A DNA stretch of 43,898 nt from a bacterium (GTDB lineage Bacteria; Armatimonadota; Chthonomonadetes; Chthonomonadales; JAMCWF01). The stretch lies in NCBI GenBank assembly GCA_021842405.1, contig JAKBZR010000017.1, positions 1 through 43,898 of the forward strand. Reading direction: 5' to 3'. The position numbers were made by a program, and so were the translations under genes. The notes under the pieces were generated by a model that saw nothing but the letters and a program-made list of their open reading frames with translations, was not told the origin of the DNA and did not search any database. Positions 1 through 43,898 of this stretch are shown one piece after another. Each line of letters starts with the position of its first letter. The stretch's first letter is position 1.

Positions 1-106
1 ATCTTGCCCCCCAGTCCCTCTTAATCCCCTCCCCCGTTTACGGGGGAGGGTTAGGGTGGGGGTGCATCCAATATGGTCGTAAATGATTCCCGCAAAACTG
101 AACTCT
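1..106 (+). repeat. Right part of MITE-like element (copy a), cut by window edge
   Basis: This is the right-hand part of the dispersed element described at 1650-1850. It contains the CCCTCCCCC/GGGGGAGGG hairpin and ends in AAAACTGAACTCT. All 106 bases match 1744-1849, so sixA and the SAM hydrolase gene lie between two identical direct copies. Its left end lies outside the window. Confidence 0.85.
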
Positions 107-150
107 CTCTAATACTCTACGATTGCTTTCCTTGCAAGCAGAAATAGGGT

Positions 151-648
151 TCAGCGCTGGGCCGGTGCAAGCCACGCTTCCACCAGGACGGGGTTGATCA
201 AGAATCTTAACACAGCTTGATCCTGCGCGATGACATCGCATTCGAGATGGGCCAAGGCAGCCGTCTTCATCTCAACCATTCCGCCCGTAAGCTGAAGGAT
301 CAGTTGGCTTAAAGTCGGCTCGTGCCCAACGATCAGTATCGAGCCGCCGGCCGGCAAATCGCTGCAAAGGGAATTGAGCTGAGTCAGTCCAAACGACTCG
401 GCCAGCGCCTTGATCTCTTCAACCGTTGGGGTGCCAGCCACCTCGCCGGCCACTAATTGCGCGGTCTGGCGTGCCCGTACCCGCGGGCTGGTGCAGATGC
501 GGTCGAATTTCGTCTCCAGACGGGCCAGCGCCTGACCTATCAGTCGCGAGTCCTTGACCCCGCTGGGCTTCAACTTACGGTTGTAGTCATCATTCGCCGG
601 CTCCCGGTCCGCCTTAGCATGCCGAAGAATGTATAGATCCATGGACAT
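151..648 (-). CDS. sixA: SixA-type phosphohistidine phosphatase (histidine phosphatase superfamily)
   Basis: Small cytosolic histidine phosphatase of about 165 aa. The catalytic RHAK motif is at residues 9-12 (YILRHAKAD), followed by the conserved TSPRVRARQTA segment (about 53-63) and the second catalytic histidine in VGHEP (about H109). These are the marks of the SixA branch, which removes phosphate from phosphohistidine on HPt domains or PTS proteins. The length is normal for the family. The ATG at 648 is chosen because a strong AAGGAGGG lies just upstream; a second in-frame ATG at 642 is also possible, and a longer reading from 690 lacks a ribosome site. It is divergent from the SAM hydrolase gene. 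The true substrate cannot be read from sequence. Confidence 0.9.
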   Translation of the reverse strand: MSMDLYILRHAKADREPANDDYNRKLKPSGVKDSRLIGQALARLETKFDRICTSPRVRARQTAQLVAGEVAGTPTVEEIKALAESFGLTQLNSLCSDLPAGGSILIVGHEPTLSQLILQLTGGMVEMKTAALAHLECDVIAQDQAVLRFLINPVLVEAWLAPAQR

Positions 649-807
649 TGACCCTCCTTCGCTGGAACTTTCCTTTGCCGCCTCGCGCACTATGGCCGAT
701 ATTCCGGTATCATTTTAGCGAAGATTACCGTCCAACACAAGTGGGCGAATTTAAATATTTCCCTGCAATCCATTACAAATTAGACTCCGCATAGGCTTTT
801 CGAAATA

Positions 808-1632
808 ATGGCAAATCGGCTCAACCATAGCATGCGGCCGGCGATTACACTAACCACCGACTTCGGCTGGCGCGATCCTTACGTGGGCGCGATGAAGGGC
901 GTGCTGCTTCGGCATGCTCCTGGCTCCACATTGGTTGATATCACCCACGATATTGATCCAGGTGATATTCAGGCCGCCGCCTATACTATCGCGGCGGCGG
1001 CGCCATATTATCCAGTTGGAACGGTGCACTTAGTCGTGGTGGATCCGGGCGTGGGAACGTCCCGCCGAGCGCTGGCGGCTGGCGATGGGCATGGCATGTT
1101 CGTAGCGCCTGACAACGGCGTTCTTTCGCTGGCATTAACTCCGGAGCAACCGGCTCAGGTGGTGGAAATCGAGATGCTCGATTCAAAACCGGCAGATGCC
1201 TCACCCACGTTTCATGGCCGGGATATCTTCGCACCGGTCGCCGCCCGGTTGGCGATGGGCGCAAAGCTGGAGGAGATGGGCAGGCCGGTCTCCGATTGGG
1301 TTCGATTAAGCCTGCCGGTGGCTGAAGCCGGCGCGGATGAAATTCGAGGCACGGTGATCTATGTGGATCACTTCGGCAACCTTATCACCAATATCGAACG
1401 CGGCGAATTAGCGAAATTCAGCGATACCAAAGCGATACAAATTGAGCTGGATGGGAAATGGATCGCCGAGGGATTACATCGTACTTTCGGGGACGTGGAA
1501 TCGGGGGAGCCGCTGGCCTACATCGGCAGCACCAATCGGCTTGAGATTGCGGTGCGGGATAGCAGTGCGGCGGTCCGATTTCAAGCGGGCGTGCGCAGCG
1601 GCATCTCAATCCGCAAAGCTCGGCTTCCGTGA
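808..1632 (+). CDS. SAM hydrolase / SAM hydroxide adenosyltransferase (DUF62 family)
   Basis: A 274-aa protein of the DUF62 (SAM_HAT) family, related to fluorinase and chlorinase, which hydrolyses S-adenosylmethionine to adenosine and methionine. The opening ITLTTDFGWRDPYVGAMKG is the family signature. The Asp-Arg-His set of archaeal members appears as D79 (VVVDPGVGT), R86 or R87, and H136 (FHGRDIFAP), with family-like spacing. The C-terminal domain carries YVDHFGNLITNI, typical of the family. The start at 808 has no clear ribosome site; ATG at 832 (MRPAITLT) is an alternative. No halogenase-type neighbours are present, so a housekeeping hydrolase is the simplest reading. Confidence 0.92.
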   Translation: MANRLNHSMRPAITLTTDFGWRDPYVGAMKGVLLRHAPGSTLVDITHDIDPGDIQAAAYTIAAAAPYYPVGTVHLVVVDPGVGTSRRALAAGDGHGMFVAPDNGVLSLALTPEQPAQVVEIEMLDSKPADASPTFHGRDIFAPVAARLAMGAKLEEMGRPVSDWVRLSLPVAEAGADEIRGTVIYVDHFGNLITNIERGELAKFSDTKAIQIELDGKWIAEGLHRTFGDVESGEPLAYIGSTNRLEIAVRDSSAAVRFQAGVRSGISIRKARLP

Positions 1633-1649
1633 ACACGCCTCTTTGTAAC

Positions 1650-1850
1650 AGTTCAGTTTTATGGGAATGATTTATAGTGGCATTGGTCGCCTCCACCCCA
1701 GCCCTCCCCGCAAGCGGGGAGGGAGTTTAGCGGCGGTGCTTTTATCTTGCCCCCCAGTCCCTCTTAATCCCCTCCCCCGTTTACGGGGGAGGGTTAGGGT
1801 GGGGGTGCATCCAATATGGTCGTAAATGATTCCCGCAAAACTGAACTCTT
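1650..1850. repeat. Complete MITE-like element with about 24-bp terminal inverted repeats (copy b)
   Basis: Left end GTTCAGTTTTATGGGAATGA and right end TCCCGCAAAACTGAAC are inverted copies of each other over about 24 bp with few mismatches. Inside are two C-rich/G-rich hairpins (CCCTCCCCGCAAGCGGGGAGGG and CCCTCCCCCGTTTACGGGGGAGGG in shortened form) joined by a stretch ending in CGGTGCTTTTATC. No coding potential. It is the best full-length reference copy in the window; others are at 5304, 16927, 18730, 30059 and 32697. Confidence 0.85.
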
Positions 1851-1869
1851 ACGCTTGATCCGTGAGAAG

Positions 1870-1896
1870 TTGAGGCCTTGTTTCGTATGATATAAT
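1870..1896 (+). promoter_or_regulatory. Putative sigma-70 promoter with extended -10
   Basis: TATAAT at 1891-1896 is preceded by TG at 1888-1889, giving an extended -10. A weak TTGAGG at 1870-1875 lies 15 bp upstream. It begins 20 bp beyond the right end of the element at 1650-1850 and serves the M48 protease gene. Confidence 0.55.
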
Positions 1897-1937
1897 GGCT
1901 GTGATAGTGTGGGTTTTCAGCAGTGAAAGGAATGAGA

Positions 1938-3179
1938 ATGCATTTCGTAAGTGACCGGCAGGCAACCGGAGGCTCCAGACGAAGGGGGGGCAGCGTCTCG
2001 CTCCTTTTTTGCCTGGCGTTGATTCTGTTGCTTCCGGCGATCTGTCTGGCCAAAGGAAAGAGCGATCCAGTTGGGAACGGCGACTACGAGGTCAAGTTGG
2101 GGCGAGAGAACGCGGCCGCCAACGATAAGACGGTCAAACTGGTTACCAATGCGGCGATTGTGGATCGGGTCAACCGAATTGGGCAGGAGATCGCGGCGGT
2201 CGCCGATAAGACGCCGGTGCCGGCTCAGTGGGGCTACAGCAAGCTGATCCCCTTCAAATTTACGTTTAAGGTGGTTGACAGCCCCGATGTGAACGCTTAT
2301 TCTCTACCGGGCGGCTTTGTATATGTGGATATGGGCTTGCTGAAATTCGTTCACTCGGACGATGAGCTAGCCGGGGTTCTCGCACACGAAATTTCGCACG
2401 TAATGCATCACCATATGCTGAAACTCCTTCGCGAGCAAGAAAAAACGGCCAACAGCACGCTTCCGTTCATCCTGCTGCTGGGCGCCATCTCCCACTCACC
2501 AACCAGCACCGCCAGCCTGCTCATGGCGGGCAATCTCTATATGGTCGCCCGAATGAACAGCTACAGCATCCAGGCTGAGGAGGATGCTGACCATACCGCC
2601 GTAATCTACCTCACCCATACCAAGTTCAATCCGGTCGGGCTGCTGACTTTTATGGAGCGCTTGGCCCGGAAAGACAACTTGGGACCCGAACAGAACCTGG
2701 GTTACCTGCGAAATCACCCGACTACACCGGCCCGCGTCCAGGCTCTCATCGCGGAGCTGCACCAGCTTCACATCCCACTGGATCGCACCGTGACGGACCC
2801 TGAGCTTGCCGCACAGGTGGCGTACGATCAAGTAAACGGCGTTCATCTAGCCGAGATTACGATGAACAAAGTCGTCATTGCTCGCCTTTCTGATTCGAAT
2901 GGTATAGCGGCAAAAGAGCGCGCCGACAAGGTCTCGACTACACTGAACAATCTCTTCAATGACAACTTGCAGCTTTATGAGTTGAATTTAAATCCGCAAA
3001 AGGATGCGGTGGTCGCTCGCGGGCAGGCGATCATCACTTTTACTCCGGCTGATGCAAAGGCCAACAACGAAACGGTAACCGCACTGGCACAAGGGGCGTT
3101 GGATGCGATTAAGAACGTCATCTGGAAGCAACAGCTCAACACCACAATCACCAACACACCACAGGTCAGTCCCAACTGA
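1938..3179 (+). CDS. Exported M48-family zinc metalloprotease
   Basis: About 413 aa, with an N-terminal signal peptide (basic stretch, then LLFCLALILLLPAICLA), so it acts outside the cytoplasmic membrane. The zinc site is HEISH (about H150/H154) followed by the third ligand in QAEEDAD (about residue 215). NAYSLPGGFVYVDMGLL upstream of HEXXH is typical of the BepA/LoiP (YggG) group of M48 proteases, which act in envelope quality control. The C-terminal 120 residues after the peptidase domain are not recognised; TPR repeats, as in BepA, are not obvious. ATG 1938 has AAAGGA about 7 bases upstream; ATG 1932 and GTG 1923 are in frame but worse placed. mutL starts 35 bp downstream, so the two may be cotranscribed. 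Confidence 0.88.
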   Translation: MHFVSDRQATGGSRRRGGSVSLLFCLALILLLPAICLAKGKSDPVGNGDYEVKLGRENAAANDKTVKLVTNAAIVDRVNRIGQEIAAVADKTPVPAQWGYSKLIPFKFTFKVVDSPDVNAYSLPGGFVYVDMGLLKFVHSDDELAGVLAHEISHVMHHHMLKLLREQEKTANSTLPFILLLGAISHSPTSTASLLMAGNLYMVARMNSYSIQAEEDADHTAVIYLTHTKFNPVGLLTFMERLARKDNLGPEQNLGYLRNHPTTPARVQALIAELHQLHIPLDRTVTDPELAAQVAYDQVNGVHLAEITMNKVVIARLSDSNGIAAKERADKVSTTLNNLFNDNLQLYELNLNPQKDAVVARGQAIITFTPADAKANNETVTALAQGALDAIKNVIWKQQLNTTITNTPQVSPN

Positions 3180-3214
3180 TATGGTTTCGACCTCTCCCTT
3201 CACCAATCGCCGCA

Positions 3215-5032
3215 ATGGATAGCCGCATTATCTTGCTCGATGAGGGAACCGCCAATCAGATTGCGGCTGGCGAGGTGGTTGAACGCCCCTCGGCCGTGGT
3301 TAAGGAGCTGGTTGAAAACGCAATAGACGCCGGCGCCACCCAAATAATGGTTTGGCTCGAGCAGGGCGGAAAGCAGCTCATTCGGGTTTCCGATAACGGC
3401 TGCGGAATGACGCACGAGGAGGCCGTACTCGCCATTCAACGGCACGCTACCTCCAAGCTACGCGATGCCGGCGACCTCTTCTCCATCCGCACGCTCGGCT
3501 TCCGCGGCGAAGCGCTGCCCAGCATTGCATCGGTTTCCCATTTTGACCTGGTTACACAGCCCAATCCCTCCCTCTGGCCGGTATCGGTGGATGAGATCGG
3601 CACCCAGTTGCAGGTGGTCGGCGGTATTCTGGAACGCATCGAGCAGACCGCGGCGCGGCCAGGGACTACCGTCACCGTCACCCAACTTTTTTTCAATACG
3701 CCCGCCCGACTGAAATTTTTAAAATCGCAGGTCGCCGAGCTGGGGCGTTCACTGGATGCGGCCGGCAATCTGTCGCTCGCCTACCCCGGCATTGCATTTC
3801 GGGTGGAGCATGAGGGGCGTTGCTTGCTTAAGACGGCCGGCGATGGACAACCGCTTGGCCCTTTCGTGGAGGTGTGGGGGCGGGAAATCGCGCGCCACCT
3901 GATTCCGATCGAGCGCGAAGAGCCGAGCATACGGATCACCGGTTATGTCGCCGAGCCGTCAACAACCCGAAATGACCGCACCCACGAGCTGTTTTTCGTT
4001 AACCGCCGCCCGGTGCGAAATCGAATGCTGGCCAACGCGCTGGAACAGGCCATGCGCGCGCTCACGCCCGAAAGCCGGTTCCCGATCGCGGCCATCTTCA
4101 TCGAGATCGCGCCGGACATGGTGGATGTCAATGTGCACCCAACCAAAAACGAGGTGAAGTTCACCCGCGAGGGTGAGGTCCATCACGCCGTCAGTGAAGC
4201 GGTGAAGGGATCCTTGCTGAGGCAGGGGCTGATGCCGCGCTTTGAATCGGCCCAGCTTTCGTCTTCCACGTTTTCTCAAAACGCACCCTCCGGTTCCGAT
4301 CCTCCTCGTGCCTTTTCGTTCCCGTCGCAGGCGGTGGATGCGAGCCGCTTCGAGCCATTTCAGCAAAGACTCGAACAGCGGTTCGGCCGTCCCGAGGGTG
4401 AACCGGAATCACAAGGCCAACAACCGACTCAAGCGGAAGCCGGGCTTGAGCTTTTGCGGAACGGAACCGTGTTGGGTCAACTCAGTTTAACCTATATCGT
4501 GGTCGCCACCGAAGCCGGGCTTGCAATCGTGGACCAGCATGTCGCCCATGAGCGGGTGATTTATGAGCGGCTCTCCCGCGAGCGGTCGGCCGGCGGTCCT
4601 GCCCGCCAGAGCCTTGCGATTCCGCAGACGATCCACCTCAGCCGGAGGGAAGCGATCCTGTTGAACGAGCGATTGAGCGACTTTTTGGAGCTGGGCTGGC
4701 GTCTGGAGCCGTTCGGGCCGGAGGACTATCTGGTGCGGGCGGTGCCCGCCTATGCGGGGAAAAGAGGGGTTGAGGAACTGCTGCGTGAGATGGTGGATGA
4801 GCTGGTGAATCAGAGCATCTCACGCCGATTGCTGGTTCATCGCGAGCACGTCACCATCACCAATGCCTGCAAGATGGCGGTGAAGGCGGGAGATCGGCTG
4901 GAGAAGCAGGAGATGGAAGCCCTCATCTCTCAGTTGCTGGACACCGAGAACCGGTATTTTTGCCCCCATGGCCGCCCGATTGTGGTATTGCTGGGTCAGG
5001 AAGAGATTGACCGCAAGTTCAAGCGGGCCTAA
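3215..5032 (+). CDS. mutL: DNA mismatch repair protein MutL, endonuclease type
   Basis: A 605-aa MutL. The N-terminal GHKL ATPase motifs are present: ELVENAIDAGA, DNGCGM and TLGFRGEALPSI (within residues 1-110). The NPTKNEVKF region closes the transducer domain. A Pro/Ser/Gln-rich linker covers about 335-410. The C-terminal domain has DQHVAHERVIYE from residue 440, matching the metal-dependent endonuclease motif DQHA(X2)E(X4)E apart from A to V, and CPHGRP at 583-588, the zinc-site motif of nicking MutL proteins. It should therefore nick the strand to be repaired itself, without MutH. No mutS lies in the window. It follows the M48 gene by 35 bp. Confidence 0.96.
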   Translation: MDSRIILLDEGTANQIAAGEVVERPSAVVKELVENAIDAGATQIMVWLEQGGKQLIRVSDNGCGMTHEEAVLAIQRHATSKLRDAGDLFSIRTLGFRGEALPSIASVSHFDLVTQPNPSLWPVSVDEIGTQLQVVGGILERIEQTAARPGTTVTVTQLFFNTPARLKFLKSQVAELGRSLDAAGNLSLAYPGIAFRVEHEGRCLLKTAGDGQPLGPFVEVWGREIARHLIPIEREEPSIRITGYVAEPSTTRNDRTHELFFVNRRPVRNRMLANALEQAMRALTPESRFPIAAIFIEIAPDMVDVNVHPTKNEVKFTREGEVHHAVSEAVKGSLLRQGLMPRFESAQLSSSTFSQNAPSGSDPPRAFSFPSQAVDASRFEPFQQRLEQRFGRPEGEPESQGQQPTQAEAGLELLRNGTVLGQLSLTYIVVATEAGLAIVDQHVAHERVIYERLSRERSAGGPARQSLAIPQTIHLSRREAILLNERLSDFLELGWRLEPFGPEDYLVRAVPAYAGKRGVEELLREMVDELVNQSISRRLLVHREHVTITNACKMAVKAGDRLEKQEMEALISQLLDTENRYFCPHGRPIVVLLGQEEIDRKFKRA

Positions 5033-5146
5033 ACAAGCATCCAATCGTGCTGCAGTAAAGCAGCAAACTCAAACCTAGTAATTAAGCAGTTTGCCCTAAC
5101 GAGACTCGAAGCAGCCCCCTCTCAATTTCCGGACGCCATCGTTAGC

Positions 5147-5175
5147 TTGCAATTGCTGAAAAAGAGTGATACAAT
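5147..5175 (+). promoter_or_regulatory. Putative sigma-70 promoter
   Basis: TTGCAA (5147-5152), a 17-bp spacer ending in TGA, and TACAAT (5170-5175). The next gene starts 380 bp downstream, with a complete MITE-like element in between, so any transcript would cross the element. The rest of 5033-5300 holds nothing else I recognise. Confidence 0.5.
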
Positions 5176-5303
5176 CAATTTAAAATACATAGAGAATGCG
5201 GTGAAACATCGCGGATTGGCTTGCCATGCGCTTTTTCAGGCTAACTCATTCCCCAATCCAAGAAGGTTGTTCGTTTCAGCGAACCGCCACGTAATCCCAG
5301 AAT

Positions 5304-5512
5304 GAGTTCAGTTTTCTGGGTAATTTAGGCAGAAGTCCCTCACTCCCTGTCTGCCGCCAGGCAGACAACTCTTTTCCCAATACTGGGAGAGTGCTGGGGA
5401 AAGAGATTGCTTCGCTTCGCTCGCAATGACACCCTCCCCCCTCGTGGGGGAGAGCTGGGGTGGGGGGACGACTAATGCAGCTAGACAACATTTCCATAAA
5501 ATTGAACTCTTT
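5304..5512. repeat. MITE-like element (copy c) with nested repeats
   Basis: Begins GAGTTCAGTTTTCTGGG and ends CCATAAAATTGAACTC, an imperfect terminal inverted repeat. The interior differs from the reference: it holds CTGCCGCCAGGCAG, an ATTGCTTCGCTTCGCTCGCAAT-type palindrome (about 5406-5429) and the C-rich/G-rich hairpin. The left half (CTGGGTAATTTAGGCAG) is shared with the copy at 18730, so these two form a subfamily. Confidence 0.75.
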
Positions 5513-5557
5513 CTAATCCCATTAAACTGAATCGTCAATTGAGAAAGGGGACGACGA

Positions 5558-6271
5558 ATGAATTCAGTTGCCTTTGTGGATCACCTTCTGCGCAATCACG
5601 ATCAAGTTATTACCGACATTCAGGATGAATCGAAATCCAGATTCATTACGTCCACATGTATCAAGGTGTTCCTATGCCTTTCAGCGTTCTACGGGTTAAT
5701 TATGGGCTCGCAAAACCTGGTGCATGGCGGGATAGACGGCTGGAAATACACACTGGCAGCCGGAATAAAGCTACCTATGCTTTTTCTGTTTACTCTGGCA
5801 ATCTGCCTTCCGCTCTTTTATGTGCTGAATGTCTCGATCGGACCACGTACCCGCTTCCAAACCGTCCTCGGATTGTTGATGTCCAGTATCGCGGTGACCA
5901 GCATCGTTTTGATATCTTGCGCGCCCATCGTTCTGTTTTTTATGCTGAGCACCAAGAGCTACCCGTTCATCATCCTCCTGAACGTTATTGTATTCACGGG
6001 GGCAGGTGGGTACGGGGTACGCTTCCTTGGCAAGGGAATGCACTCGCTTATGCCAGAGGCGGAAATAAAAGTAGAACCGGAGCAGGCCAAACAGGGTGTG
6101 AGCACGATCATGCAGTTTTGGCTTGTAACTTATGGATTAGTGGGCACCCAGATGGCATGGATTATGCGCCCATTCATTGGCAGCCCCAAACCGTTCTCAT
6201 TCTTTCGAGCGCTGGAATCCAATTTTTATCTTGACTTATTTCACGTAATTCGTCAGCTTATGGGGCTGTGA
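5558..6271 (+). CDS. Multi-pass membrane protein (Yip1-like architecture, unknown function)
   Basis: A 237-aa protein with a 30-residue soluble N-terminus and about five hydrophobic segments (roughly 32-55, 68-92, 104-130, 134-153 and 184-205). FPRTR-like turns such as IGPRTRFQT between segments and the compact size resemble Yip1-type or related small bacterial membrane proteins, but I see no diagnostic motif. AAAGGGG about 10 bases before the ATG supports the start. It stands alone, 45 bp after a MITE-like element, with a GC-rich hairpin about 40 bp downstream. Function unknown. Confidence 0.72.
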   Translation: MNSVAFVDHLLRNHDQVITDIQDESKSRFITSTCIKVFLCLSAFYGLIMGSQNLVHGGIDGWKYTLAAGIKLPMLFLFTLAICLPLFYVLNVSIGPRTRFQTVLGLLMSSIAVTSIVLISCAPIVLFFMLSTKSYPFIILLNVIVFTGAGGYGVRFLGKGMHSLMPEAEIKVEPEQAKQGVSTIMQFWLVTYGLVGTQMAWIMRPFIGSPKPFSFFRALESNFYLDLFHVIRQLMGL

Positions 6272-6569
6272 GGAACAGAATAAAACCAGTATGCCTATTA
6301 AGGGATGGTGCGCCGCCGCCCTCCGAGCGGCGGCGGCGTTACCGGTCCGAGGGTCTTACTGCGATACGCCCCAACGTGGCAGGCTGATTTATTTGATTGC
6401 GCAGGCCACCGTAGACGTTTGAAGGTAGGGACACGGCATGCCGCACTCTACACCACATTCTCCCGATTAGAAACGTATGTGAAGACGCCTCACACCCCGC
6501 AATCCCGGCAATCCTTAATCCAGCAAATCCCGGTTCAGACAATTAGGAATCACCCTCTTCACGCTGCAA
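6272..6569. other. Intergenic region with GC hairpin and two dispersed-repeat fragments
   Basis: A perfect 10-bp stem (6311-6320 with 6329-6338, CGCCGCCGCC/GGCGGCGGCG, 8-nt loop) follows the membrane protein gene. It lacks a T-tract, so it is at best an atypical terminator. Around 6426-6445 is a decayed copy of the GGCACGGCATGCCGTGCC palindrome found intact at 32612. At 6508-6544 is a repeat also found at 41694-41730. No gene seen. Confidence 0.6.
6508..6544. repeat. Dispersed repeat related to 41694-41730
   Basis: The two copies share GGCAATCC, ATCCAGCAAATC and CGGTTCAGACAAT with about four differences in 37 bases. On the minus strand it reads GTCTGAACCGGGATTTGC. Both copies abut the 3' end of a minus-strand gene for an exported protein. 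Confidence 0.7.
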
Positions 6570-7877
6570 CTACCCCGGCGGCTCGTTGTTCACCACCATC
6601 GCTCGATCGGCAGTCTCGTTGCGAATAGAGACCCCGTTCACGCCGTTGTTGTCGGTGATGATGGCATGCTTCACGCCGCTCTTCAGGTGGATGGATAGCT
6701 CCCCTGTCCCAAAGCTGCAGCCCCTCACCTGCAGTTTGCCGGAATCGGCCTCGATCAGGGCGCCGGTATTACCGGCTCGGCCGCTGCTGAAATAGCAATT
6801 GCTCAGCGAAAGGTAGCTCTGACTGTGGGAGACCACGTTTTGCATCGCCGGACCCCAGAAGGCGCAGTTTTCCAACCGCACCGAGCCGGTGCAGGTGGCG
6901 TTGATGACGATCTCGGTCGGATCGGGGCCGTTAAAGGCGACGAACTGGCCGTTGGTTATGAGCAGCCCCATCGGCTGAATCTCGTCCACCACGATGGCGC
7001 GCTGGGTGGCGTCCGCCCCGATGCCGCAGAGCTGACCGTTCATGGCGCCATGCGGCGTCTGGATGAAGTGGTAGCCGATATTGACCGGAAAGATAAAGGT
7101 GTTGGTGACGTACTCCCAATCAGTGCGCCCCAAAATGAAGCCCTCACAGTTTTTCCACATGTACTCGAAGACGGGATCCCATGCGCCGCCGGTCGCCTTG
7201 CTCGACCACCAGTGACAGTGCCACTGAATGTTCTCGATGCGGCCGATGTCGGTGCAGTTATCCAGCCAAATGCCGCGCCTCAGCACGCACCCGTAGACGC
7301 TGCGGATGCGGTGGCGCACGTTCGGCTCCGGCCCGATGCGAATGCCGTTGAAGCTGTTGATCAGGGTGACGTCCTCCACCGTATTATCGCCGCCCTGCAG
7401 GTGAAAGGTGTAGGCGTAGGGATGGATGTCGGTTACAACCTGCTCCGGATAGTAGACGGTGAGGCCGCGCACGTTGGAGGAATCGCCCATTTCAAAGAGC
7501 GCCGGCCCCTCCTCCTTGTCGCGGCCGCCGGTCGCCAGCACGATGGTGCCGATCAGCGGCTCGATGTAGAGCGGCGAGCGGGCGATCCCCTCCAGCACGA
7601 CTCCGGGCGGGATATGGAGACTGCCCGCGACAAGGTATCGGCCGGCCGGCAGAGATACGATGCCGCCGTTTTTGCCGGCCGAATCGAGCGCCTTTTGAAT
7701 GGCGGCGGTGTCGTCCGTTTTTCCATCGGCATGGGCGCCGAATTTACGCACATCCAGCGCAGCGGAAGATGCGGATGGGCTTGTCGCCGCGTCAGTCGAG
7801 CCGGCGAGCAGGCTGGCGCTGGCGGCCAGCGCCGCGCTCTGCAAAAATTTTCGTCTGGGATTTTCCGATTTTTTCAT
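6570..7877 (-). CDS. Tat-exported right-handed beta-helix protein (pectate lyase superfamily type)
   Basis: About 435 aa. A twin-arginine signal (NPRRKFLQSAALAASASLLAG) is near the N-terminus. After cleavage comes LDVRKFGAHADGKTDDTAAI, the hallmark opening of the Pectate_lyase_3 beta-helix family, and then coils of the type NTVEDVTLINSFNGIRIG and NCAFWGPAM. Such proteins bind or cut polysaccharides; I cannot identify catalytic residues, so the substrate is unknown. ATG 7877 is preferred since GAAGG lies 8 bases upstream; ATGs at 7880 and 7883 are equally in frame, and the longer reading begins with TTG at 7907. It is the last of the minus-strand carbohydrate genes. Confidence 0.82.
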   Translation of the reverse strand: MKKSENPRRKFLQSAALAASASLLAGSTDAATSPSASSAALDVRKFGAHADGKTDDTAAIQKALDSAGKNGGIVSLPAGRYLVAGSLHIPPGVVLEGIARSPLYIEPLIGTIVLATGGRDKEEGPALFEMGDSSNVRGLTVYYPEQVVTDIHPYAYTFHLQGGDNTVEDVTLINSFNGIRIGPEPNVRHRIRSVYGCVLRRGIWLDNCTDIGRIENIQWHCHWWSSKATGGAWDPVFEYMWKNCEGFILGRTDWEYVTNTFIFPVNIGYHFIQTPHGAMNGQLCGIGADATQRAIVVDEIQPMGLLITNGQFVAFNGPDPTEIVINATCTGSVRLENCAFWGPAMQNVVSHSQSYLSLSNCYFSSGRAGNTGALIEADSGKLQVRGCSFGTGELSIHLKSGVKHAIITDNNGVNGVSIRNETADRAMVVNNEPPG

Positions 7878-7883
7878 CATCAT

Positions 7884-8243
7884 CACCTTCGTTCGGTTAT
7901 CATTCAATTGAAACGAGGGGCCGCTCGATTAAATTCAATTCGAAAGCCCGTCGCGCCATTCGTTTCAGCGCAGCGATGCGAGATTCCTGCCGCAATACAG
8001 CGGTCGCAATACGATCTTTGCTCAAAAGCAGAACTAAGGGTTAAGCGGTTATTGAAAAAGCCACCGAATCGGCTGCTACGTCATTCCCGCATGGCTCCAC
8101 TCCAGTGGAGTGGATGGCGGGAATCCAGTTCCGGGCCTATCGGCAGGCATAAATACGGATATTCTACTGTTATCGCGAAAAGCAGCGAGAAGCGAATCGC
8201 GATCCAAATTAGATAGGTATTCCGCCGTTCAATCTCTGTACAC
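7884..8243. other. Intergenic region with a palindromic dispersed repeat
   Basis: No gene recognised. At 8091-8132 is a palindromic repeat that opens ATTCCCGCATGGCTCCACTC and closes GGCGGGAAT; the exact inverse sits at 28699-28740. The left flank (about 8048-8090, containing GAAAAAGCC) is also shared, more loosely, with 28740-28785. Confidence 0.7.
8091..8132 (+). repeat. 42-bp palindromic repeat, inverse copy at 28699
   Basis: Nested symmetry: outer ATTCCCGC...GCGGGAAT arms and inner CCACTCCAGTGGAGTGG. The whole stretch reappears as an exact reverse complement near 28699-28740, 20.6 kb away. Confidence 0.85.
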
Positions 8244-8276
8244 AAAAAACCGCCTTCGCAATCAAGGCGAAGGCGG
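8243..8276 (-). terminator. Rho-independent terminator of the PEP-CTERM gene
   Basis: A 9-bp perfect stem, CCGCCTTCG (8250-8258) with CGAAGGCGG (8268-8276), is preceded on the plus strand by AAAAAA (8244-8249). Read on the minus strand this is a hairpin followed by a U-run. It lies about 60 bp after the stop of the gene at 8335-9039. Confidence 0.85.
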
Positions 8277-8334
8277 TGAGCAGGATTGGGTGCATGATCG
8301 TCCACGCTGACAATCTTCCTGAAAGGCGAAATCT

Positions 8335-9039
8335 TTAAGCCAATCGAAAACGCCGGCGCAGCGAGAATCCCAATGCGGGCAGGCCGGCGCCGAACAGCAT
8401 GGCCAGCGAGCCGGGCTCCGGCACCGGCTCGGATGAGCTCTTAATCCCCAGCTCATTGATGGCAAACCCATCATTTGGTAGTCCGCTGTCGCTGTACGTG
8501 ATGCTCTTTATATTCGCGGTATTGTCTTCTACGCCCAGAAATATCGCGGAGCCATCGCCATTGCCATTGGAAGTACCATTTTCAGTGAAGGCGCCAAGCG
8601 AGTTTCCGTTGGAGTCAAAGGCCTCAAGCTGTGCGGTGAAATCGCCATAGAAATTTTGCTGGAAATTGGCGCCAATCCCATATACAGGCGAATCCAAGGT
8701 GATGGTCATCGTATCGGGAGTGAGGTTTGTCCAGAGCAACTGATCGCCTGGGCTGAAATTTCCACCCCAACCACCACTTAGACCTTGATCTCGCCGCACG
8801 AAATCATCGTTTGGATTGGATAGTGAAACCGATCCCGTCATGCCGCCCACCGAGGTGAAGCTGCTGGGATTACTTGGATTTGAAAAAACAGGCCCTAATT
8901 GTCCCCAGCCGACGCTGTCATTGGCGCCCAATGAGGTTCGGTTGGTAACGATTACCTGCGCTTGTGCGGCCGCGCTGAGCCCGATGAGTAACAGCGATAA
9001 TACCGCCCCGCTGATAAACTTCCCCTTCTGCCTGGTCAT
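8335..9039 (-). CDS. PEP-CTERM sorting-signal exported protein
   Basis: A 234-aa secreted protein. The signal peptide is MTRQKGKFISGAVLSLLLIG followed by an AQA cleavage-type site. The C-terminus is a classic PEP-CTERM tripartite tail: VPEPGS, a hydrophobic stretch (LAMLFGAGLPALGFSL) and terminal RRRFR, recognised and cleaved by an exosortase encoded elsewhere. The body is Ser/Asn/Gly-rich and beta-type (TITLDSPVYGIGANFQQNFYG), resembling extracellular-matrix-associated PEP-CTERM proteins. ATG 9039 is chosen because AAGGAG is 9 bases upstream. It has its own terminator. Exact function unknown. Confidence 0.88.
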   Translation of the reverse strand: MTRQKGKFISGAVLSLLLIGLSAAAQAQVIVTNRTSLGANDSVGWGQLGPVFSNPSNPSSFTSVGGMTGSVSLSNPNDDFVRRDQGLSGGWGGNFSPGDQLLWTNLTPDTMTITLDSPVYGIGANFQQNFYGDFTAQLEAFDSNGNSLGAFTENGTSNGNGDGSAIFLGVEDNTANIKSITYSDSGLPNDGFAINELGIKSSSEPVPEPGSLAMLFGAGLPALGFSLRRRFRLA

Positions 9040-9333
9040 TTTTGTCTCCTTGAGTAGTATCGCTGCCGAGCACCGGTGAGAATGCAGTTCCGGTAGCAGC
9101 AATGTAAGGCACCGCAAACTGCGGGCCAGGAGAGGGAAATGGGCACCGCAAACATGCCAGAATTATATAGAAACAGATAGTTTTACTAGCGGTGCGTAGT
9201 GGACGAAGACAACAGATAGAAGCAGTGAGACTAGGCTGACTACGACATAACATTGCCGGAATAATAATAAGAGATCAGACTTGTGGAGCCAAAAGCTACG
9301 TAGACGTCGGCTTCAACCGATGGCTCTGATGCG
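9040..9333. other. Intergenic region between two minus-strand genes
   Basis: No gene recognised. It should hold the promoter of the PEP-CTERM gene; a minus-strand TATAAT-like box lies near 9160-9166 without a convincing -35. GCACCGCAAAC occurs twice (about 9108 and 9141). Confidence 0.4.
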
Positions 9334-10629
9334 TCATTGACGTATTAAAAATAACCGTCCTTCCGCAGAATCCAGCGACAGTTGCAATCCCGCCATGTTA
9401 GGGCTGTCATCCATAACTGGCATCTCCTTCCCGGTCGCGGGATCAACTTCTACGACGTTGTTGAGATCGGCAGCGAATTTCACGGTCGGCCACGCCGTAT
9501 AGCAATAGCTAAAGTTGTTTAACAACACCGCGGTTCGTCCGTCAGCGTGTTTAAAGACGCCAATCAAGTAATCCCCAGGAGTGAGTTCTATCGGCGCCCC
9601 ATTCAGTATCGTCGCGGGGTCTGCGCCTCGCGGCACGCGATATACTGCTTCACTGACCAGTTGCATCAAGGTCGGCCCCCAATGTTTTAGTTTTGCATTG
9701 ATTCTGCGCGCTTGCTCGTAGTGATGCGTGGGCCGTCCATTCAGAGCGATGATGGCGCCGCCTTTTTGAAAGCCGGTAGGAGTCCAGTAGCAAAAATAGA
9801 GCACCCCTTTCGCCCCATAAGCCAGCGAGGTGTTTACCTGCCAGCGCAATTGGGCTTCGGTGGGATCGTAACGTTGATCGAATGGCATGTCGTTGAAAAA
9901 GTTCCAGAAGGGGATGTTTCGGGCGAGCGCATATTTACGTAAAACGGCTAAATTGGCGCAATAATCGTCCCGCATATCCCGATTGGGCTGCATCATCGGA
10001 TAGTGATCCATGCAAAGCACATCCGGATTCACCTCGCTTACAAACCGATTGACATACTCTTCATACGTTCGTTCACCCAGTTGGCTCTCGCTCGCATAAT
10101 TGGGAAACAGGTTGATGAATCCCAGCTTACCGGGCCGACTCCGTCGCAGATGATCAACCATGAACCTCAGAAACGGGAAGATCGCGGAGTTCGGTTCATC
10201 ATGAAGCGTATATCCCCAACAGGCGGGATGATTGGGAAATTTATCCGCTTGCCTGATCTCGTCAATTTTCGATGAGCCGTACATAGCACCGTCTTCATAT
10301 CCCTGCAGAGACACCAGCGCTTTAAGCCCATGCTTTTGGCACAAATCCAGTTGGCGCTTGTCTGTTTCCGGCGTATTCGCTCCGAATCCGCCCATCACCA
10401 CCGTGAAGTTCGCCGCCGCGATTTGGGCATAGTGTTCGTCCATGTGCGCATCAGCCGGTGGATCCACCCAAAAACTAATACAGAAGCGATCTTGCTTGAA
10501 TCGCACCGGTCTTTTAGCAATAGACGCAATACTGGAGCCGGATGAAGCCTTCTCCGTCATCGTTGTTGCAACTGCAGCCAACGATGATACGATGAACTGT
10601 CGGCGCCCGATCAATCTTTTTTTCAACAT
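9334..10629 (-). CDS. Tat-exported TIM-barrel glycoside hydrolase-like protein
   Basis: About 431 aa. Twin-arginine signal GRRQFIVSSLAAVATT at the N-terminus, then a probable (beta/alpha)8 barrel: FTVVMGGFGANTPE, GLKALVSLQGYEDG, CWGYTLHDEPN (Glu after beta-4, the usual acid/base position in clan GH-A), PDVLCMDHYP and KGVLYFCYWTP. The last 100 residues look like a beta-sandwich (GDYLIGVFKHADGRTAVLLNN). It resembles unclassified GH-A type proteins (GH42-like neighbourhood), but I cannot place it in a CAZy family or name a substrate. AAAAGG precedes the ATG. It lies 3' of the GH36/beta-helix pair on the same strand. Confidence 0.72.
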   Translation of the reverse strand: MLKKRLIGRRQFIVSSLAAVATTMTEKASSGSSIASIAKRPVRFKQDRFCISFWVDPPADAHMDEHYAQIAAANFTVVMGGFGANTPETDKRQLDLCQKHGLKALVSLQGYEDGAMYGSSKIDEIRQADKFPNHPACWGYTLHDEPNSAIFPFLRFMVDHLRRSRPGKLGFINLFPNYASESQLGERTYEEYVNRFVSEVNPDVLCMDHYPMMQPNRDMRDDYCANLAVLRKYALARNIPFWNFFNDMPFDQRYDPTEAQLRWQVNTSLAYGAKGVLYFCYWTPTGFQKGGAIIALNGRPTHHYEQARRINAKLKHWGPTLMQLVSEAVYRVPRGADPATILNGAPIELTPGDYLIGVFKHADGRTAVLLNNFSYCYTAWPTVKFAADLNNVVEVDPATGKEMPVMDDSPNMAGLQLSLDSAEGRLFLIRQ

Positions 10630-10669
10630 CACCTTTTCCCCAATTTAAGATAGAAAGCATTGGCTAAAG

Positions 10670-10711
10670 CTTTCAGCGGTCAGCTTTCAGCTCCGCACTG
10701 ACCGCTGAAAA
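10670..10711. repeat. Inverted repeat, 13-bp stem
   Basis: CTTTCAGCGGTCA (10670-10682) pairs exactly with TGACCGCTGAAAG (10699-10711) around a 16-nt loop that repeats AGCTTTCAGC. It lies between the GH36 stop and the start of the next minus-strand gene. No T-run, so it is more likely a dispersed repeat than a terminator. Confidence 0.7.
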
Positions 10712-10752
10712 GGCTATTACTGAGTACGCTAAATAGTTTACATAACAATTAT

Positions 10753-10785
10753 ATTATACCGCCTGAAATAACATTGCGATGTCAA
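10753..10785 (-). promoter_or_regulatory. Possible promoter for the TIM-barrel gene
   Basis: On the minus strand TTGACA (10780-10785) and TATAAT (10753-10758) are separated by 21 bp, too long for a standard sigma-70 promoter. The region is strongly AT-rich compared with the genes on both sides. Confidence 0.3.
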
Positions 10786-10838
10786 ATATTTGATGTTCAA
10801 GTTAATAACTTACATGTCGGATTTTCGACCGCCCCGCC

Positions 10839-12839
10839 TCATTTCGTTGCAACGCGGTTATAACGCATCAACAGGCTGCCCGGCGCCTCGGAAATTTCGA
10901 TGGACATTCCCGTCAATTGCTTTCCACTGAGCCGTTGGTTCGGAGCTTCCTGATAGGTTGTGCTCAGACTCACCTCATACTGCGCATCCGGAATGATGGA
11001 CCTCAAGCCAATCTCCATCGTTGGAAACGGGCTGCGGTGGCGGCGGAAGAATAGCGCGAAACCTGCTTCCATATCGCTTCGGTGGAACTGGTATGCGCAC
11101 CAGTCGTGATAGGATATGGTGAGCGGCAACAGCAGGTGAAAATCGCCCAAAAAGAAAGGCTGGAGGCTCCGCCATTCCGCGATGGCTGATCGGGCATCAT
11201 CCAGTGGAAAGTCGTCATCGAGCAACGTTTTGCCTTTAGCCAGCACCTCTATATGGCTTACGATGGTGGAGCCATCGTCGGGAGGGAAGTCCCCGTGCTC
11301 AATATGAAAGCCGAAGTTGAATCCGCCGATAATCCCACTGCGTATGCTGTAGGGGGTAAAGTTCCAAACTCCGCCCCCGAACAGAGGAACCCACCTCGCC
11401 AAACCGGCATTAATGCATTGATTGCCTACATCCAGACCTCCGCCAAACGGCAGCCCCACCACATCGTGGAAATCACTCGGCCATAACGGCAGTGAGCGCG
11501 AAAGCGTTTCGAGGTCAATTCGCCGGCCTCCGCTCGCGCAGTTGTCAATCCACAATGCTGGGTGACGACGGCGAATTTCATCCCAGAAGACGTAAAGCCC
11601 ATCCACATACCGAATCTCGGTCATGCCGATTCGGTCATCTTCATCGGCCGCCCACCAGTAGGGCAGCGGATCGAAATTGAAGTCCTGACGGTAGATGTCA
11701 ACTCCATTTTCATCAATTAGTTGGGAGATAAGATCGGTGAGGTGCTGTCGCGCATCGGGCATGCCGAGATTATACAGCAGATTGGTGGCATCCTGTTCAC
11801 AGGCAAGCAGAAACTCCGGATGCTCTCGGTGTAACAGCGAATTGGGCCGAACCCGCTCGGGCTCGAACCACAGCACAAACTTCATGCCGGCTTTGTGAGC
11901 GGCGTCGCTGATCGGCTTCAAACCGTGAGGGAACCTTTCGCGGTTGATAACCCAGGAGCCGACCGCTTCCCACCACTGCTGCCCCTGTTCGCCATACCAG
12001 CAGGCGTCAATCCAGTATGCGTCAGCGCCCGCCGCCGCCACCTTCGGCAGCGCCTTCATCTCAAACCGCTCCGACGCCTCTCCGGTTAGGTAAAAGTAAG
12101 CCTGGAGGCACTGCGCTGTTGGTGGTGTGACGAGTTGATCGTTGATGCGCGGAAGATAGTGTGACAACAGTATCCGGCGTATTTGGTTGTTCCCAATCTC
12201 CGGATCGTCTCCTTCCCATAAGACTAACAGGATCCGCGGCGTGCGGATTTTCTCGCCCGGATGCAATCTCAGCCGCGTGCGCTCCATACCCGCCGTAACC
12301 CGCAAGGAGCCGCTCCCCCGCTCGAATCTCGCCTGCCACTGTCCGGACCACCCGATCGCCAGAACCAGGCCGCAATCCTTTCGCTGTAGATTCATGAACG
12401 GAAATACGCCGTTGGATGATCGGCCTCCGACCGGTGACAGCGATTGCCGGACGTGGGGCGACAGATCCACCGCTTGCGGCAGGAAATCATCCAGACGGCA
12501 GGCGCTGCCATTGGCGTAATGAAGCCTCAATCGCTCCTGATCCGGGATCGGAACTGAAACATCTAAAGCCAGGATATCCTCAATGAGGGGCGTATCGGTG
12601 ACACCGGTATTTTCGATTTCAGCCAACCACTCCACGGCGGAAAAGTCATTGAATTTCTGAGTATGTACCGTGACCTTCAGACCAGTTGCGGGATCTTTTA
12701 CACTTCGGTGAGTCAACTCTCCGCGGGCGTTGATTTCGGTAAAAATCTCTGCCGGCCACCCGGTGAGCATCTCCCCGGAATCTTTTCCACCGTAGCGGAA
12801 CGAGATTGGCGGGATTTCGGAATTTTCCACAAATTGCAT
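10839..12839 (-). CDS. Alpha-galactosidase, GH36 (melibiase) type
   Basis: A 666-aa protein with GH36/clan GH-D architecture: N-terminal beta-sandwich (about 1-240), central barrel, C-terminal beta domain. The likely nucleophile is D386 in IYRQDFNFDP. The likely acid/base is D456 in LPLWPSDF, just after DNCASGGRRIDLE, a conserved GH36 segment. DAYWIDACWYG and FVLWFEPERV mark earlier barrel strands. It would release terminal alpha-galactose from oligosaccharides or glycans. No signal peptide is visible, so it is probably cytosolic. AAGGAGG lies about 8 bases before the ATG. It starts 30 bp after the beta-helix gene stops, so the two probably form an operon. Confidence 0.9.
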   Translation of the reverse strand: MQFVENSEIPPISFRYGGKDSGEMLTGWPAEIFTEINARGELTHRSVKDPATGLKVTVHTQKFNDFSAVEWLAEIENTGVTDTPLIEDILALDVSVPIPDQERLRLHYANGSACRLDDFLPQAVDLSPHVRQSLSPVGGRSSNGVFPFMNLQRKDCGLVLAIGWSGQWQARFERGSGSLRVTAGMERTRLRLHPGEKIRTPRILLVLWEGDDPEIGNNQIRRILLSHYLPRINDQLVTPPTAQCLQAYFYLTGEASERFEMKALPKVAAAGADAYWIDACWYGEQGQQWWEAVGSWVINRERFPHGLKPISDAAHKAGMKFVLWFEPERVRPNSLLHREHPEFLLACEQDATNLLYNLGMPDARQHLTDLISQLIDENGVDIYRQDFNFDPLPYWWAADEDDRIGMTEIRYVDGLYVFWDEIRRRHPALWIDNCASGGRRIDLETLSRSLPLWPSDFHDVVGLPFGGGLDVGNQCINAGLARWVPLFGGGVWNFTPYSIRSGIIGGFNFGFHIEHGDFPPDDGSTIVSHIEVLAKGKTLLDDDFPLDDARSAIAEWRSLQPFFLGDFHLLLPLTISYHDWCAYQFHRSDMEAGFALFFRRHRSPFPTMEIGLRSIIPDAQYEVSLSTTYQEAPNQRLSGKQLTGMSIEISEAPGSLLMRYNRVATK

Positions 12840-12869
12840 GCGCCTTCCTCCTTCAGCTCTTTTCAACCA

Positions 12870-14639
12870 TCAAACGTGATTGGGTGCATAATTGAAGGGA
12901 TTGGTGATATGGTTTTGCCCAACATGAATGGAATCGCAATGATCGCTTGTAATGGACGGTGGACGCCGGTTACCCGTTGCCGGCAACAGCGGTGGGCCGG
13001 TCATCACATTGTCGCTGATGTCTCCGCTGCGGGTCCACTGGATCCAGATGTCGCCGCCGTAATTCGAGATAAAGGTGTTGTGTTTAATTACGATCCCGCT
13101 GTTGCCGATAGCCCCCTTATTCGGTGGTGAATAGTAGCTTCCGTGAACGAGCACGGCCCGGTTGTAGCCGTCCTTACCGTTATCAATAAGGGTATTGTCC
13201 TCAACGATCACATTGCGGCAGTAACCGGCTTCCCACCATTGACCCGGCGATATTTCCGGTCCAATGGAGATTCCGGCCATGCCACAGCCGCGAATGATAT
13301 TGCCGATGATCACCCCATTTGAACCCTTCACGATAATTCCGCGCGAGCGCGTGTCGCCGAGGCGGCAGTCTATTATCTTATAATTAGAGCCGCAGCGATT
13401 GGGGTTGGTTACGTATGCGCCGACGGGGACGTCCAGTTTGCGATCCAGCGTAACGATGCTGGTGCCGTTTGTGCCGGTATTGATAGCGACGACCCAGGCA
13501 TTTGCAAAGAAGCCATTGTCGCTGGATATTTGAATTGGCTCCGCAACCAAAAGTCCCGCATCACGGTTGTCCTTCACCGTAATGGTTCTGCCGGATGCAG
13601 CTACCACGTGCTGCAACTCGCCGTGAATAGCGATGCAATCATCCAGGAATACTCCTTGAAAAATACCATGTTCAATGTCTGGACCGGGGTGGGCGTTCAC
13701 AGAATGAAACCCATCCGCCTCGTTGGTGACGACCGGCGCGGCGGTTGCGCCCTCCGGCTTCGGACCTAAAACCCAACGGCATCCGAGAAGGTGATTTCCT
13801 CCCCCATGCCACTCTAAGATGGGGGCAAAGCCGTTGCGCATGAGGGTAACGTCCTTGATGGTGCAATCGCGACTGAAAAACAGGCGCACTTTCTGAGGCG
13901 CATCCATATAGCGCGCCACCAGCCAGTCGCCGACGGCGAGGTTGGGAAGCGACGTATGGAATTGAAGGCGGAAGGTATGGTCGGCCAGCGGCGTCCAGGA
14001 CGTCACCCACAAATCGCCGTCGCCGACCTTGAGTCGGCGGGTGCGGCCGTCCACCACATTGAATAGGTTGAAGTAGAGGGAACGATTTGATGTGTTGGCG
14101 GCGGTAGGCACCGGATAACCGGCATCCGGCCGCCAGTCGCAGTAAAAGCCCTTCGATGTTTTGGCCATCTTCACCACGCGGCCCTGGTAGAAGGTCACCT
14201 GGGCCTGCGAGATGGTCGGCCCCTCGATCGTCACGTTGCGGCAGTGAGACAGATCGAAGCAGTCGCCGCCATTCGGCGCCGCCATGATCAGTGTAACGTG
14301 ATAGGCCCGAATCACGACGTTCTGCCACCGGTCGAGCTCGAAGGTGGTGTGACCGGTGGCCGGTAATCGGTAGGTGCCGGGGTTGATGATGATCAGGTGC
14401 GCTCCGGCCCGGTAGGCGTCGGCAACCTGGCCGGCCAGAGCTGCCGGATTATTAGGATTGCCGACGGCTGCAATTTCGGTGGTATCTCCGAGCGCTGTTT
14501 GCGGCCAGCCGATGAGTGGGATGAAGACCGCCAAAAACAGCGCCAACGCACGCGCTTTGGGAAGCGCGATGCCCGACCGCCGTTTGAGGGCTTTCCGAAG
14601 GAATTGGTTTGCCGATCGAAATAAACGATGCGCCGTCAT
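12870..14639 (-). CDS. Exported right-handed beta-helix repeat protein
   Basis: A 589-aa secreted protein. A long basic N-terminus precedes a signal peptide (ALALFLAVFIPLIGWPQTALG). The mature part starts with a DUF-like GAHLIIINPGTYRLP segment and then beta-helix coils (NVTIEGPTISQAQ, NGVIIGNIIRGCGMAGISIG, NVIVEDNTLIDNG, GIVIKHNTFISNYGGDIWIQ). Such folds are typical of polysaccharide lyases and epimerases, but no catalytic set is evident. AAAGGAG before the ATG fixes the start. It is first in a probable operon with the GH36 gene, which suggests that the two act on one galactose-containing glycan, outside and inside the cell. Confidence 0.82.
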   Translation of the reverse strand: MTAHRLFRSANQFLRKALKRRSGIALPKARALALFLAVFIPLIGWPQTALGDTTEIAAVGNPNNPAALAGQVADAYRAGAHLIIINPGTYRLPATGHTTFELDRWQNVVIRAYHVTLIMAAPNGGDCFDLSHCRNVTIEGPTISQAQVTFYQGRVVKMAKTSKGFYCDWRPDAGYPVPTAANTSNRSLYFNLFNVVDGRTRRLKVGDGDLWVTSWTPLADHTFRLQFHTSLPNLAVGDWLVARYMDAPQKVRLFFSRDCTIKDVTLMRNGFAPILEWHGGGNHLLGCRWVLGPKPEGATAAPVVTNEADGFHSVNAHPGPDIEHGIFQGVFLDDCIAIHGELQHVVAASGRTITVKDNRDAGLLVAEPIQISSDNGFFANAWVVAINTGTNGTSIVTLDRKLDVPVGAYVTNPNRCGSNYKIIDCRLGDTRSRGIIVKGSNGVIIGNIIRGCGMAGISIGPEISPGQWWEAGYCRNVIVEDNTLIDNGKDGYNRAVLVHGSYYSPPNKGAIGNSGIVIKHNTFISNYGGDIWIQWTRSGDISDNVMTGPPLLPATGNRRPPSITSDHCDSIHVGQNHITNPFNYAPNHV

Positions 14640-14723
14640 GCCAAGCTCCTTTGATTGTGATCCAGGCTTCAGCTAGGATACCATTTCAATGACACGGAGC
14701 GTTTTGGATTAATTTCAACGAAA

Positions 14724-14823
14724 GAGTTCAGTTTTGTGGGAGTGATTTTCGACCGCATTGATCGCCCCCCACCCTGCCCTCCCCCGGAGGGGGGGTGTCA
14801 TTGCGAGCGAAGCGAAGCAATCC
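14724..14823. repeat. Left end of a MITE-like element fused to another palindromic repeat
   Basis: Starts GAGTTCAGTTTTGTGGGAGT, runs through the C-rich/G-rich hairpin, then passes into a palindrome, ATTGCGAGCGAAGCGAAGCA (from 14800), also present inverted at about 5406. No right terminal repeat is found, so the copy is truncated or its end was replaced. Confidence 0.7.
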
Positions 14824-14841
14824 CCTGCTTCACCGAAGGGG

Positions 14842-15039
14842 GTATGCTGCATTTGTGGTATTCCGCTCACCGGTAGTGGCCGCTACTGCGATACCCACCG
14901 GCGCGAGCGGTTCAGTGAGCAGTGGCGGAAGTTATGGGCGGAGGGTAAAGTGAAGGCGGCGCAGGGTGAGGAGGCAAACCGCAAGCGCAGCGACAGTATG
15001 AGAAGGATGTATGCGCTGAAGGGGCATAACGTGGAGTGA
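14842..15039 (+). CDS. Small Cys/His protein, zinc-ribbon-like, 5' end lost in a repeat
   Basis: The open frame continues upstream to 14758, but that part is repeat sequence. The region that looks like a real protein begins at VCCICGIPLTGSGRYCDTHR and ends with a charged helical tail (FSEQWRKLWAEGKVKAAQGE). Two Cys pairs plus a Cys-x2-His form a plausible zinc knuckle, somewhat like the metal-binding parts of HNH-linked small proteins. No in-frame ATG precedes it, and the only nearby ATG (about 14843) is out of frame. Either translation begins in the repeat or the gene was truncated when the repeat inserted. It sits 22 bp before the 27-aa ORF. Function unknown. Confidence 0.4.
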   Translation, partial: VCCICGIPLTGSGRYCDTHRRERFSEQWRKLWAEGKVKAAQGEEANRKRSDSMRRMYALKGHNVE

Positions 15040-15061
15040 CGATAAAGCGAGGGAGGCGATC

Positions 15062-15145
15062 ATGTATTGGGTTTATGAGAACTGGGTAGCTCACGGTCAT
15101 GTAGCCAAGGTGCATAAAGCGAATTGTAGTCATTGGAATAGCTGA
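15062..15145 (+). CDS. Very small ORF, 27 aa (MYWVYENW...), possible companion of the Cys/His ORF
   Basis: ATG at 15062 has GGGAGG about 7 bases upstream, a good ribosome site. The peptide starts MYWVYENWVAHGHVAKVHKA and ends in a Cys/His stretch (NCSHWNS). From memory it resembles the N-terminus of a family of small proteins beginning MW-VYENW that continue to a Cys pair; I could not check this. If so, this copy is shortened right at the metal-binding part. It follows the Cys/His ORF in the same direction. Confidence 0.4.
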   Translation: MYWVYENWVAHGHVAKVHKANCSHWNS

Positions 15146-15206
15146 TGGCGGATGTGGTATGATTCACCATTGCGAGATAATTCCACCTTTAAGGAGGGTG
15201 TAATTT

Positions 15207-16268
15207 GTGCTGAATCATAAGAAAAGCATCATACTCTTCTATTTGGTAATTGGGTGGCTCGGCTTGCTGATCGTACCTCCGGCAGCCGTCAACGCAAAGG
15301 CACCGGCAGGCGCGAGCACCATGAATGCTTCGGCAGAAGTGAAAAACAGGGGCGGCCTACAGCCGGGCAGTCCCTGGCCGATGTTCCACGACAATGTGCG
15401 CCACACCGGGTTGAGTCCTTATGTCGGCTCTCAGACCGGCAGTCTGAAGTGGAAGTTCAAAACGGGGAATGAGATCCAATCCTCACCGGCGATCGGTTCG
15501 GACGGCACCGTCTATGTGGGGTCGTATGACCATTACCTTTACGCCCTCAACCCGAACGGCGGCATGAAGTGGAAGTTCAAAACGGGGGATCAGATCGACT
15601 CCTCACCGGCGATCGGCGCCGACGGCACCGTCTACGTTGGGTCAATGGACGGTGACCTTTACGTCCTCAACCCGGACGGCAGCCTGAAGTGGAAGTTCAA
15701 AACGGGGGATTTGATCGACTCCTCCCCGGCGATTGGTTCGGACGGCACCGTCTACGTGGGGTCAGATCACCTTTACGCCCTCAACCCGAACGGCAGCCTG
15801 AAGTGGAAGTTCAAAACGGGGGCTGTGATCGAATCCTCACCGGCGATCGGCGCCGACGGCACCGTCTACGTGGGGTCAGATGACGGTTACCTTTACGCCC
15901 TCAACCCGGACGGCAGCCTGAAGTGGAAGTGCAAAACGGGGTATTTGATCGGCTCCTCACCGGCGATTGGTTCGGACGGCGCCGTCTACGTGGGGTCAGG
16001 GAATCATTACCTTTACGCCCTCAACCCGAACGGCAGCTTGAAGTGGAAGTTCAAAACGGGGGATCATATCTTCTCCTCACCGGCGATCGGTGCGGACGGC
16101 ACTGTCTACGTTGGGTCAAGGGACGATTACCTTTACGCCCTCAACCCGGACGGCAGCTTGAAGTGGAAGTTCAAAACGGGGGATCATATCTTCTCCTCAC
16201 CGGCGATCGGTTCGGGCGGCACCGTCTACGTTGGGTCATTGGACGATTACCTTTACGCTATCAAATAG
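15207..16268 (+). CDS. Exported PQQ-type beta-propeller repeat protein
   Basis: 353 aa with an N-terminal signal peptide (IILFYLVIGWLGLLIVPPAAVNA). From about residue 80 it consists of seven 40-residue blades of the form LKWKFKTGDxIxSSPAIGxD followed by GTVYVGSxDxYLYALNP, the WD40-like/PQQ_2 propeller type (also seen in BamB). DNA units start near 15447, 15567, 15687, 15801, 15921, 16041 and 16161. One unit lacks two codons and has a 114-bp period instead of 120. Blades alternate between IGSDG/NPNG and IGADG/NPDG, so the true repeat is a two-blade, 240-bp unit. GTG 15207 has AAGGAGG about 9 bases upstream. No enzyme active site seen; probably a binding or scaffold protein. Confidence 0.88.
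   Translation: MLNHKKSIILFYLVIGWLGLLIVPPAAVNAKAPAGASTMNASAEVKNRGGLQPGSPWPMFHDNVRHTGLSPYVGSQTGSLKWKFKTGNEIQSSPAIGSDGTVYVGSYDHYLYALNPNGGMKWKFKTGDQIDSSPAIGADGTVYVGSMDGDLYVLNPDGSLKWKFKTGDLIDSSPAIGSDGTVYVGSDHLYALNPNGSLKWKFKTGAVIESSPAIGADGTVYVGSDDGYLYALNPDGSLKWKCKTGYLIGSSPAIGSDGAVYVGSGNHYLYALNPNGSLKWKFKTGDHIFSSPAIGADGTVYVGSRDDYLYALNPDGSLKWKFKTGDHIFSSPAIGSGGTVYVGSLDDYLYAIK
15447..16260 (+). repeat. Tandem 120-bp coding repeat with 240-bp higher-order period
   Basis: Seven units within the propeller gene, near-identical at DNA level. Odd units carry NPNG/GSDG and even units NPDG/GADG. Units 6 and 7 share the same 17-residue opening (KWKFKTGDHIFSSPAIG), pointing to a very recent local copy event. Confidence 0.85.
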
Positions 16269-16650
16269 AGGGTAATTGAGCCTATACCAAATTAGGGGGA
16301 AGTTAACGGTAGGGTGGATTTAGGCAGCGCCACCTGACAATCGTGTTTATGCGGCTACGAAATAACTGTAATTCAAAAACTACCTTAACGAAAAAGACCG
16401 TCGTTGAATGAGCCGAGCAAAGCTTTCCAAGGTGGAAGAAGCATGTAGCCAGACACAATATCTACCCCCCCAATCTAGCCCAGCTTCACGGGCTTTAATT
16501 CGGCCATCATATCTCCATCATGGAGCCGCGATCTTTTGTGACCGGTAGGATCGGTCACAGCCGCCCCAATTCGGTCACAATGGGCACAATCTAGCAATTC
16601 TAGCCATAAAATCGGAACTTTCAGACCCGCGGGTGAGGCAATTCGCCTGG
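16269..16650. other. Intergenic region with inverted CGGTCACA sites
   Basis: No gene recognised. TGTGACCG (16537-16544) and CGGTCACA (16552-16559) form an 8-bp inverted repeat with a 7-bp spacer, and a third CGGTCACA lies at 16572-16579. This could be an operator for a dimeric regulator, or chance. Confidence 0.4.
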
Positions 16651-16679
16651 TTGACTTGAGCGGGCGGTTAGGCCATAAT
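16651..16679 (+). promoter_or_regulatory. Sigma-70 promoter for tRNA-Leu
   Basis: TTGACT (16651-16656), 17-bp spacer, CATAAT (16674-16679). It ends 9 bp before the tRNA 5' end, so the transcript would have almost no leader. Confidence 0.65.
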
Positions 16680-16688
16680 AACGGATGA

Positions 16689-16774
16689 GCCGGGATGGCG
16701 GAATGGTAGACGCGGCGGTCTCAAAAACCGTTGAGGGATACCTCATGGGGGTTCGAGTCCCCCTCCCGGCACCA
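16689..16774 (+). tRNA. tRNA-Leu (anticodon CAA), CCA encoded
   Basis: Acceptor arm GCCGGGA (16689-16695) pairs with TCCCGGC (16764-16770), discriminator A, then encoded CCA (16772-16774). The anticodon arm GCGGT-CTCAAAA-ACCGT gives CAA, reading UUG. A long variable arm (TTGAGGGATACCTCA-type) fits class II leucine tRNA, and GGTTCGAGTCC is the T-loop. The body is 83 nt without CCA. Confidence 0.96.
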
Positions 16775-16926
16775 GGTGCAATTCTAAGTTTGACCCGAGC
16801 GCCTCGCTTACCCGCTTAACGCAATCATAGACTTTATGGGTGCAGTTTTGAGGATGTTGAAAGATCGCTGAAGTTCCCGTTCATCATCATCCGCGTCAGG
16901 GGGAATCGGAAGCGGAAAGAAATGAG

Positions 16927-17084
16927 TGGCCCCCTCTCCACTTGCGGGGAGGGAGTTTAGCGGCGGTGCTTTTATCTTGCCCCCCCAGTCCCTCTTAATC
17001 CCCTCCCCCGTTTACGGGGGAGGGTTAGGGTGGGGGCGGGCATCCAATATGGTCGTAAATCATTCCCCGAAAACTGAACTCTTA
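16927..17084. repeat. MITE-like element (copy e), left inverted repeat missing
   Basis: Closely follows the interior and right part of the 1650-1850 copy (GGGAGGGAGTTTAGCGGCGG, CCCCCCAGTCCCTC, AATATGGTCGTAAATC) and ends AAAACTGAACTCTTA. The left end has no GTTCAGTT motif. It lies beyond the 3' end of the flippase gene. Confidence 0.8.
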
Positions 17085-17160
17085 CCCGCCGCTTGTAAAA
17101 ATTACTGAATTGGCATAAAATTTGCACCGTAGAAATGCGGGAATATCGGCCGATTATTGC

Positions 17161-18672
17161 TTAGTCTTGCGAAATAGTTGTAAAATCTTCGGCTGAAGTG
17201 TTGCGAAAGCGGTTGCGAACAATGTCGAAAATTGGAGCGACCTGGTCGCGGCGTATCGCCCCAGCCCAGATGGCGGCTGGGATGTAGGCCAGCACGGCCA
17301 GTAACACCCAACCGATCAACGAAATTCGGTTCGGCATGGGAAGCTCCAGAATTAATGCTGGAACGACTGCGGCCAGCAGTCCACGACCGATCGCTTTAAG
17401 GTTTACCCGAACCAATCCGGGAACCTTCATATAGCGGATATAAATGTTGACGATGAAGACTTCGGTGAGTTCGGCCGCAATGACGCCTCCAACCGCACCG
17501 TTGTCCATCCAGCGCTGAAACAGAATAATCAAGATAGCGGTCAATATTAAATTGAGAGGAGCGGCGTAAAGCGCAACTCGAGCTTGTTTGTTGACCTGAT
17601 TGCTGGCGATGAGCAGCATCCCATAGTACATGCTGGACCAGCGGATCAGTAAAAAGAAGCCCGAGATCCGAAGGATGGCGGGCACATGTTGAACGAAATC
17701 GCGCGGATAGCCCAGCGCGTAGACGATCGCTTCAGGGCGCAGGATAAACAGCAGTGCGAAGGGAATCGCGATGACCAGACCGGGGCTGATCACTCGGAAC
17801 GCAAGGCGGGTGTAGTCATCAGGGGACTTCTCAAAAGAGCGGGTAAGGATCGGCAACATAACGCTGACGATGGCGGAGGGAATTACAAAAACCAGGCTCA
17901 GCAGCCGCTCGGAAGTGACGTACCAGCCGTTAGCGGCGTAACTGGCGAAGGCGCAGAGCATGTAGGTGGTGGTCGGCGTGCCATACATCCAGACCGAAAT
18001 GCTGTAAAGGAAATAGGGCGAGCCGGCACGCAGAAATCGCCGAAAATCGGCGCGGTGGACACGAACCAGGCGAAGTCGGCTGCCCCGCTTTGTCCAGGCG
18101 ACCGTTAGCCCAACCAGCCGCTGGACGACACCGCCCATCGCAGCGCCGATCATTTTGCCGCTGAGTGGAGCGATGGTGAAAACCGACCCGATGCGGGTGG
18201 CGGTGCCGGCCGTTTTGGCCAACATCTGAGAGGTGGCGAAATTGCCGAAATGGGTGTGTGCCTGCCGGAATGCCAGCGCCGCATCCAGCAGCCAGGTTAA
18301 ATAGGTGGCGATCGCATTAATGATGAGCAAAATGGTGATGAGACGGTCGTGAACCAGGAAATGGGTGACCAAACAGATGGCCGCGATGATGGGTATGCCG
18401 ACCAGGGTACGGAAAATCAACACGGTGGTCAGAAGGCGATCGGAATCCTCCTGGCCGGAGGCGACCTCGCGGATAATCTGGGTGGCGCCGCCGAAGGAGA
18501 CCAGCACGCCGGCGATGCTGAGCACCGCACCGGCGAACGAAAGCTTCCCGATGCCGGTGGAACCCAAATAACGAGGCAATATGGCCACTTCGATCAGGCC
18601 GAGGATCCAAAGCCATGCCTGCGAGATGAAAATGGCGGCGATGCTGCGTATGGCGAGATGAGAGCGTTTCAA
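17161..18672 (-). CDS. Wzx-like polysaccharide flippase (MOP superfamily)
   Basis: 503 aa, about 12-14 hydrophobic segments spread over the whole length, with the opening AAIFISQAWLWILGLIEVAILPRYLG and GKLSFAGAVLSIAGVLVSFGG that is typical of polysaccharide transport proteins (Polysacc_synt family). It would flip lipid-linked oligosaccharides across the cytoplasmic membrane. It begins with TTG at 18672; no in-frame ATG occurs before the first membrane segment, and no clear ribosome site is visible, so the start is uncertain. It is divergent from the glycosyltransferase genes and probably serves the same glycan pathway. Wzx cannot be separated from teichuronic or lipid II-type flippases by eye. 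Confidence 0.88.
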   Translation of the reverse strand: MKRSHLAIRSIAAIFISQAWLWILGLIEVAILPRYLGSTGIGKLSFAGAVLSIAGVLVSFGGATQIIREVASGQEDSDRLLTTVLIFRTLVGIPIIAAICLVTHFLVHDRLITILLIINAIATYLTWLLDAALAFRQAHTHFGNFATSQMLAKTAGTATRIGSVFTIAPLSGKMIGAAMGGVVQRLVGLTVAWTKRGSRLRLVRVHRADFRRFLRAGSPYFLYSISVWMYGTPTTTYMLCAFASYAANGWYVTSERLLSLVFVIPSAIVSVMLPILTRSFEKSPDDYTRLAFRVISPGLVIAIPFALLFILRPEAIVYALGYPRDFVQHVPAILRISGFFLLIRWSSMYYGMLLIASNQVNKQARVALYAAPLNLILTAILIILFQRWMDNGAVGGVIAAELTEVFIVNIYIRYMKVPGLVRVNLKAIGRGLLAAVVPALILELPMPNRISLIGWVLLAVLAYIPAAIWAGAIRRDQVAPIFDIVRNRFRNTSAEDFTTISQD

Positions 18673-18729
18673 TCTGATATGAATTCCAAATCTGCAACGA
18701 CGACGAAACCGGCTTTTAATCGGTAGAAT

Positions 18730-18866
18730 GAGTTCAATTCTCTGGGTAATTTAGGTAGCAGCGTCATGCCCATATCGTAATTATCAACACCCTCACCCCT
18801 TGTGGGGGAGGGTTGGGGTGGGGGGGTGCCCAATGCTGCAACAAAACATTCCCATAAAATTGAACT
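18730..18866. repeat. MITE-like element (copy f), short version
   Basis: Starts GAGTTCAATTCTCTGGG and ends CCCATAAAATTGAACTT, so both terminal inverted repeats are present around a single C-rich/G-rich hairpin. The left half matches the copy at 5304. It sits between the divergent flippase and GT4 genes. Confidence 0.8.
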
Positions 18867-18910
18867 TTTGCAATCAGCCGATTACGCTAATGATACCTGT
18901 ATGCTAATCC

Positions 18911-18916
18911 TATAAT
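18911..18916 (+). promoter_or_regulatory. Possible -10 box for the GT4 gene
   Basis: TATAAT lies 45 bp beyond the MITE-like element and 64 bp before the GT4 ATG. No recognisable -35 hexamer lies at the standard distance. Confidence 0.35.
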
Positions 18917-18979
18917 GTGTGTTTGGAAGTTAAAACTTTAGAATTTTAAGCGATATTTAACGAGTAGAAATTGCGGGCG

Positions 18980-20173
18980 ATGGCAGTACCAACTAAATCT
19001 ACAACTGGCGCAGCGGCGGCAATTCAACGCGAACAGCCTTCAAAAGGTGGCCCGCGCGTCGGCGTCATTATGTCCACCGAGGTGGGACTGAAGGCGCAGT
19101 ACCTCAATTGGCGGCGCTATCTGACACCGGAACTGGGCATCGAACCGGTATGGGTCGTGATTGACTGGTGGAAATCGGATGGCCGACTGGAAAGACTGCC
19201 GGTGTTGCCGTCCTCCATCAAAGCGCGAATCCGGGCGCAACTCGAGCTTCGTGAAGGGCTGAAGAAGGGGCCGTTCGACGCGCTCATACTGGCCAGCGCG
19301 GTTGCCCTGCCGGGCGGCAACCAGCTCCTCGATCGCCAACCTTACGCCATCCTGACCGATGTTACGCCAACTCAGCTCTTCTCCTTCGGCGACCTCTACG
19401 GCAAGCATCGCACCGGCTTGAAAGCGATTGATCGTAAAAAGCACGCGCTCTGGAGCGAGCGATACCGCAATGCGGCCGCCCTCTTCCCCTGGACCCAGTG
19501 GACCGCAAACAGCATGATCGAGGATTACGGCGCCGATCCGAGCCGCGTGCACGTGATCCCGCCGGGAGTGGATCTCGAGCGATGGCAGTTTGAGACGCGA
19601 TCCCCGGATGACGGCAAAGTCAACATTTTGTTCGTCGGCGGTGATTTTTACCGTAAGGGGGGCGACCAGCTTCTGAATTGGGCGGCGAACACCCCGGCCC
19701 GCAATTGGACCCTCCACCTGGTAACGCACGATCCGGTTGCGGCATCGAACGATTGCGTGCGGGTATACAATGATATGACGCCGGGCGATCCGAAGCTCAT
19801 CGAGCTTTATCGGCAAGCCCATCTCTTCGTGCTGCCCTCGCGGGGAGATTGCTCGCCGGTCAGCGCGATGGAGGCGCTGGCGGCCGGCCTGCCGGTCATC
19901 CTCACGCAAACCGGCGCCACCGCGGAAGTGGTGCGCGATGGCGATACCGGCTTCCTCATACCGATTGGCGATGAGCAGGCGCTGGCCGACCGACTGGAGA
20001 AGTTGATCGCCAATCCGGAATTGCGTTTTGAAATGGGCCAGGCCGCCCGCGCCGACGCCGAAAACCGTTACGATGCCGCCCGTAACATTAAAATGGTAAT
20101 CTCGATATTGAGGGCAGCGATTGGGGATTCCCAATTTGATGCCAGTCATGCTGTGGTGAGGAATTCGGGCTAA
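18980..20173 (+). CDS. Glycosyltransferase family 4
   Basis: 397 aa, GT-B fold. The C-terminal half has the retaining GT4 features: NILFVGGDFYRKGG (about 215), LFVLPSRGDCSPVSAMEALAAGLPVI (about 277-302) with the E-x7-E region, and GATAEVVRDGDTGFLIPIGD. It transfers a sugar from a nucleotide-sugar donor to a growing glycan at the inner face of the membrane. ATG 18980 is chosen over an in-frame TTG at 18971. Closest in pattern to GT4 enzymes of exopolysaccharide loci; donor and linkage unknown. It is not closely related to the two GT4 genes at 25086 and 27296. Confidence 0.88.
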   Translation: MAVPTKSTTGAAAAIQREQPSKGGPRVGVIMSTEVGLKAQYLNWRRYLTPELGIEPVWVVIDWWKSDGRLERLPVLPSSIKARIRAQLELREGLKKGPFDALILASAVALPGGNQLLDRQPYAILTDVTPTQLFSFGDLYGKHRTGLKAIDRKKHALWSERYRNAAALFPWTQWTANSMIEDYGADPSRVHVIPPGVDLERWQFETRSPDDGKVNILFVGGDFYRKGGDQLLNWAANTPARNWTLHLVTHDPVAASNDCVRVYNDMTPGDPKLIELYRQAHLFVLPSRGDCSPVSAMEALAAGLPVILTQTGATAEVVRDGDTGFLIPIGDEQALADRLEKLIANPELRFEMGQAARADAENRYDAARNIKMVISILRAAIGDSQFDASHAVVRNSG

Positions 20174-20249
20174 GCGTCCAAAATAATAATGAAATAATCA
20201 TCGCCCTTATGGGGGAGAGTCCTGCAGGAAGGACCAGAGTAAGGTCGCC

Positions 20250-20400
20250 CCTTAACGTCATTCCCGCGAAAGCGGGAATCCAGAAAGCCGGGGTGGGTCG
20301 TACCCTTAACGTCATTCCCGCGAAAGCGGGAATCCAACAAACCGGGGTGAGCCGTACCCTTAACGTCATTCCCGCGAACGCGGGAATCCAGAAAACCTGG
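20250..20400 (+). repeat. Three tandem 54-bp units with dRS3-like palindromes
   Basis: Palindromes ATTCCCGCGAAAGCGGGAAT at 20260-20279 and 20314-20333, and ATTCCCGCGAACGCGGGAAT at 20368-20387, spaced exactly 54 bp, with linker ACCCTTAACGTC. Since 54 is a multiple of three the region stays open and reads in frame into the nuclease gene that follows. Confidence 0.92.
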
Positions 20401-20694
20401 ATGGAATTGAAACAACCATTCGTTTATATCTTGGCCAGTCAGCGTAATGGCACACTCTATACGGGCGTTACCAGCGACCTAAGCAAAAGAATTTGGGAGC
20501 ACAAGAACGATCTGATTGAAGGTTTCACTAAGAAATATGGCGTCCACCGACTAGTGTATTATGAATTTCACAATGACATGGCAACTGCCATCACGAGAGA
20601 AAAGCAGATCAAGAAGTGGAGACGCGCCTGGAAGGTGGAATTGATCGAACATGACAACCCGGATTGGCGTGATCGGTGGGATGAATTGGTTTAG
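20401..20694 (+). CDS. Small GIY-YIG nuclease (YhbQ/UPF0213-like)
   Basis: 97 aa, single GIY-YIG domain: FVYILASQRNGTLYTGVTSDLSKRIWEHKN contains the YVYIL...LYTGVT core (the GIY and YIG positions), the catalytic Arg in LSKRIWEH, and a C-terminal Glu in ITREKQIKKWRRAWK. Standalone domains of this type are common; some act on DNA, most are uncharacterised. ATG 20401 is the first codon after the repeat array. An upstream frame of 64 codons exists but consists of translated repeat (VIPAKAGIQ-type), so I do not include it. The stop overlaps the start of a 16-bp tandem repeat. The gene lies within a 1.1-kb repeat island between glycosyltransferase genes. Confidence 0.88.
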   Translation: MELKQPFVYILASQRNGTLYTGVTSDLSKRIWEHKNDLIEGFTKKYGVHRLVYYEFHNDMATAITREKQIKKWRRAWKVELIEHDNPDWRDRWDELV

Positions 20695-20748
20695 GGATGG
20701 ATTGGTTTAGGGATGGATTGGTTTAGGGATGGATTGGTTTAGGGATGG
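20685..20748 (+). repeat. 16-bp tandem repeat, four perfect copies
   Basis: Unit ATTGGTTTAGGGATGG at 20685, 20701, 20717 and 20733. The first unit contains the nuclease stop codon. The next bases begin another dRS3-like palindrome (ATTCCC at 20749). Confidence 0.95.
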
Positions 20749-21360
20749 ATTCCCGCGTTCGCGGGAATGACGCAGAGGGGCCACCCCGCCCCGGTTCACC
20801 CCAACAACGGAGTAGTCGTCATTCCCGCGAACGCGGGAATCCAGAAAGCCGGGGTGGGCCGTACCCTTAACGTCATTCCCGCGAAAGCGGGAATGACGGC
20901 AGGTGGGTGGATATTGGAAATCTGCGATAATGACCGCTGTTACGCGGTGGGAGCGCTGAGGGTAGGAGAATGACCGGACGGATGGATTCCCGCGTACGCG
21001 GGAATGACGGCAGGTGGGTGGATATTGAAAACCTGCGGGAGGGATGGATTCCCGCTTTCGCGGGAATGACGATTATTCTTTTATTGGGGGAGGGCCAAGT
21101 CATAGTCCCCCTCTCCCCCTTGTGGGGAAAAAGTAATCGCCCTCCCCCGTGGGAGAGTCCTCCAGGAAGGACCAGAGTAAGGTCGCCCCTCCACGTCATT
21201 CCCGCGAAAGCGGGAATCCAGGAGTGGCGAGTGTGGAGGAATGACCGGAGGGATGGATTCCCGCTTTCGCGGGAATGACGATTATTCTTTTATTGGGGGA
21301 AGGCCAAGTCATAGTCCCCCTCTCCCCCTTGTGGGGAAAAAGTAATCGCCCTCCCCCGTG
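20749..21360. repeat. Repeat island: seven more dRS3-like palindromes plus duplicated linkers
   Basis: ATTCCC-N8-GGGAAT palindromes at 20749, 20821, 20875, 20986, 21048, 21198 and 21257, in both orientations. The linker at about 21069-21165 (TTATTCTTTTATTGGGGGAG and a C-rich hairpin) recurs at 21278-21362. The segment AGGACCAGAGTAAGGTCGCC (about 21168) also occurs at 20230. No gene recognised. Confidence 0.88.
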
Positions 21361-21386
21361 GGGGGGTACAAGCGAGCAAAAATACG

Positions 21387-22343
21387 ATGAACCAAGTATC
21401 CATTATCATTCCGACCTACAACGGAGAGCGCTTCCTGGCCGCTACTCTGGACAGCGTGCTGGCCCAGACCTTCACCGACTGGGAGTGCATCGTGGTGGAT
21501 GACGGCTCCAAAGACGGCTCCGCCGCCATCGTGGAGCGATACGCCGCCCAAGACGACCGCATCCGGCTGGTGCGCCAGGCCAACGGCGGCATCGCGAGCG
21601 CCCGCAATCGTGGCCTGGCCGAAGCCGATCCCGACTCCAAATATCTATCATTCTTGGATCATGACGATGTTTGGGAGCCGGATGCGCTGGCGACATTGAA
21701 GGCCGCGCTGGATGCCAATCCCGCTGCATCGGCCGCCCACGGCATCGCGCGTTATATTGGATCCGACGGCAAGCTCTTTTCACCGGGGGAATTGGAGAAG
21801 AAAGGTCACGTTCGCTATATCGCACGAAAAAACCGGCTGATCCAACTTTTAGCCAAGGAGCCGACCGGCTTTCCGACGATCATCCTTTGGAACCCGATGT
21901 GCACCGCCGGGCTTGCGCTGATCCGCCGCTCCGTATTGCAGTCGGTCGGCGGCTTCGATCCGAAGGCGGTGCCGGCCGACGACTGGGACATGTGGATCCG
22001 GCTGGCCCGCCGTGGGATACTTGTTTTTGTGGAGAAGGTGGTTCTCGGCTGGCGAAAACATGATTGGAACACCTCCAACGATGACCGGCGCATGGCGGGA
22101 GCGGTTCGCTATGTCATTCAGAAAACGTACCTCTCCCCGGAAAATACGGAGGAGCAGCGCCGCATTCTCTGGAGCTCCTGGAAGGCGCTGCAACTGGGGA
22201 TGTGGCGCTTCAAGGCCGAGATGGTGCGATCCGACCTGCAGCGGGGAAGGATGGTCCCGGCCGCCAAGCAGTTGGTTTATGGTATCCGCCATCTGGTTCG
22301 GTACGTGCGGGGCGTTCCCTTCCGGGTGCCGGAGCGGGGATAG
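21387..22343 (+). CDS. Glycosyltransferase family 2 (first paralogue)
   Basis: 318 aa, GT-A fold, inverting. VSIIIPTYNGERFLAATLDS opens the domain, VVDDGSKDGS holds the nucleotide-binding Asp, and FLDHDDVWEPD (about residue 91) is the DXD metal site. DDWDMWIRLARRG carries the conserved ED/DWD acid region (about 193). It adds a sugar to a lipid-linked or surface glycan in the cytoplasm. Its first 130 codons are very close to the genes at 23062 and 24033, and the 20 bp before the ATG (ACAAGCGAGCAAAAATACG) match 23062 exactly. No strong ribosome site. Confidence 0.9.
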   Translation: MNQVSIIIPTYNGERFLAATLDSVLAQTFTDWECIVVDDGSKDGSAAIVERYAAQDDRIRLVRQANGGIASARNRGLAEADPDSKYLSFLDHDDVWEPDALATLKAALDANPAASAAHGIARYIGSDGKLFSPGELEKKGHVRYIARKNRLIQLLAKEPTGFPTIILWNPMCTAGLALIRRSVLQSVGGFDPKAVPADDWDMWIRLARRGILVFVEKVVLGWRKHDWNTSNDDRRMAGAVRYVIQKTYLSPENTEEQRRILWSSWKALQLGMWRFKAEMVRSDLQRGRMVPAAKQLVYGIRHLVRYVRGVPFRVPERG

Positions 22344-22399
22344 GAGAGAGTGGTGCGCCCAGATCATAAAGTTGAGCCGTCATCGCCGCCGACCGCCTC

Positions 22400-22465
22400 G
22401 TGGAGGGGAGCCAAGTCATAGTCACCCTCCCCCCTCCGTGGGGGAGGGCTAGGGTGGGGGGGCGT
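22400..22465. repeat. CCCTCCCCC/GGGGGAGGG hairpin repeat before the DUF559 gene
   Basis: Contains CACCCTCCCCCCTCCGTGGG followed by GGAGGGCTAGGGTGGGGG. The same block stands before the second GT2 gene (22997-23040). In frame it reads VTLPPPWGRARVGG directly into both downstream coding regions. Confidence 0.85.
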
Positions 22466-22795
22466 ATGCACACCTCATTTGCTCGAGAGCTACGAAAAAG
22501 CTCTACCGAAGCGGAGAAAATGTTATGGAGGCGCCTTCGCTTACGCCAAATAGGAGGATACAAATTCCGGCGCCAGCAGCCGGTGGGCGCCTACATCGTT
22601 GATTTTGTCTGCTTTGAGAAAAAGCTAATTGTGGAGCTGGATGGCGGTCAGCACGCGGAGCGAGTATCATACGATGGAGAGCGGACTGCGTGGTTAGAAT
22701 CACAGGGGTTCAACGTTTTACGATTTTGGAATCATGAGGTACTTGGGCAGATCGAGGCGGTGAAAAGTGTGATTTACCGAGCTTTAATGGAATAA
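22466..22795 (+). CDS. DUF559 endonuclease-fold protein
   Basis: 109 aa, DUF559 (PD-(D/E)XK-like, related to Vsr-type nucleases). Diagnostic pieces: STEAEKMLWRRLRLRQIGGY, FRRQQPVGAYIVDFVCFEKK and LIVELDGGQHAER (residues about 24-78), where VDF and ELDGGQH are the D and E-x-D/Q catalytic region, then RTAWLESQGFNVLRFWNHEV. It probably cuts DNA, but no biological role is established for standalone members. ATG 22466 is the first codon after the repeat; the upstream frame to 22400 is translated repeat. G-rich repeats also follow it (22802-22850). It is flanked by two GT2 paralogues. Confidence 0.88.
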   Translation: MHTSFARELRKSSTEAEKMLWRRLRLRQIGGYKFRRQQPVGAYIVDFVCFEKKLIVELDGGQHAERVSYDGERTAWLESQGFNVLRFWNHEVLGQIEAVKSVIYRALME

Positions 22796-23061
22796 GAGTT
22801 ATCATCCCCCCCACCCTGCCCCTCCCCCACGGAGGGGGGAGGGGATTGCTTCTGCGGAGGGTGAGAGGAAGAATTCACAGCTTCAGATAAAGGCCAGAGC
22901 AGATGGGGAGATTATTTTCACACTCGTACGGGAAATATATTTTCTCCCCGTCGTGGAGGAACGAGCGTATCACCCTCCCCCTTGTAGGGGAGAAAATAGT
23001 CACCCTCCCCCCTCCGTGGGGGAGGGCTAGGGTGGGGGGGGTACAAGCGAGCAAAAATACG
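22796..23061. repeat. G-rich repeat block between DUF559 and the second GT2
   Basis: C-rich/G-rich hairpins at about 22802-22850 and 22997-23040, plus a weaker one near 22975-22992 (CCCCCTTGTAGGGGA). The last 60 bases before the GT2 ATG combine the repeat and the ACAAGCGAGCAAAAATACG leader shared with 21368-21386. No gene. Confidence 0.8.
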
Positions 23062-24015
23062 ATGAACCAAGTATCCATTATCATACCGGCCTATAACGCG
23101 GAGCGATTCCTGGCCGCCACCCTGGACAGCGTGCTGGCCCAGACCTTCGCCGACTGGGAGTGCGTCATCGTGGATGACGGCTCCAGCGACCGCACCGGCG
23201 CCATCGCGGAGGAGTACGCCCAGCGTGACGGCCGTTTTCGGGCGGTTCATCAGGCGAACGGCGGGCAAGCGGCAGCCCGAAACTCCGGAATCGAGGCCGG
23301 CAATCCGGAATGCCCATATATCATCTTTTTAGACAGCGACGATCTCTGGGAACCGGATGCGCTGGAGGTTCTTACCGGTACGCTGAGCCGACACCCGGAA
23401 GCGGTCGGAGCGCATGGCATGGCGCGATATATTGATGAGAACGACAACCCGATCCGAATTGGGGAGCTGGAAGAAAAATTGAGGACGCGCCATATCGTAA
23501 AGGGGAGCCATCTCGTTTCCATTCCGGCGAAACCCTGCACCACCTTTGAAATGCTAGCAACTTTTGGTTGGGATTGCATTGTTACAGGCGCTATTATGGT
23601 GAGGCACCCCATTTTATCCAAGGTTGGACTATTCGATACCAAAACTGACGGCAAGACCTGCGAGGATTGGGATATGTGGCTTCGGATATCGCGATACGGT
23701 GATTTTGCCTTCATAGATAAGGTGGTTTTAAATTATCGTCAATACGGAGCTAATATGTGCCATGTGTCTCAGGATTCATCCCGCATGGTCCAGGGCGAGC
23801 TATATGTTCGCCGCAAAGCCTACAATTGTCCGGATAACACGCCGGAACAGCGGGAACAGGTTGCGCAAGCCTTCCGCGCCGCTCAACGGTATCATGTCGG
23901 ATGGAAATTGAAATTTTGCCGGGAAAGCTTGAGCCGGGGTGATTTTGTCGGAGCGACAAAACAGGCCGCCTATGCCGCCCGCCACTTTGCGCGGATGATA
24001 CAAGGAAGGCCATAG
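23062..24015 (+). CDS. Glycosyltransferase family 2 (second paralogue)
   Basis: 317 aa. Domain signatures: VSIIIPAYNAERFLAATLDS, VIVDDGSSDRTGAIAEEYAQ, FLDSDDLWEPD (DXD, about residue 91) and CEDWDMWLRISRYG (about 197). Same reaction class as its neighbours. The start at 23062 matches the family length and the paralogues; the frame extends 53 codons upstream but through repeat sequence. The 5' third is nearly the same as in 21387 and 24033 while the C-terminal half differs, suggesting that acceptor specificity diverged while the donor domain was kept similar or homogenised. Confidence 0.9.
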   Translation: MNQVSIIIPAYNAERFLAATLDSVLAQTFADWECVIVDDGSSDRTGAIAEEYAQRDGRFRAVHQANGGQAAARNSGIEAGNPECPYIIFLDSDDLWEPDALEVLTGTLSRHPEAVGAHGMARYIDENDNPIRIGELEEKLRTRHIVKGSHLVSIPAKPCTTFEMLATFGWDCIVTGAIMVRHPILSKVGLFDTKTDGKTCEDWDMWLRISRYGDFAFIDKVVLNYRQYGANMCHVSQDSSRMVQGELYVRRKAYNCPDNTPEQREQVAQAFRAAQRYHVGWKLKFCRESLSRGDFVGATKQAAYAARHFARMIQGRP

Positions 24016-24032
24016 GAGATGGATCAGAATCG

Positions 24033-24992
24033 ATGAGCGCAGTATCCATTATCATACCGGCCTATAACGCGGAAAAGTATCTGGCTGCCACGCTGGACAG
24101 CGTGCTGGCCCAGACCTTCGCCGATTGGGAGTGCGTCATCGTGGATGACGGCTCCACCGACCGCACGGGTGCCATCGCTGATGCATATACCGAGCAGGAT
24201 CCGCGTATCCGAGCCGTTCATCAAGCAAACATGCATACGGCCTCAGCACGGAACACCGGCATTACCGCTTCAAATCCTGAATATCCATATGTAGCATTTC
24301 TAGATAACGATGATATCTGGGAGCCGGACGCGCTCGCCGTGTTTTCGGACACTTTGGACCAGCACCCGGAAGCGGTGGGGGTACATGGCGTGGCGCGATA
24401 CATCAACTCAGAAGGCGAGCCGTTTCGCATCGGCGAGCAGGAGGCACTATGCCACCGGCGGCATCGCTTTCAGGATAACCGCGCGGTGTTGATTTCACCG
24501 AATGAACCGACCGATTTGGCAACACTAGCAGTCCACAACTGTATAGTCTGCTGTACCGTAATGGTTCGTCGCTCGATTTTATTAAAGACCGGCTTGTTTG
24601 ACCGAGATATACGGGGCTGTGACGATTATAATATGTGGTTGAGGATGAGCCATTACGGCCCCTTCATTTTCGTTGATCGTATGGTAGGCGGTTATCGCTG
24701 GCATAGTAATAATGTGTCTGGCGATCTAAGGTTAATGGATCGCAATGAAATACTGGCCCGCAGCCGTGCTTTGAATATGCCCAATACGACCGAGGAGGAG
24801 CGGCGATTCCTTCAACTGGGCTATCGTCTATGGGAGCGTGCGATTTCATATTCTCGCCTTCGTGCCGCAGGCGAATTAATCGCACAAGGGCGATTGTTAG
24901 CTGCGGCGCACGAGCTTCGGCGGTCACTGCGTGATTACTGCCGCTCACTGCGGGGATTGCCGCGCTGGAAATCCGGAAAGAGGTTAGCATAA
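24033..24992 (+). CDS. Glycosyltransferase family 2 (third paralogue)
   Basis: 319 aa. VSIIIPAYNAEKYLAATLDS, VIVDDGSTDRTGAIADAY, FLDNDDIWEPD (DXD) and CDDYNMWLRMSHYG are the GT2 landmarks. It lies 17 bp after the second paralogue, without the repeat leader of the other two; GGAGATGG about 12 bases upstream may serve as ribosome site. DNA identity to 23062 is highest over about the first 150 bases and then drops. Confidence 0.9.
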   Translation: MSAVSIIIPAYNAEKYLAATLDSVLAQTFADWECVIVDDGSTDRTGAIADAYTEQDPRIRAVHQANMHTASARNTGITASNPEYPYVAFLDNDDIWEPDALAVFSDTLDQHPEAVGVHGVARYINSEGEPFRIGEQEALCHRRHRFQDNRAVLISPNEPTDLATLAVHNCIVCCTVMVRRSILLKTGLFDRDIRGCDDYNMWLRMSHYGPFIFVDRMVGGYRWHSNNVSGDLRLMDRNEILARSRALNMPNTTEEERRFLQLGYRLWERAISYSRLRAAGELIAQGRLLAAAHELRRSLRDYCRSLRGLPRWKSGKRLA

Positions 24993-25085
24993 AATATTCG
25001 AGTGGGGCAAAGCTTCGCATAAAGCTAAACGATGAATTCGAAGAGGTCATAATATAAAGCAGCTTTTGAGGTAGTAAAGTAACCA

Positions 25086-26249
25086 ATGAAACTTATCATA
25101 TTGTCTGGCGCAAGCGACGGAGGTATCTGTCACTACACCTATTGTTTGGCGGAAGCGCTACAGGCACAAGGAGAAGATGTAACGGTGCTTATCAATAATC
25201 TTCTACCCTACGAGCTGGCGAACCTGCCCCACAAACACAAAGTGAAAAGAGTGCTCAGCGTCGGCTTGTCACCAATAGGACGTTTGCTTATCCCACTACG
25301 CAATGCAGCCGTTCTGCTGAAAGAAGCAAACGGCACTAAGGTCATTCATTATCAATGGCCCATTGGACCGCGCAATGACAGAATTCATTGGCGCCTTCTT
25401 CACTTCGTCAATAAGCGCATCGTCTATACTGCACATGACGTGATTCCGCATGAGCCTGGAACCCCATTAGAGAAGCATACCAGGTGGCTACACCAGCAGG
25501 CGGATACGGTCATTGTGCATGGTACCGCACTAAAAAAACTGCTGATCGAAACAGCGGGGATCGCATCTGAGCGGGTTAATGCGATACCACACGGCAATTA
25601 TAATTTTGTAGCTGACCGCTATTCTAAATGGAACCGCCAAGGAGCACGCACCTCGTTTGGTTGGTCCGAAAGAGAACGAGCGATACTGTTTTTTGGCCAG
25701 ATTTTTCCTTACAAAGGATTAGACACCCTGATCGCCGCATGCGGACTGATAAAATCAAAAGAAGGGATGATCGGAGAACGGCTTCGCCTGCTCATCGCTG
25801 GGCGCCCCTCGACTCCGAAATATTGGGATGAAGCTGGCTTTACTCGTCAAATTGAGGAGGCCGGACTAAGGAATCAAACAATCTGCATAACGGAATATAT
25901 CCCGATCGAGGAACTCGCTCGTTATTTCCTGGCCGCCGACGTAGTCGCGCTACCTTATAAATCTGGTTCCCAAAGTGGTATCCTGCAGTTAGCTTATGCC
26001 TTTTCAAAACCAGTGCTGGTAACCGATGTGGGTAGTATCTCGGAAGTAGTGCAGAACGGAACCACTGGGATCATCGTGTCACCCAATGATCCCGCTGCGC
26101 TGGCTGATGCCCTGACAAGGCTCTTGATAAATCAAGAAGTAGCTTGTCGGATGGGCGCCGGCGGACGCGCGTACAGCGAAAACGAACTTTCATGGGAGAA
26201 GATTGCGAAAAAAACACAAATAATATACGACGACATGATAAAAAGGTAA
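25086..26249 (+). CDS. Glycosyltransferase family 4 (paralogue A)
   Basis: 387 aa, GT-B. N-terminus MKLIILSGASDGGICHYTYC; donor-binding half with LFFGQIFPYKGLDTLIAACG (about 200), VVALPYKSGSQSGILQLAYAFSKP (about 283-306) and VTDVGSISEVVQNGTTGIIV. Likely cytosolic or membrane-associated sugar transfer in glycan assembly. Equal in length to the gene at 27296 and similar throughout, so the two are paralogues; the sulfotransferase gene lies between them. The start has GAGGTAG about 11 bases upstream. Confidence 0.9.
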   Translation: MKLIILSGASDGGICHYTYCLAEALQAQGEDVTVLINNLLPYELANLPHKHKVKRVLSVGLSPIGRLLIPLRNAAVLLKEANGTKVIHYQWPIGPRNDRIHWRLLHFVNKRIVYTAHDVIPHEPGTPLEKHTRWLHQQADTVIVHGTALKKLLIETAGIASERVNAIPHGNYNFVADRYSKWNRQGARTSFGWSERERAILFFGQIFPYKGLDTLIAACGLIKSKEGMIGERLRLLIAGRPSTPKYWDEAGFTRQIEEAGLRNQTICITEYIPIEELARYFLAADVVALPYKSGSQSGILQLAYAFSKPVLVTDVGSISEVVQNGTTGIIVSPNDPAALADALTRLLINQEVACRMGAGGRAYSENELSWEKIAKKTQIIYDDMIKR

Positions 26250-26267
26250 TGTCAGAAGGAGATAACA

Positions 26268-27254
26268 ATGCCAGATAAATTCGTCTCGACTAATGCCAGT
26301 GAACCCAACTATCAGATACGACCAAGGGCGCCATGGACCTACAATGTAGGTCTGGTGTTTCTGGTTGGTTGCCCACGTAGCGGCACCACCTGGTTACAGG
26401 CAATGTTCGCTTCACATCCTGATATTTATACTGGAGTAGAAACCGGTTTTTTTGTTGCTTTTTCGGAGGTCGATAAAAGGCTATATTTAAATAATCAAGA
26501 TAAAGATGATATTTCTTCTTGGTCTACATATTGGAATGATTCATATTTTTATTATGTTTTGAGAGACCTATTCTGGACCACCGTTTCTGCTTTGCCGGCT
26601 CCTCCCGGCGGTCCAAAATTATTCCTGGAAAAGACCCCTGACCACTGCCTATACGGCAAACTAATTTTAAAAACATTTCCAGAGGCCAGGTTCATTAATT
26701 TGATTCGTGACGGTCGAGCGGTTGTGGCATCGCATTTAAGAAGTGCGAGAGGATGGGGAGAAAAATGGTTTTCAGGAAACACAGACCAAGCACTCGAACA
26801 TTGGATCGAATGTGTTTACGCCGGCCGATTGATTCGTACACAGGTAAGTGATCCAGCCCAATACATTGAATTGAAGTACGAGGAGCTTCGCGAAAATCCG
26901 TATAAGCACTTAAGCGAGCTTTTTCGATGGCTGAACCTATCTTATGATGAGGCAATGGTTTCAGAAATTATCAGCCATAATTCAATCGAAAATATGAAAA
27001 AATCGGCACAATTATTTCCTTCGATTGCCAAGCCGAATGATAGCTTAAAATCACCGAAAGGTTTCATCGGTTCTGCCTCTTATAAGCCGGGTGATTTCCA
27101 TTTGACCAGGATGCAAAGATTGAAGGTGGAGGCATACGCCGGCAATTTATTGATGGAGTTGGGTTACCCGGTTCCAAGAAGACAATTGAAAACTTTTATT
27201 AAATTTGTCACATCCTCCCGGGCAAGGAAGCTGCTAGGGCTTCCCCCCCTTTAA
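26268..27254 (+). CDS. Sulfotransferase family protein (PAPS-dependent)
   Basis: 328 aa. The 5'-phosphosulfate loop GCPRSGTTWLQ is at residues 34-44 and the 3'-phosphate motif IRDGRAVVASHLRS starts near 145; both belong to the PAPS-binding sulfotransferase fold (Sulfotransfer_3 type). It would transfer sulfate from PAPS to a hydroxyl, probably on the glycan made by the flanking GT4 enzymes. AGAAGGAG about 8 bases before the ATG, 18 bp after the preceding gene. Clearly AT-richer than its neighbours, which hints at separate acquisition. No PAPS synthesis genes lie nearby. A peptide or lipid substrate cannot be excluded. Confidence 0.87.
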   Translation: MPDKFVSTNASEPNYQIRPRAPWTYNVGLVFLVGCPRSGTTWLQAMFASHPDIYTGVETGFFVAFSEVDKRLYLNNQDKDDISSWSTYWNDSYFYYVLRDLFWTTVSALPAPPGGPKLFLEKTPDHCLYGKLILKTFPEARFINLIRDGRAVVASHLRSARGWGEKWFSGNTDQALEHWIECVYAGRLIRTQVSDPAQYIELKYEELRENPYKHLSELFRWLNLSYDEAMVSEIISHNSIENMKKSAQLFPSIAKPNDSLKSPKGFIGSASYKPGDFHLTRMQRLKVEAYAGNLLMELGYPVPRRQLKTFIKFVTSSRARKLLGLPPL

Positions 27255-27295
27255 TCTACAATGAACATTGTTGTTTGGTTATATAGGTTGATGAG

Positions 27296-28459
27296 ATGAG
27301 AGTACTTCTGGTGAATTGGCAAACTGAAGGCGGTATATGTCATTATACTTATTGCCTTGCCGATGCATTGAGTGAATTTGGGGATCGGCCGACTGTTTTA
27401 ACCCGCAGCAACACTCCCTATGAACTGGAATTTATGCCCCATCACCACATGGTCATTAAAAAACTCCATGTTGCCATAATGGTGAAGAAATCGGAACGAA
27501 TAAGCTCGTTTTTCAATAATATCCAAAGTATATTGAAAGAGACTACGCATTATGACATCGTGCATTTTCAATGCCCGATCGGCCCCCGGACCGATCATTG
27601 GATATGGAAATCAATCCGACTGCTCAAGCGACCGGTGATTTATACGGTACATGATGCCGTGCCCCATGAAAGCTATAATCCGATGGAGCAGCATACCGGC
27701 GAGCTAGCCCGCCAGGCGGATATTGTAATCACCCATGGCGAGAGGCTTAAAGAGACCCTCATTCAAGTTCATAAGGTTCCCTCCGGCAAGATACGGATCG
27801 TTCCACTTGGCAATTACATTTTTATTGAAAACTTATTTCATCAGTGGAATCGTCAAAATGCGCGGGAGTCCTTCGACCTGTCCGATCAAGAACAATGTCT
27901 GCTTTTCTTCGGCTATGTGCGGCCATATAAGGGATTGGATACGCTGATTGAGGCCTGCCGCATAATTAAAGAGAGGCGCCCGGATATCGGGCCGAGGATG
28001 AGGCTGCTCATTGGCGGCACCGATCCCTGGAATTATTGGGAAAGCGGCAATTACGAGAAACAGATCGAAGAATCGGGATTAACGAACCAAACCAAGCGGC
28101 TGATCGAATACATACCGCTGGATGACATCGGGCGTTATTTCCACGCCGCCGACGTGGTGGCGCTGCCTTACAAGTGGGGATCTCAAAGCGCGGTGTTGCA
28201 GCTTGCCTACGCTTTTTCCAAGCCGGCGGTGGTGACCGATGTGGGCAGCATATCGGAAGCGGTTCAAAATGGGGTTACCGGACTCGTCGTGCCGCCGAGC
28301 GATCCCCAATCGCTGGCCGATGCCTTAATTCAGCTTCTGAGCGATCCGGCGCGGGCGGAAGAAATCGGGAAGGCCGGTCGCCGCTACGCCGAGACCGAGC
28401 TTTCCTGGCGGAAGATTGCCGAGCAGACGCATGATATTTACACCGGCTTGCTGCGATGA
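27296..28459 (+). CDS. Glycosyltransferase family 4 (paralogue B)
   Basis: 387 aa, GT-B fold, paralogue of 25086: MRVLLVNWQTEGGICHYTYC, LFFGYVRPYKGLDTLIEACR, VVALPYKWGSQSAVLQLAYA and VTDVGSISEAVQNGVTGLVV align one to one. It ends the glycan locus. GC content rises towards the 3' half, unlike paralogue A, so the copies are not fresh. Donor and acceptor unknown. Confidence 0.9.
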   Translation: MRVLLVNWQTEGGICHYTYCLADALSEFGDRPTVLTRSNTPYELEFMPHHHMVIKKLHVAIMVKKSERISSFFNNIQSILKETTHYDIVHFQCPIGPRTDHWIWKSIRLLKRPVIYTVHDAVPHESYNPMEQHTGELARQADIVITHGERLKETLIQVHKVPSGKIRIVPLGNYIFIENLFHQWNRQNARESFDLSDQEQCLLFFGYVRPYKGLDTLIEACRIIKERRPDIGPRMRLLIGGTDPWNYWESGNYEKQIEESGLTNQTKRLIEYIPLDDIGRYFHAADVVALPYKWGSQSAVLQLAYAFSKPAVVTDVGSISEAVQNGVTGLVVPPSDPQSLADALIQLLSDPARAEEIGKAGRRYAETELSWRKIAEQTHDIYTGLLR

Positions 28460-28819
28460 ATGCCTCCCGCTCGACCCCCCCCGCCTTTGACACCAGCGAC
28501 CATCTTCTGCCATATTAAAGTGATGGGTTGGCGACGGGAATCCACCGCCGGGGGCCGACACGTCATTGGGTAGAATCCGACGCTTAGCAGGATGTTGAAT
28601 AATACTAAAGCATCTACCGATTCGTCATTCCGGGGCCGCGAAGCGGAACCCGGAATCCAGAACATCAGGGTACCTACCTTCCGACAGGCAAGGAGATGGA
28701 TTCCCGCCATCCACTCCACTGGAGTGGAGCCATGCGGGAATGACGAAGCGGCGGGCTTCAGCGACTTTTTCAACCACTTCTTAGAGCGGAAACCGTATGG
28801 CTTCTCAGGAAGGCGATCA
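28460..28819. other. Intergenic region with palindromic dispersed repeats
   Basis: No gene before the nucleotidyltransferase ATG. Contains TCATTCCGGGGCCGCGAAGC...CCCGGAATCCAG (about 28622-28661), and at 28699-28740 the exact inverse of 8091-8132. The flank GACTTTTTCAACCACTTCTT (28763-28782) is loosely shared with 8040-8062. Confidence 0.75.
28699..28740 (-). repeat. 42-bp palindromic repeat, inverse copy of 8091
   Basis: ATTCCCGCCATCCACTCCAC at the left and GCCATGCGGGAAT at the right; the exact reverse complement of 8091-8132. Confidence 0.85.
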
Positions 28820-29140
28820 ATGGAAATGAATGAAACGTTGGTGCAAGAGATCGTTCGGCGCGTCTTAAGCGCAGCGCGCCCCGATCAAATTATCCTCTTT
28901 GGATCGGCCGCAAACGGTGAGATGACCCCCGACAGCGACATTGACCTCCTCATTATCGAGCCGGACCCCGGCGACCGCCGCAAAGAGTACGTCCGCATTC
29001 GCCAAGCATTACGGGGTATGGGCTATCCCTTCGACATAATCTTGATCTCCACCCAATGGTTCGAGGAGAGTAAAAACGTGGTCGGGGGTATCGCCTATCC
29101 AGCGGACAAATACGGGAAAGTGATCTATGAGGCCGGATAA
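28820..29140 (+). CDS. MNT-type nucleotidyltransferase domain protein (minimal NTase)
   Basis: 106 aa. IILFGSAANGEMTPDSDIDLLII has the NTase signature GS-x7-9-SD-x-D with catalytic Asp pair (about residues 39-42), and PFDIILISTQWFEE supplies the third acidic position. This is the MNT family, normally the antitoxin half of HEPN/MNT pairs, where it adds AMP to the HEPN toxin. No HEPN gene is adjacent: upstream is repeat sequence, and the next gene is convergent, 7 bp away. ATG 28820 has AGGAAGG upstream; a longer frame from 28592 runs through repeats and is rejected. Confidence 0.85.
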   Translation: MEMNETLVQEIVRRVLSAARPDQIILFGSAANGEMTPDSDIDLLIIEPDPGDRRKEYVRIRQALRGMGYPFDIILISTQWFEESKNVVGGIAYPADKYGKVIYEAG

Positions 29141-29147
29141 AGACGGC

Positions 29148-30020
29148 TCAGTGCAGCAGGATTTCGCGGAGGTTGCCGCGGAGGGCCAGGTTCCGCAGCT
29201 TGCGGATCGCCTGCGCCTCAATCTGGCGGACTCGCTCGCGGGAGAGATTCAAATCGGCCCCGATCTCCTGTAGCGGCTTCAAATCGGCGCCGCCGATGCC
29301 GAGCCGCTTCGTGAGCACCTCGCGCTCGCGGGGGGAGAGATGGGCCAGCAGATTGTCCAGCGTGGCGCCCAGCTCATGCCGGAACAGCTCCTGCTCCGGG
29401 TCGGAGACCGATTCGTCGCACAGCAATGAGCCGAGGTTGGCGCTCCGCTCGCAGCCGACCAGCTTATCCAGCGAGACCATATCCTGACCGGCCTGCATGA
29501 GGGCGATCAGTCGGGCCGGCTTCAGTCCCATCACCGCGGCCAGCCTTTCCAGCGATACCTCGTCGCCGCTCTGCCGGGCCATCTCCGCTCGAATTCGCTC
29601 CGCCTTGCGCAGCGTCTCCGAGATGTAGGAGGGCACCCGGATGGTGTGGGCGTTATTGTCAATGGCGCGGCCGATCGCCTGCCGGATCCAGTGGATGGCG
29701 TAGGTGCTGAAGCGGCAGCCGATCTGGGGGTTGAAGCGCTCGGCGGCGGTCATCAGGCCGATGGCGCCCTCCTGCACCAGGTCATCATACGAAAGCTGCG
29801 CGCTGTGATATCGTCGCGCCACGCTGAGCACCAGCCTCATGTTGCACTCCACCAGTCGGTTGACGGCCTCCGTGTCGCCCCGTTGGATGCGCTCGGCCAG
29901 CCGGATCTCCTCTTCGGCGGTGAGCAGCCGGTAGCGCCAGGAGTGAGGCAAGGCGCCGCTCTCGGTCATAGACAGATTGGCCGGTTTATAGTTTAAGCGG
30001 CCGACATTAGAGACCTTCAT
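29148..30020 (-). CDS. RNA polymerase sigma-70 factor, group 2 (RpoD/RpoS-like)
   Basis: 290 aa. Region 1.2 (TAEEEIRLAERIQRGD), region 2 with NMRLVLSVARRYHSAQLSYDDLVQEGAIG (core binding) and RFSTYAIHWIRQAIGRAI (2.4, -10 recognition), region 3 (LERLAAVMGLKPARL), and region 4 with LSPREREVLTKRLGI and LNLSRERVRQIEAQAIRKLR (helix-turn-helix, -35). No region 1.1 or long NCR, so it is a secondary rather than the primary sigma factor. It directs RNA polymerase to promoters close to the housekeeping type. GAGGTGG about 7 bases before the ATG. Convergent with the MNT gene. Confidence 0.92.
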   Translation of the reverse strand: MKVSNVGRLNYKPANLSMTESGALPHSWRYRLLTAEEEIRLAERIQRGDTEAVNRLVECNMRLVLSVARRYHSAQLSYDDLVQEGAIGLMTAAERFNPQIGCRFSTYAIHWIRQAIGRAIDNNAHTIRVPSYISETLRKAERIRAEMARQSGDEVSLERLAAVMGLKPARLIALMQAGQDMVSLDKLVGCERSANLGSLLCDESVSDPEQELFRHELGATLDNLLAHLSPREREVLTKRLGIGGADLKPLQEIGADLNLSRERVRQIEAQAIRKLRNLALRGNLREILLH

Positions 30021-30058
30021 CGTTTAGCCACCTCAAAAGCACTTCTTTTCAATTTACC

Positions 30059-30150
30059 AGTAATCCCCCCCACCCTGGCCCTCCCCCGTTTACGGGGGAG
30101 GGTTAGGGTGGGGGTCGAACGAAAATCACTCCCACAGAACTGAACTCTTT
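30059..30150. repeat. MITE-like element (copy g), right part
   Basis: C-rich/G-rich hairpin followed by GAAAATCACTCCCACAGAAC and TGAACTCTTT. The left inverted repeat is not seen. Confidence 0.75.
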
Positions 30151-30167
30151 CTTCCTAAATCTTCTGC

Positions 30168-30196
30168 TTGCACGAACCGTGCCATTCTGTTATAAT
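30168..30196 (+). promoter_or_regulatory. Sigma-70 promoter
   Basis: TTGCAC (30168-30173), 17-bp spacer, TATAAT (30191-30196). It begins 18 bp after the element end and argues that the coding region downstream starts well after 30203. Confidence 0.7.
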
Positions 30197-30311
30197 GACG
30201 CCGGTAATTATGCCGGTTCACGTGATGATTATGCGCTTCATCTCGTGGAATTTTTTAAATGGAAACGCGGCCTCGATGCCAATAAAACCGTTCCGGAGGA
30301 ACCACCCGACT

Positions 30312-32378
30312 ATGCGCCGAAAATATTTGATCGTTCAGATCGTGATCGCATCATTTCTCGCTCAGCTCAATCCACAAACCATCAAGGCGGAAACCAACAT
30401 GCCCGAGCAACCCTTTACCGTAACCTGTTACCCCTTTCGTCAGGATATCTCGAATCAGTATGGGACGGCGGACGGAGTGCCGTCCGGCGCGATTGACCGA
30501 ATACTGGTCATCGGCAGCGTGGTGTACGCGGTCTCCAGCAGCGGGATCGCCACCTGGAACGGCAGCCACTGGGAAAAGGTCGGCTCGCTTCCCCAAACCA
30601 GCGAAGGCAGCTATCAAATCGGCGCCGACGGGCGCTCCCTGACGGTGACGGAGGTCGGCAGTCAAATTCAAACCTGGCCGGCGCCGCATGGAGTCCGGCT
30701 GCTTTGCGCGATAAAAAGCGGAGACGGGAGCGTATTGGTTGGCGCCAGCGATGGGCTCTACCGTTACCGGGAAGGCAAGGCGACCAAGGTGGACAACTCG
30801 CCCGGCTTGCCGGTGCATGCGCTGGCGGAAGATCGCTGGGGCCAGACCTGGGTCGGCACATCGAAGGGGCTCTATTTAAATGCGGGTAAGGGCTGGCAGC
30901 TTTTTGAGGGGCGGACGGCGGCCCCGATCCGCGATGTGCGGTGTATCGCTCAGGGCGCGGATGGGTCGGTGTGGATCGGCGGACCGGAGGGAGCCGCCCG
31001 GCTGAAGCGGGGAAGCTGGCGCTACTACGCCGGCCGCCGCTGGCTGGGGGATAACGACGTTCATGCCATCGGGGTGGATCCGAATGGAGACGCCTGGATC
31101 GGCACCGATACCGGCGTTTCCAACATCCAGTATCGGACGATGACGCTGGAGCAGAAGGCCGCCCACTATGAAAAGATCACCGCCGAGCGCCACAATCGGC
31201 GCGGATACGTGGCGTCTTGCGTGCTCAATAAGCCGGGCGACCTTTCCAGCTTCGAGTATGAGGCCACCGATAACGACGGCTTATGGACTTCGCTCTATGT
31301 GGCGGCCGAATCGTTCCGTTATGCGGCCACCAAAGACCCGCAGGCGAAGGAGCTGGCGACCAAATCAATGAACGCGATGCTCTACCTGCTGAAGGTGACC
31401 GGAATGCCCGGCTTCATGGCGAGGGCGGAGGTTACCAAGAATGAGCACTGCGTGGGTTACGACCTGACCGATCCGAACTGGAATCACCCCAGCCCGCTGA
31501 ACCCGAACGTCTACTGGAAAGATGACACCTCATCCGACGAGGTGGACGGCCACTACTTTGCCTGGTACGTCTACTACGACCTGGTCGCCGATGCAAAAGA
31601 GAAAAAGGAGATTCAGGACGCTTGCCGGGCGGTCACCAATAATATTTTGGATCATGACTACCAGCTTATCGGTCCCAGCGGCAAGCGCACGACCTGGGGA
31701 TTTTGGGATCCGGCCACCTTGAACCATGACCCCAACCATCGTTCGGAGCGCGGGTTGAACGCGCTGGAGATCCTCTCGCACCTGAAGGTGGCCATCCATA
31801 TCTGCGGCGATCAAAAGTTCAAGCAGGCCTATCGCGAGCTGATCGAACGGTATCACTACGCATTGAACACGATTGATCAGAAAATACTGCCGCCCATCGG
31901 CGACGACAACCACTCCGACGACGAGCTGGCGGCCGTTGCCTATTATCCCCTGCTTATGCTGGAGCATGACCCCCAGTTGCGAGCGATCTACTTGGCCAGC
32001 GCCCGCCGAACGTTCCGCATCGTCAAACCGGAGCATTCACCATTTCATGATTTCATTTACGGCGCAATCACCGGCAACTCATGCGATATTGAGAGCGGAT
32101 TGCGCTGGTTACAGCGAGCGCCTTGGGATTTACGGACATGGACAATGACCAACAGCCATCGCGCCGACATCACGATCAATAAAATGGCGAGCCGGTCCGG
32201 CGCTATTCAATCAACGGAAGCCCTGTGGCCCAGCGAGCGCGTCATCCAGAAGTGGAACAGCAATCCCTATGAGCTGGACGGCGGGAACGATGGTCGGGGA
32301 GAAGAGGATGGCGCCTTTTACCTATTGCCTTACTGGTTAGGCCGCTACGCCGACCTGTTTACGGAAGCCAGTCGGTAG
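30312..32378 (+). CDS. Exported beta-propeller plus helical-toroid protein
   Basis: 688 aa. Signal peptide MRRKYLIVQIVIASFLAQLN, then two-component-regulator-type propeller repeats to about residue 300 (VVYAVSSSGIATWNG, GQTWVGTSKGLYLNAG, GSVWIGGPEGAARL, GDAWIGTDTGVSNIQ). From about 340 to the end comes an alpha-rich domain with (alpha/alpha)6-toroid character (NDGLWTSLYVAAESFRYAAT, ERGLNALEILSHLKVAIHIC, HSDDELAAVAYYPLLMLEHD), as in several glycosidases and lyases. No histidine kinase follows. ATG 30312 is chosen because the promoter lies at 30168-30196 and the earlier frame has no signal peptide at its start; GGAGGA is 11 bases upstream. Function unknown, perhaps carbohydrate-related. Confidence 0.75.
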   Translation: MRRKYLIVQIVIASFLAQLNPQTIKAETNMPEQPFTVTCYPFRQDISNQYGTADGVPSGAIDRILVIGSVVYAVSSSGIATWNGSHWEKVGSLPQTSEGSYQIGADGRSLTVTEVGSQIQTWPAPHGVRLLCAIKSGDGSVLVGASDGLYRYREGKATKVDNSPGLPVHALAEDRWGQTWVGTSKGLYLNAGKGWQLFEGRTAAPIRDVRCIAQGADGSVWIGGPEGAARLKRGSWRYYAGRRWLGDNDVHAIGVDPNGDAWIGTDTGVSNIQYRTMTLEQKAAHYEKITAERHNRRGYVASCVLNKPGDLSSFEYEATDNDGLWTSLYVAAESFRYAATKDPQAKELATKSMNAMLYLLKVTGMPGFMARAEVTKNEHCVGYDLTDPNWNHPSPLNPNVYWKDDTSSDEVDGHYFAWYVYYDLVADAKEKKEIQDACRAVTNNILDHDYQLIGPSGKRTTWGFWDPATLNHDPNHRSERGLNALEILSHLKVAIHICGDQKFKQAYRELIERYHYALNTIDQKILPPIGDDNHSDDELAAVAYYPLLMLEHDPQLRAIYLASARRTFRIVKPEHSPFHDFIYGAITGNSCDIESGLRWLQRAPWDLRTWTMTNSHRADITINKMASRSGAIQSTEALWPSERVIQKWNSNPYELDGGNDGRGEEDGAFYLLPYWLGRYADLFTEASR

Positions 32379-32696
32379 ATCGGCTGATTGATGGCGTACC
32401 TTGTGGCGTTCACTCGGCCGGCGGTGAGCGGCATAAACCAAGCGGGATGATAGACGTGACCGGTTATTTCGGCGAAGAAGGCCAGGTAAATAGGTAATAG
32501 TCAGGCCAACCTGCAAGTACCTGCCTGCCATCTTCGTCCACGACGAACCATTGACTGCGTCTTTATTATCTCAACGCACCGGCGCCGTACAGGCACGGAA
32601 TTCCGGTGGTAGGGGCACGGCATGCCGTGCCCCAAGGCTTTTCTCCGACAAATGGGGTGTAACCCAAGCCCCCTTCCCCTAGTAAGAAGTTGGTAA
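32379..32696. other. Intergenic region with a 22-bp perfect palindrome
   Basis: No gene recognised. GGGGCACGGCATGCCGTGCCCC-type palindrome at 32612-32633 (11-bp arms); a decayed relative is at about 6426-6445. The rest shows no clear structure. Confidence 0.65.
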
Positions 32697-32895
32697 GAGT
32701 TCAGTTCTCAGGGAGTGATTTTCGTTCGCCCCCACCCCAGCCATCCCCGCAAGCGGAGAGGGAGTGGGAGTTTAGCGGCGGTGCTTTTATCTCGCCCCCC
32801 AGTCCCTCTTAATCCCCTCCCCCGTTTACGGGGGAGGGTTAGGGTGGGGGGGCATCCAATATGGTCGTAAATGATTCCCACAGAACTGAACTCTT
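32697..32895. repeat. MITE-like element (copy h), complete
   Basis: With flanking bases the ends read GTAAGAGTTCAGTTCTCAGG and CCCACAGAACTGAACTCTTAC, a perfect 12-bp inverted terminus extending imperfectly further in. The interior matches 1650-1850. Confidence 0.85.
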
Positions 32896-32980
32896 ACTGA
32901 AATTCCGATTTCTTGACTCGGTAAACGCGGGTAGGTATACTTCAAAAATTGTGGAGACTGATAGCGCCAGGTGGAATTTC

Positions 32981-33907
32981 ATGCCGGACCCCAATCACCT
33001 TTGGAACGTGCCGGCGACGCTATTGAGCGGGCAGTGCTTTCGCTGGTGCAGGTCACCGGATGGGGAGTGGTACCATGTTGCCGGTGATACTGTCATCGGG
33101 TTAGTACCGGTGGCAGGTGGGGTGCGCTGGCAAACCTTTCCATTGGCCGATCAGTGGGAAAAGGTGACGCGGGCTTTCCGACTTGAAGTGAATCTCGATG
33201 ATTTGTACCACCAATGGGCAACCTCTTCCACCGAAATCGCTGCTGCAGTCGCGGCCTACCGGGGCATGCGGGTGATGCGACAGGAGACGATAGAGGTGTT
33301 TTTTGCGTTTTTATGCGCCTCCTGCAATACCATCGTGAAAATCCAGCGCTCGGTAAGATGGCTGGCTACTCGATATGGTTATCCGATTTGCACGATCAAC
33401 GGGTTGACCTTCCACCGGTTCCCCGATGCCCGAGCGCTCGCTGAAGCCTCGGAGGAGGAGCTTCGCGCGGCGCGGTGGGGGTTCCGGGCGCCCCGTGTCA
33501 TTGAGCTGGCGCAGATGATCGCCGACTTCCCCGACGACTGGTTTCATCAACTGTCGCAAATTGAGTATCAAGAAGCTCGCCAGCAGTTAGTCGCCCTCTT
33601 CGGCATCGGACTGAAGATTGCCGACTGTATCTGCCTCTTCGGGTTGGGACACGATGAGGCGGCTCCAATTGATACGCATACCCGGCGTGCGGCGGAGCGG
33701 CTGATTTCCGGCTCGATGCCGCGCACCTTAACCATCAACCACTATGAACGGCTAGCTGAAACGATGCGCCGGCTGTTTTGCCGCCCCGGTTGGGCACAGC
33801 AGTATTTTTTTGCGGAAGCGGTGCTCAGTCCTGCGGCGTTAATTAACCCCAATTCCGCAGTGTCCGAACAAATGATTTTACCCGAAGCGAGGAGACTGGC
33901 TGGATGA
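32981..33907 (+). CDS. 8-oxoguanine DNA glycosylase/AP lyase, OGG1 type
   Basis: 308 aa. The opening WNVPATLLSGQCFRWCRSPD is the OGG1 N-terminal domain signature. The HhH-GPD motif is LFGIGLKIADCICLFGLGHD (about 207-226), with the catalytic Lys in LKIADC, followed by the Asp in APIDTHTRR. It removes 8-oxoguanine from DNA and can nick the strand. The start at 32981 fits the family; the frame extends 40 codons further up, into the MITE-like element. Its stop overlaps the cysS start by 4 bases (ATGA), so the two are translationally coupled. Confidence 0.9.
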   Translation: MPDPNHLWNVPATLLSGQCFRWCRSPDGEWYHVAGDTVIGLVPVAGGVRWQTFPLADQWEKVTRAFRLEVNLDDLYHQWATSSTEIAAAVAAYRGMRVMRQETIEVFFAFLCASCNTIVKIQRSVRWLATRYGYPICTINGLTFHRFPDARALAEASEEELRAARWGFRAPRVIELAQMIADFPDDWFHQLSQIEYQEARQQLVALFGIGLKIADCICLFGLGHDEAAPIDTHTRRAAERLISGSMPRTLTINHYERLAETMRRLFCRPGWAQQYFFAEAVLSPAALINPNSAVSEQMILPEARRLAG

Positions 33908-35268
33908 TTCAATTTACCAATACGTTGACCCGCGCCAAACAGGAGTTCATCCCGATGGAGCCCGGCAAAGTAAAAATGTACTGCTGCGGCCCCACTGTCT
34001 ATAATTTCGCCCACATCGGCAACCTGCGAACCTATATATTTGAGGATACGGTTCGGCGGATGTTGGAAATGAACGGCTTCGAGGTGACCCATGTGATGAA
34101 TATCACCGATGTGGGCCACCTTGAATCGGACGCCGATGAGGGCGAGGATAAGATGGAAAAAGGCGCTCAGCGGGAGGGGATTTCACCTTGGGAAATCGCT
34201 CGCAAGTATGAAGAGACTTTCTTCAACGACCTGGAGCGCCTGAACATCAAGCGTCCGACTCGCACCCCACGCGCCACCGAACATGTAGTCCAGATGATCG
34301 AGCTTATCAAGAAGCTGGAGGAGCGGGGATACACCTACACGCGCCCAAGCGGCGTCTATTTTGACACCTCGAAGTTCGCCACCTACACCGAGCTGGCCCG
34401 GCTGGATCTGGCCGGTTTGCAGGCCGGCGGCGGTGGACGGGTGGACCACAATCCCGACAAGCGCCACCCCAACGATTTTGCGCTCTGGGTTCTCAATAAG
34501 CCACGACATGCGATGCAGTGGGAAAGCCCATGGGGACGTGGTTACCCCGGTTGGCACATCGAGTGCTCGGCCATGTCTATGCAGTATTTGGGAGCGACCT
34601 TCGACATCCACTGCGGCGGCGTAGATCACATTCCGGTGCACAATACCAATGAGATCGCGCAAAGTGAGGCCGCAACCGGCTGCCAATTCGTGCGTTACTG
34701 GCTTCACGGAGAGTTTTTGCAAATGGGCGAGTCGAAGATGGCGAAATCGGCCGATAATTTCATCACCCTTCAAACGCTGGTTGATGAGGGCTACGATCCG
34801 CTGGCTTATCGCTATCTATGCCTGCAAGCTCACTACCGCTCGGAGCTGAAGTTCTCCTTTGAATCGCTGGATGCGGCCACCGTCGGACTGCGGAAGGTCT
34901 ACGCCACCAAAGCGGAAAACGACCCACTGAGCAGCGAACAGGCATTTCATGATGCAAGTGAGGAAGTTCTCGCCGCCATCAATGAGGATCTGGGCATTCC
35001 GCAGGCAGTGGGGCTGCTCAATCGTTACTCGAGCTACCGGCTCTGGACCTATTTCGATGCGGTGATGGGATTACGATTTGAGGAGCGAACGCAAAAGGCG
35101 CCGGAGACGCTGCCGGAGGATGTTGCTGAGCTGGCGCGACAGCGCGATGCGGCTCGCAAGGAAAAGAACTGGCTGCTTTCCGATTCGATAAGGCAGCAGT
35201 TAATTGAACTGGGCTATGAGGTGGGAGACAGTCCTGCCGGCACCACCGTCAAGAAGAGATCCCTTTAA
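33904..35268 (+). CDS. cysS: Cysteine--tRNA ligase
   Basis: 454 aa class I synthetase. KMYCCGPTVYNFAHIGNLRT holds the zinc Cys and the HIGH-type HIGN motif. The other zinc ligands are in HIECSAMSMQYLG and the GGVDHIPVHNTNEIAQSEA region (about 205-250). GESKMAKSADNF is the KMSKS loop. The C-terminal DALR-like tail ends with DAARKEKNWLLSDSIRQQL. Charges tRNA-Cys in the cytosol. Complete and of normal length; overlaps the glycosylase gene. Confidence 0.97.
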   Translation: MIQFTNTLTRAKQEFIPMEPGKVKMYCCGPTVYNFAHIGNLRTYIFEDTVRRMLEMNGFEVTHVMNITDVGHLESDADEGEDKMEKGAQREGISPWEIARKYEETFFNDLERLNIKRPTRTPRATEHVVQMIELIKKLEERGYTYTRPSGVYFDTSKFATYTELARLDLAGLQAGGGGRVDHNPDKRHPNDFALWVLNKPRHAMQWESPWGRGYPGWHIECSAMSMQYLGATFDIHCGGVDHIPVHNTNEIAQSEAATGCQFVRYWLHGEFLQMGESKMAKSADNFITLQTLVDEGYDPLAYRYLCLQAHYRSELKFSFESLDAATVGLRKVYATKAENDPLSSEQAFHDASEEVLAAINEDLGIPQAVGLLNRYSSYRLWTYFDAVMGLRFEERTQKAPETLPEDVAELARQRDAARKEKNWLLSDSIRQQLIELGYEVGDSPAGTTVKKRSL

Positions 35269-35273
35269 AGCAA

Positions 35274-35303
35274 CGAAAATCACTCCCGCAGAACTGAACC
35301 CTT
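35274..35303. repeat. Solo right end of a MITE-like element (copy i)
   Basis: GAAAATCACTCCCGCAGAAC then TGAACCCTTT: only the last 30 bases of the element remain, right after cysS. Confidence 0.7.
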
Positions 35304-35309
35304 TCGTCG

Positions 35310-35339
35310 TTGACAAAGGGCAGGCTTGCGCACTATACT
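35310..35339 (+). promoter_or_regulatory. Strong sigma-70 promoter
   Basis: TTGACA (35310-35315), 18-bp spacer, TATACT (35334-35339), only 7 bp after the element end. It should drive the Ig-like protein gene and perhaps trpDCF. The leader to 35506 is about 160 nt and includes a small hairpin, GGGCTAGCGCCC (35483-35494). Confidence 0.75.
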
Positions 35340-35505
35340 AAATCAAGGCAGATGAAGCGATTACCTCATCCCGAATGTGACCGAGAAAGCCGCTTCTTCA
35401 AGGTATGTTTGGGTCCTTCAACCGTGAACCCGATTAATTTTAACCGAATTTGCATAACCGGAGCCCAATAAAGGTGAATTTGTGGGCTAGCGCCCAGGAG
35501 AAAAG

Positions 35506-37098
35506 ATGCTGGAGATAGAGCTTTCGTCCAGGGATATTAACATTGAGCCCGGTGGCACGGCACAAGTATCGGTTACAATTAAGAATAATCTGCCCACCGA
35601 TGATCGCCTCTACTTAGAAGTAGAAGGTCTCGATGTGGAATGGTACGCCATACCGGTGCCCGCCGTCAATATCAAATCGGGAGAGTGTGCGGAAGAGCGA
35701 ATCATCTTTCGGATGCCGCGCAGCTACGAATGCCGGAGTGGTGACCATCCCTTTGTGGTTCGGGCCAAGGCGATGGAGAGCGCTGAAACAGTGGTGACCC
35801 AGGGCACCCTCAGTGTCTCTTCATTCAGCATGCTACAGTTAGAGATAGAACCTCACCGTGCCACCTCCACTTTCTTCAACCGCAGCAACGAGCTGGTCAT
35901 TCATTTAACCAACCTGGGCAACCGGGAGGAGACGCTGGAGATCTCGGCCGATGATCCGGACGAGGCCTGCGCCTTCGAGTTTCAAGAGTCGCGGGTGCTC
36001 ATTCAGCCAGGCGATGAAGTGGAGATACCGCTGGTGGTAGAGCCGGTCTCCACCGCGATGCTGGGGGCAACCCGGCTCTACGGCTTTACGGTTACCGTCC
36101 GCAGCATCCACGACTCATTCGTTTCGGCTACCACTCACGGGCAGCTTGAAAAGCGCGCCCTCATCTCTCCGACGCTGGGCATATTCCTGGCGTTACTGTT
36201 TTTAGGGGTAATCGGCTGGACGTTATTTCACCCGAGGCCGGTGGTTATCAATCATTTCATCGCTACCCCGACACAGATTCAGGCCGGACAGCCGGTGGTA
36301 CTTTCATGGGATGTCAGTAATATGAAAGCAGGCATCATCCAGCCGACGCCCGGATCAATCAGATCGAGCAACGGGGTGGTGACAGTTCAACCTCAGCAGA
36401 CCACCACCTACACCCTTTATGTGCGCGGTGCAACCGGTGATAAATCAGCCAGCCAAACGGTGACGGTCATACCCCTACCGCCGCCCGCTAAACCGGTCAT
36501 CCAGTCATTCAGCGCCAGCCCAAGCGTGCTGCATCCCGGTGATAGCACCACTTTATCCTGGAACATTGCAGGGCAAGGAAACTTGCAGGTTTCGCTCAAC
36601 CCGCCCGGCTTGATGATTAACCCATTGATTACCAGCCAGATCGAAACACCGTCACAAACCACGGTGTATAAGCTGACGGTGCAGGGTCCGGGCGGCATCG
36701 TCAGCCGTGAAATTACGGTGACGGTGGTGGGATTGGGTCAAAGCGTCGCATCCATTACCAGCTTTAAAGCGAGCCCCGCCCAAGTCGCGCCCGGCCAAAA
36801 TGTGACCTTATCCTGGGTTACTCAAAACGCCTCCTTGGTGAGTATTGACAACAACATCGGTGAAAGTCTGCCCTTCACCGGAAAAGAGGTGGTCACGCCC
36901 ACGCAGACGACAACTTACACCCTGATCGCAACCGACAACAAAGGGTTGGCGACTCAGAAATCGGTGACGGTAAACGTATTACCGCCTTCTCCGGTACCAC
37001 CCACTCTACCAACTCCCGGTAATCCGCCCGTCGGTAACACAACCACACCGATCACTTTACCTTCGAAGATCAATCCCCCAAATGGGGGATTCCATTGA
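35506..37098 (+). CDS. Membrane-anchored protein with Ig-like domains
   Basis: 530 aa. Residues 1-215: two beta-sandwich domains (IEPGGTAQVSVTIKN, HLTNLGNREETLEISADD) of the NPCBM/COG1470-like sort. About 221-243: one transmembrane helix (PTLGIFLALLFLGVIGWTLF). Then three copies of an 85-90-residue Ig-like unit (FSASPSVLHPGDSTTLSWNI, FKASPAQVAPGQNVTLSWVT, each ending in TTTYTL or TTVYKL), and a Pro/Thr tail. With no signal peptide the first part is probably cytosolic and the Ig units outside. GGAGAAAAG precedes the ATG. The stop overlaps the trpD ATG by one base. Role unknown; no link to tryptophan is evident. Confidence 0.75.
   Translation: MLEIELSSRDINIEPGGTAQVSVTIKNNLPTDDRLYLEVEGLDVEWYAIPVPAVNIKSGECAEERIIFRMPRSYECRSGDHPFVVRAKAMESAETVVTQGTLSVSSFSMLQLEIEPHRATSTFFNRSNELVIHLTNLGNREETLEISADDPDEACAFEFQESRVLIQPGDEVEIPLVVEPVSTAMLGATRLYGFTVTVRSIHDSFVSATTHGQLEKRALISPTLGIFLALLFLGVIGWTLFHPRPVVINHFIATPTQIQAGQPVVLSWDVSNMKAGIIQPTPGSIRSSNGVVTVQPQQTTTYTLYVRGATGDKSASQTVTVIPLPPPAKPVIQSFSASPSVLHPGDSTTLSWNIAGQGNLQVSLNPPGLMINPLITSQIETPSQTTVYKLTVQGPGGIVSREITVTVVGLGQSVASITSFKASPAQVAPGQNVTLSWVTQNASLVSIDNNIGESLPFTGKEVVTPTQTTTYTLIATDNKGLATQKSVTVNVLPPSPVPPTLPTPGNPPVGNTTTPITLPSKINPPNGGFH
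37072..37091 (+). other. Hairpin at the end of the Ig-like gene, before trpD
   Basis: AATCCCCC (37072-37079) pairs with GGGGGATT (37084-37091) around AAAT. No T-run follows, so it is not a standard terminator. It would cover the trpD initiation region in the mRNA and could affect coupling. Confidence 0.5.
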
Positions 37099-38174
37099 TG
37101 CCGGATTCGGTGCAGGGGAAGGACAGCCTGACGGAAGCGATGAATCCGATGTTTCAGCAAGCCCTGCAAAAAGTGGTGGATGGCCAGCACTTATCCGTTG
37201 ATGAGGCGGTTGGCGTAATGACGATCATTATGGATGGTCAGGCTACGCCCATCCAGATCGCGGCGCTGTTGGCCGCTCTCCGCACCAAAGGTGAAACGGT
37301 GGATGAGATCGCTGGTTTCGCGACCGTTATGCGCTCCAAAGCGCTTCGGATTGCACCGCGGCGGCGCCCGCTCCTCGATACCTGCGGCACCGGCGGCGAT
37401 CTTATGAAGACATTCAACGTATCCACCGCGGCTGCATTCGTTATTGCGGCGGCTGGAGTTGGGGTGGCTAAACACGGCAACCGGGCGGTTACCAGCCAGT
37501 GTGGCAGCGCCGATGTGCTGGAGATGCTCGGCATCAATCTCCACATCAGTCCCAATGTGGTGACCGAATGTATTGACACGATCGGCATCGGCTTTCTATA
37601 CGCCCCTCAGCACCATCCGGCCATGAAGCACGCCGCGCAACCCCGGCGTGAAATGGGAATTCGAACCGTTTTTAACCTGCTCGGGCCGTTGACCAATCCG
37701 GCCGGCGCTACCCGGCAGATCGTGGGCGTTTATGATCCGGAGCTCTGCCCGCGGGTAGCGGAGGTGCTTTCTCGCCTGGGATGTGAGCGTGCGCTGATCT
37801 TTCACGGAATGGAGGGGCTGGACGAGATTTCGGTGGTCGGTCCCACCCGCATCAGCCACCTTATCAACGGGATCGTTCACACCGAAACTCGATTGCCCAA
37901 CGAGTTCGCGATTATGCCGGCATTACCGGATGAGTTGAAGCCGGCCGACACCCCGGAAGAAAATGCCGAGATCATTCGGGCGATCCTCAGCGGCGAGCAC
38001 GGCGCTCGCCGGGACATCGTGGTGGTCAACGCGGCGGCCGGCCTCATTGTGGCCGGCATGGCCGAAAGTTGGCGTGACGGCGTTTATGTGGCCAACCGTA
38101 TGATTGATACCGGCAAGGCGCTCAACATACTGGAGGATTTGGTGGACTTCATTCAACAGGAGGCGGTGGTGTGA
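37098..38174 (+). CDS. trpD: Anthranilate phosphoribosyltransferase
   Basis: 358 aa from ATG 37098; ATG 37140 (MNPMFQQALQKVVDGQ) is a good alternative closer to the usual family length of about 340. DTCGTGGDLMKTFNVSTAAA is the PRPP-binding GTGG loop, KHGNRAVTSQCGSADVLEML the second signature, and FNLLGPLTNPA the anthranilate site. Converts anthranilate and PRPP to phosphoribosyl-anthranilate, step two of tryptophan synthesis. Overlaps the previous gene by 1 base and trpC by 4 bases. The Cys in SQCGSAD replaces the usual Arg or Ser. Confidence 0.96.
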   Translation: MPDSVQGKDSLTEAMNPMFQQALQKVVDGQHLSVDEAVGVMTIIMDGQATPIQIAALLAALRTKGETVDEIAGFATVMRSKALRIAPRRRPLLDTCGTGGDLMKTFNVSTAAAFVIAAAGVGVAKHGNRAVTSQCGSADVLEMLGINLHISPNVVTECIDTIGIGFLYAPQHHPAMKHAAQPRREMGIRTVFNLLGPLTNPAGATRQIVGVYDPELCPRVAEVLSRLGCERALIFHGMEGLDEISVVGPTRISHLINGIVHTETRLPNEFAIMPALPDELKPADTPEENAEIIRAILSGEHGARRDIVVVNAAAGLIVAGMAESWRDGVYVANRMIDTGKALNILEDLVDFIQQEAVV

Positions 38175-38950
38175 GCCTGCTGTCTCAAATCCTGGCCGAT
38201 AAGCGGTCGGAAATTGATGCTCGCTCGCGCCGCGTCCCGATCGCTGATTTGCGCGCCCGCGTTGCCGATATCGAGCCACCCCGCAACTTCTTAAACCGCC
38301 TTCAAACGACCCCGCCGCCTGCTCTCATTGCCGAAGTCAAAAAAGCTTCACCTTCGAAAGGTCTGATCCGTCCCGACTTCGATCCGGCTGAAATTGCCCG
38401 CACCTACGAAATGGCCGGCGCCACCTGCCTTTCGGTGCTCACCGACGAAACCTATTTTCAGGGCAGCCTGAACCACCTCTCCACCGTAAAAGAGGCGTGC
38501 TCACTACCCATCCTGCGTAAGGATTTCATTATTGACGAGTACCAATTATACGAAAGTCGGGCCTATGGCGCCGATGCAGTTTTGCTGATTGTGGCGGCGC
38601 TCACCTCAAATAACTTGAAGCGACTGTTGGAGACGGCCTCCGAGCTTCAGTTGTCATCACTGGTGGAGGTGCATGACGAGGAGGAATTGGAGACAGCTAT
38701 TAATTTAAACGTGCCGCTCATCGGCATCAACAACCGCAACCTGCACACATTCCAAACCACGTTAGAAACCACCTTACGACTTATACAGCAGGTTACGGAC
38801 GATCATTATGTGGTGAGCGAAAGCGGCATCTCTACCCGGCCCGACGTGGTGCGGCTGGTCAACGCGGGTGTTCGCGCGGTGCTGGTCGGCGAGGCGCTCA
38901 TGCGGCGAAAAGATATCGCGGCCAAGATGCATGAGCTGCTGGCCGGTTGA
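38171..38950 (+). CDS. trpC: Indole-3-glycerol-phosphate synthase
   Basis: 259-aa TIM barrel. ALIAEVKKASPSKGLIRPDF (residues about 52-71) holds the first catalytic Lys, and LRKDFIIDEYQLYESRAYGA the catalytic Lys/Asp strand. VEVHDEEEL, IGINNRNLHTF and VSESGI complete the active site and phosphate loops. Closes CdRP to indole-3-glycerol phosphate. GTG start overlapping the trpD stop (GTGA), hence coupled. Confidence 0.97.
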   Translation: MSLLSQILADKRSEIDARSRRVPIADLRARVADIEPPRNFLNRLQTTPPPALIAEVKKASPSKGLIRPDFDPAEIARTYEMAGATCLSVLTDETYFQGSLNHLSTVKEACSLPILRKDFIIDEYQLYESRAYGADAVLLIVAALTSNNLKRLLETASELQLSSLVEVHDEEELETAINLNVPLIGINNRNLHTFQTTLETTLRLIQQVTDDHYVVSESGISTRPDVVRLVNAGVRAVLVGEALMRRKDIAAKMHELLAG

Positions 38951-38960
38951 TTAACAGACC

Positions 38961-39632
38961 GTGAAATCCGAGCCTGATCTGCAATCGTTGACTCGGGTGA
39001 AGATTTGCGGCATCACCAATATGGAAGATGCGATGGCCGCTGTCGAGCTGGGAGCTTCCGCGCTTGGATTCATCTTTGTCCCCTCCTCTCCCCGCTACAT
39101 TGGCAAGAGCCAGGATGCGCTCCTAATTCCGTTGCGCCTACCGCCGTTCATCTCCACCGTCGCCGTCTGCGAGCAGATCCCGAGCGGCCAAGAGGAGTGG
39201 GTCCACCGCTTCACCGCAGTGCAATTTTACACCGGCCTAACCCCAGTTGAGTCGGCAGCCGGCCGACGGCTCATCCAGGCTTTTCGGGTTAAGGATGAGA
39301 GCAGCGTCCGGCAAATCCTCGATTCCAACTCAACGGCCGACGCCTACCTGCTGGACGCCTATTCACCGGATGCGCTGGGCGGCACCGGCCACACTTTAAA
39401 CTGGGCGCTGGCTCGCCGAGTGCGAGAGAGTGTAAACCGACCGATTATCCTGGCGGGCGGATTGACGCCGGAAAACGTGGCCGAGGCCGTCCGCATCGTG
39501 CGCCCTTATGCGGTGGACGTGTCGAGCGGAGTGGAACGGTCACCGGGAAAGAAGGACGCCGAGAAGATGGCCGCCTTTTTTGCGGCCGTTCGGGAGGCGG
39601 ATGACAGAGGGCGGCGGTCAATGCTGCTATAA
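38961..39632 (+). CDS. trpF: Phosphoribosylanthranilate isomerase, C-terminal tail altered
   Basis: 223 aa. VKICGITNMEDAMAAVELGA opens the barrel with the catalytic Cys. LLDAYSPDALGGTGHTLNW carries the general acid Asp and substrate loop, and IILAGGLTPENVAEA and VDVSSGVERSPGKKD the phosphate-binding loops. Isomerises phosphoribosyl-anthranilate to CdRP. Starts with GTG 38961; GTG 38997 is also possible. The last six codons (after DDRGR) differ from the downstream duplicate, which stops there; this tail is made by the inserted DNA, so the active copy was rebuilt at the insertion. Confidence 0.95.
   Translation: MKSEPDLQSLTRVKICGITNMEDAMAAVELGASALGFIFVPSSPRYIGKSQDALLIPLRLPPFISTVAVCEQIPSGQEEWVHRFTAVQFYTGLTPVESAAGRRLIQAFRVKDESSVRQILDSNSTADAYLLDAYSPDALGGTGHTLNWALARRVRESVNRPIILAGGLTPENVAEAVRIVRPYAVDVSSGVERSPGKKDAEKMAAFFAAVREADDRGRRSMLL
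39261..39614 (+). repeat. 354-bp direct repeat, copy 1 (inside trpF)
   Basis: Aligns without gaps to 41192-41545 (offset 1931) with about seven substitutions, mostly silent; two change residues (H to R, V to I). Confidence 0.95.
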
Positions 39633-39658
39633 ATCGTTCCTAGAGAACTGAACTCTTA
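39632..39658. repeat. Solo right end of a MITE-like element (copy j)
   Basis: AAATCGTTCCTAGAGAACTG then AACTCTTAC, directly after the trpF stop and inside the DNA inserted between the two trpF copies. Confidence 0.65.
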
Positions 39659-39674
39659 CGATCGGAGTACAGGG

Positions 39675-39703
39675 TTGGCATTCGACCGTTTACAGTGTAT
39701 AAT
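39675..39703 (+). promoter_or_regulatory. Sigma-70 promoter of the methyltransferase gene
   Basis: TTGGCA (39675-39680), 17-bp spacer, TATAAT (39698-39703). It overlaps the furthest possible GTG start (39695), which rules that start out. Confidence 0.75.
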
Positions 39704-39748
39704 GCTGATACTCTACGTGTACTACATGGAGCCACCACTTTTTGTGAT

Positions 39749-41116
39749 ATGAGTATGCATTATCGTAATCTGGATTTACAATCACCGCCTGTTACCACAC
39801 ACCGGCGGAAATCGGCATTTAGCAACGGTAATGCAAATAAACTCACTCCCCAAGATCGTCCCGTACATTCATGGTATCGCTTCGTCCTTTCCTATCCTCC
39901 TCATCTCGTGCGTGATTATTTAGAACGCTTCGGAGTCGGGACACGACAGACCGTCTTGGATCCGTTTTGCGGTACGGGTACTACGCTGGTAGAGTGTAAG
40001 AGACTAGGCATTCCGAGCATTGGTGTTGAAATGCACCCCATGTCACACTTCGCCTCTTCGGTGAAGATCGATTGGAGCCCCAATCCTGACGGGCTGATTG
40101 ATCATGCCCTTTCGATTGCCGATCAAACAGCTAAACGTCTCCACGCAGATGGAATCGAGGACAATTATTCCTTATTGCTCCATGAGTCGAGACCAGCCCC
40201 TTATGGTAATTACTTGCACACGCTTGATCTTGAGAAAACAAAACTTCTTCCAGCGAATTCGATCAGTCCGTTACCACTACACAAAGCGCTGGTATTGCTT
40301 GAAATCTTAACCTTCAATAAGGATGAAAGCTTCAATAGCCATGAATTACTTGCTTTTGCCAAAGCCTTGGTGTTCTCGATTAGTAATCTCAATTTTGGTC
40401 CAGAGGTTGGCGTCGGGCAGATTAAAACAGATGCCCCAGTGTTGGCACCCTGGTTGGACAACATCTACGAAATGGCCGAAGATATCCGATTGTTGCAAGA
40501 TCGAAATGGTGTATCAGCCATAACCCATCAAGCCGATGCGCGGAAGATTGCTAGCCTCCTGCCTCCCGCCAGTGTCGATGCTGTCATTACTTCCCCTCCA
40601 TACCCAAATGAGAAAGATTACACGCGGACAACGCGACTTGAGTCCGTATTACTCGGATTTGTGCAAACGCGAGCAGAATTGCAGGCACTGAAACACGGTC
40701 TGATCCGGTCCAATACTCGAAATGTCTATAAACAGGATGACGATGACCGCTGGATCGCGGAATTCCCCGAAATCCAGCGGATAGCCGATGAAATCGAGGC
40801 ACGACGAATCGAACTCGGTAAAACTAGTGGTTTTGAGCGTTTATATGCGCGTGTGGCGAAACTATACTTCGGCGGTATAGCCCGTCACTTCGCCGATCTC
40901 CGCATAGTTCTTCGGCCAGGGTCACATCTTGCCTACGTCGTCGGCGATCAAGCTTCATATTTGCGAGTGATGATTCGCACCGGGCAACTCCTGGCCTCGA
41001 TTGCTGAATCACTCGGTTATGAAGTGGTCGACATCGATCTTTTCCGGACAAGGCTTGCGACGGCGACGAAAGAACAATTGCGCGAAGAGGTCGTCATACT
41101 CCGCTGGCCAGGTTGA
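39749..41116 (+). CDS. Orphan DNA methyltransferase (N4-cytosine/N6-adenine type)
   Basis: 455 aa. SAM-binding motif I VLDPFCGTGTTLVECKRLGI lies near residue 70; catalytic motif IV ITSPPYPNEKDYTR lies near 290, after a long insert that may be the target-recognition region. SPPY favours N4-cytosine or N6-adenine methylation. Motif X-like HSWYRFVLSYPPHLVRDYLE precedes motif I. The ATG at 39749 is preferred since the promoter ends at 39703; ATG 39755 is also possible. No restriction endonuclease gene is adjacent. The gene is AT-richer than trp genes on both sides and is bracketed by the 354-bp trpF duplication, so it was acquired by transfer. Modification specificity unknown. Confidence 0.88.
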   Translation: MSMHYRNLDLQSPPVTTHRRKSAFSNGNANKLTPQDRPVHSWYRFVLSYPPHLVRDYLERFGVGTRQTVLDPFCGTGTTLVECKRLGIPSIGVEMHPMSHFASSVKIDWSPNPDGLIDHALSIADQTAKRLHADGIEDNYSLLLHESRPAPYGNYLHTLDLEKTKLLPANSISPLPLHKALVLLEILTFNKDESFNSHELLAFAKALVFSISNLNFGPEVGVGQIKTDAPVLAPWLDNIYEMAEDIRLLQDRNGVSAITHQADARKIASLLPPASVDAVITSPPYPNEKDYTRTTRLESVLLGFVQTRAELQALKHGLIRSNTRNVYKQDDDDRWIAEFPEIQRIADEIEARRIELGKTSGFERLYARVAKLYFGGIARHFADLRIVLRPGSHLAYVVGDQASYLRVMIRTGQLLASIAESLGYEVVDIDLFRTRLATATKEQLREEVVILRWPG

Positions 41117-41191
41117 TACTCAGAGCAACCCAACACTAAGAGGTGCGGGATGGCCGATGAGCTAGTCCCAGAAATAGTGTAAAGGAGAAAA

Positions 41192-41548
41192 GGCCGGCGG
41201 CTCATCCAGGCTTTTCGGGTTAAGGATGAGAGCAGCGTCCGGCAAATCCTCGATTCCAACTCAACGGCCGACGCCTACCTGCTGGACGCCTATTCACCGG
41301 ATGCGCTGGGCGGCACCGGCCGCACTTTAAACTGGGCGCTGGCTCGCCGAGTGCGAGAGAGTGTAAACCGACCGATTATCCTGGCGGGCGGATTGACGCC
41401 GGAAAACGTGGCCGAGGCCATCCGCATCGTGCGCCCTTATGCGGTGGACGTATCGAGCGGGGTGGAGCGGTCACCGGGAAAGAAAGACGCCGAGAAGATG
41501 GCCGCCTTTTTTGCGGCCGTTCGGGAGGCGGATGACAGAGGGCGGTAG
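41192..41548 (+). pseudogene. trpF: Truncated trpF duplicate (3' half)
   Basis: Reads in one frame from RRLIQAFRVKDESS to DDRGR and a TAG stop, but lacks the first 45 percent of trpF, including the catalytic Cys region. It is not expected to be active. The last codons are probably the ancestral trpF end, as this copy still joins the original downstream sequence. Confidence 0.93.
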
Positions 41549-41713
41549 CCGTTTAAGCGACCGGCTCGATGCACTGCTGCCCTTCCGTTGCGCACATTGT
41601 TAACCGCCTTAGAAACCGGTCTGAACCATAATTTACCCGATTAAAGGATGGCTGCGACTTAATCGGGAAGATGACTCGGTGGCCTCATTCTGGCAATCCC
41701 TCAATCCAGCAAA
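41549..41713. other. Intergenic region with hairpin and dispersed repeat
   Basis: CCCGATTAA (41636-41644) pairs with TTAATCGGG (41659-41667). Repeat 41694-41730 (copy of 6508-6544) reaches into the 3' end of the minus-strand gene and supplies its last codons and stop. GGTCTGAACC near 41619 is the inverse of GGTTCAGAC in that repeat, so together they may bound a small element. Confidence 0.55.
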
Positions 41714-41730
41714 TCACGGTTCAGACAATG
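41694..41730. repeat. Dispersed repeat related to 6508-6544
   Basis: About four differences over 37 bases; overlaps the stop of the gene at 41714. Confidence 0.7.
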
Positions 41731-42867
41731 GGGCGGCCACCTTTACCCGGATAATCGCCTTACGGCTCGGGTTTAAGGTGATGCGGAGGAAGCCGTCGGC
41801 TGGGTCGTTTTCGGAGCGCTGGAACGTCGGCTTGGAGATGGATCCGTTCTCGACAACCGACACACGCTCCAACAAGTATTTGGGCGCCGGCTTTAGCTCC
41901 AGCAGCAACGTGCGGAGATGTTCGTCATTTTTTACCTTGATCACATGGTTCGTTTTTGAGATACCGCTCACGACCCAGATATGGCGCAAGGGGTCAAATA
42001 CCGGTTGAATTCGGCCAGCCACATGGAACGAGGCGGCCGCCAGGGGATAAAGATCGGGATCAATCGTAACAATTGGGGAGATATCCAGACCACTGGGAAT
42101 CAACTCCAGCCAGGCGCGCTGCCGGCTGCCGACCTTCCAGGGCGACGGATTAAAACCAGCAATTTGACCCGTTTTAATTAGGTTATCCAGCGGTTTCCCG
42201 TTGGCTGGAGATCGGGTCAGAATGGTGGTTGCATCACTGCCCCCGCTTAGGGTCAATGCGATCCGGTTTACCGATGTTGGCAGCGGCAACAACGTGGGAA
42301 AACGAGAGAAGAGGTTGGCATGCCCGCTACCGAAACCCACCCGGATGGCACCCCTTTCAACCGGCAAATCCACCGATGGAATCAAGGTGGCCCAGGCGAA
42401 TACGCGATGGGGCGTGCAGGCTAGGGTTATCTTGGCAGGCAGCGGCAGTGGTTGACCGGATGGACTGGTGTCGTCGCTGCCCAGAATCACGTGATTGACC
42501 ACCACTTCACAGTAAAGTGGCCCGTTTTCCCGGATTTCCGCACGAGCGGCAATCGGCGCACAACGACTGTTGTACTCAATCCGGTTCGACCAGACCGACA
42601 GCAGAATTTCAAAGCCGCTCAGCACATTATCAAGCGGACGGCTGCCCAAGCGGTTATAAAACCCGATCACGCGGGGATGAGTGACATCCATCACCAATCG
42701 GTAGGCGGTCGCGTTTACCGTGATTTCCGTTCGCGAGGGATTGCTGAAATGAGCCTGGACATAGGGGAGATCAGTGGCGGTGCCATGATCGCTGACCGAC
42801 AACGAGAAGGCCGGTCGAGTCATAATGACCGTCGAAAGCAATAAATAGAATGTTGCACAATATCCGT

Positions 42868-42883
<16 letters not shown>
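41714..42883 (-). CDS. Exported protein of unknown function
   Basis: 389 aa with signal peptide (GYCATFYLLLSTVIMTRPAFS). Mostly beta: RTEITVNATAYRLVMDVTHP, SGFEILLSVWSNRIEYNSRC, GPLYCEVVVNHVILG, ending LRITLNPSRKAIIRVKVAAP. The pattern of an aldose-epimerase or galactose-mutarotase-like beta-sandwich is conceivable, but no catalytic His/Glu set is seen. Starts 16 bp inside the end of plsY, so its translation is coupled to plsY. The final residues and stop come from a dispersed repeat. Confidence 0.7.
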
Positions 42884-43479
<596 letters not shown>

Positions 43480-43538
43480 TTAACCAGCCATGAAAAATCT
43501 TCCGCGTTATAGCGGATATCGCAAACAGCAATTTAATA

Positions 43539-43898
43539 TTAAACCTTTTGATGTAAAAAAAGTCGCTCGTAAATCCGGCGCACCTCCTGCATCCGCGCCT
43601 TCATTTGATTGAACAAGCGATCTTCAGCCGCCACCCGCTCGCCGTCCGGCAGACCCCATGCTAAGGCGATCGGCCGCCGTTGAGCGTGGTTTTCCGGTAA
43701 GGATTCCGAGCTGGTGCCACTGCGCAACTGCAGGTGCCCGCGCAACCGATTCAGGGTGAGATAGGCCTCTTCCAGCATAGCGGCATCCGGCTCGATCAAT
43801 GCTCCGCACCTATGCAGTGCACGTATGGCGGCGATCGTATTTTGCTTGCGGCACTGGGGCGCATGGTAGCCGTATTGGAGCTGCCTCGCCTGCACGAG
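43539..43898 (-). CDS. glnE: Glutamine synthetase adenylyltransferase, C-terminal fragment
   Basis: The last 119 residues or so of GlnE; the rest lies beyond the window edge. VQARQLQYGYHAPQCRKQNT matches the segment joining the second nucleotidyltransferase domain to the C-terminal helical bundle, and EEAYLTLNRLRGHLQLRSG and ERVAAEDRLFNQMKARMQEV the bundle itself. GlnE attaches and removes AMP on glutamine synthetase in response to PII. Since the frame is open to the edge, no start can be given. The DNA-binding or PII partner genes are not visible. Confidence 0.8.
   Translation of the reverse strand, partial: LVQARQLQYGYHAPQCRKQNTIAAIRALHRCGALIEPDAAMLEEAYLTLNRLRGHLQLRSGTSSESLPENHAQRRPIALAWGLPDGERVAAEDRLFNQMKARMQEVRRIYERLFLHQKV

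Follow-up and report, generated by a model that had tools for sequence, protein, structure and literature searches.

DUF559 nuclease genes between inverted BoxC/PIT/TM repeats: a candidate partner for a dispersed repeat family

The nuclease gene and its two flanking repeats

The window, i.e., the whole 43,898-nucleotide stretch of bacterial DNA analyzed here, carries a DUF559 gene between two G-rich hairpin repeats of the TM/BoxC type (Table 1). This bracketing, proposed in a first-pass annotation, was confirmed by a Pfam PF04480 match to positions 22400-22792 of the plus strand (E 4.8e-45; 152 bits against a cut-off of 20.6) and by the inverted, inward-facing arms, which are 95% complementary (22425-22462 against 22806-22843). 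Each arm consists of a perfect hairpin with a 9-bp stem and a 6-nt loop, then a second loop of 3 nt and a 9-nt tail that points towards the gene. A third copy of the repeat (22996-23040) matches the left arm at 45 of 45 positions. Neither the ORF listing nor Pfam revealed anything other than the DUF559 ORF between the arms, and no DDE, serine or tyrosine transposase was found there. By Pfam, the bracketed gene belongs to PF04480 and not to the HUH/Y1 tyrosine transposases, the only other match being a weak one to MTES_1575. The window also contains three tandem, diverged glycosyltransferase-like genes (21387-24992), and the nuclease unit is located between the first two of them.

Table 1. Positions of the nuclease gene and neighboring repeat copies in the window.
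Feature	Position	Strand	Description
DUF559 (YcjD-family, Vsr/EDxHD-like PD-(D/E)XK) predicted nuclease ORF	22400..22795	+	PF04480; PDB profile relatives 3HRL and 3R3P; invariant residues
Left TM/BoxC-type arm, CCCTCCCCC-(6)-GGGGGAGGG-CTA-GGGTGGGGG	22425..22460	+	Third strand (tail) towards the gene
Right TM/BoxC-type arm, inverted, CCCTCCCCC-(6)-GGGGGAGGG-GCA-GGGTGGGGG	22808..22843	-	Tail towards the gene
Third TM copy, same sequence as the left arm, just 3' of the unit	23003..23038	+	

The ORF encodes 131 amino acids from a GTG start at 22400 or 109 from an ATG start at 22466. The conserved DUF559 domain begins at about 22469, and the ATG is the probable start; translation from the GTG would run through the left arm. 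The upstream repeat had been suggested to read in frame into the protein and to supply its N-terminus. The read-through (VTLPPPWGRARVGG) is indeed present in the window, but it is not conserved among loci: the arm-to-domain spacing is spread over the three frames (28/19/8), and the stretch is free of stops in just 30 of 55 loci. A repeat-derived N-terminus was therefore rejected as a functional feature, and the in-frame read-through is mostly a sign of uncertain start codons.

A profile built from 34 DUF559 homologues was searched against the PDB and matched two solved structures, 3HRL (3.7e-41) and 3R3P (E 7.7e-4), and residues E17, D46, E57, D59, H63 and D70 were invariant in the 34 aligned sequences. 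Entry 3R3P, annotated as a mobile intron protein and presumably the homing endonuclease I-Bth0305I, differs in its setting from most of the DUF559 genes studied here, which are free-standing and bracketed by TMs. Judged by profile similarity, DUF559/YcjD is related to I-Bth0305I, a Vsr-like EDxHD homing endonuclease, and the window protein is a predicted nuclease. A nuclease dN/dS of 0.10-0.12, i.e., about 0.1, indicates strong purifying selection on the gene.

The window genome has only two DUF559 genes. The second (G000:C48:28180-28494; L002:1501-1815) is located in an intein that interrupts an N6/N4 DNA methyltransferase (Pfam N6_N4_Mtase 1.4e-42, Hint_2 3.4e-6, intein_Cterm 1e-4), which is a homing context, and it is flanked in frame by inward TMs that are themselves translated (e.g., LTPTPSLPASGEGANHLPP). 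The window copy, unlike this intein-borne copy, is free-standing between its TMs. In Legionella (L020, L044 and L150), TM arms with a loop of ~38 nt surround DUF559, and the loop is near-identical in both arms; an L. anisa genome has 10 DUF559 matches, fragments included. When a phage or plasmid vector was sought, few matches were obtained, namely 3 phage records and 45 'plasmid' records, several of which were chromosome-sized, and the idea was set aside.

Triplex-motif architecture of the repeat

BoxC/PIT repeats have been known in E. coli since the 1990s, and the TM_ECO motif, 5'-CCCTCNCCC-N3-6-GGGNGAGGG-N3-GGGNGAGGG, has been described as an intrastrand triplex and studied by CD/NMR (PMC4666352). 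Holder et al. (2015) reported 3610 copies in 262 proteobacterial genomes, including 23 in E. coli MG1655, and found that TMs stall polymerase, mark unstable loci and are tied to genome instability (PMC4666352). The window arms have this architecture throughout, with a C-arm, a loop of 3-6, a G-arm, a 3-nt loop and a mirroring third strand (9/9 mirror triads); compared with the published TM_ECO string, they are one base off, and the change is compensated (stem G with tail G).

In loci from a wide range of phyla, stem variants are matched by mirroring third strands: GGGGGAAGG was accompanied by GGATGGGGG in 12 of 12 cases, GGGAGAGGA by AGGTGAGGG in 9 of 11, and GGGAGAGGG by GGGTGAGGG or GGGAGAGGG in 86 of 88. 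The mirror score was bimodal, with 225 of 615 C-rich hairpins reaching 9/9 and a background peak at 4. Because the third strand covaries with the stem and the score is bimodal, these patterns support triplex formation or, at minimum, joint recognition of the three segments. A consistent heterodimer rule for loop 2 was also considered and rejected, as it does not hold consistently outside E. coli.

In the window we counted 14 occurrences of the 21-nt repeat core, against an expectation of 0 from shuffled sequences; a version with fixed second-loop bases gave 274 matches across the 3.5-Mb genome and 0 in the control. The hairpin had been regarded as the core of a MITE-like family within the window. 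Its abundance there stands, but with the architecture of BoxC/PIT/TM it is no MITE core peculiar to this window. MITE-like repeats with AGAGTTCAGTTYT-type ends, containing outward TM dimers 95-103 bp apart, are present at 1647-1855 and 32695-32900, and also at 14719, 30100, 35272 and 39608. Most TM dimers in the window genome are outward-facing and lie within longer MITE-like repeats (AGAGTTCAGTT ends), and other elements may therefore also move TMs. Further repeats in the window include a cluster of 10 CGTC-tagged palindromes (CGTCATTCCCGCGAAAGCGGGAATCCA) at 20256-21280, a ~120-bp repeat in seven tandem copies at 15317-16330, and a 16-bp tandem repeat (GGGATGGATTGGTTTA) at 20678-20757. The CGTC-tagged REP superfamily is said to be without a dedicated transposase (PMC3733652).

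Association of repeat and nuclease across genomes

We sampled 80 DUF559 loci with 54-73% identity from GTDB genomes of many phyla. One outcome named beforehand as adverse to the proposed link was a usual absence of flanking repeats at the DUF559 genes of relatives; this proved false, as an inward TM was found beside the gene in 70 of the 80 loci (upstream in 61, downstream in 59, both in 50). For control ORFs of the same loci, the corresponding values were 15 of 278 for any inward TM and 1 of 278 for both (Fisher 5e-48 and 9e-39, respectively). Likewise, inverted-repeat scores of at least 36 were obtained for 72% of 79 loci and for 0.15% of 1311 control windows, and in 65 of the 79 the score across the gene was higher than in any control window of that locus. 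In a second sample, taken within the window's own phylum and made up of more distant copies, arms were rarer (8 of 13 with any, 2 of 13 with both). The N. gonorrhoeae homologue has TM variants on both sides, the downstream stem being GGGAGAGAG with the tail GAGAGAGGG; the solved structure 3HRL comes, we assume, from the same genus. At the loci examined in DUF559-less genomes, no other gene was seen between inward TMs.

In Variovorax, the nuclease, where present, is located between fadB-like and thiolase genes (named by sequence reading). Among 59 loci, 33 were filled, 15 with A/A and 18 with B/B arms and none with mixed arms. The 26 empty sites had no arms, except that L178 keeps just a tail-less hairpin, consistent with deletion between two palindromes. 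The nuclease tree is split into A and B clades with 100% support and long branches, so that the arm type changes once, in line with the suggestion that nuclease phylogeny be compared with repeat subtype. On the thiolase (host) tree, there are 13 A/B changes without clustering, and hosts are intermixed. Given the absence of mixed arms and one change against 13, a change of nuclease goes with a change of arms whatever the host lineage, showing that the gene and both arms are passed on and swapped as one unit in which the arms match the nuclease clade.

Genome-wide co-occurrence, also proposed at the outset as a check, was borne out in two groups. We counted both TM subtypes and DUF559 in 61 Variovorax genomes, leaving out the nuclease's own arms. 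The median number of dispersed TMs was 61 in nuclease-bearing genomes versus 0.5 in those lacking the gene (MWU 2e-8), and at least 5 TMs were present in 32 of 33 versus 7 of 26. Independent pairs on well-supported branches were few and gave a one-sided result of 5-6 to 0 (p 0.03-0.125). In Rhodanobacteraceae, without correction for phylogeny, 49 nuclease-bearing genomes had a median of 27 TMs and 30 nuclease-less genomes a median of 0, the respective proportions being 36 of 49 and 3 of 30 (Fisher 2.8e-8). Moreover, 28 of 29 DUF559 loci in this family were flanked by TMs, and where nuclease-bearing genomes without the searched TM subtype were inspected, their arms belonged to a different one. 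These counts show that the nuclease-bearing genomes are those rich in dispersed repeats. Dispersed repeats leaned slightly towards the subtype of the nuclease present (A fraction of 0.58 versus 0.42, p = 0.048), a bias that did not prove robust when independent pairs were compared; strict cognate dispersal in trans, whereby an A nuclease would spread A repeats alone, was set aside as weakly supported.

Genomes full of the repeat but devoid of DUF559, the other outcome envisaged beforehand as adverse, do exist, although the cases are few. In the window's phylum, PF04480 was found in 116 of 201 genomes and at least one exact TM match in 77 of 201, and the link looked weak on informal inspection; G085 (91 TMs), G135 (41) and G143 (35) are TM-rich without DUF559. 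In Variovorax, the same applies to G256 (110 TMs), G239 with its scar, G216 and G221. Such genomes fit loss of the nuclease after spread and equally leave room for another mover. Because of them, the partnership is no universal rule, clear as it is near the gene and in Variovorax and Rhodanobacteraceae.

The DUF559 gene found in E. coli MG1655 is ycjD, which is present in 3366 of 5426 E. coli genomes. It is missing where eefRABCD fills the site between sapF and fabI (L115-L119), the two being alternative occupants (PMC12817139). In L119, an intact inward TM begins at the ycjD stop codon, whereas in K-12 this TM is broken by a 12-nt loss and a complete TM_ECO follows further on before fabI; it is this damage that PMC12817139 records as a 12-nt difference. 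Counts of TMs, which were not matched to ycjD strain by strain, were low in an EcN-type strain (5) and UTI89 (3), intermediate in O157 (15) and 14-31 in most others listed; EcN and an O157 strain are ycjD-less. Empty TM alleles were found at hrpB-mrcB, tauD-hemB and pstB-pstA, and an O111 strain has a solo-hairpin scar. A 7-bp direct repeat (ACCGTGT) surrounds the insert at pstB-pstA only, with no clear target-site duplication at hrpB-mrcB or tauD-hemB, so that no consistent duplication was found across the E. coli sites compared.

A repeat-nuclease unit and its alternatives

Because of the flank, subtype-linkage and copy-number evidence, we regard the nuclease and two repeats as a unit. The window feature is probably one copy of a minimal unit made of a small Vsr/EDxHD-fold nuclease gene and two inward TM arms, often of one subtype, in which the nuclease would cut the repeat and host repair would copy it. 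The comparative data point to the DUF559 nuclease as the long-missing partner of BoxC/PIT/TM repeats; they establish the unit, not the direction of causality. The checks suggested in the first-pass annotation spoke strongly for a partnership of DUF559 with the repeat, and the reading given there is partly supported. That the nuclease spreads the repeats is what we infer, bearing in mind that some repeat-rich genomes lack it. In the proposed process, the nuclease would recognize the TM, as a duplex or as an extruded hairpin/triplex, and nick or cut there or close by. The unit, or gene-less TM singlets and dimers, could then be copied to new places by host repair or replication. Spread would be RAYT-like, yet by homing-like cleavage and host repair and not by transposition, and deletion between the two palindromes would leave a tail-less solo hairpin.

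The layout calls to mind REP/REPIN sequences with RAYT (TnpA-REP), or 'REPtrons' (PMC3733652, PMC8266576, PMC2817692), in which a single small gene is flanked by inverted repeats and short palindromes reach high copy number. The window likewise has a gene between inverted palindromic repeats that are dispersed through the genome, and the TM family, like REPINs, includes inverted dimers without a gene. However, RAYT is an HUH tyrosine transposase whereas the present unit has a predicted PD-(D/E)XK/Vsr-like nuclease; its arms end in GGGTGGGGG / CCCTCCCCC without the GTAG (or CGTC) head motif of REP, and the TM is an intrastrand triplex motif, differing from REP. By this comparison, the unit resembles RAYT/REP in layout but lacks the enzyme that defines that family. 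With BoxC/PIT/TM_ECO (PMC4666352), it shares the order CCCTCNCCC-loop-GGGNGAGGG-N3-third strand, the inverted dimers and the solo-hairpin scars ('palindrome effect'). The published account knows of no mobility gene nearby, whereas here DUF559 is tied to the repeat across phyla, with several covarying stem/tail subtypes. Among papers outside subscription, we found none tying DUF559 to these repeats.

The main rival, which we consider unlikely, is that DUF559 is a Vsr-like host repair enzyme acting on hairpins, triplexes or mismatches at repeats, which lets genomes keep many of them, its own arms being autoregulatory or selected and no spreading being involved. Such a role would accord with the purifying selection on the nuclease and with TMs that block polymerase at unstable loci (PMC4666352). 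It would also accord with Caulobacter VsrA, which has the same domain, is linked to a cytosine methylase and has been proposed to act in very-short-patch mismatch repair; the protein triggers a DNA-damage response in vivo and is therefore likely an active nuclease, and the available part of that report does not discuss repeat association (PMC12907096). A repair role nevertheless leaves unexplained why inverted arms switch subtype with the nuclease at one site, why the nuclease turns over deeply at one locus without host relatedness, and why a DUF559 gene lies in an intein. Slightly less probable still is that some other, unlinked enzyme or recombination moves TMs, the nuclease being retention-promoting cargo between them, as the repeat-rich genomes without DUF559 and the TM dimers within MITE-like repeats of the window genome might suggest. 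Against this, one and the same nuclease family is found between TMs in different phyla, no other wide interval between inward TMs was seen when 436 kb of the window genome was sampled, and Holder et al. reported no transposase, integrase or other mobility function near TMs (PMC4666352).

We think it quite improbable that DUF559, as a free-standing homing endonuclease, only copies itself into TM palindromes and does not disperse them. Its kinship with homing endonucleases, the intein-borne copy between TMs and the recombination hotspots formed by DUF559 segments in experimentally evolved L. pneumophila (PMC12308824) speak for this, whereas the empty Variovorax sites have no TM to land in, the gene is flanked by two complete arms rather than one split palindrome, and TM number tracks the nuclease. 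An accident of composition placing GC-rich hairpins beside small genes is scarcely credible: TMs are common in some genomes, but same-locus controls, shuffles and subtype linkage refute it.

Returning to the unit of nuclease and two arms, its wider form is evenly balanced in our judgment: BoxC/PIT/TM would be a bacterial replicator family spread by nothing but its own Vsr-fold nuclease (DUF559/YcjD). As a counterpart of RAYT/REPIN built from nuclease and triplex, it would rely on host repair and not on a transposase, across many phyla and in E. coli K-12 (ycjD) as well. The origin, spread and link to instability of BoxC/PIT have been unexplained so far, and one small nuclease family can now be named as a candidate partner. 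This link helps explain the patchy strain distribution of BoxC/PIT and gives DUF559/YcjD a role, and the question is directly testable in E. coli K-12. If the nuclease does move the repeats, this would be a distinct way of repeat spread in bacterial genomes.

Follow-up and report, generated by a model that had tools for sequence, protein, structure and literature searches.

We found a complete DNA methyltransferase gene between two copies of the 3' part of trpF in the window (the whole stretch of DNA analysed, 43,898 nucleotides, from the draft genome G000). In our best explanation, to which we give an even chance, illegitimate recombination by template switching or fragment capture put the methyltransferase piece into trpF. 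The case is a further instance of the known pattern of insertion with long target duplication, and its new part is an unusual junction detail, with half of a MITE on the left and a segment common to another place in the same genome on the right. The features of the locus are as follows.

38961–39632, + strand: upstream trpF (PRA isomerase), full length, Pfam PRAI E 1.1e-31; the last five codons (RSMLL) are insert-derived
39261–39614, + strand: repeat copy 1 (3' part of trpF), from sequence comparison
39609–39659, + strand: right half of a MITE with the terminal end AACTGAACTC TTAC; its internal G-run is fused to the trpF 3' end (junction 39614/39615)
39660–39667, no strand: inferred would-be 8-bp MITE target duplication GATCGGAG
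39675–39703, + strand: promoter-like site TTGGCA-17-TATAAT, solely an 11/12 match to the sigma-70-type consensus
39749–41116, + strand: Type II DNA methyltransferase (M subunit) of 455 aa, motif I (DPFCGTG) preceding motif IV (TSPPY)
41150–41182, + strand: short ORF MADELVPEIV-stop, located where relatives begin the endonuclease gene
41157–41199, + strand: segment common to G000:C63:18200-18242 (43 bp, 88%, E 3.3e-9)
41192–41545, + strand: repeat copy 2, truncated trpF 3' end, with the presumed original stop (41546–41548) directly after it
41549–43071, no strand: native downstream sequence, collinear with what follows the only trpF of the relative G001 (79% over 1883 columns, counting repeat copy 2)

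The two copies of the trpF 3' part align over 354 bp with no gaps and seven mismatches (about 98%; self-BLAST E 3e-174), which confirms the ungapped 354-bp repeat with about seven mismatches claimed in an earlier sequence-only reading of this DNA. All seven mismatches are transitions; five are at third codon positions, and five lie within the last 126 bp of the repeat. The longest identical run between the copies is 124 bp. The complete trpF is found downstream of trpD- and trpC-like genes, and its frame is preserved at the left junction. The earlier reading correctly took this gene as full length but gave it a new tail of six residues, while translation yields five. The upstream trpF with this short tail probably remains functional. 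Copy 2 is without the 5' half of the gene and keeps the stop codon and the sequence downstream. We found no further trpF copy in the window's own genome, and self-comparison of the window revealed no other direct repeat of 60 bp or longer around 37–43 kb.

Apart from G000 itself, a single genome of the 291 searched in the phylum belongs to the same genus, G001 (1.2 Mb, 64% complete). It carries one trpF match, which ends in GR-stop and is joined to sequence matching 41549 onward. An empty site, for which the sequence-only reading had proposed to look, is therefore present in this one incomplete relative, and the downstream copy is, as that reading held, truncated with its presumed original stop retained. 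G001 matches the window at 82% over 1025 bp from within trpC through trpF, and no methyltransferase match was found in the 64% of this genome that is represented. Over the 354 bp, the two window copies differ from G001 at 63 and 61 positions, and from each other at seven. Because the copies are almost equidistant from G001 and differ little between themselves, the duplication must postdate the separation from G001, unless it comes from a close relative. With G001 as the sole outgroup, four changes are assigned to the upstream copy and two to the downstream copy, with one undecided; this polarity leaves the models discussed below unseparated. The ancestral state is taken from this one congener, which is 64% complete. 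Both trpF copies appear to have aged a little since the duplication.

The insert (39615–41191) is 1577 bp long and has a GC content of 0.488, compared with 0.61 in trpF and 0.553 in window positions 1–38960. Its sole long ORF is the methyltransferase gene, which is complete and intact. The protein matches the profiles N6_N4_Mtase (E 5.6e-11) and PADLOC MTase_II (best E 2.6e-39); across 27 aligned proteins of this kind, conservation reaches 95% or more at 121 positions, and all 27 have DPF and SPPY. Three sigma-70-type sites as good as the promoter-like site exist in the region, against a mean of 1.6 in shuffles. The gene probably has expression from a promoter of its own, and its product probably methylates DNA without a restriction partner. 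The earlier description of the insert as 1577 bp with one complete methyltransferase gene, its own promoter and an element end fits these results, including the promoter match, except that the element end, which is real, is that of the MITE and not of the methyltransferase. A second copy of the insert or a donor locus was not found in the own genome among the 40 of 234 candidates scored. In plasmids and phages, the methyltransferase has no match of at least 60% identity at E <= 1e-5; its best plasmid match (Leptolyngbya, 51.9%) adds nothing to the case. PDB sequence searches matched the methyltransferase at the level of motifs alone and yielded no helpful match to the endonuclease. A transposon or composite transposon was rejected as the carrier, because the insert has no transposase ORF and only one MITE end, and the right edge is without an inverted partner.

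We then investigated the left edge. Searching the own genome with positions 39200–41600 gave at least 45 matches including self, with 40 of 234 candidates scored. At least 43 of these, at least 38 of them at E < 0.01, concern the left edge (about 39592–39673), and one falls on 41157–41199. The left-edge matches reveal a MITE family of pieces of 116–254 bp bounded by GAGTTCAGTT and AACTGAACTC, with GWAW/TTAC-like tips and G/C-runs inside. Exact 8-bp target duplications flank nine of 20 paired copies. The other 11 show no matching target duplication under naive pairing, which may reflect recombination between copies. The family is present in G000 and, as partial matches of 71–85%, in G001, and at E <= 1e-5 it was detected in none of 29 further genomes from the order (27 candidates scored for two of them). 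Since the half MITE belongs to a family seen only in the host genus, it probably does not mark where a newly acquired foreign unit ends. At the junction, trpF GAGGGCGG and the MITE GTGGGGGG overlap by 2 bp exactly, within G-rich sequence in which 6 of 8 aligned positions agree (read by eye). Either the methyltransferase segment was already beside a MITE in this lineage before joining trpF, or the junction received a MITE afterwards and then underwent a deletion; because of the latter course, the number of events is not fixed. Looking in the own genome for the lost left MITE half together with GATCGGAG, we obtained 11 near matches and no exact one. The three best were rejected: L130 and L132 are whole MITEs, each flanked by a matching duplication of its own, and L131 has no matching pair and a flank that differs from GATCGGAG at two bases. 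Other MITE copies are found in the window, for example at 5300–5513, 1645–1852 and 32693–32897, and on many G000 contigs. Positions 1–106 of the window are identical to 1744–1849, a MITE piece, and the contig thus ends in a repeat.

At the right edge, the match to C63 extends past 41192 to 41199, inside repeat copy 2, where GCCGGCG stands against the native GCCGACG, and the junction overlap is GCCG (4 bp). As the match lies inside copy 2, the mismatch 39266/41197 may derive from the insert side; the G001 base at this mismatch is that of copy 2. The right-edge core occurs twice in G000, in the same orientation both times, and in none of the 290 other genomes at one mismatch or fewer. We found no inverted partner of the right-edge sequence in the own genome within one mismatch, and a plasmid search with the segment gave only weak matches (E about 7). 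We take the segment 41157–41199 to read like a transposon end. The copy on C63 (L106, G000:C63:16500-20000) stands just behind a 273-aa ORF, itself preceded by an Rhs-like ORF, with an hsdS-like ORF on its other side (ORFs named by eye).

The junctions cut through a MITE on the left and through the C63-shared segment on the right, so the insert appears to be bounded by recombination scars, and their presence on both sides suggests ordinary error-prone DNA joining. In the course we propose, the simplest that needs a single event, the insert would have been captured by template switching in the repair of a trpF break, or by end-joining capture of a fragment. Synthesis or joining would have departed from trpF at GGGCGG into the G-run of a MITE beside the methyltransferase gene, then continued through that gene and re-entered trpF at the GCCG match, 354 bp behind the point of departure. 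The result would be a long trpF duplication made without a transposase. As donor we propose a Type II restriction-modification locus; its endonuclease gene would have disappeared before, during or after the capture. Whether the MITE came before or after the joining, the boundary now seen on the left is a recombination scar, and the duplication may initially have exceeded 354 bp. Speaking against this explanation, neither the donor (among the 40 of 234 candidates scored) nor the lost MITE half was found, and overlaps as short as those at the junctions might arise by chance where DNA is GC-rich. The sequence-only reading had proposed an insertion with long target duplication that needs no transposase. 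A methyltransferase-bearing insert, a duplicated trpF, an empty site and the lack of a transposase ORF agree with this, whereas a lone self-moving unit with a 354-bp duplication finds no support in edges made of half a MITE and a C63 segment.

The claim that only the methyltransferase is present also held: an endonuclease homologue was found neither at the locus nor elsewhere in the G000 genome, and the same search matched G031 and G050. The methyltransferase has matches at E <= 1e-60 in 27 of the 291 phylum genomes, G000 included; the 26 genomes other than G000, together with two of a named collection, gave 28 homologous loci. In 17 of these 28, a profile search placed an endonuclease ORF immediately downstream of the methyltransferase. 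The endonuclease of L051 matches PADLOC REase_II PDLC03404 (E 1e-110). L047 has a degraded endonuclease remnant at 7232–7488 beside the methyltransferase, L081 a possible 23-residue endonuclease tail after it, and the remaining nine loci show no trace of an endonuclease. The window's methyltransferase is 55–67% identical to near-full-length relatives with a neighbouring endonuclease; that of L093 (37% identical) may not be an orthologue. Given that an endonuclease adjoins 17 of the 28 homologues, the methyltransferase-only state is best explained by loss of the partner, and the L047 remnant and the L081 tail probably represent independent losses of this kind. The short MADELVPEIV ORF, with its ATG at 41150 after the methyltransferase stop, may be a stub of the endonuclease gene and is too short to prove this. 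A tree of 27 methyltransferases, built without the fragmentary L061 and L062 and with poor support for 13 of its 24 inner branches, has eight changes of the label for the presence or absence of the endonuclease, and at least four changes are forced by well-supported branches. The window's protein is placed without support in this tree, and the endonuclease label is no more clustered than in shuffles. The label shifts, together with the remnants, indicate that the methyltransferase comes from a Type II system whose endonuclease comes and goes.

Alternatively, in the sense of Nobusato et al. 2000, a whole restriction-modification unit might have inserted itself into trpF with a long target duplication, by some mechanism peculiar to such units, its endonuclease and edges being eroded later by a MITE insertion and deletions. 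We consider this unlikely, even though the pattern is the same (a long direct repeat and a relative with the site empty, with no transposase involved), the homologues are often complete methyltransferase-endonuclease pairs, and the endonuclease state shifts repeatedly, as the remnant in L047, the tail in L081 and the forced changes on the tree illustrate. Counting against it is a screen for direct repeats across the methyltransferase within 5 kb, which covered all 28 loci, 26 of them with both flanks, after a first pass over 13 loci within 4 kb. Not one of the 26 loci has a comparable duplication. The search for the same methyltransferase between long repeats of other host genes, suggested by the sequence-only reading, therefore came out negative; the family does not seem to move in this way as a rule, and we discarded the idea that long duplications accompany its movement. 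A case may have escaped the screen where flanks are absent or short, as in L061 and L062 (no left flank), L055 (left flank of 343 bp) and L058 (right flank of 521 bp). The longer hits of the screen are of another nature. L051 has a 91-bp direct repeat (4738–4828 and 10634–10722, 5.9 kb apart) with the restriction-modification pair between; it is a piece of the 3' part of a neighbouring 343-aa gene, with the second copy 5.9 kb upstream. In L090, dispersed G/C-rich intergenic repeats (7110–7600 and 12534–13458) surround the restriction-modification pair. L088 has a 39-bp direct-repeat pair (90%). A control with random positions gave direct repeats in 11 of 162 cases, eight of which are the L051 and L090 repeats and three diverged pairs (L083, L093); dominated by the former, it is a weak control.

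Less probable still is a larger tandem duplication around trpF that came first, with the methyltransferase landing between the copies and two later deletions, one of them ending inside the MITE, so that the 354 bp would be a remnant. Both edges can be read as deletion scars, and the abundance of MITEs, with 11 of 20 naively paired copies lacking a matching target duplication, hints at inter-copy recombination. This course needs more events, and no other direct repeat of at least 60 bp around 37–43 kb accompanies it.

We also doubt, a little more strongly, that the insert arrived by homologous import, in which a circle or linear fragment carrying a diverged trpF 3' end and the methyltransferase would have entered by a single Campbell-type crossover or by homology-facilitated illegitimate recombination. 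Seven differences, five of them at third codon positions, are what alleles of a working gene would show, and their crowding (five of seven in the last 126 bp) also favours import. On the other hand, seven changes are few, their polarity is mixed, and the MITE half points to a source within the host genus. An assembly artefact, in which the assembler merged two strain variants of one locus, is very improbable: G000 is a draft of 174 contigs and the window begins with a repeat at the contig end (1–106 equal to 1744–1849), but the junction sequences share only 2 to about 7 bp, which we infer is too short for a k-mer bridge, the genome gave no further trpF copy, and with identical runs of at most 124 bp, the copies could be told apart by reads of 150 bases, if reads of that length were used.

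Nobusato et al. in 2000 (Gene 259:99) and Furuta et al. in 2010 (NAR 38:2428) reportedly described restriction-modification genes inserted with a long target duplication. According to the available text of a review (PMC3874152), some restriction-modification systems insert with long, variable target duplications of about 100 bp, and individual component genes of some systems appear mobile. The same pattern is described in the available parts of PMC3031569 and PMC1643837, and in what these three sources offer there, the mechanism is left unexplained. The trpF locus resembles these cases in its host direct repeat of about 100 bp or more around a DNA-modification gene, in the single-copy relative G001 and in the lack of a transposase. 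It differs in that the methyltransferase is without its partner, that the edges (half MITE and shared segment) look like scars and not like unit ends, and that a comparable duplication flanks the same unit in none of the 26 testable homologous loci. Coincidence of insert ends with unit ends and recurrence of the unit with long duplications at other targets are yardsticks set in this analysis. With Type II systems having a PDLC03404 endonuclease, the locus shares a methyltransferase 55–67% identical to those of paired relatives; unlike them, its methyltransferase is solitary, and the cognate endonuclease was not found in G000. The left edge, a MITE end with inverted terminal repeats, is like those of bacterial MITEs with 8-bp target duplications. 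Unlike an intact MITE, only half of the element is present at the insert, and it would be a bystander or break point rather than the carrier. In the open-licence literature, we found nothing on topic linking target duplication, microhomology and restriction-modification, nothing on homology-facilitated illegitimate recombination with duplication and microhomology, and nothing linking MITE, restriction-modification and mobilization.

The half MITE, the short overlaps and the missing endonuclease favour ordinary illegitimate recombination over restriction-modification units that move themselves, and the junction detail suggests features to seek in other cases with long duplications. The trpF case is also one way for a solitary methyltransferase to persist without cutting off the host gene. 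A broader and rather improbable idea is that breaks at hairpin-forming MITEs feed template switching that copies neighbouring defence genes, with long duplications, into host genes. If true, insertion with long target duplication would be a by-product of repair and not a property of restriction-modification units, and selection would keep such by-products when the cargo is useful or addictive.

Among the repeats of the window, we also noted a tandem array at 15434–16264, with a period of about 120 bp and copies that are 84–87% alike.
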